Source: a virus
Virus record (IMG/VR): IMGVR_UViG_3300034026_000013
Location: 1-39,676 of that record
Direction: 5' to 3' (one strand)
Length of the DNA: 39,676 nucleotides
The translations under genes and the position numbers were made by a program. Shown in pieces: positions 1 to 39,676 of the stretch (positions are counted from its first letter, which is position 1; each line of letters starts with the position of its first letter). The notes under the pieces are model-generated. The model was given only the letters and a program-made list of their open reading frames with translations. It had not been told where the DNA came from and did no database searches.

Positions 1-879
1 TTAAGTGTGGGCGGGCGACCGAATTGTCGCCCCTGCCGCATAACGCGGGAAGGGCGCGCCGTGGGGAATCACCCCGCCCAACCTTTTTCCGGTGCAGCAG
101 ATGTCCTGCCTCGCCGCCGGGGCGGGTAAGGCAGGTCTACCAAAAAAAAAGGCCGGCACGAGGTTGGCCGGCGGAGGGAGGTAGGTTGCGAGGGAGGCTA
201 TGTCCGGGAAATAACTCCGCGGCGGGTGTGCCGCGGACGCCGCCCCCGCGGCGTCGCCGTCGCCTCCCGGGCAAGTGGCGTTGGCCCCTCGCTCTTTTCT
301 CTCCCACAAAGACTTCTCGACGCCGCCCACGTACCCCGTGCCGTCGCCGAAGTTCATGTAGTTAAAGATGAACTCAATTTTTCTCGGGTTGGTTACTTTG
401 CCCCCGGCCCTGAAGAGCTTCCAGCCCGCCACTGGGTTCGCGGGCACCTTGAGGGCGACGACCCCGCCGGGAGGAATCGGCACGTCGTCCGGTAGCACCG
501 GCTCGCTCAAGGAGACTAGCTTGCCGCGCCCGTACTGAAGCCCGAAGCCAATGTTAAGGCCGCTCGGCGCGAACACGTCCGGCAGGTCAACCGAGATGTT
601 TAAGTAGTAGATGGGCTTCGTCCCCGTGTTGGTGACCTCCACCTCCAGCTCCCCGAGCCAATCCTCGTTCTCCAAGTCCTTCAGCTTCTCCGGCTTCTTT
701 ACCTTCACCTTAATCGGCAGGTGCTTCGGGATTTTCTCCACCACCTCGCGCTCCGCCTTCTCGCCCGACTGCGCCGTGCCGGCCGAGAAGCCGCAGACGG
801 CGACGAGCGAGAACATGAGGAGGGCGGTTAGGGGGGCGAGGTTCCGGCGCAGGGCCGTGCGGAATGTGTGAGCATTCAT
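1..879 (-). CDS. Secreted protein of unknown function, C-terminal end uncertain
   Basis: About 292 residues from the chosen start. ATG at 879 is chosen because GAAAGGGG lies about 9 nt upstream and the protein then opens with a signal peptide (basic n-region, hydrophobic LAPLTALLMFSLVAVCGF, small residues at GTAQS). A longer in-frame ATG at 984 would sit on top of the promoter. The body carries NEDWLGELEVEVTNTG, TKPIYYLNI and FGDGTGYVGG, which align with [24 protein letters not shown] and [10 protein letters not shown] of the 26304-27902 protein, so the two share an exported beta-rich domain. The last ~85 residues are low-complexity and read straight through an intrinsic terminator at 142-172, so the true C-terminus is probably earlier, or there is an indel. 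It probably belongs to the host flank, left of the candidate att site. Function unknown. Confidence 0.6.
   Translation of the reverse strand: MNAHTFRTALRRNLAPLTALLMFSLVAVCGFSAGTAQSGEKAEREVVEKIPKHLPIKVKVKKPEKLKDLENEDWLGELEVEVTNTGTKPIYYLNISVDLPDVFAPSGLNIGFGLQYGRGKLVSLSEPVLPDDVPIPPGGVVALKVPANPVAGWKLFRAGGKVTNPRKIEFIFNYMNFGDGTGYVGGVEKSLWERKERGANATCPGGDGDAAGAASAAHPPRSYFPDIASLATYLPPPANLVPAFFFGRPALPAPAARQDICCTGKRLGGVIPHGAPFPRYAAGATIRSPAHT
142..172 (-). terminator. Intrinsic terminator inside the 3' part of the preceding ORF
   Basis: On the minus strand GCCGGC, a 9-nt loop and GCCGGC are followed within one base by nine T residues. This is a textbook rho-independent terminator, but it lies upstream of the formal stop codon at position 1, which argues that the true stop is before it. 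Confidence 0.6.
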
Positions 880-955
880 CGTGCGTTTCCCCTTTCGAGA
901 GGCTGTGAGTCCGTGAGGGTCGAGCCGAGGGCGCGGCGGAACTGCTGACGCACGT

Positions 956-984
956 CTTATACAGCCCCGCCCGGCGCCGGTCAA
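956..984 (-). promoter_or_regulatory. Sigma70-type promoter of the secreted-protein gene
   Basis: On the minus strand: TTGACC (984-979), a 17-nt spacer, then TATAAG (961-956). The predicted start near 949 gives a ~70-nt leader before the ATG at 879. Confidence 0.6.
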
Positions 985-1202
985 GCAAATCGGTCGGCCG
1001 CGCCCGGCGAGCGCGGCCGAGGTGGAGGGCGAACGAGCGCGAGACGGATGGCCGCGCGTGACGGCTCAACGGATGCGCGTCATCCGCCCATAGGGGTAGC
1101 ACCGAGGGGCAGGAAGACGCAAGAAGTAACATAACACTAACGGTTGCAGCCATCGCGCAGGAGCCAAGAAGAGAGAAGAAGAAGGAAGATGAGAGAAAAA
1201 TC

Positions 1203-1223
1203 GTTCCCGAATCGTTCCCCGAA
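1203..1223 (+). other. Candidate left attachment site (att core)
   Basis: GTTCCCGAA, T, CGTTCCCCGAA. The same 21-mer with a single change (A in the middle) occurs at 39636-39656 inside the 3' end of the integrase gene, in the same orientation. Direct repeats at the outer edges of a prophage, one beside the integrase, are what site-specific integration leaves. No tRNA is present at either end. The repeat has internal 9-11-bp periodicity, so chance similarity is not excluded. Confidence 0.45.
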
Positions 1224-1426
1224 AACAGGCCGGGAAGCACCGTCACCGTGCGCGGCAGAGGGCTTAGAGCCTCGGCCGGGCACCCGTATGCTCGGTATAC
1301 AGCCTGATGCCGCCGATCCCATGCGGCTGGCCGAGGAATCAAACGAGCGGCTGAAGCGCGCACTTCAGCCCCGAGTAGTGAAGACTAACAGGAGGAAGAG
1401 AAAGCCTGCTCGCTGACGCAGGTCGT

Positions 1427-1455
1427 GTCCGCGTCTCTTTCTTTAATACGCGGAC
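1427..1455. repeat. Hairpin A (8-bp stem, pyrimidine loop)
   Basis: GTCCGCGT and ACGCGGAC form a perfect 8-bp stem around the loop CTCTTTCTTTAAT. The loop sequence recurs in hairpin B at 1553-1588 while the inner stem differs. Confidence 0.6.
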
Positions 1456-1552
1456 AGCAACTTCCGGGACTGAAGGAGCCCGATGTTATACACGCCTCGT
1501 CTAAAAGAAGCCACGGCACGCCGAACCGCTCGCCAGCATCTGGAGAGCAATG

Positions 1553-1588
1553 TTTGTCCAGTATTCTTTCTTTTATTTACTGGACAAA
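1553..1588. repeat. Hairpin B (11-bp stem, same loop type)
   Basis: TTTGTCCAGTA and TACTGGACAAA form a perfect 11-bp stem around the loop TTCTTTCTTTTATT. It shares GTCC/GGAC in the stem and TCTTTCTTT in the loop with hairpin A. The intervening stem bases differ but remain complementary. Confidence 0.6.
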
Positions 1589-1664
1589 TTCGACGGTTCC
1601 TTCCTGAGAGTTAGAACTGAGGGTGACGCGCAAGCCTCAACTCCCCTCTCGGCTTAGAAATTTT

Positions 1665-1871
1665 ATGAAATTCATCATCAAGAGACCGAAGGCGAGCACC
1701 ATCCACACCGTCCTGACCCTCGTCTGGGCGGCGTTGGTGTTGCCGACGCTCTTGTGGTGGCGAGGGTCAGTCCAGTGGGTGGCTCTCATGAGTCTCTGGG
1801 CGAATATCGCCTCGCATTGGGCGGCGCGCGAGGCCGCGAAGGCAAAAGAAAGCCAGCAGGAGGTCTCTTAA
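1665..1871 (+). CDS. Small two-helix membrane protein
   Basis: 68 residues starting MKFIIKRPKAS. Two hydrophobic segments are visible: TLVWAALVLPTLLWW (about residues 17-31) and WVALMSLWANIASHWAA (about 37-53), followed by a short charged tail. Proteins of this layout, ending ...ASHWAA plus an Ala/Lys/Glu tail, occur near the packaging genes of many siphoviruses. They are usually called membrane or holin-like proteins, but a lysis role is only a guess. A GTG at 1623 would add 14 residues, and neither start has a good ribosome-binding site. It is the first gene of the left-end phage run and ends just before the 1881 gene. Confidence 0.55.
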   Translation: MKFIIKRPKASTIHTVLTLVWAALVLPTLLWWRGSVQWVALMSLWANIASHWAAREAAKAKESQQEVS

Positions 1872-1880
1872 CCAACAGTG

Positions 1881-2486
1881 ATGCCCCCGCCGACTTCCCC
1901 CAGCCGCCGCGCCCCGACCTGCGCGACCTCGCCGCCCTCAAAGAAGTGCAGCGGGCCGTGCGGGCGAGTGCTGCCGCTTTCCAGCTACCTCCCCGACCGG
2001 AACCGGAAGAGCGGGCGGCGGAGTGACTGTAAAGAGTGCTACTCCGCCGCCCGCGGCAGTCGGAGTAAGGAAGGCCGGCAGGCCCGGGCGCTCGAAAAGG
2101 AGCTGTGGGTCATCAGGGAAGCGTACGCGGGCACTCCTTCGCTGTCCGACATTCTTAACCGCACCCTTGAGGAAGTCCGGCAGGTCGGAGCCTCGGGCGC
2201 GAAGTTCGACGAGCAGGTCGCGGCCGTCCGCCGCGCCGTCGTGGTGAAGGGCTGCCGCAGCTCCGAGGAAGTAATGGAGGAGGAGGGGCTCTCGCGCTGG
2301 GTGGTGGACCGCGCGCTGGAGAAGTTGGTCAGCGACGGCACACTCGAAACCCGCGACCGCTTCTGCCTACAGGAAGAGGCCGGGGAGCCCGGCCGCCCCG
2401 TCACCGAATACCACCCGACAGACACCCCGCGCGGCGAAGTTTTCACCCACATTCTTGACCGTTCGCGCGACGATAATCTGCTCTGA
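1881..2486 (+). CDS. Zinc-ribbon plus winged-helix DNA-binding protein
   Basis: About 201 residues. Near residue 22 KCSGPCGRVLPLSSY and, ~20 residues on, DCKECYSAARG form a CxxxC...CxxC zinc ribbon of the kind found in phage and HNH-associated proteins. The second half, VKGCRSSEEVMEEE followed by LSRWVVDRALEKLVSDGTLE, looks like a winged helix (recognition helix plus wing). GTG at 1878 directly precedes ATG at 1881. AGGAGG at 1858-1863 lies a little far upstream for either. The protein likely binds DNA; its position at the left end beside the terminase genes suits a regulator or packaging accessory. Specific function unknown. Confidence 0.55.
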   Translation: MPPPTSPSRRAPTCATSPPSKKCSGPCGRVLPLSSYLPDRNRKSGRRSDCKECYSAARGSRSKEGRQARALEKELWVIREAYAGTPSLSDILNRTLEEVRQVGASGAKFDEQVAAVRRAVVVKGCRSSEEVMEEEGLSRWVVDRALEKLVSDGTLETRDRFCLQEEAGEPGRPVTEYHPTDTPRGEVFTHILDRSRDDNLL

Positions 2487-2604
2487 GTGCCGCCCGCAAA
2501 ATAAAACCCCTTCCTTGCCTTACTCTGTGCCCGTCACCGGCTGTAATGGATTGGTGAATGTATGGGCCGTGAAAAACCTACACTCAAAAGGAAGACTCCT
2601 CATC

Positions 2605-3063
2605 ATGGTTGACCGCTTCCCAAGCGGCGCACTCTTCATGTCGAACGCCTGGCCGGTGGCGCTGGGGGCGCTGACGGGTGACGTCGTGGCGACCTCCGCG
2701 GAGTGGACGCGCCCCGGCCTCATCGCCGTCATGACGGGGGCGCTCGTTCAAATTTTCATCGCCTTTATGCGCTCGGCCTTCTCGGAGCGCAAAGACACGA
2801 TGAACGCTCTCAAAGACCTGCTCCGAGAGCAGCGCCTCGCCGCGCAACAGGTGGACAGGACGGCGCGTCGGGTGAGGCACGAACTCGCCAACCGGGCGAA
2901 CCGGGCAGAGCTGAAGGCGTCGCTTTTGGAGGAAGGCGTGCCGCTCGACCGGGTGCGCGACCGGCTCGCCCGAATACCCCCTCTCTACGACCTCGACGCA
3001 GAAGACAAGGCCGAGGAAGAGTTGAACCATCTGACCGATGCTGCGGCGAAGGACAGTCAGTAA
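2605..3063 (+). CDS. Membrane-anchored coiled-coil protein
   Basis: 152 residues from ATG 2605, chosen because AAGGAAG lies ~10 nt upstream; the same frame is open from 2455 but lacks a site there. The N-terminus has weakly hydrophobic segments, with one clear transmembrane helix (LIAVMTGALVQIFIAFM, about residues 39-55). A long charged helical stretch follows (SERKDTMNALKDLLREQR onward), predicted cytoplasmic. Its stop overlaps the start of the next gene (TAATG), implying translational coupling. I do not recognise the family. A holin-like role is possible but unsupported. Confidence 0.5.
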   Translation: MVDRFPSGALFMSNAWPVALGALTGDVVATSAEWTRPGLIAVMTGALVQIFIAFMRSAFSERKDTMNALKDLLREQRLAAQQVDRTARRVRHELANRANRAELKASLLEEGVPLDRVRDRLARIPPLYDLDAEDKAEEELNHLTDAAAKDSQ

Positions 3064-3653
3064 TGGCAAACGTTGAAGTCTCAGGCGACGTGCGCGGCCT
3101 CGTCACCTTCGACGAGCAGCTCACTTACGCGGCCGCGGTCGCGCTGACGCGGACGGCGAAAGATGCGCAGTCAGGCTCTATCGAAGCCGTCCGCCGCACC
3201 TTCACCACTCGCGGGACGTGGTATCTGCCGAGCGGCCGATTCGGCATCCGCATCACGCCCGCGACGAAGGCCCGGCTTGAGGCCGCCGTGCGGACGGCCG
3301 CCGACTGGCTCATCCCGCACGAGACCGGCGAGGACAAGGTGGCGAGCGGAGGGGGGATGCTCGCCATCCCCCTCGTCGGGCGCGGGCGCCCCCGCCCGAG
3401 TCAGGGCGCGAAAGTCAGGTCAGACCTGAAACCGCGCGCCCTCGGGCGCAGGGGCGTCGTCGTCGAGACGCGGCGCGGTCCCGTCCTGTTCGGCCGTCAG
3501 GACAGGCGCCTTGTCGCCTTCTACGGCCTTGAGCGGCGCGCGCGGATAAGGAAGCGCTCGACGGTCATCGAGCCGACCGTCCAGACGTTCGGCAGGAACT
3601 TCGGCGACAACTTGGCCGAGGCCATCACAGAAGCTCTAAGGACAGCAAAATGA
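3063..3653 (+). CDS. Phage tail-associated protein, lambda gpZ-like
   Basis: 196 residues. The layout (an N-terminal helix AAAVALTRTAKDAQ, then RRTFTTRGTWYLP, GIRITPATKARLEAAV, a basic mid-section, and a C-terminal strand-helix ending FGRNFGDNLAEAITEAL) resembles the minor tail protein Z / tail-completion group of siphoviruses. Those proteins act at the head-proximal end of the tail. The match is by overall pattern, not a diagnostic motif. Its location before the terminase rather than between head and tail genes is unusual. Start and stop overlap both neighbours (TAATG upstream, ATGA downstream). Confidence 0.45.
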   Translation: MANVEVSGDVRGLVTFDEQLTYAAAVALTRTAKDAQSGSIEAVRRTFTTRGTWYLPSGRFGIRITPATKARLEAAVRTAADWLIPHETGEDKVASGGGMLAIPLVGRGRPRPSQGAKVRSDLKPRALGRRGVVVETRRGPVLFGRQDRRLVAFYGLERRARIRKRSTVIEPTVQTFGRNFGDNLAEAITEALRTAK

Positions 3654-4129
3654 GGCGTGCCGGAAAGGGAGGCGAACTACTGAACACGTCGCAGATTGCG
3701 CAGCGCGCGGGGCTTAACCGTGCCACGGTCAGGGCGAAGCTCGAAACGAAGGGGGTGCGGCCGAAGCAGGCGAAGTCCAAGGAGAAGCTGTATGACGCCG
3801 AGGAAGCCCTCGGCGCGGTTCAGGCAGAAGGCGCGTCAGACCTGCGGAAGGCTCAGACCATGAAGACGGCGGCCGAGGCCGCCCGCGCCAAGCTCAAGCT
3901 CAAAAAAGAGATTGGCGACGTGGTTCCCATCACGGACGTCCGCGCCGACTTACAGGAGTTAATGCAGCGAGTCCGAGAGCACTTCACAATTACCGCCCCG
4001 CCCGTGCTCGCGCCGCAACTCCGCGGTCAGAAGGTGGCACCGATTGAGGCCATACTCAGGCGGGACGCCGAGCAGTTTTTCCGCGAACTCCGCGCCGAGT
4101 TCGAATCTTACTTAAATGCCGAGGACTAG
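3650..4129 (+). CDS. Terminase small subunit, Nu1/DUF1441-like
   Basis: 159 residues. It opens with a helix-turn-helix (LNTSQIAQRAGLNRATVRAK) as in lambda gpNu1, which recognises the cos region. A charged helix follows (AAEAARAKLKLKKEIGDVV), then a C-terminal region that in relatives contacts the large subunit. It overlaps the end of the upstream gene by ATGA and the large-subunit gene by 14 nt, the usual tight coupling of a terminase pair. Its family suggests cos-type packaging; I have not identified a cos site. Confidence 0.8.
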   Translation: MRRAGKGGELLNTSQIAQRAGLNRATVRAKLETKGVRPKQAKSKEKLYDAEEALGAVQAEGASDLRKAQTMKTAAEAARAKLKLKKEIGDVVPITDVRADLQELMQRVREHFTITAPPVLAPQLRGQKVAPIEAILRRDAEQFFRELRAEFESYLNAED

Positions 4130-6092
4130 GGTCATCTCAGAGGCCGTCGTCGCGGCCATCCCCGACACGGCGCTGACCGCCTCCCAGTGGGCGGCCAAGT
4201 ACCGCCACGTCTCGGGTCAGTCACCCCTGCCCGGCCGGTGGCGTAACGAGACCACGCCTTACCTCGTCGAGCCGCTGGATTGTCTCGGCCTGCCCGGCAT
4301 CTACGAAATCGTCTTCGTCGCGTCGGCGCAGATAGGCAAGACCGAGTTCTGTAACAACGGCGTGGGGTACTTCATGCACCACGACCCGAGCGCAATCCTC
4401 TACGTGGCGGAAACCGACAAGAAGGCCGAGGCGTGGTCGAAGGAGAAGCTGGCGCCGATGATTCGCGCCACCCCCGTCTTGAGGGCTTTAGTCAGGGACG
4501 TGCGCACCCGCGACTCGGGCAATACCGTCGAGGCGAAGTCCTTCCCCGGCGGCTTCCTCGCCATCGGCTACGCCACGAGCGCCGAGACGCTCTCCTCGCG
4601 CTCTTCCCGCGTGGCCTTCCTCGACGAGCGCGACGCCTACAAGCGGACGAAGGAGGGCGACCCGGCCTCGCTCGCGGAGAAGCGCACCATCACCTTCAAG
4701 GAGCGGCGGAAGGTCATTAAGGTGTCGAGCCCGCGCGACCGCCTGGAGCCCCCGCCCGGCGCCCCGCCCGACGCCCCGAAGTTTTCGCCTATCGAGTGGG
4801 AGTATGACCAGTCGGACAAGCGCAGGTATTGGGTTCCGTGCCCGCATTGCGGCGAGTTCCAAGTCCTGACCTGGAAGAATGGGGCGGGCGACTACTGCAT
4901 CAAGTGGGATGGTGACGACGTGGCGAACGCCTACTACGTCTGTCAGGTCTCCGGCTGCGTCATCGAACACGACTACAAGGCCGACATGCTCGCCCGCGGG
5001 GAGTGGCGCGCGGAGAAGCCTTTCGCGGGCCGCGCCGGCTTCTGGATTTGGGAGGCTTACTCGCCGTTCGTCACCTGGGGCGAGATTGCTGCGAACTTCC
5101 TCAAGGCGAAGGGCGACGCGGAGCAGCTTAAGGTCTTCGTTAACACCACGCTCGCGCAGGGCTGGGAAGAATTTCAGGGCGGGATAGAGGTCACCGACCT
5201 GGAAGAGCGGCGCGAGCCTTACGACGAGTTCCTGCCCGACGGCGTGCTCATCATCACGGCCGCCGCAGACGTGCAGCACAACCGCTTGGAGTATGAAATC
5301 GTCGGCTGGGGTCTGGACTTCGAGAGCTGGTCTCTTGACTACGGCGTCATCCCCGGCGACCCCTCGCAGAGGGACGTCTGGGAGCAGTTGAAGGTGGCGC
5401 TGACGCGCAATTTTGAATACGAGGCGGGCCTCGGGGGCGCCGAACTGGAAGACGACGAGAGCGGCGCGAACGCCGTGCTGCAAATGCGCGTCATGGCGGC
5501 CTGCGTTGACTCGGGCGGGCATCATTCTGAGGACGTGTATCGTTTCTGCCGCGCCAACTCCGCGCGCCGCTGGTATGCCGTGAAGGGCGCGAACGTCCCC
5601 GGAAAGCCCCTCGTCTCACAGCCCACGTTCTTAAAGAAGCCGGGCGTCCGGCTCTACACGGTCGGAACCGAGACGGCGAAAGACACGTTCGCCAACCGCC
5701 TCGCCGTCAGGGAGCCCGGGCCGGGCTTCTGTCACTTCCCCGACGAATTCGAGCGCGACGGCCGCACCTTCTACGGCGCCGACTACTTCAAGCAGTTGCG
5801 CTCCGAGCACGCCGTTATTAAGCGCACGAAGCGCGGGACGGCACGGGTGTGGGAAAAGATTAAGGCGAGCTGGCGGAATGAAGCCCTTGACGTGCGTGTC
5901 TATAACATGGCCGCGCTCGCCATCCTCGGCGTTGACCGTGCCGGCCTCGAAAGGCTCGCCGAGCGCCGCGTCGAGGGTAAGCCCCTGCCGCAGCCCGCGG
6001 CAGAAGGCCAGCAGAGGAAATCAATCCTGCGCACCTCGGGCCGCGGCTTCGTGCCGCCCTTCTCGCGCGGGCCGTTCGGTAGGAGGTTCTGA
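4116..6092 (+). CDS. Terminase large subunit, GpA family
   Basis: 658 residues, normal for lambda gpA-type large terminases. The N-terminal ATPase shows a GpA-style Walker A region (ASAQIGKTEF, about residues 70-79) and Walker B (SRVAFLDERDAY, about 164-175). A zinc-binding insert carries CPHC and, later, CQVSGC. The C-terminal nuclease has the expected aspartates in AAADVQHNRLEYEIVGWG and CVDSGGHHSEDVYRFCR. It cuts concatemers and drives DNA into the prohead. All key motifs are intact. Confidence 0.93.
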   Translation: MPRTRVISEAVVAAIPDTALTASQWAAKYRHVSGQSPLPGRWRNETTPYLVEPLDCLGLPGIYEIVFVASAQIGKTEFCNNGVGYFMHHDPSAILYVAETDKKAEAWSKEKLAPMIRATPVLRALVRDVRTRDSGNTVEAKSFPGGFLAIGYATSAETLSSRSSRVAFLDERDAYKRTKEGDPASLAEKRTITFKERRKVIKVSSPRDRLEPPPGAPPDAPKFSPIEWEYDQSDKRRYWVPCPHCGEFQVLTWKNGAGDYCIKWDGDDVANAYYVCQVSGCVIEHDYKADMLARGEWRAEKPFAGRAGFWIWEAYSPFVTWGEIAANFLKAKGDAEQLKVFVNTTLAQGWEEFQGGIEVTDLEERREPYDEFLPDGVLIITAAADVQHNRLEYEIVGWGLDFESWSLDYGVIPGDPSQRDVWEQLKVALTRNFEYEAGLGGAELEDDESGANAVLQMRVMAACVDSGGHHSEDVYRFCRANSARRWYAVKGANVPGKPLVSQPTFLKKPGVRLYTVGTETAKDTFANRLAVREPGPGFCHFPDEFERDGRTFYGADYFKQLRSEHAVIKRTKRGTARVWEKIKASWRNEALDVRVYNMAALAILGVDRAGLERLAERRVEGKPLPQPAAEGQQRKSILRTSGRGFVPPFSRGPFGRRF

Positions 6093-6649
6093 TGAAAAGT
6101 TATGAGCCGGCAGAGATGACGCCCGGCGAAACGCTCGAATGGTCAAAGGCTCTCGCCGACTACAGCCCGGCCGAGGGCTGGGCGCTCACCTACTACTTCC
6201 GCAACGCCTCGGGCACGGGTTTCAACGCCGCGGCCACGCCGGGCGTCAACTCCTGGGAGGTGTCCGTGGTCGTGCCGACGAACGTCGGGCCGGGGCGCAT
6301 AGATTGGGAGGCGTGGGTTAAGAAGGGGGATGAGGAGCAGCTTGCCGGCGCGGGCACGGCGACCGTCAGGCCGAGCCTTAAAGCGACCGCGGCCGACGCC
6401 CAGGTGGATAGCCGCTCTCAGGCCGAGAAAGACCTCGACGCCGTGCGCGCGGCGCTCGTCCCCGCGACCTCCGCGGGCGTGATGGAGTATGAAATCGGCG
6501 GGGTCGGGACGAACCGCCGCATACGCTACTTCGGCAAGGAGGAACTGCTCGCGTTGGAGACGAGACTCGCGCAGCGGGTGAACGCCGAGAGACGTGCCGC
6601 CGCCCGCAAGCGTGGGGCGCCCTACTTTAAGACCATTTACCCGAGGTGA
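6092..6649 (+). CDS. gpW-like head-tail connector with N-terminal beta domain
   Basis: 185 residues. The first ~90 residues (TYYFRNASGTGFNAAA, SWEVSVVVPTNVGPGRIDWEA) look like an Ig-like beta domain. The second half, ADAQVDSRSQAEKDLDAVRA, GVMEYEIGGVGTNRRIRYFG and EELLALETRLAQRV, follows the pattern of gpW-type joining proteins found between terminase and portal genes. It starts on the A of the terminase stop region and ends 3 nt before the portal gene. The fusion of a beta domain to a gpW-like tail is a reading of the pattern, not a proven architecture. Confidence 0.55.
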   Translation: MKSYEPAEMTPGETLEWSKALADYSPAEGWALTYYFRNASGTGFNAAATPGVNSWEVSVVVPTNVGPGRIDWEAWVKKGDEEQLAGAGTATVRPSLKATAADAQVDSRSQAEKDLDAVRAALVPATSAGVMEYEIGGVGTNRRIRYFGKEELLALETRLAQRVNAERRAAARKRGAPYFKTIYPR

Positions 6650-6652
6650 GCT

Positions 6653-8224
6653 ATGGGCCTGAATCCTTTGAACCTTGACCTTCCCCCGATGTCGGCCGTA
6701 GTCCGCGAGCGTCGCCTCACGGCCGCCGCGGTACAGCTAGAGCGGCGGATTGCGGAAGACCGGCGCGAGAGGGCTCGCGTCCAACGGCTGGCGCGCGTCT
6801 ACGGCGCCTCCCGGCAGTACGCCGCCGCCGCCACCGACCGCCTTTCGTCAGACTGGTCGGTGGCCTCTACGAGCTACCAGACCGAAATTTTCCGCTACCT
6901 CCGCTCCCTGCGCGCGCGCAGCAGGGATATGGCGAGGAACAACCCGCACATGAGGCGATTCCTCGGCATGGTGCGCCGTAACGTGGTCGGCCCCGCCGGC
7001 ATCAAGCTCCAGGTGCGTGCCAAGAGGGGCGGCGAGCTGGACGAACGGCTCAATACGGAAGTCGAGGCGAAGTTCAGGGAGTGGTCCTTACCCGAGACCT
7101 GCTCGGCCTCCGGCAAATACTCATGGGTTGACTGTCAGGGGATGGCGATTAACACGATGGCGCGCGACGGGGAATTTTTGTGCCGCTTCATCGAGGCGGA
7201 CAACCCTTTCGGCTTCTCGCTCAAGTTCTACGACGTCGCGTACCTGGACGAGACCTTTAACGAAGTCCTGGGGAACGGCAACCGCGTCGTGATGTCCGTC
7301 GAGGTTGATCGCTACGACCGCCCCGCCGCCTACTACTTCACGACGCCGCGCTACGACGTAACGCCTTACGCCCGCGAGAGCATGGAACGGGTCAGAGTCC
7401 CGGCCGAGGAAGTCGTTCACTCCTTCCTGCCCTTCGAGGATGACGGCCAAATCAGGGGCGTGCCGTGGGCGCACGCCGCCATGTGGAACCTCCGCAAGCT
7501 CGGCCAGTTCGAGGAGGCCGCGCTGATTAACGCCCACGTCGCGGCGTGCAGCATGGGCTTCCTTATCCCGCCGGACAATGACGAGAACGCTGGCATCCCC
7601 GAGGAAGGGGAGCGCGCCCCGATAGAGGCCGAGTACGTGGCTGGCGTCATGCGGGAGCTGCCGCCCGGTTACGAGGTCAAGACGATTGACGCGGCGCACC
7701 CTAACAACGACTTCGACCCCTTCACTTCAACGGTGCTGCGCGGGGCGGCCTGCGGCCTCGACGTGTCTTACTTCGCGCTGGCGGGCGACCTTGAGGCCGT
7801 CAACTACTCGTCGGCACGCGTCGGCCTGCTCGACGACCGCGACAACTACCGGAGCCTTCAAAACTTCGTCATAGACCACTTCTGCCGGCGCGTCTACCGG
7901 CAGTTCCTCAAGCGGGGGATTCTGACGGGGGCGCTCAACATCCTGCCCTCCGATTTCGAGCGCCTGATGAGTCCCGACTTTCAGCCGAGGGGCTGGGCGT
8001 GGGTTGACCCGCTCAAGGACGTCGCGGCGAGCGTCGAAGCCATCAACAACGGACTGGACACCCGCTCGCGGGTCATCGCCGAGTCCGGCGGCGACTTCGA
8101 GGAGGTCGTCCGCAGGCTCAAAGAGGAGCAGGACTTCCTTATGGCTCAGGGTGTGCTCACGAAGAGCGGCGACCTCGCGGTGCTCGCCGCCATCGCCGCC
8201 GCCAGCGACGACAGGCGCGGGTGA
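6653..8224 (+). CDS. Portal protein, lambda gpB family
   Basis: 523 residues, typical for lambda-type portals. The signature N-terminal region is present (SDWSVASTSYQTEIFRYL, RARSRDMARNNPHMRRFLG, VVGPAGIKLQVRA), along with the mid-region VPAEEVVHSFLPFEDDGQIRG and the downstream LDVSYFALAGDLEAVNYSSAR. Twelve copies form the DNA channel at one capsid vertex and the docking site for terminase and the connector. It directly precedes the protease-capsid gene. Confidence 0.9.
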   Translation: MGLNPLNLDLPPMSAVVRERRLTAAAVQLERRIAEDRRERARVQRLARVYGASRQYAAAATDRLSSDWSVASTSYQTEIFRYLRSLRARSRDMARNNPHMRRFLGMVRRNVVGPAGIKLQVRAKRGGELDERLNTEVEAKFREWSLPETCSASGKYSWVDCQGMAINTMARDGEFLCRFIEADNPFGFSLKFYDVAYLDETFNEVLGNGNRVVMSVEVDRYDRPAAYYFTTPRYDVTPYARESMERVRVPAEEVVHSFLPFEDDGQIRGVPWAHAAMWNLRKLGQFEEAALINAHVAACSMGFLIPPDNDENAGIPEEGERAPIEAEYVAGVMRELPPGYEVKTIDAAHPNNDFDPFTSTVLRGAACGLDVSYFALAGDLEAVNYSSARVGLLDDRDNYRSLQNFVIDHFCRRVYRQFLKRGILTGALNILPSDFERLMSPDFQPRGWAWVDPLKDVAASVEAINNGLDTRSRVIAESGGDFEEVVRRLKEEQDFLMAQGVLTKSGDLAVLAAIAAASDDRRG

Positions 8225-8293
8225 GTGCCGCATACAAAATAATTGTTTGAGGCCGTGCCATAGTGCCGCGCGGGGGCTCACCCCGACGAAGCT

Positions 8294-10264
8294 ATGGCAC
8301 GTACCTCAGAAGACGTTAAGAAGTTACTCGGCCAGCCGCTCAGGCACTCCTTCCCGCTCGCGGATGGCGAGAGCAGGGCGGCGGGTACCGGCGCAGGCGT
8401 GGTGGACGAGGCGACGCGCAGCGTCCCGCTCGTGCTCACGACCGACCGGCCCATCTTCCACGGCTTCGCTTACATCAAGCTCGACCACTCGCCCGAGTGC
8501 ATCAAGCTCGACCGCCTGAAAACCTCCGCGCCCTTCCTCGAAAACCACGACCCTGACCGCCGCATCGGTCGCCTGCGCGACCCCGAGACGGACGGGCAGG
8601 TCTTGAGGGTGCGCGCCCGCTTCAATAATCGCCCGCTCGGCGAAGAGATTTATCAGGAGGTCAGGGACGACCTCGCCGCGGGCGATTTCACGCCCACGTC
8701 CTGCGTCTTCATCGTCCACAAGTTCGCGCCGAAGTCCGAGGGTGAGATTGACGGCTACCCGGTTTACCGCGCCGTCATGTGGGAGCCGATAGAGGGCTCC
8801 GTGGTCTCGGCGGCGGCCGACATTGCCGCCGGCATCGGCCGCTCGCTGGAAGACGAGCAGGAGAGGGCGCACAGCCCCGAAACGTGCGACGCGGAAGGCT
8901 GCCCCGAGTGCGCGGCCGCCGCCGCAGAGGAGGAAGGGCGACAAGCCCCGATAGAACCGGCGACCGCCGAAGCGCGCGCCGCGAGCACCACCCCGAAGGA
9001 GAGAGTCATGGAACCCAGAGAAGAGATTTTGCAACTCGGCGAGCTGCTCGACCGGGGCGCTCAGGCGCAGACCTACACGGCCCTCGCGCGTGAGTTCGTC
9101 GCAGGCGACAAGTCGCTCGACGAGTTCAAGGCGGAAGCCCTTAAGCGGATGCGCGCCGGCCAGCCGCAGGTTCAGCCGGGCCAGTCGCCCGTTGACCTGA
9201 CGCCCGAGCAGAAGCAGAAGTATTCCATCGGCCGGGCCATCATGCTCGCGGCCGACGGCGGGCAGGGCTTCGAGCGCGAGGTCTCCGAAGAAATCGGCAA
9301 GAAGCTCGGCCGGTCGCCGCAGAACAATAACTCCATCTTCATCCCGACCGGCCTCACGCTCGGCGACCCCGGCCAGTTCAAGCGCACGCCGCTGACGACA
9401 GGCGGGGCGACGACGGGCGCGGACATCCTCTTTACCGAGCCGGGCTCGTTCATAGACATGCTGCGCGCCCGCGCGAAGGTCTTCAAGCTCGGCGCGCAAC
9501 TGCTGCCGGGCCTTACCGGCGCCGTCGCCTTCCCGAAGCAGACCGGCGCGGGGACGCTCTACTGGGTGGGCGAGAACCCGGGCTCGGACGTCACCGAGTC
9601 CAACATCGCGCTCGATCAGGTGGTGCTCTCGCCCAAGACCGCGATGGCGCAGCAGTCCTACTCGCGCCAGCTCCTCCGTCAGTCGGCCGGCGTCGTGGAC
9701 ACCATCGTCACCAACGACCTGCGGAAGACCGCGGCCCTCGGCATTGACCGCGCGGCGCTTCACGGCGCGGGGTCATCGAACGAGCCGACCGGCCTCTACG
9801 TGGCCTCGGGCGTCAACCCCGTGGCGTTCGGCGGCGCCATCACCTTCCCGAAGGTCGTCGAGATGGAGACGGTAGTCGCCACCGACGACGCCGACGTGGG
9901 GGAGATGGGCTACCTGACGACCCCGGGCGTGCGCGGAGCCGCGAAGACCACCCAGAAGTTCGACGGCACGAACGGCGAAGCCATCTGGACGGGCAACGCC
10001 GAGAACGGCGAGATGAACGGCTACCGCGCCGAGGTCTCGACGCAGGTGCGCTCGAACATGGGCGGGGGCACGAACGAGCACGGCATCGGCTTCGGCGTCT
10101 GGTCGGAGCTGATGGTCGGCGAGTGGGGCGCGATGGAGATTCTGACCGACCCCTACATGCTCGCGGGCAAGGGGCTCATCCGCCTCGTGCTCTTCCTGAT
10201 GGTGGATATGGGCTACCGCCACCCCGAGGCGTTCAGCAAGGGCACCGGCCTGACCACCAGCTAA
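8294..10264 (+). CDS. Fused prohead protease and HK97-type major capsid protein
   Basis: 656 residues. Residues ~1-185 are an S78-type prohead protease: the His lies in PFLENHDPDRRIGRL and the Ser in FTPTSCVFIVHKF. An acidic Glu/Ala linker with CDAEGCPEC follows. From residue 239 (MEPREEILQL) comes an N-terminal delta/scaffold helix region and then an HK97-fold capsid (PLTTGGATTGADILF, GAVAFPKQTGAGTLYWVGE, AQQSYSRQLLRQ, ALHGAGSSNEPTGLY). In most phages these are separate genes. Here they share one frame, but AAGGAGAGAG at 8996-9005 followed by ATG at 9008 offers an internal start for a 418-residue capsid precursor. The gene begins 70 nt after the portal gene. Confidence 0.88.
   Translation: MARTSEDVKKLLGQPLRHSFPLADGESRAAGTGAGVVDEATRSVPLVLTTDRPIFHGFAYIKLDHSPECIKLDRLKTSAPFLENHDPDRRIGRLRDPETDGQVLRVRARFNNRPLGEEIYQEVRDDLAAGDFTPTSCVFIVHKFAPKSEGEIDGYPVYRAVMWEPIEGSVVSAAADIAAGIGRSLEDEQERAHSPETCDAEGCPECAAAAAEEEGRQAPIEPATAEARAASTTPKERVMEPREEILQLGELLDRGAQAQTYTALAREFVAGDKSLDEFKAEALKRMRAGQPQVQPGQSPVDLTPEQKQKYSIGRAIMLAADGGQGFEREVSEEIGKKLGRSPQNNNSIFIPTGLTLGDPGQFKRTPLTTGGATTGADILFTEPGSFIDMLRARAKVFKLGAQLLPGLTGAVAFPKQTGAGTLYWVGENPGSDVTESNIALDQVVLSPKTAMAQQSYSRQLLRQSAGVVDTIVTNDLRKTAALGIDRAALHGAGSSNEPTGLYVASGVNPVAFGGAITFPKVVEMETVVATDDADVGEMGYLTTPGVRGAAKTTQKFDGTNGEAIWTGNAENGEMNGYRAEVSTQVRSNMGGGTNEHGIGFGVWSELMVGEWGAMEILTDPYMLAGKGLIRLVLFLMVDMGYRHPEAFSKGTGLTTS
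8996..9010 (+). promoter_or_regulatory. Internal ribosome-binding site and start for the capsid
   Basis: AAGGAGAGAG, two bases, then ATG at 9008, in frame with the fused protease-capsid gene (residue 239). The match to the consensus and spacing is better than that of the fusion's own start at 8294, so separate, more abundant capsid synthesis is likely. Confidence 0.6.
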
Positions 10265-10332
10265 TGACTTACGTCGAGGTAAAGGTTGGCGAGTTACGAC
10301 GCGCCGCGGGCGCGGAACGAGGAGAAAGTGAG

Positions 10333-10593
10333 ATGCCGCTCCAGACGAGAGACGAGAACGACCCGAAGCGTCCGGTCAAAATCAAGTTCATCCGCAACAC
10401 CACCGACGAGGGCACGGACTACGGCCCCGACTACCCCAAGAAGGTGGCGGAGGTTCCCTTCCACCGCGCCGCAACCTACATCCGGCAGGGGCGCGCGCTG
10501 CCGCAGGACGGCGACGAAGAGCTGAAGGAGGTCGCGGACGCCGCGCGCGCCGACGACCAACTGCCTGACAAGAAGACAGGCAAGAATAAGTAA
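10333..10593 (+). CDS. Small hypothetical head-region protein
   Basis: 86 residues starting MPLQTRDENDPKRPVK. ATG 10333 is preceded by GAGGAGAAAG at good spacing. An alternative ATG at 10264 overlaps the capsid stop (TAATG) and would add 23 residues. The protein is charged with a Lys-rich end (LPDKKTGKNK). It sits between the capsid and head-tail joining genes, a position often held by a decoration or head-completion protein, but no motif supports this. Confidence 0.5.
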   Translation: MPLQTRDENDPKRPVKIKFIRNTTDEGTDYGPDYPKKVAEVPFHRAATYIRQGRALPQDGDEELKEVADAARADDQLPDKKTGKNK

Positions 10594-10596
10594 GCC

Positions 10597-10902
10597 GTGG
10601 GCGTAACCGACGACCTGAGCCCTTTCTTTAACCTCGACGAGCACGCCGTCGAGGCGGCCCTCAAGACGCCCGAGGGCGTGGCCGTGAGGACGATAAGAGT
10701 CATCCTCTCGGTTCCGGTCGGGGAGGTTCAGGTCGGGGCGGCGGAGGTAACGCACCTACAGCCGACTTTTCAGTGTGCGACCGCAGACCTTGAGGGCGTC
10801 AGGAAGGGCTATCAGGCCGTCATCGCCGGTACCACTTATCGGGTGGTCAGGCGGGAGAACGACGGGACGGGGCTCTCGACGGCGTGGTTGACGAAACAGT
10901 AA
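10597..10902 (+). CDS. Head-tail attachment protein, gpFII-like
   Basis: 101 residues with GTG start. The pattern (N-terminal helix, VRTIRVILSVPVGEVQVG, TFQCATADLEGVRKGYQAVI, then TTYRVVRRENDGTGLSTAWL at the end) matches lambda gpFII-type tail-attachment proteins. These sit at the head-tail interface after the connector. The order capsid, FII-like, tail terminator, tube protein agrees. Confidence 0.7.
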   Translation: MGVTDDLSPFFNLDEHAVEAALKTPEGVAVRTIRVILSVPVGEVQVGAAEVTHLQPTFQCATADLEGVRKGYQAVIAGTTYRVVRRENDGTGLSTAWLTKQ

Positions 10903-11361
10903 ATGCCGGGAAAGCGCCAGCAGATAGTTGACAAGGTTAAAGAGCGGTTCGCGGCCGTCACGGTTGCGAACGGCTACCAGACCGACATCGGCCTGAAACA
11001 GACCGAGTGGAACCCCGGCCCGAAGGGCGCAGACCCCGAGGCGGACGAACTGCCCGGCCACGACATCCGCGACGAGGTGGAGACGACCGCCGTCAAGGAT
11101 AAGAACTCGGGGAGCTATGACAGGGAGCTTGAAATCGTCGTCATCGCCGAACTCAAAGAGCCGGGGCCGGGCGCCACGCTCGCGCGCAGGGCTCTCGAAG
11201 ACCTGATTAAGGCGGTGGGTGTTGACCCGACGTGGGGCGGTCTCGCGCGGCGCACGATGCCGATGGAAGACGACATCAACGTGGACGAGTTGGGGCAGCA
11301 GGTAGGCGCCGCCCGGCTCAGGTTCAAAGTCGAGTACAGCCGCCGCCCGTGGGAGGCATGA
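10903..11361 (+). CDS. Tail terminator-type minor tail protein, gpU-like
   Basis: 152 residues. N-terminal helix (RQQIVDKVKERFAAV), an acidic middle, then SYDRELEIVVIAEL, an Ala/Arg helix (TLARRALEDLIKAVG) and a final strand RLRFKVEYSRRPWEA. This is the alpha/beta layout of tail terminator (gpU) proteins, which cap the finished tail. It begins with the base right after the upstream stop and precedes the tail tube gene. The call rests on pattern and gene order. Confidence 0.6.
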   Translation: MPGKRQQIVDKVKERFAAVTVANGYQTDIGLKQTEWNPGPKGADPEADELPGHDIRDEVETTAVKDKNSGSYDRELEIVVIAELKEPGPGATLARRALEDLIKAVGVDPTWGGLARRTMPMEDDINVDELGQQVGAARLRFKVEYSRRPWEA

Positions 11362-11380
11362 ACAGGTGAGGTGACGAGAG

Positions 11381-12172
11381 ATGATTTTGGACAACCTGAA
11401 TGCCAATTACTTCTCGGGGCAGGGGCAAATGCTTATCGCCAAGCGCAACTCGGCGGGCATCCCCGGCGCTTACTGGCTCGTCGGCAACGCGCCGAAAATC
11501 GAGGTCAAGCCCTCGATGGAACGGCGCGAGCACAAAGAGTCTCAGTCGGGCTCCCGCCTCATTGACAAGGTGCAGACCACGACGAAGGGCGGTACGCTCG
11601 ACGTTACGCTCGAAGACATCCGCAAGGACAACATGGCGCTCTTGCTCTCGGGCAAGAAGGTCACGCTGGCGGCGGGCAACTACACCTCGGGCAGTCCCGA
11701 CGCGCTGCCCTCCGGCCTCGCCGTCGGTTCTTACGTCAAGCTCGGCCGGCAGAACGTCTCCTCGCTGGTCATCAAGGACGCGGCGGCCGCCACGCTCACG
11801 GCCGGGACGCACTACGCCCTGCGCGACGCCAAGCACGGCTTCGTCGAGATTCTGAGCCTCGGCTCGTTCGCGCAGCCCTTCAAGGCCGAGTATGCCTACG
11901 GGCAGGTTGACATCGTGACGCAGTTCGAGGCGAACGACGACGACGAATACTCGGTCTACCTGGCCCTCACGAATACCGAAGGCGCCCCCGACCAAGCCGT
12001 GGGTTACGAGATTTACCGCACGGTCTTCAACGCCGCCGAACTCATCGCCCTCATCAACGAGGAGCAGGGAAGTTTCGACATCTCGGCGCGCATCCTCCGC
12101 GATACCGTCCGCGCGGCGGATTCCAACTACGGCGGCTTCGGGCGCTGGATTTACGTTGACGACAACGCCTAA
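11381..12172 (+). CDS. Major tail tube protein
   Basis: 263 residues, beta-rich, with start context GAGGTGACGAGAG before ATG 11381. Recognisable phrases include NYFSGQGQMLIAKRN, YWLVGNAPKIEVKPS and the C-terminal FDISARILRDTVRA. The position between the terminator-like gene and the chaperone pair is that of the tube protein (gpV role) in lambda-like phages. Several hundred copies would form the tail tube. Confidence 0.75.
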   Translation: MILDNLNANYFSGQGQMLIAKRNSAGIPGAYWLVGNAPKIEVKPSMERREHKESQSGSRLIDKVQTTTKGGTLDVTLEDIRKDNMALLLSGKKVTLAAGNYTSGSPDALPSGLAVGSYVKLGRQNVSSLVIKDAAAATLTAGTHYALRDAKHGFVEILSLGSFAQPFKAEYAYGQVDIVTQFEANDDDEYSVYLALTNTEGAPDQAVGYEIYRTVFNAAELIALINEEQGSFDISARILRDTVRAADSNYGGFGRWIYVDDNA

Positions 12173-12189
12173 CAGGGAGTGACCGACAG

Positions 12190-12501
12190 ATGACTAAGAA
12201 AGCCGGTAAGAAGGCGGCGACCGCCGCCGACGACAAGGCCGAGGCCGCGGCGCCGCCCGCCCGCCTCGTCAAGTACGTGGTCAACCGCCCCTACAGCGCG
12301 GGCGAGCCCGCCGACATCGTGGACGCGGAGGTCGTGCACGAGTACGAGGACGAGGAAGACCTGCTCCGCCTTCGCCTCATCAACCCCCCGCGCGGCGTCG
12401 AGGACGACGTTAAGCGCGTCCGGCGCGACGAGGCCCGCACGCTGGGAACGTGGTTCGACCCGTCCGCGCCCGCGGAGCCGACCGAGGAGGTGGCCGACTA
12501 A
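12190..12501 (+). CDS. Hypothetical acidic tail-region protein
   Basis: 103 residues. A Lys/Ala-rich N-terminus (TKKAGKKAATAADDKAEA) leads into an acidic body (EYEDEEDLLRLRLINPPRG). The gene stop is followed immediately by the ATG of the chaperone gene at 12502, so it belongs to the tail operon. No family recognised. Confidence 0.6.
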   Translation: MTKKAGKKAATAADDKAEAAAPPARLVKYVVNRPYSAGEPADIVDAEVVHEYEDEEDLLRLRLINPPRGVEDDVKRVRRDEARTLGTWFDPSAPAEPTEEVAD

Positions 12502-13038
12502 ATGGCGACCGTTATTCCAGAAGATGCCGCCGCCGAACTCGCGCAGGCGCTCGGGCAGGTGAGCGAGACTGTCACCGTCAAAGTGGGAGGCAAGCCCCGC
12601 GAGCTGACGGTGACGCCGTTCCGCCTCCGCCAGTTCGCGCGGGTCTTAAAGTGCGTCCAGCGGATGCGAGACGCGGGCCTCGTCCAGCCCGAGGCCCTGA
12701 CGGCTATCGCGGAAGGCGAGGACGCCAAAGAGGCGGCCGGTAAGCTCGACATCCTGAAAATGTTCCTCGAAGGCGGCGGGGAGATAGTCAACATCCTCAT
12801 CGTCGCCGTCGAGGGGCAGATGAAGGCCGAGCACGTTGACGCCCTCGACCTCGTGGACGGCGCCCGCCTCGCCTCGGCGGTCTTCGGGGTCAACCTGGAT
12901 TTTTTTTACCAGAACAGGGAGACGATTCAGGCAGCGCTCGCCCCCGCGGTCAAGGCCGTCGAAAAGGTGGCCGACGAGGGGCTGGACGCTCTTGGGCAGC
13001 CGCCGTTGACCGACTCGTCGGGGCCGGGTACCGACTAG
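12502..13038 (+). CDS. Tail assembly chaperone, gpG equivalent
   Basis: 178 residues in the zero frame. The strand VTVKVGGKPRELTVTPFRLRQF and the helical region ending SAVFGVNLDFFYQNRETIQ follow the usual gpG pattern, where an NxDFF phrase comes near the end of the conserved part. The chaperone coats the tape measure protein during tail assembly. A T8 tract (12900-12907) lies right at the DFF codons, and the second product GT uses the -1 frame. Confidence 0.7.
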   Translation: MATVIPEDAAAELAQALGQVSETVTVKVGGKPRELTVTPFRLRQFARVLKCVQRMRDAGLVQPEALTAIAEGEDAKEAAGKLDILKMFLEGGGEIVNILIVAVEGQMKAEHVDALDLVDGARLASAVFGVNLDFFYQNRETIQAALAPAVKAVEKVADEGLDALGQPPLTDSSGPGTD

Positions 13039-13199
13039 AGGATGTCCGAGAGTTCACGCTCGCCCAGATGCGGCTCTTCTCGGTGTCCGCGTCGCACCGT
13101 CGGCACGAAGAGGCCGCCCTCCTTCTTTACCTCGTCAGAATCGGCGCGTGGGGCAAAGGTGAAGACGTAGAGAAGCTGACGCGGGCGCTCACCCCTTGA
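12502..13199 (+). CDS. Frameshifted tail chaperone GT product
   Basis: The -1 frame is open from the T8 tract at 12900 to TGA at 13197-13199. It encodes a clear T domain: AAAVDRLVGAGYRLEDV, FTLAQMRLFSVSASHRRHEE, LYLVRIGAWGKGEDVEKL. No start codon with a ribosome-binding site precedes this segment, so it must be made by -1 frameshifting from G, as in lambda G/GT. In frame, the tract reads GAT TTT TTT TAC, a perfect slippery heptamer at 12900-12906. Slippage further down (before ~12990) is possible and would keep more of G. RNA polymerase slippage on T8 is another route. GT bridges the tape measure and tube proteins. Confidence 0.65.
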
Positions 13200-13216
13200 G
13201 CAGCCCGCGTCAGCTT
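13173..13216. terminator. Inverted repeat over the GT stop codon
   Basis: AAGCTGACGCGGG and CCCGCGTCAGCTT form a perfect 13-bp stem with an 18-nt loop covering the GT stop. Only a short T run follows, so it may attenuate rather than fully stop transcription before the tape measure gene, which has a poor ribosome-binding site. Confidence 0.5.
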
Positions 13217-13231
13217 TAAGGCTTCCTTCCT

Positions 13232-16200
13232 ATGGCACGCACTCAGCAAGACATTCTCGTAAAAATCAAAGTCCTGCTCGAAGGGCTCGGGAATGTGCGC
13301 GCGCTCGCGGGCCACATCAAGGAACTCAACACGGGCGGGAGGCAGACCGCGGCGCTCGCCGGAAACATAGACCGGCTCGCCGGAGCCGTTGACCGCCTCG
13401 CCGGCGCGTCGGGGAAGACCGCGAAGTCCGGCGGCGGCTTCGTGCGCTTCCTCGTCGGCGTCTCCGCCGTCGTCTCCACCCTCTCGAATCTCCCCGCTGC
13501 TTTCTCAGGGCTGGAAAAGCTCTTCGATTTTCTGGACAACATAGGGGGCGGGGTCGGCGCGGCCTTCGGGAAGGTAAAGGCCGCCGCTTCGTCTCTCTTC
13601 TCTTCAATCTCACAGGGGGCCGCGGGTGTAGCTTCTCAGGCGGGCGCGGCCTTCTCCGGCTTGGGAGGTGCGGCCGGGGGTCTGGGGGCTGCTCTCGGCG
13701 CCGCTCTGCCCGTCGTGCTGGCTATCGGCGCCGCTCTGGCCGTCGTCATCGGGGCGCTCGCGGCGGCCGCTGTGGGCTTCCTCGGCCTCGCCGCCTCTGT
13801 CGGTGTCGGGGCTATCGCGCTGACGCAGATCGCGCGGGTCGGGCTTGAGGTACACCGTCAGTTAGAGCAAGTGCGGCTCGGGATTGCCGCCGTCATAACC
13901 TCGCTCGCGGGAGTGAACGTTGACGGCCTTCCGGTCGCCGGGGCCGAGAAGTTCCGTATAGCGATGGCCGCCTCCGCCGACCAGCTTAAGAAGCTCCAGG
14001 TAGACGCCATCAACACGACGGCGACCTTCGGCCAGATTGCTCCGGCCTTTCAGGCTGCCATCGCGCCCGGCCTCGCCGCCGGTTTGACGCTCGACCAAAT
14101 CCGCGGAGTCACCGTCAAGATTGTGCAGGCGGCCGGCGCTATCGGCTTGCCGTTAGAGCAGGTCAATCAGGAAGTCCGGGCGATTCTCGAAGGGACAATT
14201 AACGAAGACGCGCGGCTCGCTAAGGTCTTGGGCATCTCGAATCAGATGGTCAAGACGTGGAAGGCGCAGGGCACGCTCGCGGAGGAACTGAACAAGCGGC
14301 TCGAAGGCTTCGCCACGGCGGGGGAGGAAGCCGCCCAGACGATGGACGGGCTGACCTCTAATCTGCAAGAGGCTTTAGACGTCTTCTCGACGCAGGCGAC
14401 GGCCGGGGCGTTCGATGCGCTCAAGGACGAATTCAAGCGGCTTCTGCCGCAGCTCTTCGACTTCAAAAGCGCGGGGCTGCAATCTCAGTTCAGGGCGCTC
14501 GCCGGCCTCGCCGACGAAGTGCTGACGCGGCTTGTTCGCGCCGGGGGCGTCATCGCGCAAGACATCATTTCGGGGCTACGGCTGGCGGCGCGGTTCGTCG
14601 AACAGAACCGGGGCTTGATTGATAGCATACTGAACACGGCGGGCCTGATATTCCGGCAGGTCAGAGCCATCGTCGGAGTTTTCGGAAGCCTCGCCACGGA
14701 CACGGGCGTGTGGCGCGGGGCGCTCGAAGGCGTTCAGGGTGCGCTCATCCTCATCAGCGCCATACTCGACCCGATACTTCAAAAGCTCCGCGAGGCGGCG
14801 CCGCTGCTGCGTCTCGCCGCTCTGGCCGCCACCGTAGCCGCCACCTCTCACCCCGCGCTCGCCGGTCTTACCGTACCGGGCGCCCCCCGGCAGGATATAC
14901 CGACCGGATTCGCCTCTGTGCGCCTTAACCCCGACGGGAGTCTCAAGGGGCAGCCCGGCATTAACGGTCTGCCTACGCCTCCGGGCGGCGGGAAGGGCGG
15001 CGGCGGCGGCGGTCGCAAGTCGAAAGTTCCTGAGCTTCGGCGGGAACTCGGTCGGGCGACGATTGACGCAGAACTCGCGGAGGTGCAGGCGCGTTTCGCT
15101 CTCATCAGTCAGGACATCGCGGCGAGCGTCAGCGCGATACAAGACGGCCTTGACGACGCGCTTCTATCTATCGCGGAGGCATACAGGCTTGAGGCCGCGC
15201 TCGCCGACAAGGCTCTGCGCGCGGAGCAAGACCGGATAGACGCCGAAGTGACGGCCGCCAAGCAGCGGCGGGATTTGGCCGTCGCGGGGCTTGACTCAGA
15301 CCTGACCCCGGCCGAGCGCCGGCTCGCAATCGCCGCCGAAGATAAGAAACTTCTGGCGGAGACGACGCGCCTTGAGGGTGAGCGTAAGAGGTTAATCGAA
15401 GAGACCGCCGACAAGCAGCAGGCGTTAGTCCGTGACCAAGCGCAGGCGCAGAAGCAACTCGCGGACTCCCTGCGCGATGTCGAGACGCAACTCGATTCAA
15501 TGTCACGCTCGGCCTCGGTGCGTGCCGACGCCGCCGTGCGGGAGATAGAGGCCCGGTTTGAAGAGTCCCGGCGGCAACTCGTCGCCAACTTCGGCGAGGC
15601 ATCCGAGCAGGTCAAAGCCCTTGATAGACTCATCAACCAACTCAGCCAGCGCGCGACCTTCCAAGAGTTGACCCGCAACGTTGAGGCGAAGTTCGCCGAG
15701 TTGCGCGACCTTGAGGAGCTACTGTCGAACGGCGTGGAGTCGGGGCAGATAAGGGCGAAGGACGCCACGCGCCGAAGGCTCGAACTGGAGCGCGAGTATA
15801 AGCGCACGCTTCTTGACGAGATAGAGGGGCTGGCCGAGATAGCCCGGCGCACGGGAGACCCCGAGCTGGCCGCCGCCGTCCGCAAACTTCAAATTGAGTG
15901 GAGCCGCCTGGGGGTGGTCATCAACGAGACTGCCAAGCGGATTGATGACACCCTCCGCAGGGGGCTTGAGGATACGCTCGCCAGCATCATCACGCGCACC
16001 GAGACGGTGGGCGAAGCCTTCCGAAAATTGGCGACTTCAATCCTGGCAGAGATAGCGCGCATTCTCGCCGTAAACTTTGTTGAGAAACTTTTCGGCGGCG
16101 TCCTCAATACCGGGGGCGGTAGTTCCATCGGCAACATACTGGCGGGCATCCTCGGCAGCGGCACGCCGAAGACCTCGGGCGCTGGCAAGCCCGCGGGGTC

Positions 16201-16861
16201 GGGGATAGAAAACCTTCCCCTCATCATCAAGAACTTCTCGGGCTCGGTCAGTCAGGGCTTCAACCTCAACCGGAACACAAACGAGGGGATGCGCGAAGAC
16301 CTGCGCGGCGGTTTCGGACAGGTCAACTCCAGCTTCGGGATGACCATAGGACTGCTCGGCGAGATGGTCTCTTTTGCCGCGGCGCAGGCGGCGGCCGCAA
16401 TAGCCGCGGCGGCGACCAGCATTTTTAAGATTCTGGGTCAGGGCGCGAGCGGGGCCAGCGCGACGGGGAGCCTACAGACCGCGACGCCGGGCGGCCGTCT
16501 CATCCGTGTGGCCGAGGCCGGATTCGATGAAGTCATTCTCACGACCGACCCCAAGCACAAGGGACGTACCTCGCGCCTCCTGGGTCAATTCCTGCGGCGC
16601 ACGGGCCTCGCCCCGGACTTGGGCGGCGCCGTGTTGGCGGGGGCTACGGGCGACATCCCCTCTTTCGCGGCGGGCGGCTTCGCGCTCTCGGGTATTGAGC
16701 CTCCCGCGAGCATGGGCGGCGACTCGATTTCTCTCAACATGCCGGTGACGATTCAGACGAAGGACGCGCAGAGTTTTAAGCAGAACGAGCAGGCGATTAA
16801 CCGCACGGTGGCCCGGGCCGCGCAGGACGGCATCCGTCGCGCGAAGACCCGGCCGAGGTAG
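13232..16861 (+). CDS. Tape measure protein
   Basis: 1209 residues, the longest gene of the window, as expected of the protein whose length sets tail length. Residues ~145-200 are strongly hydrophobic Ala/Gly-rich (LGAALPVVLAIGAALAVVIG), a typical tape measure membrane region. A Gly-rich linker lies near residue 590. A long coiled-coil runs roughly 600-880 (LEAALADKALRAEQDRIDAE, LVRDQAQAQKQLADSLRDVE). The C-terminus has IRVAEAGFDEVILTTDPKHK, as seen in lambda-like gpH proteins. It lies between the chaperones and the tail-tip block. The upstream region lacks a good Shine-Dalgarno and carries the 13-bp hairpin. Confidence 0.9.
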   Translation: MARTQQDILVKIKVLLEGLGNVRALAGHIKELNTGGRQTAALAGNIDRLAGAVDRLAGASGKTAKSGGGFVRFLVGVSAVVSTLSNLPAAFSGLEKLFDFLDNIGGGVGAAFGKVKAAASSLFSSISQGAAGVASQAGAAFSGLGGAAGGLGAALGAALPVVLAIGAALAVVIGALAAAAVGFLGLAASVGVGAIALTQIARVGLEVHRQLEQVRLGIAAVITSLAGVNVDGLPVAGAEKFRIAMAASADQLKKLQVDAINTTATFGQIAPAFQAAIAPGLAAGLTLDQIRGVTVKIVQAAGAIGLPLEQVNQEVRAILEGTINEDARLAKVLGISNQMVKTWKAQGTLAEELNKRLEGFATAGEEAAQTMDGLTSNLQEALDVFSTQATAGAFDALKDEFKRLLPQLFDFKSAGLQSQFRALAGLADEVLTRLVRAGGVIAQDIISGLRLAARFVEQNRGLIDSILNTAGLIFRQVRAIVGVFGSLATDTGVWRGALEGVQGALILISAILDPILQKLREAAPLLRLAALAATVAATSHPALAGLTVPGAPRQDIPTGFASVRLNPDGSLKGQPGINGLPTPPGGGKGGGGGGRKSKVPELRRELGRATIDAELAEVQARFALISQDIAASVSAIQDGLDDALLSIAEAYRLEAALADKALRAEQDRIDAEVTAAKQRRDLAVAGLDSDLTPAERRLAIAAEDKKLLAETTRLEGERKRLIEETADKQQALVRDQAQAQKQLADSLRDVETQLDSMSRSASVRADAAVREIEARFEESRRQLVANFGEASEQVKALDRLINQLSQRATFQELTRNVEAKFAELRDLEELLSNGVESGQIRAKDATRRRLELEREYKRTLLDEIEGLAEIARRTGDPELAAAVRKLQIEWSRLGVVINETAKRIDDTLRRGLEDTLASIITRTETVGEAFRKLATSILAEIARILAVNFVEKLFGGVLNTGGGSSIGNILAGILGSGTPKTSGAGKPAGSGIENLPLIIKNFSGSVSQGFNLNRNTNEGMREDLRGGFGQVNSSFGMTIGLLGEMVSFAAAQAAAAIAAAATSIFKILGQGASGASATGSLQTATPGGRLIRVAEAGFDEVILTTDPKHKGRTSRLLGQFLRRTGLAPDLGGAVLAGATGDIPSFAAGGFALSGIEPPASMGGDSISLNMPVTIQTKDAQSFKQNEQAINRTVARAAQDGIRRAKTRPR

Positions 16862-16865
16862 CTAT

Positions 16866-17531
16866 ATGTTCCATGAGGTCGTTTTCCCCTTAAGCCTTGA
16901 CCGTTGCATGTCAACGCATGAATGGTTGAGCACAATTATCGAACTCGGCGACCAGTCGGAGCAGAGAATCCCGCACGGCAAGGACGGGCGCCGGAAGTTC
17001 AACGCCTCAATCGGCGTCCGCTCTCTTAAAGACCTTCAAGCGTTGCTCAAATTCCACGCACTCCGGCACGGCGAGACCTACGGCTTCAAGGTGCGAGACC
17101 TCGTTGACTACACCGTCGAGCCCGGGGAGGGCGTGCTCCAGTACGTCTACGACGGCGTTGCGGCGAGCTTCCAGCTTCAAAAGATTTACGTGGACGGCGG
17201 GGCGGCCTGGATACGCGAGATTTACAAGCCCGAGCAGGGGAGCGTGAAGGTCTATCACAACGGGACTCTGAGGACGGAGGGTGTCCACTACTCGATTGAC
17301 TACGCGACGGGGGTCATAACTTTTACGGCGGGCAATATACCCGCCGGCGAGGACGTCATCGAGTGGGAGGGGCGCTTCTACGTGCCCGTTAGGTTCACCG
17401 TCAAAGAGATACCCGCGGCCGAGTTCTTCGCCACGATGGAAGAGGCTTCGGACGGCTCGGGGTGGGTGGTGAAGGACGGGACGGCGGACTTACCCGAGGT
17501 CGGGATGATTGAGGTTAAGGACTACACCTGA
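16866..17531 (+). CDS. DUF2460-family distal tail protein
   Basis: 221 residues. FHEVVFPLSLDRCMS, WLSTIIELGDQSEQRI, RRKFNASIGVRSLKDLQ and HGETYGFKVRDLVDY are the standard phrases of DUF2460, the gp12-equivalent of gene transfer agents and many siphoviruses. It forms part of the tail-tip ring. A beta-strand insert (KVYHNGTLRTEGVHYSIDYA) is typical of the group. It overlaps the next gene at ATGC/T-end. Confidence 0.85.
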   Translation: MFHEVVFPLSLDRCMSTHEWLSTIIELGDQSEQRIPHGKDGRRKFNASIGVRSLKDLQALLKFHALRHGETYGFKVRDLVDYTVEPGEGVLQYVYDGVAASFQLQKIYVDGGAAWIREIYKPEQGSVKVYHNGTLRTEGVHYSIDYATGVITFTAGNIPAGEDVIEWEGRFYVPVRFTVKEIPAAEFFATMEEASDGSGWVVKDGTADLPEVGMIEVKDYT

Positions 17532-18457
17532 TGCCCGAGACTGTCATCAACTACCAGAGCCCTCATACGGCGCAGAGTCTCGTTGACCACATCGGGACGG
17601 CGACGCCGACGACGGCCGTCTGCTGGAAGCTCAAGCCCGACCCCGCGAGCCCCCTTTACGCTTCCGGCCTTGAGGTGCGCGCCACCTCCCACGACCGCCC
17701 GCTCGTTCTGCCCGGCCACGGCTCCGCGCCCTTCCTGCCGGGCATTGCCGGCCTTCCCACGACGATTGACACCGAGAGCGGCCACGAGTCCGCCGGGCTC
17801 CAGTACGAGACCGTTTTCAACTCCGCAGGGATAACGCGCAACTCCCTCGCGGCGGGCGATTGGGTGAAGGCCCGCGTCGAGATTTACACCGTCAACGTCG
17901 CCGCGCTCGAAATGGGGCAGCTTATCGAGTTCGCCGGTTTCCTGGGGAAGGCCGACGAGGAAGGGGAGATGTGGAAGGCGGAAGCGCGGCCACTGACGGC
18001 GGCCGCTCAGGCTCAGGTCGGCAGGCTCACCTCCGCCCGCTGCACGGTCAGGCGCCTCGGGGACGCCCGCTGTAAGGTCAACCTTAACGCCCCCGCGGCC
18101 GGCGACGGCGGCGCCATCCTCGTCAGCGGCTCCCTGACGCAGGTCGTGAGCGTGACGCGCGTCCGCGACTCGGCACTCACCCAGACCGGCAACTATTTCG
18201 AGCTGATTAAGTTTACGTCGGGTCCGCTCTCGGGGCGGGAGTACGAGGTCAGGGAGTACGACCCGGCGAATAAAGAGTTCATCCTCCGCGACTTTATGCA
18301 CACGCTCCCCGCGGTCGGAAACACCTACACGGCGACGAGGCGGTGTAACCGAGACCCGGCCGACTGCGTGCGCGTCTACGCGAACATCATCAACAACCGC
18401 GGCTATCGCTTTATTACCAACGTCGAGCAGATTAACAAGATTCAGAGGGCTTCCTGA
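17531..18457 (+). CDS. DUF2163/BR0599-family tail-tip protein
   Basis: 308 residues. The central RCTVRRLGDARCKVNLNAPA is the conserved Cys-containing phrase of the DUF2163/BR0599 group. Relatives serve as the hinge/hub protein of the tail tip (gp13 in gene transfer agents, gpL-like position in lambda). It overlaps DUF2460 upstream by one base and the peptidase gene downstream. Confidence 0.85.
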   Translation: MPETVINYQSPHTAQSLVDHIGTATPTTAVCWKLKPDPASPLYASGLEVRATSHDRPLVLPGHGSAPFLPGIAGLPTTIDTESGHESAGLQYETVFNSAGITRNSLAAGDWVKARVEIYTVNVAALEMGQLIEFAGFLGKADEEGEMWKAEARPLTAAAQAQVGRLTSARCTVRRLGDARCKVNLNAPAAGDGGAILVSGSLTQVVSVTRVRDSALTQTGNYFELIKFTSGPLSGREYEVREYDPANKEFILRDFMHTLPAVGNTYTATRRCNRDPADCVRVYANIINNRGYRFITNVEQINKIQRAS

Positions 18458-18939
18458 TGACACTCTACACGCCGCCCGACCCCTCGAAGATTACCCGCGA
18501 TGACATCGTGGCGGTCGCGCGCACGCTCAAGGGCGTGCCCTTCCGGCATCAGGGCTCCTACCCCGAGACCGGCCTCGACTGTCGCGGGCTGATTGAATAC
18601 ATCGCCTTCGTGTTGTGGTCTCGGCCCATCCCGCCGCGCAGCTACCAGCGCACGCCCGACGGGGCCGAGTTCCTGGAGAAGATGCGCGCCGAGATGGTGG
18701 AGATAGACCCGGCCTCGGCGGGGCACGGCGACGCGGTGCTGATTCACTTCCCCCGAGACACCGAGGCGAGACACGGCGGGGTGCTGGCCGACGGGCCGGT
18801 GTTCGCCGCCGACCCTTCCGAGCTGATGCTGATTCACGCCTGGGAGAGCCGGGGCGTGGGCGAGGTAAGGGAAGAGCCTTTGCGCGGGTGGAAGCAGCGA
18901 AACGTTGATTACGCCTTCCGCTTCCCCGGCATCGCATAG
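18457..18939 (+). CDS. NlpC/P60 tail-tip peptidoglycan peptidase
   Basis: 160 residues. The catalytic Cys is in GLDCRGLIEYIAFVL (about residue 43), the His in ARHGGVLADG (about 107), and a further His in LIHAWESRG. This is the NlpC/P60 papain-like layout. In this position the enzyme is carried at the tail tip to open peptidoglycan during DNA entry (gp14 of gene transfer agents, gpK of lambda). The ATG overlaps the upstream stop (ATGA). It is the only cell-wall hydrolase I recognise in the window. Confidence 0.85.
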   Translation: MTLYTPPDPSKITRDDIVAVARTLKGVPFRHQGSYPETGLDCRGLIEYIAFVLWSRPIPPRSYQRTPDGAEFLEKMRAEMVEIDPASAGHGDAVLIHFPRDTEARHGGVLADGPVFAADPSELMLIHAWESRGVGEVREEPLRGWKQRNVDYAFRFPGIA

Positions 18940-18948
18940 GAGATACAG

Positions 18949-21900
18949 GTGGCCGCAGCAGTCCCTTTACTGATTCAGGTCGGCGTCGCCGCGGGTACTT
19001 ACGTGGCGTCGTCCCTGCTCGCCCCCAAGCCGAAGCTCAACCCGGTAGACAAGGGGCGCTATGACGACATCCGCGCGACGACCGCGGAGGAGGGCGCGTT
19101 CATCCCCCTGTGCTTCGGCGAGCGCGTCCGCCTCGCCGGCAACATCATCTGGGGCACGGTCACGAGAGAGTATGTGACGCGCACGCCCGGCCGGACGGGC
19201 GGGAAGGGGGGCAGCGGCGGCGGTCAGACGGCGACGCCCCCGACGAACACCTTCAGCTATAAAAAGTCTTTCGCCATCATGGTGTGCGGGACGCCCGTCA
19301 GGTCTTACCGGCGCATCTCGGAAAACCTCGAAGCGTTTTATAACAACGTCGGCTCAGACCTGCGGGAGGACTTCTACGAGGCCGAGAACTACGCCGCGGG
19401 CGGCGGCGCCGCCGTCGTCACGGACGGGGAATTCTCAGGCGGGCGCGCGGTGCGGCTCGCGGACGCCGGCCAGTACGCCCAGATTGACGCCTACGCGCTC
19501 TTTACGGGCCTGCATACGGTCGTCATCTACTACAAGGCGGCGAGCCCCGCGCAGGTCTACCTGAGCGCGAACGGCGGCGGCGAAACCCTCGTCAGTCTCC
19601 CGGCCACCGGGGGCGTGCCCTTGACCGTAACGGCGACCCTGCAACTCCGCCGGGGGGCTAACGCCGTCAAGATACGCGGCGCGGCCGTCTCCTGCGACGT
19701 TGACCGCATTTATATTTCCGGCACGGGTTCGCCGCCCGACCCCGACCTGACGCCGCGCGAGGTAACCAACCTCATTGACCCCGGCGCCATCTTCCCCGCC
19801 GACCCGGACAACCCGACCTCCTTCTACAACAACGTCCAGGGGTTCGACGGCAACGGCTATTTCGAGGGCTACACGACCGCGGGCGGGCAGGCGCGCATAG
19901 AACTCTTCGCGGGCGTGGAGACTCAGCCTCAGTCCGCCATCATCGTGGCCGTCGAGGGGGCTTCCGAGACGCCCGCCTTCCGCGATGTCTCATACTTCGT
20001 CACCGAGGATTATCTCGTCAGGGACGGGCAGCTCGGCAACTTCATCTTCGAGATAGAGCCGGAGATTCAGAACCTCGACGAGATTCTTCTCTATCTCTAC
20101 ACGCTCGACGGGAAGGTCACGGCGGCGGATTGTGACTTCTCTTCCGAGGTGGGGAGGAAGGTCTCGGGGCTCGTCATTGACCACCGCGCCCCGCTCAGCG
20201 AGACGGTGGCCGCGCTCGAAGCGTGGTTTAACTTCGACATCGTTCCGCGCGGGGGCAAGATTGCCTCCGTTCGGCGCGGGGGCGCGGTCGCAACCCGCCT
20301 GTACGAGCGTGAGCTGCGCGCGCACGTCTACGGCGAGGAGCGCCCGGTCGCGGCCGTGAAGGTCACGCACGAAGACCCGACCGACCTGCCGGGCGAGGTA
20401 GATGTCGTCTACTTAGACCCCTCGCCCTCGAAGGACTTCCACAGCGGCAGCCAGAACGCCCAGAAGATTGTCGGCTTCGCCTTCGACAAGGAGACCCTGA
20501 CCTTCCCCCTGGTGGGCGACGCGGACACGGCCCACGCCGTCGGGATGCGCTACCTCGACGCCCGTCACCTCGCGTCCAAGCCCGGGGAGCTGGTCTGCGG
20601 CTTCGGCAAGCGTTACCTCATCCCGACGGACATCGTAGAAGTGGAGCTAGAGGACGCGACGCTCTACACCTTCCGCATCGTGCAGAAGCAGGCCGACCTT
20701 CAAGGGATGGTCAGGTTCGGCGTCGTGCCCGAGCGCGCGTCCGTCTACGGGCAGGGCGGGACGGGTGTCTCGGGCCGGGGCGGGGACACGCTCGTCATTC
20801 GCTCGCTGGCTAACACCATGCTCGTCGTCGCCGACGTGGTGGCCGTGCGTCAGGAAGATTTCGGCCGCCTCGTGCTATACGCCGCGGCCTGCCGGCGCGG
20901 GGCGGGGCGCTGGCCCGGCTACCATCTGCACAAGAAAGACCGGAACGACGAATTCGAGCGCGTCGACGGCTTCCACGACACCGCCACCATCGGGGTTGTC
21001 GAGACGGCATCGCAGAGCGCGTTCGCCTCCGGCTATGACCCTACCCGCTCCTTCGTCGTCAAGCTGTACGACGGGGTGCTTGAGTCTCGGACTCTGACGG
21101 AAGTGCTCGCCGCGCGCGTCAACCTCGCGCTTTACGGCAAGGGCACGCGCTGGGAGGTGCTGCAATTCCTGAATGCCGTGCCGCAGGCCGCCTCCGCCCC
21201 CTTCGTCGCGCAGTACCTCGTGACGGGCACGGTCGCGGGCGTCTTCGGCAGCAACCAGCACTCGCGCAACCATCAGGACGGCGACCTCTTCGTCCTCGTG
21301 GACAGCGCCTTGAAGTCCTTCCCCGTGCCTACTGCGGACCTTAATCAGGAGTTGACGTTCGTCGGGCAGACGGCCGGGCAGGCGTTCGCGGACGCGGAGG
21401 CCGTCAGCGCCGTCAGCCTGACCCTGTGGGGCGCGAGCGCCAAGCCCATAGCCGCCTCTCACCTCCGGCTTGAGCGCGCGGACGGTTCCAACGGCTCGCC
21501 CCTCCTCGTTTTGTGGGACTTCCCCTCGACCGTCTTCGACCCGACCGATGAGCAATACCTCGTGCGAATCATCTCCGGCGCCGAGGTGCGCCGCCACATC
21601 GTGCAGGCCCACTACCCGGAGCCCGCACAGTGGTATAAGCCGGACGTTGACCCGTCGCTCACGGCCACCATCAACCAGGCGCTCGTCCACATCTCGGAGA
21701 ACGGGACGGTTACCTCGGACGCCAACTCTTCTCAGCTCGGCACGGTGCGCGCCTCACAGGTCATCTACGGCGAAGGCCGCATCAGGCTCAAGCTGGATTC
21801 GCGGATGCCTCCCCTACTGCTTCAAGTCGCTTCCGCAGTCATACCGTGCGAGGTGGACACCGCCACCAATGAGTTCATAGCGGTTGACCACTACTGGCTG

Positions 21901-22503
21901 GACGGGGAGCAAATCAACTTCCTCGGCGGGATACCAACGACTTCCCCGGCGATTAACGGCGACCAGTATGGGACGGGTAATTACTTCATCGTCAACGCCA
22001 CCTCAGACCGCTTCCAGATAAGCGAGACGGCGGGCGGGGCGCCTATGGACATCACGGCCACGGGCTCGGGGCAGCTCTATTTCCAGTACACGTCAATTCC
22101 TTTCGCTCGGTTCGGCGCGTTAATGGAGTCGGGCGCCGCTTACGTCGTGCCGGAGTTGGCGACGTCGCTCAAGGTGCGTGCGCTCGCGGGAGGCGAGTGC
22201 GTTATTGAACTCAAGAACGGGCGGGTCAGCTACTACATTAATGACCTAACGACCCCGCGCTACGTGTCGGGCGGCTCGCCGTGGCGGCATCCGTTCTCGC
22301 TGCACGCGCAGCTCGGCCTCCTCGACGGGAGCCCGCAGGCGGCCGTGAACGTGACGATAGAGCACGCGAACCCGCGGACGTTCCTTTACACGCGGGAGAT
22401 GCAGGAGCACGACTTCCCCGGCGGGATACCTTCGACGGTGACGGTCACGGTATCGAGGCTGTCGGCGTTCGGCGCGGGCGAGGAGATAGAGGCTACGGGG
22501 TGA
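18949..22503 (+). CDS. gpJ-like tail-tip attachment protein with CBM-like insert
   Basis: 1184 residues, GTG start with AGGAGATA at good spacing. It starts with a hydrophobic segment ([20 protein letters not shown]) and ARATTAEEG-like [18 protein letters not shown], usual for the group. Residues ~143-258 look like an inserted carbohydrate-binding module of the CBM6/35 style ([31 protein letters not shown], later DVDRIYISG). The centre carries a gpJ/GTA-type baseplate core ([37 protein letters not shown]). The C-terminal ~400 residues are beta-rich and likely receptor-binding. It ends the tail-tip block and is followed 4 nt later by the fibre gene. Confidence 0.85.
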
Positions 22504-22507
22504 AGCT

Positions 22508-25438
22508 ATGGAATTAGCAGGCGACGGCTACATTAAGACGTGGGACGGCACGCTCAAACAGGAGAGGTGGAGCCAGCCTTCGTTAGTCACCGTGGGAGAT
22601 GCCGCGAGCTACAAGGGCGAGTCCGGCCCTTCCGCGGTGCATTTCTCTTACATCTCGGGCCTGACCTCTAACGTCCAAGACCAGTTGAACGCCAAAGCGT
22701 CCCTGTCATCCCCGGCCTTCACTGACATTCCGACGGCCCCCACAGCCCCCGCGACGACGAACACGACGCAAATAGCCACCACGGCCTTCGTGCGGGCCGA
22801 GATAGCGGCCCTCGTCAACTCCGCCCCGTCCACGCTCGACCAGTTGAACGAACTGGCCGCCGCGCTCGGCAACGACCCGAACTTTGCGACGACGGTCACG
22901 ACGGCGCTGGCTGGCAAGCAGCCCTTAGACGCCACGCTCACGGCGCTGGCCGCCTTCAACAGTAACGGCATCCTCGTCCAGACCGCCGCGGACACCTTCG
23001 CCGCCCGGACGCTCACCGGCCCGGCGGCGGGGCTGACGGTCACGAACGGCAGCGGGGTTTCAGGTAATCCTACTCTCGCGCTCGCCAACGACCTCGCGGC
23101 GTTAGAAGCACTCTCCTCGATTGGCATCGCCGTCCGCATCGGTTCCGACACGTGGGCGCAGCGTTCGATTGCGGTTCCGGCCGCAGGTATCTCGATTACG
23201 AACGCCGACGGCTTCGCGGGCAACCCCACGCTGGCGTTAGCAAACGACCTCGCCGCACTGGAAGGGCTCGGCTCGACGGGTATAGCGGTCAGGACGGGTG
23301 CGGACGCCTGGGCCCAAAGGTCTATCGCCGTCCCGGCAGCGGGCATCTCCATCACCAACGCGGACGGGTCGGGCGGCAACCCCACTCTGGCCCTCGCTAA
23401 CGATTTGGCGGCGCTCGAAGGCTTGGCGTCTACGGGATTAGCCGTCAGAACCGCGACGGACACGTGGGCGCAGCGCAGCATAGTCGTGACGAGCGGGACG
23501 GGGCTGTCCGTCTCGCAGGGCGACGGCGTGGCGGGTAACCCGACGCTCGCGGGCGTGGACGCCACGACTGCCGTCAAGGGCGTCGCCTCGTTCAACTCCA
23601 CGAACTTCTCCGTCTCGTCGGGCGCGGTCAACACCGTCCAGAACATCCATACGGGGGCGAGCCCGACATTTACCGGGCTTGTAGCGGCAGGCGCGTCCTT
23701 CGACCTCATCAACACGACGGCGACCACCGTCAACTTCGTGGGCGCGGCCACGGCCTTAACCATAGGCGCCACGACGGGCACGGCCACGCTTCGGAACGCC
23801 ACGGTCAGACTCTCCGGCACGTTGCTTGACGCCGGGATGGCCTATAACACTGACATCGGCCAACTGTCGCGGAAGTTCAAGAGTCTCCACGCCGCGGAGT
23901 TGTGGGTGGAGACATTAGTCGCTCAGTCCACGATGGCGACCATCGGGGGCCGGATACTCGTCGGCCCCACCACCTCGCTCGTCGCCGACCTCGCCCCGGC
24001 CGCGACCACCATCACGGTCAAGCACAACAACCTGTCTTCGGGCGACCGGGTTTACATGGAGGCGAACGGTCAGGTTGAATTCATGGCCGTCACCTCGTCG
24101 GCGGGGGGCACGGCCGGCGCCTACACCTACACGGTGACGCGCGACCTCGACGGGACGGGCGCGAATCAGTGGTACGCGGGGGACGCCGTTTTCAACACCG
24201 GCACGACCGGCTCGGGGTGGATAGACCTCTATTCGGTTCGCGGCGTGAAGTCCTCCAGTGAGTCCGGCCCGACCATCGTCGGGAACGTGCGCAACTCCGC
24301 CACCTATAACGACTGGTCGCCGCGGTGGGCGGTCGGCAACCTGAAAAACCTTTACGACTACTCGGCCGACACTTACGGGGCGGCGTTCGGGCAGAAGGCC
24401 GCGGGGAAGACCTGGGTCGCCGTGGACGCCACGAACGGGTTCCGCATCGTCAATAACACGGACGTCATCGGCCAGTGGGATGCCTCGGGCAACGCGACGC
24501 TCGGCAAGGTGGCGACAGACTCCGGCAACGCCTACTGGAACAACTCTAACAAGCGGCTTGAGTTCAGGGGCGGCACCGGGGGCACGGTCGTTCAGGCTTA
24601 CGTGGACACGACGGGGGCGATAGTTGCCGGCGGGGGCGACGTCACGCTGAACTCGAACGGCATCAGGATATCGGCGGCCGTGGGCGCCGCCAACGCCATC
24701 TCGTGGTACAGCGGCGCCACGCTCGCCGGCTATCTGGCGATTTTCACCAACAGCGGCTCCGGCGCCGGCACGATGATAGTGACCGGCGCGGGGGACGCCC
24801 TGGCCCAAATCGAAACGTCGTCCGGCAGCAACTCTGCGCAGTTCACCATCCAATCGGTTGCGGCCGGGGGCAGTTACGCCACCCTCGGGAGTAGCGGGGG
24901 GACTTTCACCGGCCTGTCCGTGGGCACGGGCGGCACCCCCGCCTACATGCTCGACGTAAACGGCACGGGACGCTTCACGGGCGCCGTCACGCTCTCGGGG
25001 GGCATCGCCAACACCGTCGCCGTCCCGAACGGGTTCATCATACCCACCTCCGGCACGGCCTCGGGACGTTTGACGACGGTCGCCGCCGATTGGGTGGGCG
25101 TGACCATGAACGCCACCTTCGGCGTCTCGGGCTGGATGCTAGACGACACCGCGAAGTCGGGATGGTTCTTCAAGATGGACTCGCGCTCCTTCCTCACCGA
25201 ATGGGCCGTCTACCGAGTCCCGCCGGGCTCAAATCCCCACACAAACGAGCGTGCGATTCTGGCGTGCAAGTCGGACGACACGGTGGTCATCAAGACGCCG
25301 AACGCGGCGCCCACGGACTCGAATCTCAACTCGGCGAGCGTGACGTGGTACCTGGACGAGGCGACGAACACCCTCAAGGTAAGGGTGAAATACTCCAACG
25401 GCACGACGATGAAAACAGGTTCCGTGACGCTCACGTAA
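22508..25438 (+). CDS. Tail fibre protein with 52-residue repeats
   Basis: 976 residues. Residues ~60-130 contain the tail-fibre phrases [19 protein letters not shown] and [20 protein letters not shown]. From residue ~140 come four repeats; three clear copies start at residues 192, 244 and 296 (LANDLAALE...) with a strict 52-residue period, each containing DTWAQRSI- and GNPTLA-type phrases. The rest is Thr/Gly/Ser-rich beta structure. No chaperone cleavage motif was recognised at the end. It is a trimeric fibre or side-fibre by inference and probably decides host range with the gpJ-like protein. Confidence 0.85.
22930..23560 (+). repeat. Tandem 156-bp coding repeats in the fibre gene
   Basis: Three clear copies begin at 23081, 23237 and 23393 (period exactly 156 bp), with a divergent earlier copy from about 22930. 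Codon choices differ between copies, so the repeat is kept at the protein level. Confidence 0.7.
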
Positions 25439-25470
25439 GGGGCGGCACATAGTCAGAAAAGGAAAACTTT

Positions 25471-25887
25471 ATGAGCACACGCGCAGTCAACGTCAGGATG
25501 GCGGACTTAATCAACTCACTCGGCCGGACGCTGCCCGGGGCCGGAGTCGCCCCCGGCCCCCTGGACAAGCTCCTCTCGGCCCGGCTCCCCACGGCCCTCT
25601 CCTTCCGCCTTTCGGGGCTGATAGACGAGATAGACCCGCCCGTGAAGAGGTACAACAAGCAGCAGCAGGCGTTAGTGGAGGAGCTGGCGCCGGAAGGGCT
25701 GGAGAAGCTGAGTCAGGAGCAGAAGAAAGAGGTAGACGCCCGATTCGCCGAGGCGATGGAGACTTTAGGGAACGAGGAGGTGACGATTCGAGTGCCCGTC
25801 GTCACGCCGGCAGACCTGGACAGATTTGAGCTGCTGAGTCCTGCGGAGTGCCGGGCTCTTAAGTGGTTGTTCGTGGATGAAGGCTGA
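25471..25887 (+). CDS. Small protein at the end of the tail operon
   Basis: 138 residues. The central part (LSFRLSGLIDEIDPPVKRYN, KQQQALVEELAPEGLEKL) is a charged helical hairpin like the DUF1617-type proteins found among phage tail genes. C-terminal VVTPADLDRFELLSPAECRA is followed by a short helix. Start context AGAAAAGGAAAACTTTATG is good. Its last codons form part of a large inverted-repeat structure. Function unknown; a late structural or assembly role is likely by position. Confidence 0.6.
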   Translation: MSTRAVNVRMADLINSLGRTLPGAGVAPGPLDKLLSARLPTALSFRLSGLIDEIDPPVKRYNKQQQALVEELAPEGLEKLSQEQKKEVDARFAEAMETLGNEEVTIRVPVVTPADLDRFELLSPAECRALKWLFVDEG

Positions 25888-25990
25888 GAGAGGCGGGGTC
25901 GGCCCTCATAATACGAAGACCGCTCGACTTCGTATTATGAGGGCCGACCCCGCCTCGTAATACGAACTCTCAGCCGTCTCGTAATACGAA
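25882..25990. terminator. 29-bp hairpin nested in a larger broken palindrome
   Basis: 25890-25918 and 25928-25956 are perfect 29-nt inverted arms with a 9-nt loop. Outside them GGCTGAGAG (25882-25890, in the gene end) pairs with CTCTCAGCC (25967-25975). The 13-mer CTCGTAATACGAA sits at 25954-25966 and again at 25978-25990. It is a strong stop for the late operon whatever its origin. Confidence 0.7.
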
Positions 25991-26231
25991 GTTTTCATCA
26001 TCTCTCAAACCTGAAAAAGGGGCCGAAATAGGGTCAGTGCAAGAGGTAAAAATGTGTGAAGGTTAACTGTTGATGTAATTGGGGATATTTGGTTACTTTT
26101 GGTTAATAACCGCCGTAAACGTAAACCGACACTCGTAAGCCTCGGAGCAGCAAAGGTTTAAGGTCTGTTTTTTCGTTTACGCCGCCTCGATTCGTTCAGC
26201 GGCCTGAGGGAGGAGAATTTTGACGCGAAAA
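25991..26231. other. AT-richer interval between tail and cargo genes
   Basis: About 240 bp with no credible ORF. It contains several GGTTAA/GGTTAC words (one as GGTTAATAACC, a near-palindrome) and GTAAACGTAAAC near 26110-26125. They may be binding sites, but nothing ties them to a regulator. Confidence 0.3.
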
Positions 26232-26274
26232 GAGCCGCCGCGGCGTCCTCACCCCTGAGTGACCGCGGCGGCTC
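26232..26274 (-). terminator. Terminator of the 27902-26304 gene
   Basis: GAGCCGCCGCGG and CCGCGGCGGCTC form a perfect 12-bp stem with a 19-nt loop about 30 nt after the minus-strand stop codon. CTTTTC follows on that strand. Confidence 0.6.
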
Positions 26275-26303
26275 CGAACGCGCCAAAGTTTAATGTTCAG
26301 GTT

Positions 26304-27902
26304 CTACTGGCTGGAGACGAGAAAGACATCCCAAGCCCAGCGATTGACTTTAGCTCCCTTCGCGTTGTCTACCTTAGCCCGGTAGCGGAAGCTGTTACCA
26401 CGTTCGTCTGTCTTCTTCGACTCTTTGTAGTCAAGGTGGAGGCGTGTTACCTGGAGCGCTGGCAGAGTGTATAACTCCGAATGCTGTGAGATTCCGTCAT
26501 GGTTAACATCCTTCCAGAGGAGGAGTAACGAGAAAATCGAGTCACGCGCGTCAATAATCCCGTCGGCATTTCCCCCTCGTTCGGGTCTGTCATATTCGGC
26601 CAGTGCGAGGAAGCCATTCTTTCTTTCTCCCGACGGGGCAGATGGTTGCGGGGTAAAGTTGCCGAATAACTCTGTGCCATTCTCTACCGCCCCGTTACCG
26701 TTGCGGTCTAGCGCGAGCCAAGCATCATCACCGTCGGCGGACGTCCAACTCAGATGCTCCGCCAAGCCGTCGCTATTCAGATCGAAGTTAACCCCACCGC
26801 TGGCATCCGTAAGGCTAAAGCCGTCCCCGAGTACATCCACCAAGATAGGTGAGACGCGTGGAATACAATCGCACTGAGTCGCGCTCCAAATTTCATCCTC
26901 GAAGCAAGAGTACGCGCCGCCCGCATCACAGCCCCCGCCATCATCAGGCGTCGGCGTTGGCGTCGGCGTGGGGGTAGGGGTAGGGGTCGGGGTCGGGGTC
27001 GGACAAGTCGTCAGATCATCAACTATCCTTTTTGAAGAACAGGTCGCGCCATCATAGTTAGATTTACACCGCATTTCGACAGGCTTAGTAGCGAGATTGC
27101 CGGTCGTGTAACCGCCGACGACAACATGCAAAGCGTAGCAATTACCCACACAGGGACGCCTATCAGTATATTGAATCTCGTCACCGCAAGTTCCGACTTG
27201 CGGCGCGCTCGCTGTTAGAAATCTGACCGGGTGACGCGATCCACGCGTGTCTGACTTTTCTAAAGGTATCAACTTTCCTGGCTTGTTCTTATCCGGCTCG
27301 TACCTCTTACCACCTATCCATACCGTACCGTCGGCAAAACCAAGCATCAGGACGGATACTCTAATTTTTTTGATGCTACCGGGATAATGTGATTCCGCCA
27401 GCAGTGCTCGGATGTCCTGATAGTCCTCGTCTGACAACTTCAGCTCCACGCTCGTTTCCGGCATTACAGGTTGGGCAGAGTTGACCGGCACTTGACCGTC
27501 CGCTGAAGGTATGGGGCTTTCTCCGTAATTAAGTGGCTCAGCAAAATCTAACCTATCTTCTTGCCCCTTAGGGCGGGGGAAAAGAAGTCTGAGGGATATG
27601 TGAGTAATCGGGTAAACTGAACGATTACGTACGCTTATAGTCAGCCCCTTAAACCAGTCCTCATTCGCGGGAAACCTTTTGCCCAACTGGATAGTCCCAG
27701 ACTGCGATTTGATAAGGGTAATTTCGACCGGGGGGTTAAAGTCATCCCCCTTTTCTAAAACCGCATCTTCACCCTGCATAGCCATTTCACCTGGCATTTT
27801 CAAATATACGACTGTTGGCGCTGTAAGCATCGTTACCACGATGCAGGATGTAAGGAAGAAAAGGTTCCGCCAATTCAAGACCCGGCGTTTAACGTTTTTC
27901 AT
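26304..27902 (-). CDS. Exported protein with TP-linker and EF-hand-like calcium repeats
   Basis: 532 residues from ATG 27902, chosen for AAAAGGAGAATCCTC just upstream rather than the in-frame ATG at 27935. Domains: signal/anchor ([16 protein letters not shown]); a domain shared with the 1-879 protein ([24 protein letters not shown]); a Cys-rich section with CGDEIQ, CVGNCY, MRC and ATC; an eight-fold TP linker; a small Cys module; then a C-terminal domain with Asp-rich calcium-type loops ([42 protein letters not shown]). It is probably surface-exposed. It is a cargo gene on the opposite strand to the late operon. Function unknown. Confidence 0.75.
26949..27000 (-). repeat. Hexamer repeat encoding the TP linker
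   Basis: A run of GGNGTN hexamers on the + strand encodes Thr-Pro repeats on the minus strand. Such tracts can change length by slippage, which would lengthen or shorten the linker. Confidence 0.6.
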
Positions 27903-28106
27903 GAGGATTCTCCTTTTCCGCAGGGATGTCTTCACATGAAGGTGAAGTTGGAGAGACTTAAGTTGACGGAATCTGATGAGTATCGCGTCAACGAGATGTT
28001 AGACTTAAGCCAATACCACTTGAGGTCTTAACTGGAGCGCCTGATTTGAAGGTTGGGAGAAGACCGCGCCAATCAAGGGCCATAGCCGTTTTCGCCGGCA
28101 GCCGAA

Positions 28107-28135
28107 CTTCTACGCCCCTTCTAAGCCTTTGTCAA
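28107..28135 (-). promoter_or_regulatory. Possible promoter of the 27902-26304 gene
   Basis: On the minus strand TTGACA (28135-28130), 17 nt, TAGAAG (28112-28107). The -35 is perfect and the -10 matches 4 of 6. It leaves a ~200-nt leader. Confidence 0.4.
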
Positions 28136-28195
28136 TAAAATTCTCATGGAAACAGTAGACTTAATCCCCCCTGACGAAAATGCAGCGCAGCTTTG

Positions 28196-28245
28196 TGACC
28201 AAAGAGGGGGCGGGCCCCGAAGAGTCCCGCCCCCAAAGTTGGTCA
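28196..28245. terminator. Two-part hairpin terminator
   Basis: TGACCAA/TTGGTCA form the outer stem and GGGGGCGGG/CCCGCCCCC the inner stem. It lies between two minus-strand genes, downstream of the AIPR gene, and is separated from it by the gene remnant at 28271-28351. Confidence 0.5.
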
Positions 28246-28270
28246 CGCCCGGCTCTAACAAACTCTAACT

Positions 28271-28351
28271 TTAAGCCGTCCGGCTACTCTCCTTTCTTCG
28301 GTGCGGCTCGCGGTAGTTGAACGGGGGCCACAGGCGGGGAAGCGCGAACGA
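28271..28351 (-). pseudogene. 3' remnant of a gene like 31895-31527
   Basis: The minus frame reads ALPRLWPPFNYREPHRRK up to TAA (28273-28271), closely matching RFPRLWPRFNYRKPHSLK at the end of the 31527-31895 ORF. An in-frame stop lies immediately upstream (28354-28352), so only the tail of the gene survives. Nucleotides 28302-28345 and 31543-31587 differ at only a few positions. Confidence 0.55.
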
Positions 28352-28466
28352 CTAAGCAAATCAATCTACAAGTTGGCGAAGAAGCCGGCCCTGCGCTACT
28401 CCACTTTGCACATGCTTGCTACTAAAGAAGTCGAGAAGGTTGATTTGAGGATATTATCGAGTAAGG

Positions 28467-30263
28467 TTAAGAATTGTTTTTTCTAGCTTCTTCCAATTCC
28501 ATTAAGCGATCGTCGTTTTTTGCCATTCTCTTCAACCGAGAGTATAGGTTGCGGAAGTCTGATTGTTCGATTGACTTGTACATAGTATGCACAATCTTAT
28601 CCGGTGCGACGCCAGGCTTTTCGACGTCAAAAGAGACAACTAAGAAAGCGTCTCTGTAATAACGAGTGAACAATTCAGGATAGTTGTCTATCGTTGAATG
28701 AATCTCTTCCAAGAAATCCATCATCACTTGGTAAGTCACGTTCGCATTGTCATCGTAAATATTTTTATGGACGCAACCACATGCCGCCAGTATTGCGAGG
28801 AACACTCTGTAGTTAGGCTTATCTTCCTTCCAAAAGCGCTGGAAGAGGTCAACATCTTCACTATCACTGTGAAGGCTTTGTATCACTTTTGCAGACTCCT
28901 GAGTGATACGGTGAATTTTAAATAGAATATCGAAGGTCTTCTCCTTGTCATCTGTGTCTTCAAAAACCTGCCGCACGATATGGTTTTTCAGCTTTGTATA
29001 GTTATTATCGATCGCATTGTTCGGCGTGTTGCTAAATAAGCCAATAAACAATGCCCTGACCTCTTCATATGTGATTTCCTTCTGGTAAAAAGAGTCCAAC
29101 ATGGCGAAGGCGGATGCCTCTTCAGAGGCACTCTTAAATGCTACATCTGACTTGCTGGCTACGTTCCTGATTTCTTGGGGTCGTATGTAACGTGCCAACC
29201 GAAGGTCTAGCTGCTTTATTTCATTCTGGAAGTTCGCCGCTTCTGCAACGTCCCAAGAATTTGTGGTCTCAACTATCTTTACTAATACGTGGCTCCCCTC
29301 GTGAGGGTGCTGTACGATCGACATGGTTGTCTGACATCCGTTTACAATGCTGGCCTCATCCAGCCTTAAAGTGTTCTCGTCTATTCTAGTAACGGTCGCG
29401 GCCCTGAAAGTAATGCCATTATTCCTTTCAAGGAACTTTGCGGGTTCTTCCTGAAGAGTCTTCGCGATTTCTTTATTAACAGTAATCTGTCCTTGGCTGA
29501 GAGAAACGCGGCCACTAGCTTGCCCTAAGAATTCTCGGATATTCTCTAAGAAGAGGGCGTTACCAAAGTTTCTGTATATTTGCTTTAGCTCACTTCCTGA
29601 AATAATCCCAACATACACCGGAGGCAAAAATATATAAGGCTGAACGAGATTCAAAATCACACCAGTAGGTAATATATGTTGCTTTCTGTAAGCAGTTTGT
29701 AAAACTGGAAGTAGTGTAGGGCCGTCAATTACATGTAAACGACCGGCCTGCATCATCGTGTCATAAAAAGGTTTGGAAGACATTTGTGAGCGCTCGTACC
29801 TCTGACGAATAGCCCTCAAGTCTGTGACTGTAATAATCATGAAGTGCGCGGTTGGCAAACTATCTTCCTGCAAGGCTTCAAACAGATTTCCACCGGCACT
29901 TGCTCGGCGACGTTCCGCGTCGTAGTTCTGAAATTTACTGATAACTGAATCAAACTCCTTAACTTCCGGGATAGAATATTTGGACTGGATAAGGAGTTCC
30001 TCAGAATTATCTAAACTGTGGCATGACAAATCTACGCCTTTGTCATGGGTTTTTCTCTTATTCTTCTTCGGCCGGTCAAACCTCTGTCCTAAGTCAAGGT
30101 GAGGCACAATCCTTAATGCAAATTCAACAAATCTGTCGCCCTTTTCCTCGGACTTTTCATGAGGCAATAAAGTGTTGAACTGATTTTCCAGATGAGATAG
30201 AAGGCTACCGTAATTTTCGAGGTATGAAGGATAAGCCACTCGTTTTGGCCGTTGATTCTTCAT
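28467..30263 (-). CDS. AIPR-family abortive infection protein with nuclease-like N-terminus
   Basis: 598 residues; TAGGAG lies 7 nt before ATG 30263. The AIPR core is plain: LENIREFLGQASGRVSLSQ, ITVNKEIAKTLQEEPAKFLE, RNNGITFRAATV, IVNGCQTTMSI. Residues ~40-100 resemble a restriction-endonuclease (Mrr-like) fold, with E47, D78 (GVDLSCHS) and Q93-x-K95 (LLIQSKYS) as a PD-(D/E)xK-type set. AIPR proteins are associated with phage resistance, classically in lactococcal abortive infection. Mechanism here is inference: nucleic-acid cleavage that stops the infected cell. The gene is clearly AT-richer than the phage body, stands alone between hairpins, and looks recently acquired. Confidence 0.8.
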   Translation of the reverse strand: MKNQRPKRVAYPSYLENYGSLLSHLENQFNTLLPHEKSEEKGDRFVEFALRIVPHLDLGQRFDRPKKNKRKTHDKGVDLSCHSLDNSEELLIQSKYSIPEVKEFDSVISKFQNYDAERRRASAGGNLFEALQEDSLPTAHFMIITVTDLRAIRQRYERSQMSSKPFYDTMMQAGRLHVIDGPTLLPVLQTAYRKQHILPTGVILNLVQPYIFLPPVYVGIISGSELKQIYRNFGNALFLENIREFLGQASGRVSLSQGQITVNKEIAKTLQEEPAKFLERNNGITFRAATVTRIDENTLRLDEASIVNGCQTTMSIVQHPHEGSHVLVKIVETTNSWDVAEAANFQNEIKQLDLRLARYIRPQEIRNVASKSDVAFKSASEEASAFAMLDSFYQKEITYEEVRALFIGLFSNTPNNAIDNNYTKLKNHIVRQVFEDTDDKEKTFDILFKIHRITQESAKVIQSLHSDSEDVDLFQRFWKEDKPNYRVFLAILAACGCVHKNIYDDNANVTYQVMMDFLEEIHSTIDNYPELFTRYYRDAFLVVSFDVEKPGVAPDKIVHTMYKSIEQSDFRNLYSRLKRMAKNDDRLMELEEARKNNS

Positions 30264-30420
30264 GAAATACTCCTAGCTGCATCTTAGCGAAGTGAAAGCA
30301 CAGCGGGCGGCAAGAAGAAATCGGTGCCGACTTTATCAATAACTGATGTTGAAGTAAATAAGGGACGATCGGATAGCCCGCTGGTAGTGAGAGTCTCTGA
30401 TTGTCTCGAATAATTGTCGT
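30264..30420. other. Upstream region of the AIPR gene
   Basis: About 160 bp without a gene. On the minus strand TTTACT, 17 nt, TAAAGT (roughly 30354-30326) is a weak promoter candidate for the AIPR gene. Nothing else stands out. Confidence 0.3.
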
Positions 30421-30464
30421 CAAATAGAAGGCCCGGCCTAGTGAACGGCCGGGCCTTCTATTTG
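30421..30464. terminator. Bidirectional intrinsic terminator
   Basis: Perfect 18-bp inverted repeat (30421-30438 with 30447-30464) around an 8-nt loop. The GC core GGCCCGGCC is flanked by A/T-rich ends, giving a T-rich exit on either strand. Confidence 0.75.
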
Positions 30465-30468
30465 TAAA

Positions 30469-30504
30469 GGGCGGGCGCATGCTGGTGACACATGCCCGCC
30501 CCGC
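30469..30504 (+). repeat. 36-nt cassette-edge repeat, copy 1
   Basis: GGGCGGGC-GC-ATG, loop with GGTGACA, CATGCCCGCCCCGC: itself a bulged hairpin. It is 34/36 identical to 33589-33624, and both copies follow directly after a GGCCGGGC terminator arm in the same orientation. Confidence 0.7.
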
Positions 30505-30552
30505 ACCCTTCTCGCCATGCGCTTTCAGTCCTGTGCCTTTCTATTTTAACCG

Positions 30553-30581
30553 TTGACACCCCCTCATGCCGGGCATATCAT
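30553..30581 (+). promoter_or_regulatory. Strong sigma70-type promoter
   Basis: TTGACA (30553-30558), exactly 17 nt, TATCAT (30576-30581). It drives the two small exported-protein genes with a leader of about 65 nt. Confidence 0.7.
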
Positions 30582-30653
30582 TCCCGCGTTCACCTTCGCG
30601 TCCCGGCCCCTCAACCTCAAGGGCTTACGCTACTCACGACCAAGGAGAACATT

Positions 30654-30752
30654 ATGCTGAAACGACTCACGCGCTGGCTCTTAATCCTGCTGGTACTCGT
30701 CGCCGCCCTCGTGCCCGCGTCCTCGCAACCTGCTGACGAACCGCTTCGATAG
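30654..30752 (+). CDS. 32-residue exported or membrane peptide
   Basis: MLKRLTRWLLILLVLVAALV followed by PASSQPADEPLR and stop. AAGGAGA lies just before the ATG. A basic n-region, hydrophobic core and Ala-Ser-Ser-Gln make a complete signal peptide with almost nothing after it. It sits 24 nt before the Cys-rich gene and behind the same promoter, so it may be a leader peptide that couples translation or a small membrane peptide. Confidence 0.5.
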   Translation: MLKRLTRWLLILLVLVAALVPASSQPADEPLR

Positions 30753-30776
30753 CCTCACACTAACAGGAGAAACACC

Positions 30777-31424
30777 ATGACTAACTCGTCTCGGAAACTA
30801 GCATTCGCCGTTCTGCTCTCTCTCGTGGTCTTTAGTTTGATTCCGGTAAGTCACGCCGGTACAAGCCGCTCGCCAAAGCCCAAGCTCAAGGTGGCGGTGA
30901 AGATCAAGACAGACGACGGACGGACAGTGAAGGCCGTCGCTACCAACGGCAGTATGATCAAGCTCGGAAAGGACGGGGATGTTTACGGGCTGGTAGTGGC
31001 GGTACAGGATGAAGGCAAACAACTGGTCGAGTTTACCGTCTCACGGATTCCTCCTAAAGAGGGCGGTGCGCCCGAAGAAATCGAGAAACTCCAGGTCGAG
31101 GGCGCGTCGGCGAAAACGACTAACACCCCTACGAGTTTCAGTATCGAGGTGGTTCGTGTAGAGAAAGTGTCTGACGCCCCCGCGCAGAGTACCGGACAGG
31201 CCGGGCAAAGCAAGTACGCGGATTTCGTGTACGCACATTTTACGCCGGGCACGAGGGGCCTCCGCCCCGGCCCTCCTCAAGGGCGCGGTTATCAGGCTGG
31301 CGACGGAGTGTGCTGTGTCTCCTGTGATGACGGATTCACAGTCTGCGCGAACTGTTACGTCGAAATCGTGGGGTGCGGGGCTTGTATTACCGCTAAATGT
31401 ATGAACGAGGGCTTCCCCTCTTAA
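30777..31424 (+). CDS. Exported protein with Cys-rich C-terminus
   Basis: 215 residues; AACAGGAGAAACACC precedes the ATG. Signal peptide LAFAVLLSLVVFSLIPVSHA; a basic strand-rich middle (KLKVAVKIKTDDGRTVKAVA); a Pro/Ser/Gln linker; then a compact C-terminus with nine cysteines in about 32 residues (VCCVSCDDG, VCANCY, GCGACITAKC). Such CCxxC...CxxC...CxxC tails may bind metal or form disulphides after export; a processed peptide is also possible. No family could be named. It has its own host-like promoter and terminator, as expected for lysogenic-conversion cargo. Confidence 0.6.
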   Translation: MTNSSRKLAFAVLLSLVVFSLIPVSHAGTSRSPKPKLKVAVKIKTDDGRTVKAVATNGSMIKLGKDGDVYGLVVAVQDEGKQLVEFTVSRIPPKEGGAPEEIEKLQVEGASAKTTNTPTSFSIEVVRVEKVSDAPAQSTGQAGQSKYADFVYAHFTPGTRGLRPGPPQGRGYQAGDGVCCVSCDDGFTVCANCYVEIVGCGACITAKCMNEGFPS

Positions 31425-31458
31425 CGTCGACTCCCTTCTACGTTGTGGACTGTTGGCC

Positions 31459-31497
31459 GAGGGCTGGGCGCGTGGTCACGACACGCGCCCGGCCCTC
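31459..31497. terminator. Terminator between convergent genes
   Basis: GAGGGC-T-GGGCGCGTG, loop GTCACGA, CACGCGCCC-G-GCCCTC, a 16-bp stem with one mismatch followed by TTC. The core CGCGTGGTCACGACACGCG recurs with one change near 34527-34545. Confidence 0.6.
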
Positions 31498-31526
31498 TTC
31501 ACTGTCCGGGTTTCAATTGATGGCCG

Positions 31527-31895
31527 TTACGACTTCAGGCTATGCGGCTTGCGGTAGTTGAACCGGGGCCAGAGGCGGGGGAAGCGCCACGGCTTCCCCT
31601 CCCTTGGCTTGTGCGGGTTGCGGAGCTGCCCGCGGTGTTGCTCGGTTAGGTAGGTGGTTAGCTCTTGCACTACTCGCCCCCTTTTCGCCTCGCCGCGAGC
31701 GCGTCGCCCCGAGTGCTCCCCGCACGTCTCACAGTTCGGGTTCTTCTTAACTACTTTGGAGACATGCGTGGCGCGGGTGGGCAGGAGTGAGTAATGGTGC
31801 CTAAGCCGACACCCGCGAGCGGGGGCTCGCGCAGTCCATCCTCGAATAGGGGGAATAATCCCATCACCGGATTCGTGGCGCTGACCACTAGCCAC
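31527..31895 (-). CDS. Hypothetical basic protein with conserved C-terminal motif
   Basis: Up to 122 residues, but the only in-frame ATG (31895) has no convincing ribosome-binding site, so the start is uncertain. The credible part is the last ~80 residues: NCETCGEHSGRRARGEAKRG, then a helix VVQELTTYLTEQHRGQLRNP, and PRLWPRFNYRKPH near the end. The end motif is repeated as a gene remnant at 28271-28351, which shows that this frame codes. The CxxC suggests a small zinc site. Function unknown. Confidence 0.4.
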   Translation of the reverse strand: MASGQRHESGDGIIPPIRGWTARAPARGCRLRHHYSLLPTRATHVSKVVKKNPNCETCGEHSGRRARGEAKRGRVVQELTTYLTEQHRGQLRNPHKPREGKPWRFPRLWPRFNYRKPHSLKS

Positions 31896-32179
31896 GTGAT
31901 GAGGCTAAACTACGACGAACTGGGTGACATCTTCGACGCGCGCCGCGCCGAGTTCAAGGCGCGCGGAGCGGGTGACCTACTGCGAGAGATTTAGGCGGAC
32001 ATGGGCAAATTCTTCTCGGGATTTACCAACGTCGGAAGGGATTAAAAGGTAGCCCCACTTATTTCTATCACAGCGCGCTCTCTTGTCTTTCTTCCAGATT
32101 TGCATATAGAGTTTTGTTACCTGAGAGGGAGAATTGTGTATACCCCACATGGCTCCGTTTTAGCTCTCCTAAATTGAAC
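31896..32179. other. Gene-poor interval before the TAC module
   Basis: I see only short open frames, for example 31794-31994, which overlaps the minus-strand gene and lacks a start signal. The stretch becomes AT-richer toward 32180 and leads into the TAC operator. No hairpin or repeat was noticed. Confidence 0.4.
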
Positions 32180-32208
32180 TTGCGCCAGTGTAGCTTATGC
32201 GCTACACT
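32180..32208 (+). promoter_or_regulatory. TAC operator with overlapping promoter elements
   Basis: AGTGTAGC (32187-32194), TTATGC, GCTACACT (32201-32208) form a perfect 8-bp inverted repeat directly before the toxin gene, as expected for an operator bound by the antitoxin. TTGCGC (32180) and TACACT (32203) are 17 nt apart, but that promoter would start inside the ribosome-binding site GGAGG (32212-32216). An upstream start (TTGAAC/TTATGC region) is possible, so the operator is firmer than the promoter. Confidence 0.55.
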
Positions 32209-32221
32209 TACGGAGGTCTGA

Positions 32222-32557
32222 TTGGCGACACTGATTCATGTAAAACTCTACCGAACAAAAGATGGCAGAACTCCGTTCAGGACATGGATCACCTCTCTCC
32301 GCGATGTTGACGGCCGCAACCGCATTAACGCCAAAATCACCGGTTTAAAATTAGGCAACACGAGTAATTGCGAGCCTGTCGGTGAGGGGGTCAGTGAACT
32401 CAAAATCGACTTCGGGCCGGGTTATCGTGTCTATTTTGCCAAGCGCGGCAAGTCGTTAATAATTCTCTTGTGTGGCAGCGATAAAGACGACCAGCATTCG
32501 GCCATTAAGCAGGCGAAAAAATATTGGGCCGATTACAAGTCCCGCCACACGCAGTAA
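32222..32557 (+). CDS. RelE/HigB-type toxin of a TAC module
   Basis: 111 residues, TTG start chosen for GGAGG 5 nt upstream. The sequence follows the addiction-module killer family (RelE/ParE superfamily): TPFRTWITSLRD, NRINAKITGLKLGN, then GVSELKIDFGPGYRVYFAKR and LLCGSDKDDQHSAIKQAKKY. Family members are ribosome-dependent or ribosome-associated mRNA cleavers, which halts translation when free. It is first in the operon, with the antitoxin 11 nt downstream. All the conserved family phrases are present, so it is probably active. Confidence 0.85.
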   Translation: MATLIHVKLYRTKDGRTPFRTWITSLRDVDGRNRINAKITGLKLGNTSNCEPVGEGVSELKIDFGPGYRVYFAKRGKSLIILLCGSDKDDQHSAIKQAKKYWADYKSRHTQ

Positions 32558-32568
32558 GGAGACAAGTC

Positions 32569-33018
32569 ATGGCAGCGACACAGTTTTCGTTTGATGTGAC
32601 GACGCTCACGGAAGATTTTGAAGATTACCTTACCGACCTTTTACAAGACGAGTCCGAGGCAGCCTCGTATCTCTCCGCCTGCTTTGAGGAGGAAGACCAC
32701 CGAGTGTTTTTACTCGCCTTGCGCGACATCGCGGAGGCGCGGGGGATGAGTCAGGTTGCGACGGAGGCCGGACTGAACCGTGAGAATCTATATCGGATAC
32801 TGTCAGAACTCGGGAACCCACGTCTGTCCAGCCTTAAGGAGTTATTACGCGCGTTGGGGCTTAAAGTCTCCTTCTCGCTAGGGGTAGGCGCGGAGAGGAA
32901 GGGTGCCGCGTCTATTGAGCAATGCATTGCCGAAATCGATGCCGAATATCCTGCGTTAGTTCGTACATTCTCTGTCGGTAGCAAGGATAGTGCCTATGGC
33001 GACCTCGTTACAGCTTGA
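32569..33018 (+). CDS. Antitoxin with C-terminal extension (candidate chaperone-addiction domain)
   Basis: 149 residues from ATG 32569 (AAGGAGACAAGTC upstream). Residues 1-103 match the addiction-module antidote family partnered with this toxin: DESEAASYLSACFEEEDHRV, then an HTH MSQVATEAGLNRENLYRILS and GNPRLSSLKELLRALGLKV. Usual antidotes end there; this one adds ~45 residues (ERKGAASIEQCIAEIDAEYP and on to YGDLVTA). In TAC systems such a tail makes the antitoxin unstable unless the SecB-like chaperone binds it. The last 23 nt overlap the chaperone gene. The HTH likely represses the operon at 32187-32208. Confidence 0.8.
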   Translation: MAATQFSFDVTTLTEDFEDYLTDLLQDESEAASYLSACFEEEDHRVFLLALRDIAEARGMSQVATEAGLNRENLYRILSELGNPRLSSLKELLRALGLKVSFSLGVGAERKGAASIEQCIAEIDAEYPALVRTFSVGSKDSAYGDLVTA

Positions 33019-33538
33019 AGGGTATTATATCCAGGAGTTAGGCTTCCGTATCAGGAAGGGCGTATCGGTTGCCGGGACACACCAGCTGCGCCCAGGGCTT
33101 CACCCGCAACTGGCAGAGCCCTTAGACGATGCTGCCTACAGCGTCCACGTTGAGGTCAAACTAACCCGGAATAAAACAAATCCTCATCGGTGGCGTGTAA
33201 GGTTAAACTTATCTTCGGCAGAAGAGGATAACCAAAACCCTTATGAATTTAGCACCGTGCTGGTGGGCTTCTTCCGCCTGACCGAGGAGTATGACGAGGA
33301 AGATTTACAATTCTTTATTGGTAAAAATGCGCCCACCCTTCTTTTCTCAGCGGCACGCGAAGCCATAGCTACAGCAACGGGTCGGGGCCCGTTCCCCGCT
33401 CTGGTGCTGCCTGCTGTGGTGTTTCCATCGCAACCCGACCTTAAACTTTTACCATCGGCAAAGAAGCCGGCGCGTAAGGCCGCAAAAAAGTCTTCAAAAA
33501 CTCGGTCTACGCGGAAGTCAAAAAAAGGGGCACGATAG
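32996..33538 (+). CDS. SecB-like chaperone of the TAC module
   Basis: 180 residues from ATG 32996 (AAGGA 8 nt upstream; an in-frame GTG lies at 32990). It shows the SecB fold order: LQLEGYYIQELGFRIRKG, YSVHVEVKLTRN, YEFSTVLVGFFRLTEEY, then NAPTLLFSAAREAIATATGR and GPFPALVLPAVVFPS, equivalents of the SecB N-x-x-x-LFPYxRExIs...G-FPxLxLPPxxF region. A Lys/Ala/Arg-rich 25-residue tail (KKPARKAAKKSSKTRS...) replaces the acidic SecB end, which is odd and may bind nucleic acid or ribosomes. Gene overlap with the antitoxin indicates dedicated partnership rather than general protein export. Confidence 0.8.
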   Translation: MATSLQLEGYYIQELGFRIRKGVSVAGTHQLRPGLHPQLAEPLDDAAYSVHVEVKLTRNKTNPHRWRVRLNLSSAEEDNQNPYEFSTVLVGFFRLTEEYDEEDLQFFIGKNAPTLLFSAAREAIATATGRGPFPALVLPAVVFPSQPDLKLLPSAKKPARKAAKKSSKTRSTRKSKKGAR

Positions 33539-33550
33539 AACACTTAGGCA

Positions 33551-33576
33551 CCCGGCCCGGTCAGAAATGGCCGGGC
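33551..33576 (+). terminator. Terminator of the TAC operon
   Basis: CCCGGCC (33551-33557) and GGCCGGG (33569-33575) enclose an 11-nt loop and are followed by CTTTTAT. It lies 12 nt after the SecB-like stop. Confidence 0.65.
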
Positions 33577-33588
33577 TTTTATGTATAG

Positions 33589-33624
33589 GGGCGGGCGCGT
33601 GCCGGTGACACATGCCCGCCCCGC
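33589..33624 (+). repeat. 36-nt cassette-edge repeat, copy 2
   Basis: 34/36 identical to 30469-30504 in direct orientation, again just behind a GGCCGGGC terminator arm. Differences are A/G at position 11 and T/C at position 14, both in or next to the loop. Confidence 0.7.
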
Positions 33625-33637
33625 CGCCTGTTGTGGC

Positions 33638-33871
33638 TTACTCTTCGCTTGACTCGTCTTCTGTTATCCCCTTCTGGGCGGCCACGAGCTTGCCGAGCGC
33701 GAGCCGGATGTATGTAGGGTCGGTGTCGTCCATCTGCCATTCGGTTATGGCATCCCCTATCGCGTTGTAGAGATTGACCGGCGTGTCGGGGTGCCGTAAG
33801 ACCGCGCTGATGAGTTCGGGCAGGTCTCGCTTCTGCTCAAACTCAAGCTTGAAGGTGGTCGGGCTGGTCAC
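33638..33871 (-). CDS. Small acidic protein, possibly the C-terminal half of its neighbour
   Basis: 77 residues with a GTG start whose TGA/GTGA overlaps the end of the 34482-33868 gene. Content: FKLEFEQKRDLPELISAVLR, NLYNAIGDAITEW, YIRLALGKLVAAQKG. Upstream in the same frame, codons back to 33918 also read sensibly (GGEGFDLRGLANLFSV), ending at a C6 run (33912-33917). It may therefore be one protein with the upstream gene, split by a one-base frameshift. No family recognised. Confidence 0.5.
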   Translation of the reverse strand: MTSPTTFKLEFEQKRDLPELISAVLRHPDTPVNLYNAIGDAITEWQMDDTDPTYIRLALGKLVAAQKGITEDESSEE

Positions 33872-34482
33872 CGAGAAGAGGTTAGCGAGCCCGCGCAGGT
33901 CGAAGCCCTCGCCCCCCAGTGCTCAATCCCTGTCTTCGCCGTGGCCGCTTCGAGGCCGCGCATGATTAAGTCCGTGAGCCAGTCGGGCATGCCGCGGGTG
34001 TGGTCGTAGACGTCTATTAGAGCACGGGCCGCTCGCTCGTATTGCTCCGCGACGGCAACGAGGTCTAAGTCGACGCGCGGGTCTGCCTCCTGAAACTCCG
34101 CGTAGTTAATTACGAGGCGCGATAGCGCGGCCCGCTCGCCCTCGTGCTTGTAGTAGTGAACAAGCGCCGCGCTGTACGCCTTGAAAGCGTAGTTCACGGC
34201 CTCCTCGTCGAAGGCTTTGCCGAACATCTCCGACGCCTTCCGCTCCGCCGCATCGATGGCCCCGAGCAGCCGGCGCAGCTCGTCGGGCTTGTCGAGCGCG
34301 CCGCGCAGTTTGGCCTCAATCTTCTGGCCGTGATATTTCCGCGTCGCCAGCAACCCCTCGGCGCGGGCGCGGTCGTTGCCACCTTCGGCCTTCCCCTTCG
34401 TCCGAGAGGATTTGCCGGTTCGGTTCTGGTTATGGGTTTTGCTTGCCTTCGCAGGCGTGGCGGTAGTAGATTCCTTACGCAT
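33868..34482 (-). CDS. Hypothetical helical protein, C-terminus possibly frameshifted
   Basis: 204 residues from ATG 34482, chosen for AAAGGAG 9 nt upstream instead of the ORF's first ATG at 34554. A basic Ser/Thr/Lys N-terminus is followed by helices (ELRRLLGAIDAAERKASEMF, AALVHYYKHEGERAALSRLV, LVAVAEQYERAARALIDVYD). The end GARASTCAGSLTSSR looks unlike the rest, and reading on in the -1 frame after the G6 run gives a more natural continuation into the next gene. Function unknown. It is transcribed away from the 34691 gene. Confidence 0.55.
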   Translation of the reverse strand: MRKESTTATPAKASKTHNQNRTGKSSRTKGKAEGGNDRARAEGLLATRKYHGQKIEAKLRGALDKPDELRRLLGAIDAAERKASEMFGKAFDEEAVNYAFKAYSAALVHYYKHEGERAALSRLVINYAEFQEADPRVDLDLVAVAEQYERAARALIDVYDHTRGMPDWLTDLIMRGLEAATAKTGIEHWGARASTCAGSLTSSR

Positions 34483-34520
34483 CTTTCGTGACTCCTTTAC
34501 GGGTAGGACGGTGGATGCTG

Positions 34521-34552
34521 GGCCGTCGCGTGGTAACGACACGCGGGCGGCC
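34521..34552. repeat. Hairpin related to the 31459 terminator
   Basis: GGCC-GT-CGCGTG, loop GTAACGA, CACGCG-GGC-GGCC. The 19-nt core CGCGTGGTAACGACACGCG differs from the one at 31470-31488 by a single base. It lies upstream of both divergent genes (34482 on minus, 34691 on plus). Confidence 0.5.
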
Positions 34553-34604
34553 ATTCCTTTTGCTACGCTGAGTTGTTTGTTTACCTTCTGGCGGAAAGAA
34601 TTCT

Positions 34605-34634
34605 TTGCAACCCTTCAAGGGATTATGTTATAAC
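34605..34634 (+). promoter_or_regulatory. Promoter of the 34691 helix-turn-helix gene
   Basis: TTGCAA (34605-34610) followed 17-18 nt later by TTATAAC (34628-34634). Leader about 50 nt. Confidence 0.5.
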
Positions 34635-34690
34635 TCCGACGTTTAGGAGTCAAGAGGAATTGTTGCGATAATCGAAAGGATTATTCCAAT

Positions 34691-34894
34691 ATGGGAAAAC
34701 TGATTACGCAGGCGGAGGCGGCAAGACTGCGCGGCGTGACTGTTTCAGCGATTAGCTATCTTGTTAGGCTTGGTCGTATCCGTTCGGTTGAAAGATACGG
34801 CCGCGTGCTGGTTTATGATGATGAGGTTATGAATTATGAGCCGAAGCCAGCGGGTAGGCCATCAAAGAGTACGAAGAAAGGCAAGAAGAAGTAA
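34691..34894 (+). CDS. Small MerR/excisionase-type helix-turn-helix protein
   Basis: 67 residues. LITQAEAARLRGVTVSAISY is a helix-turn-helix, followed by LVRLGRIRSVERYGRVLVYD, the wing of the HTH_17/excisionase group, then a basic tail (GRPSKSTKKGKKK). GAAAGGATT precedes the ATG. It likely binds DNA and may regulate itself and the 34945 gene. AT-richer than the phage body. It could act as a small repressor or Cox-like switch, but this is not shown. Confidence 0.65.
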   Translation: MGKLITQAEAARLRGVTVSAISYLVRLGRIRSVERYGRVLVYDDEVMNYEPKPAGRPSKSTKKGKKK

Positions 34895-34944
34895 ACCAAG
34901 AAAACTTTTCAAATTAACTCATTAACGTCACGCCGCCCTTAATT

Positions 34945-35724
34945 ATGGACAAAGAGGTAATACAGAAACTCGCAAAGGAGGCAGTCCAGCAGTTCAAGGC
35001 GCAATGGGTAGACACGCCGTACGCACAAGTGGTTGAGCAGGAAGGGACTCATGTCTTAATCGTTAAATTATCCGAGCAGTTTCCTTATGCCTCATTGCAC
35101 CTCAACTTAGAAGAGAGATGTGAGAAACTTCTAACTGACCTCCACCAAAATCTTGCAGATGATGATAGAGAAAGTGAAGATGACAAGGCAGATCTTATGC
35201 GGCGCTTTACCTACCGTCTACCACACGAGCTAATCCACATGGCTACAAGATTCATGCCTAGTTTCCTCGTCTACAGCCTTACTATGGTGGACTTGCTAAC
35301 GCACCGCGAGCGCGTTCAGGCCATATCAAATCTATTAGACGAACACATACAAGCAAGCGTTACTAGACAAGCCGGAATACTTACTCGCGGCCTGCTACAG
35401 CTACTTAACCTCACAGAGAAAAGGAAGCGTGGAGCATCAAGTGTTATCGATGATGGAAAAGTGCTTGATGTTCTTCTCAAATTCAGAGGTGAAATACCTT
35501 CAATTCGCCAATTAGCCAAAGAACTCAATACTGAACCAGCTACCATACGAAACTGGCTCCGCAAGAAGGGGTATACATCTCTACAAGAGTTAGCAAAACA
35601 CATGATAATGTCTTTTATAGTAATGGGGCACACGTCTGACCCGAGGAATGTCGTTAGACGATTGCTAAAAGAAGAGGGCGAAGGAAAGAAGGCTAAAAAA
35701 AAGGGGGTAATAATTAAGCCCTAA
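34945..35724 (+). CDS. Unknown helical protein with C-terminal helix-turn-helix
   Basis: 259 residues, no clear ribosome-binding site before ATG 34945. The N-terminal half (VQQFKAQWVDTPYAQVVEQE, LHLNLEERCEKLLTDLHQNL) is helical and contains YRLPHELIHMATRFMPS. The C-terminal part has GEIPSIRQLAKELNTEPATI and RNWLRKKGYTSLQELAKHM, a resolvase/sigma-like helix-turn-helix. The Lys-rich end (KKAKKKGVIIKP) is encoded by half of a perfect 56-bp palindrome. It is AT-rich and follows the 34691 gene, forming a probable two-gene unit. No family recognised. Confidence 0.55.
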   Translation: MDKEVIQKLAKEAVQQFKAQWVDTPYAQVVEQEGTHVLIVKLSEQFPYASLHLNLEERCEKLLTDLHQNLADDDRESEDDKADLMRRFTYRLPHELIHMATRFMPSFLVYSLTMVDLLTHRERVQAISNLLDEHIQASVTRQAGILTRGLLQLLNLTEKRKRGASSVIDDGKVLDVLLKFRGEIPSIRQLAKELNTEPATIRNWLRKKGYTSLQELAKHMIMSFIVMGHTSDPRNVVRRLLKEEGEGKKAKKKGVIIKP

Positions 35725-35760
35725 TTCTACCCGGGTAGAATTAGGGCTTAATTATTACCC
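35705..35760. terminator. Perfect 56-bp palindrome over a stop codon
   Basis: Arms 35705-35732 and 35733-35760 are exact inverted copies with no spacer (centre CCCGGG). The left arm contains the last six codons and the TAA of the 34945 gene, so the right arm is a mirror image of that gene end. It would terminate transcription as a long hairpin, though no T tract follows. Confidence 0.65.
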
Positions 35761-35801
35761 AATTGACAGGATTTAGATTGACGTTAGACTGAGGTGAAAG
35801 A

Positions 35802-35840
35802 AGCGGCGGGCGTTGAGTTTCCAGGCCCACACCCGCCGCT
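35802..35840. repeat. Hairpin upstream of the structured region
   Basis: AGCGGCGGG (35802-35810) pairs with CCCGCCGCT (35832-35840) around a 21-nt loop. Confidence 0.45.
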
Positions 35841-35862
35841 AGTCAAACCAGGACTTTTGAAA

Positions 35863-36054
35863 GCCCCGGCTCGTTTGCGAGTGTAGCGAGAACCGACCCG
35901 GGGCGCAATAGCCATGAAGGCCGCCCCGTGATGGCGCCCTACGGAAGGGCGTCGGCTGAGCCGTAGGTTTAGGTTTCTCGCGCACCGCCTGCGTGAGATG
36001 GCAAGGCGTTCGCTGTCGGGGGTCACGGCCCGACGGCGGACGCCTTTTGCTTTT
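35863..36054 (+). ncRNA. Candidate structured RNA ending in a strong terminator
   Basis: No credible + strand gene, but a chain of hairpins: GCCCCGG/CCGGGGC (35863-35869/35898-35904) enclosing CTCG/CGAG; CGCCCT/AGGGCG (35935-35951); CTCGCGC/GCGTGAG (35977-35997, one G-U); then an 18-bp stem 36003-36020/36029-36046 whose only two irregular pairs are G-U, followed by TTTTGCTTTT. G-U rather than mismatches suggests the structure works as RNA on the + strand. It lies directly before the replication genes, so it could be a leader, an antitermination element or a free small RNA. No known family recognised and no promoter was pinned down. Confidence 0.35.
36003..36054 (+). terminator. Intrinsic terminator before the replication operon
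   Basis: 18-bp stem (two G-U pairs), 8-nt loop GGTCACGG, then TTTTGCTTTT. The next ATG is only 20 nt downstream. Confidence 0.7.
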
Positions 36055-36073
36055 GGCGGGGCCGGTATCACGC

Positions 36074-36316
36074 ATGAAAAACCTCCTTCAGCACAACCAT
36101 ACCCCCGACGGGGCACCGAGCACATACAGCGTCCGCGCGGGAGGCGACATCGTCACCGTCGAAGACGACGGCTACAGGTGGACGCCGGGCACACCCATCC
36201 CGCGCGGTAGGCGGCCCAACGCCCTGCTCGCACTTGCCAGAAACGCCGAGGCCCGCGAGCGTCACCTCGAAGAGGAGCGCAACCCCGGGCGGCGGGAAGG
36301 GAGGCGAGCGGCATGA
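36074..36316 (+). CDS. Small hypothetical protein at the head of the replication run
   Basis: 80 residues (MKNLLQHNHTPDGAPSTYSV...), basic, rich in Arg/Glu at the end. No clear ribosome-binding site; it overlaps the next gene by ATGA, which is the main reason to accept it. No family recognised. Confidence 0.45.
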   Translation: MKNLLQHNHTPDGAPSTYSVRAGGDIVTVEDDGYRWTPGTPIPRGRRPNALLALARNAEARERHLEEERNPGRREGRRAA

Positions 36317-37125
36317 CCGAACGCGCCCCGGCCGACATCATCAACGGCATCCTGACATACATACTCCGCAAGGGGCTCACTCTCAAGGACGAGCACCGCA
36401 CGCAGATGCGTGTGGTGAGGGGGCTCTCGGGCGAGTGGATTGACTCTCAGGTGTACCGCTCGACGTTTGGTTCAGAGGCCGAGCGAGACGCGGTCGCCGA
36501 GCTCGCCGCGCCGTACCTCGACGCCTTCGGCGGCGGCGTGCCCGGCTTCTACCACGACGGCCGCCGCTGGCGCTCGGTCTACACAGCGTCGGGCATCTTC
36601 ATCCCCGCGCGCGACGAGTACGGCCGCATCCAGGCGCTCGCCTACCGCCTCGACAGTCCGCGCGACGGCTGCAAATACATCTGGTGGAGCAGTAACCCGG
36701 AGACGGTAGACGACGCGGGCCGCCAGAAGTATCCGCTCGGCGGAGCCAGCGGCGCCCCCGTCCATTTCGCCAACCGCCCTGCCATGTGGGGAGCCGAGGA
36801 ATTGACCGTCGTCGAGGGCACGTTGAAGGCGGACATCTGCGCCGCGCTCTCGGGGCTGCCGGTTGTCGGCGTCGCGGGCGTCAACAACACGCGCGGCCTG
36901 GCGGAGAGATTATGCCGGAACCTCCCGCATCTCCGCCGTGTCAACGTGGCCTTCGACAAGGACGTCTTCTCGAAGCCACAGGTCGCCGACGCGCTCGAAC
37001 GCCTCGTCACCCAACTGGAAGCCGAGCGCTTCACCGTCCGGGTGCGCATGTGGCCCGGCGAGGCGAAGGGTTTCGACGACTTCCTGCTCTCTCAAATCCG
37101 CGACAGGGAGGTGGTCGCCCGATGA
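36313..37125 (+). CDS. Toprim-type primase-like replication protein
   Basis: 270 residues. The C-terminal half has the Toprim order: ELTVVEGTLKADICAALSG (catalytic Glu), VVGVAGVNNTRGL, VNVAFDKDVFSKPQVADAL (D-x-D) and MWPGEAKGFDDFLLSQ. This matches the DUF3854-style domain of plasmid and phage primase/helicase-loader proteins. The N-terminal half (GFYHDGRRWRSVYTASGIF, IQALAYRLDSPRDGCKYIWW) is the usual partner region. No zinc finger and no helicase domain are fused, so it is short relative to full primases. It overlaps both neighbours by ATGA. Confidence 0.75.
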   Translation: MTERAPADIINGILTYILRKGLTLKDEHRTQMRVVRGLSGEWIDSQVYRSTFGSEAERDAVAELAAPYLDAFGGGVPGFYHDGRRWRSVYTASGIFIPARDEYGRIQALAYRLDSPRDGCKYIWWSSNPETVDDAGRQKYPLGGASGAPVHFANRPAMWGAEELTVVEGTLKADICAALSGLPVVGVAGVNNTRGLAERLCRNLPHLRRVNVAFDKDVFSKPQVADALERLVTQLEAERFTVRVRMWPGEAKGFDDFLLSQIRDREVVAR

Positions 37126-38150
37126 GCACGGCAAGGGTTCACGACTTCACGCCCGCAGCCTTCCGCCGCACGCTCGACAGGCAGCAGCCCGCGGACGACA
37201 AGCACCCGGCCACCGTGCTCGACGACATGGCCGACGGCGTCCTCGCCTTAGACTACGCGCTCACGCTCGCGGGCTTCTCCTACGAGGCGCGCCAGCTCAC
37301 GCTCTCAATCATGGGCCTGATAGGCGGCGGGGGCGGCCGCCTCGAAGTGTTCGACAAGACCCTGGCGGAGCACCTCAACTGCTCCGACCGCACGATCCGC
37401 CGCTGGCGTGCCGCCCACATCAAAGAGTCGAAGGCTAAAAAGTTCTCGCTCCTTCACCTCGAAGAGTGCGACTACAACGCGGCGCTCAAGCGTTACGAAA
37501 AGACCGCGTACAGCTTCACCGCGGGCGACTACGTCAACACCGTGGTCGCGGAGGCTCGGGCCTCAGAGCTGTACCAGACCGACCGGCGGGCGGCCATCGA
37601 GCACGCGGCAGGGGAACATTACGACGAGATACCCGACGCCCCGCCCCGGGCGCGAAGGCGTAAGCCGCGGCGTGCTCCGACCGTCCGTGTCGAGCAGGCT
37701 TTCGTCTGTGCCGCCCGGAACGTAGAGAAGGGCAGGCGGGCGCTCGAAGACCTGTCCGACGACTCGCGGGCGGCGCTCCTGGAGAGCAGGCAGGGGGAGG
37801 AGTTGCGCCGGACTCTTCTCAAGCTCCAGGCGGACATCGCCGAGGTGTTGGGAGATTTTCCCGCGGAAAATCTCTCGCAAACTGTTGAAAACGAAGAGGA
37901 TGACAGGGGGTATAGGACATTTTGTCCGGCACCCCCTCCGTGTCCGGTACCCACCGAAGGTGAGCCGAACGCTGAAGATGTGGTCGCGTGGGCAGAAATT
38001 GAGCGCCGCGCCGCGGGTGCGCCGCGGGTGCAGAGCCGCGAGGTGCCCTTGTGCCGGCCGTCACCGGGCGAATCGCCGCCCGGTGTTCTACGCGCCGTGG
38101 AAGATGAGGAGGCCGACGCAATACGCGCCGAAGGGTGCGGGGAGGTTTGA
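37122..38150 (+). CDS. Helix-turn-helix replication-associated protein
   Basis: 342 residues from ATG 37122 (ATGA overlap). VFDKTLAEHLNCSDRTIRRW followed by RAAHIKESKAKKFSLL is a winged-helix/HTH as in replication initiator-like phage and plasmid proteins. A basic segment (ARRRKPRRAPTVRVEQ) and a helical region follow. The C-terminal ~90 residues are Pro/Glu-rich and probably disordered. With the Toprim protein it probably makes the prophage replication unit; which one opens the origin is not clear. Confidence 0.6.
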   Translation: MSTARVHDFTPAAFRRTLDRQQPADDKHPATVLDDMADGVLALDYALTLAGFSYEARQLTLSIMGLIGGGGGRLEVFDKTLAEHLNCSDRTIRRWRAAHIKESKAKKFSLLHLEECDYNAALKRYEKTAYSFTAGDYVNTVVAEARASELYQTDRRAAIEHAAGEHYDEIPDAPPRARRRKPRRAPTVRVEQAFVCAARNVEKGRRALEDLSDDSRAALLESRQGEELRRTLLKLQADIAEVLGDFPAENLSQTVENEEDDRGYRTFCPAPPPCPVPTEGEPNAEDVVAWAEIERRAAGAPRVQSREVPLCRPSPGESPPGVLRAVEDEEADAIRAEGCGEV

Positions 38151-38503
38151 TGGACACGCTGCTCGAACAACTGGACGAGCGCATCAGGCGTGTCGTGGCG
38201 GAGGCGCTGGCGTCGCGCGAGGAGAAGCCCGCGCCGGCGTCAGGCGATCCGCTCGACGACCAGACGCGGCAGGCCATCCGCGAGCAGGCCGTCATCGCCC
38301 ACAAGGCGTACCTGACCCGCAAGGAGGTTGCCAAGTACCTGGCGGTGAGCGAGCGCGCCGTCGCGGACTGGGCAGCGCGCCCGGCCACCCAGAACCCCCT
38401 CCCCGAGCGGCGCGCGGGCGGGGAGCCGCGCTACAAGCGCGAGGAGATAGACGCCTGGGCGGAGCGCGAGGCCCGGCTGCAAAGATTGAAGCTGGCCGGG
38501 TGA
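38150..38503 (+). CDS. Excisionase-like helix-turn-helix protein
   Basis: 117 residues from ATG 38150, overlapping the previous stop (TGATG). N-terminal helix (LEQLDERIRRVVAEALASRE), then AYLTRKEVAKYLAVSERAVA plus a wing ending GGEPRYKREEIDAWAE, the classic HTH_17/excisionase pattern. Its place just before the integrase gene fits a recombination directionality factor that bends att DNA, although a replication-linked role cannot be excluded. Confidence 0.7.
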   Translation: MDTLLEQLDERIRRVVAEALASREEKPAPASGDPLDDQTRQAIREQAVIAHKAYLTRKEVAKYLAVSERAVADWAARPATQNPLPERRAGGEPRYKREEIDAWAEREARLQRLKLAG

Positions 38504-38514
38504 GCAGTTAGTAT

Positions 38515-38539
38515 CCGTCACGCTTCCCTTGCGTGATGG
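38515..38539. repeat. Hairpin before the integrase ribosome-binding site
   Basis: CCGTCACGC and GCGTGATGG form a 9-bp stem (one G-U) with a 7-nt loop. AAGGAGG of the integrase gene follows 16 nt later. It may limit integrase synthesis or mark the end of the upstream transcript. Confidence 0.4.
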
Positions 38540-38566
38540 CTGCAACCGCTCACGAAGGAGGCTGCT

Positions 38567-39676
38567 ATGCCGGTTTACCGGAGGAAGTACAGGGACAAGG
38601 CGGGCGACGTCAGGCTCGGCCACTACTACTTCAAGTTCGTCGTCGACGGCGAGGTCTACAAGGAGACCGTCCCGACGGCGCGTACGAAGAAGCAGGCGGA
38701 GGAGGCCGAAAGACAGGCCCGGCAGGCCGTGCACGACGGCGTGTACGGCACGAAGGGCAAGCGTCAACCCTTCTCGGCGTTCGTGCAGGAGGTCTATCTG
38801 CCGCACGTCGAGCAGCACAACCGGGACTTCTACCACTACCAGGTGCACGCTCGGACCCTTTGCGAGTATTTCAAGGGGCGCTCTCTCGGGCAGGTCTCGC
38901 CGCTCGCCGTCGAGTCCTTCAAGCGCGAGCGCCTGAAGACTCCCGTGCGGGGCAACAAACCTCGCAAGCCCCGGGCCGTCAACGCGGAACTGACCACCCT
39001 CTCGGCCGTCTTCTCGCTGGCCGTCCGGCTCAGGCAGTTGCGCGAAAACCCTTGCCGCAAGGTCAAATGGCTGGAAGCCGAAGAGGGGCCGTCGAGGCGT
39101 CTCTCGGCGGAAGAAGAGGCGGCGTTGCTCGAAAGCGCGGAGTCTGAGCAGCCTTATCTCGCGCCGATGATAAGGCTCGCGCTGTGGACGGGCTTCAGGC
39201 AGGGCGAGTTGATTGCGCTCCAGAAGTCGGCCGTGGACCTCGACCGCAACCGTGTCTTCGTGACTAACCCGAAGTGGAGGAAGGATAAGCGCAAGACGGA
39301 GGGGAACCCGATGAGCCCGCAGGTGCGGGAGCTGCTCACGAAGCTGTGCGAGACGGCCGGGGGTGAACTCCTCTTCACGGACGGCGAAGGCCGGAGGCTC
39401 AAGCGTCATAACGTCCGGGACGCATTCCACCGGGCGTGCGTGCGGGCCGGGATAGAGGGCCTTCGCTTCCACGACCTGCGGCACGAGTACGGCTCGCGCC
39501 TGGGCGATTCGGACGTGAACCTCAAGAAAATTGCCCGCCTGATGGGGCACTCCAACACCAAGCAGACGGAGCGCTACGTCCACCCGACGGACGACGGATT
39601 ATTGCAGGCCACGACGGTCGCGGAGCGCCCCGAAAGTTCCCGAAACGTTCCCCGAAGGCTCAAAGCAATATGCTAA
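38567..39676 (+). CDS. int: Tyrosine site-specific integrase
   Basis: 369 residues; AAGGAGG at ideal spacing. N-terminal arm-binding strands (RRKYRDKAGDVRLGHYYFKF), a SAM-like core-binding domain (FSAFVQEVYLPHVEQHNRDF, QVSPLAVESFKRERLK), then the catalytic domain with R211 (LWTGFRQGELIAL), H302 and R305 (HDLRHEYG), H328 (LMGHSNTKQTE) and Tyr337 (RYVHP). All catalytic residues are present, so it should be active. The candidate att core (39636-39656) lies in the last ~14 codons, so integration or excision would exchange the end of the protein. Confidence 0.92.
   Translation: MPVYRRKYRDKAGDVRLGHYYFKFVVDGEVYKETVPTARTKKQAEEAERQARQAVHDGVYGTKGKRQPFSAFVQEVYLPHVEQHNRDFYHYQVHARTLCEYFKGRSLGQVSPLAVESFKRERLKTPVRGNKPRKPRAVNAELTTLSAVFSLAVRLRQLRENPCRKVKWLEAEEGPSRRLSAEEEAALLESAESEQPYLAPMIRLALWTGFRQGELIALQKSAVDLDRNRVFVTNPKWRKDKRKTEGNPMSPQVRELLTKLCETAGGELLFTDGEGRRLKRHNVRDAFHRACVRAGIEGLRFHDLRHEYGSRLGDSDVNLKKIARLMGHSNTKQTERYVHPTDDGLLQATTVAERPESSRNVPRRLKAIC
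39636..39656 (+). other. Candidate right attachment site (att core)
   Basis: GTTCCCGAA, A, CGTTCCCCGAA, matching 1203-1223 in 20 of 21 positions and in the same orientation. It overlaps the integrase 3' coding end, 17 bp before its stop. Confidence 0.45.

Follow-up and report, generated by a model that had tools for sequence, protein, structure and literature searches.

An HI1419/HI1420-type toxin-antitoxin pair followed by a SecB-like gene in a temperate phage genome: a putative tripartite toxin-antitoxin-chaperone operon

The operon and its phage setting

The DNA analysed here, referred to as the window, is 39,676 bases long and constitutes the complete IMG/VR virus record IMGVR_UViG_3300034026_000013. 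Three intact genes follow one another on its plus strand: a toxin of the HI1419-type RelE/ParE (BECR) family (32222..32557, 111 aa, TTG start), an antitoxin of the HI1420 type with a helix-turn-helix (HTH) domain (32569..33018, 149 aa) and a SecB-like chaperone of the toxin-antitoxin-chaperone (TAC) type (32996..33538, 180 aa), all three at the positions which an earlier note on this DNA had assigned to them. The toxin and antitoxin genes are separated by an 11-nt gap. The overlap of the chaperone gene with the antitoxin gene, described in the same note, was confirmed, the ATG at 32996 giving exactly 23 nt, in which one frame encodes the antitoxin end ..YGDLVTA* and the other the chaperone start MATSLQLE.

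The operator-like repeat that had been pointed out in front of the toxin gene also held up. It is an inverted repeat of 22 bp with perfect 8-bp arms, AGTGTAGC-TTATGC-GCTACACT (32187..32208), placed 13 nt 5' of the toxin start; when the 121-nt stretch upstream was dinucleotide-shuffled 2000 times, an 8-bp arm with a spacer of up to 8 arose in 23 of the shuffles. A related motif, TGTA(G/T)Y-N(4-8)-R(A/C)TACA, occurs at -20 to -38 before the toxin start in the window and in 11 relatives (L016, L021, L022, L035, L049, L052, L058, L059, L063, L065 and L100), compared with an average of 0.25 in shuffled sequences. This motif was defined only once the sequences had been inspected, and for this reason autoregulation is supported rather than proven; judging by the sequence, the repeat is a probable autoregulatory site. 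A Shine-Dalgarno-like GGAGG (32212..32216, plus strand) is seen 5 nt before the TTG start of the toxin. Downstream of the chaperone gene an intrinsic-terminator-like hairpin is located (33554..33577, plus strand), consisting of a 10-bp stem followed by a T-run. The terminator proposed earlier is well placed, but such sites are no more numerous in the region (2 observed) than expected by chance (2.3).

The window encodes a large terminase, a tape measure protein, a tail fibre and, at its right end, a tyrosine integrase, and it therefore represents a temperate phage or prophage, in agreement with the prophage setting supposed beforehand. Its first 25 kb had no match at the DNA level among INPHARED phages. 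The host probably belongs to Acidobacteriota, because relatives of the terminase (at most 63% identity) come from genomes of one acidobacterial class, in which several of the closest SecB-like relatives of the chaperone also occur. The operon is situated in a cargo stretch with the tail genes on one side and the integrase on the other. The same cargo region, outside the operon, includes an AIPR/AbiU-like abortive-infection gene (28467..30263, minus strand; PF10592 E 2.5e-32, PADLOC AbiU E 2.1e-23) and a predicted exported protein of 215 aa with a Cys-rich C-terminus (30777-31424, plus strand) without Pfam or PADLOC matches. Elsewhere in the window a 543-aa open reading frame (26304-27935, minus strand) matches the phage-protease profile phrog_3677 at residues 355-501 (E 5e-11) and has no Pfam match.

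Toxin, extended antitoxin and chaperone

The assignment of the first two genes to the addiction-module killer/antidote subfamily, suggested from the sequence alone, is substantiated by the toxin-first order and by curated models, the toxin scoring 112.1 bits against TIGR02683 (E 1.3e-32, NCBIfam cut-off 62.85) and the antitoxin 82.8 bits against TIGR02684 (E 1.5e-23, cut-off 53.7), with PF21716 also matching the latter (E 2.9e-20). In a 23-member alignment the toxin keeps all 12 family-invariant residues, R69, Y71, K88 and Q91 among them, and departs from near-invariant residues at two positions (G86S, D94A). It barely touches PF05973/Gp49, a model which the toxin of the related locus L100, discussed below, passes. 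No matches were obtained for the toxin in PADLOC, nor in the PDB when it was searched by sequence with the toxin alone or with the toxin and antitoxin profiles. Going by its family, the toxin presumably acts by ribosome-dependent (translation-dependent) mRNA cleavage.

Both antitoxin models, PF21716 and TIGR02684, end at residue 101-102 and leave 47-48 residues beyond, whereas nearly all of about 100 antitoxin relatives without SecB have 2-30 residues past the model end, two outliers excepted. The extended C-terminus of about 45 residues reported earlier is hence real, and on the strength of its length in comparison with relatives, residues 102-149 (32872..33015, plus strand), ending ..YGDLVTA, are regarded as a putative chaperone-addiction (ChAD) extension. 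The AlphaFold model of the antitoxin is confident in the HTH part up to residue ~100, and the tail is predicted to be flexible, with block means of pLDDT between 47 and 69. Foldseek with this model yielded generic HTH matches, none below E 0.001, and a PDB sequence search with the antitoxin alone gave one irrelevant match (E 1). Similarity between the extension and other ChADs was not detected, which is to be expected because ChADs are variable. By analogy with HigA1 of Mycobacterium tuberculosis (PMC5105189, PMC8165232), EYPALVRTFSVGSK is the likeliest candidate for a chaperone-binding stretch in the extension, and the C-terminal LVTA is a possible ClpX degron, which it resembles loosely; the antitoxin of one other TAC-like locus (L113) ends in FVTA. 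A terminal alanine was considered as a TAC hallmark and downgraded, since it is found in 31 of 102 ordinary HI1420 relatives as well as in 31 of 42 antitoxins of TAC loci (rows that are not independent); it is thus enriched but not diagnostic. As a separate observation, four Microcoleus/Tychonema loci (L023, L034, L028, L040) carry tandem HI1419/HI1420-type modules without SecB, with as many as five copies of the antitoxin within 6.3 kb and tails of 22-30 residues.

SecB homology of the third protein, which had been put beforehand to a profile search as a refutation test, was upheld by PF02556 (E 1.1e-10; 42.0 bits against a Pfam cut-off of 26). The cut-off of the canonical SecB equivalog TIGR00809 is missed (32.2 versus 102.8 bits). 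The structural model, built from a 4-row alignment and of moderate confidence (mean pLDDT 66.8), retrieved with Foldseek the SecB proteins of E. coli and H. influenzae as well as the TAC chaperone of M. tuberculosis (SecB 1qyn, E 1e-7; SecB-TA 5mtw, E 9e-7), the last in complex with a ChAD peptide of its antitoxin. In a tree of 36 rows the window chaperone falls inside a TAC clade (support 97/94), apart from canonical SecB, and its clade-mates follow DUF4258/MqsA-type, DUF4160/DUF2442 and phage Gp49/HTH pairs. The Lys/Ala/Arg-rich tail noticed earlier (residues ~150-180) is genuine; its description as unusual had to be rejected, as such tails recur in many TAC chaperones of this clade. In the M. 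tuberculosis chaperone, residues L154-P155-P156-L157 belong to the pocket that takes up the antitoxin tail (PMC6377645); they would map to F133-P134-A135-L136 of the window protein if E143/R151 equal E122/R130, a correspondence inferred otherwise than from structure alignment. Close relatives of the antitoxin or the chaperone were not found in IMG/VR, nor were those of the chaperone in INPHARED, and among plasmids the chaperone matched only two records, from Neisseria (E 4e-3).

Recurrence of the pairing and related operons

Ordinary two-component HI1419/HI1420 modules (TIGR02683/TIGR02684) share with the window operon the two families, the toxin-first order and the operator type, but differ in having a short tail past the family domain and no SecB nearby. 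In none of the roughly 97 loci fetched by way of the toxin or antitoxin was there a SecB gene within several kb, and none was found anywhere in 15 whole records. A search starting from SecB led to about 40 TAC-like loci with several toxin-antitoxin types, and a check of SecB neighbours for this killer/antidote family, as had been proposed, located one second case, the acidobacterial locus L100. Nine of 396 Acidobacteriota genomes hold a SecB-like gene, and the loci examined, L100 among them, resemble TACs. Profile A1 gave no match in 369 genomes from the phylum to which G021 belongs, a search run with no positive control.

Like the window, L100 combines toxin and antitoxin of the HI1419/HI1420 families with an extended antitoxin ending in alanine and a SecB-like third gene, and both loci possess the operator TGTAGC-N6-GCTACA, located in L100 at about -32. 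It differs in that its SecB-like gene starts just past the antitoxin without overlap, that its antitoxin tail is unrelated to that of the window, and that its chaperone belongs to a distant SecB lineage, separated from the window's with 100/98 support. As to whether the two toxin-antitoxin pairs are sisters, the tree is silent (AU p 0.365), and therefore chaperone replacement and independent recruitment are both possible.

An overlap of antitoxin and chaperone genes of about 16-29 nt was noted in L104, L108, L111-L115, L143-L145, L162, L164 and L165. Several other operons of this general layout deserve mention in their own right. In Acidobacteriota, DUF4160-DUF2442-SecB operons were encountered at L162:575-1980, on the reverse strand of L164 (581-1959 of the reverse complement) and, less clearly as regards the first gene, at L106:678-1902; their DUF2442 proteins (232-252 aa) have long tails ending in LALAA, AFAA and AVAA and overlap the SecB-like gene. 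These operons look like a further TAC type; an assignment of L162 and L164 to MqsRA was rejected, the families being DUF4160/DUF2442. Locus L112 (883-1986) comprises a BrnT-BrnA-SecB operon (PF04365, PF14384) with the antitoxin end PALAA, that is, a TAC of BrnTA type, and the reverse strand of L141 (525-1791 of the reverse complement) encodes a PARP-like protein, a small protein ending in DYDIAA and a SecB-like protein in a CmdTAC-like layout. Three more virus-borne TAC-like operons, of Gp49/HTH, MqsA-type and HigA-type and each with a SecB-like third gene, are those at L166:3192-4564, L167:1376-2820 and L168:3046-4294.

Interpretation in the light of known TACs

Antitoxin families found with SecB are those of HigBA, HicAB and MqsRA (Bordes et al. 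2016, PMC5105189), CmdTAC being an additional SecB-associated type (PMC9519451, PMC11618068), and the association is described as having had several origins (PMC4257090). The HI1420 family is absent from the chaperone-associated antitoxins named in the TAC literature searched (HigBA, HicAB, MqsRA, Cmd), and the combination of HI1419/HI1420 with SecB was not found in that literature, which lacked two central papers. The suggestion of the earlier note that the pairing may be little described is sustained as regards its rarity, but only in part for the toxin: HigB1 of M. tuberculosis is filed under PF05973/Gp49 (PMC11980606, table), and because the window toxin shares this broad group with it, what is new about the operon resides chiefly in its antitoxin family.

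The M. tuberculosis system HigB1-HigA1-SecBTA (Rv1955-Rv1956-Rv1957) has the same order of toxin, HTH antitoxin and SecB-like chaperone and a toxin of the same broad Gp49/RelE type. The ChAD of its HigA1 comprises about 42 residues and ends in Val-Ala, the putative one of the window in Thr-Ala, small residues in both cases. The window operon differs in its HI1420-family antitoxin (PF21716/TIGR02684), in the tail sequence and in being carried by a phage, and its chaperone is 15-18% identical to that of M. tuberculosis in the fold alignment. CmdTAC (PD-T4-9) likewise includes a SecB-like chaperone, to whose profile PD-T4-9_C the window protein is weakly matched (E 2e-6), and is, as the window operon may be, defence cargo of mobile elements; CmdT, however, is an ADP-ribosyltransferase, a family other than TIGR02683. 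E. coli C496 HigBAC, as cited in PMC11980606, consists of a RelE-type toxin, an antitoxin and a SecB-like chaperone and is activated by a phage structural protein; its HigB and HigA belong to another group than HI1419/HI1420.

Taken together, the window operon is interpreted, with a probability of about 0.82, as a chaperone-addicted tripartite TAC, an established type of growth-arrest switch, belonging to the cargo of a temperate phage. Its TAC anatomy is read directly from the sequence. By analogy with published TACs, in which toxin inhibition needs the chaperone (PMC5105189) and ClpX degrons at antitoxin ends are already known (PMC8165232, PMC11618068), the HTH antitoxin would bind the RelE-type toxin and would repress the operon through the TGTAGC-N6-GCTACA operator, while the 47-residue extension would destabilise the antitoxin unless it is held by the chaperone, the SecB-like product of the third gene, which overlaps the second. 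If the chaperone were lost or occupied elsewhere, for instance by a structural protein of an incoming phage, the antitoxin would be degraded, presumably by ClpXP, and the toxin would cleave mRNA and arrest the cell.

The operon probably serves the temperate phage in defence or maintenance. It is possible, though not the favoured explanation, that the operon is a true TAC whose main job is prophage retention, by killing upon loss or excision, or the tuning of growth under stress, and not the blocking of phages. Its residence in a temperate phage genome agrees with such a role, as do the original account of the first TAC as a stress-responsive system and the location of other TACs within horizontally transferred regions (PMC4257090). 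On the other hand, the AIPR/AbiU-like gene shares the cargo region, and two of the TACs studied act against phages (PMC11618068, and HigBAC as cited in PMC11980606); both roles may coexist. Quite unlikely is an ordinary two-component module that happens to be followed by an unrelated chaperone of the phage, one serving virion folding or the handling of preproteins. In its favour, the antitoxin has an entire family domain even when the tail is disregarded, and most relatives of the pair have no SecB nearby, but the 23-nt overlap, a single terminator past all three genes, an antitoxin tail that is missing in SecB-less relatives, the equal architecture of L100 and the presence of SecB of the window's clade beside TA-like modules in most loci examined speak against it. 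That the operon is a decayed remnant is hardly credible, the TTG start and the G86S and D94A changes being weak hints set against three full-length open frames, 12 of 12 invariant toxin residues, and an operator-like site, ribosome-binding site and terminator all in place.

With the chaperone-addicted TAC as the preferred reading, it may be suggested, only tentatively, that chaperone addiction has arisen among the widespread HI1420-family antitoxins in combination with two SecB lineages only distantly related to each other, and that the window TAC senses superinfecting phages through titration of its chaperone by their structural proteins. The operon would extend the range of chaperone addiction by one more antitoxin family. 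The second operon (L100), with the same antitoxin family and a distant chaperone, makes the swapping of ChAD/SecB units between antitoxins directly testable, and the virus-borne TACs (the window and L166-L168) are candidates for superinfection defence beyond enterobacteria.
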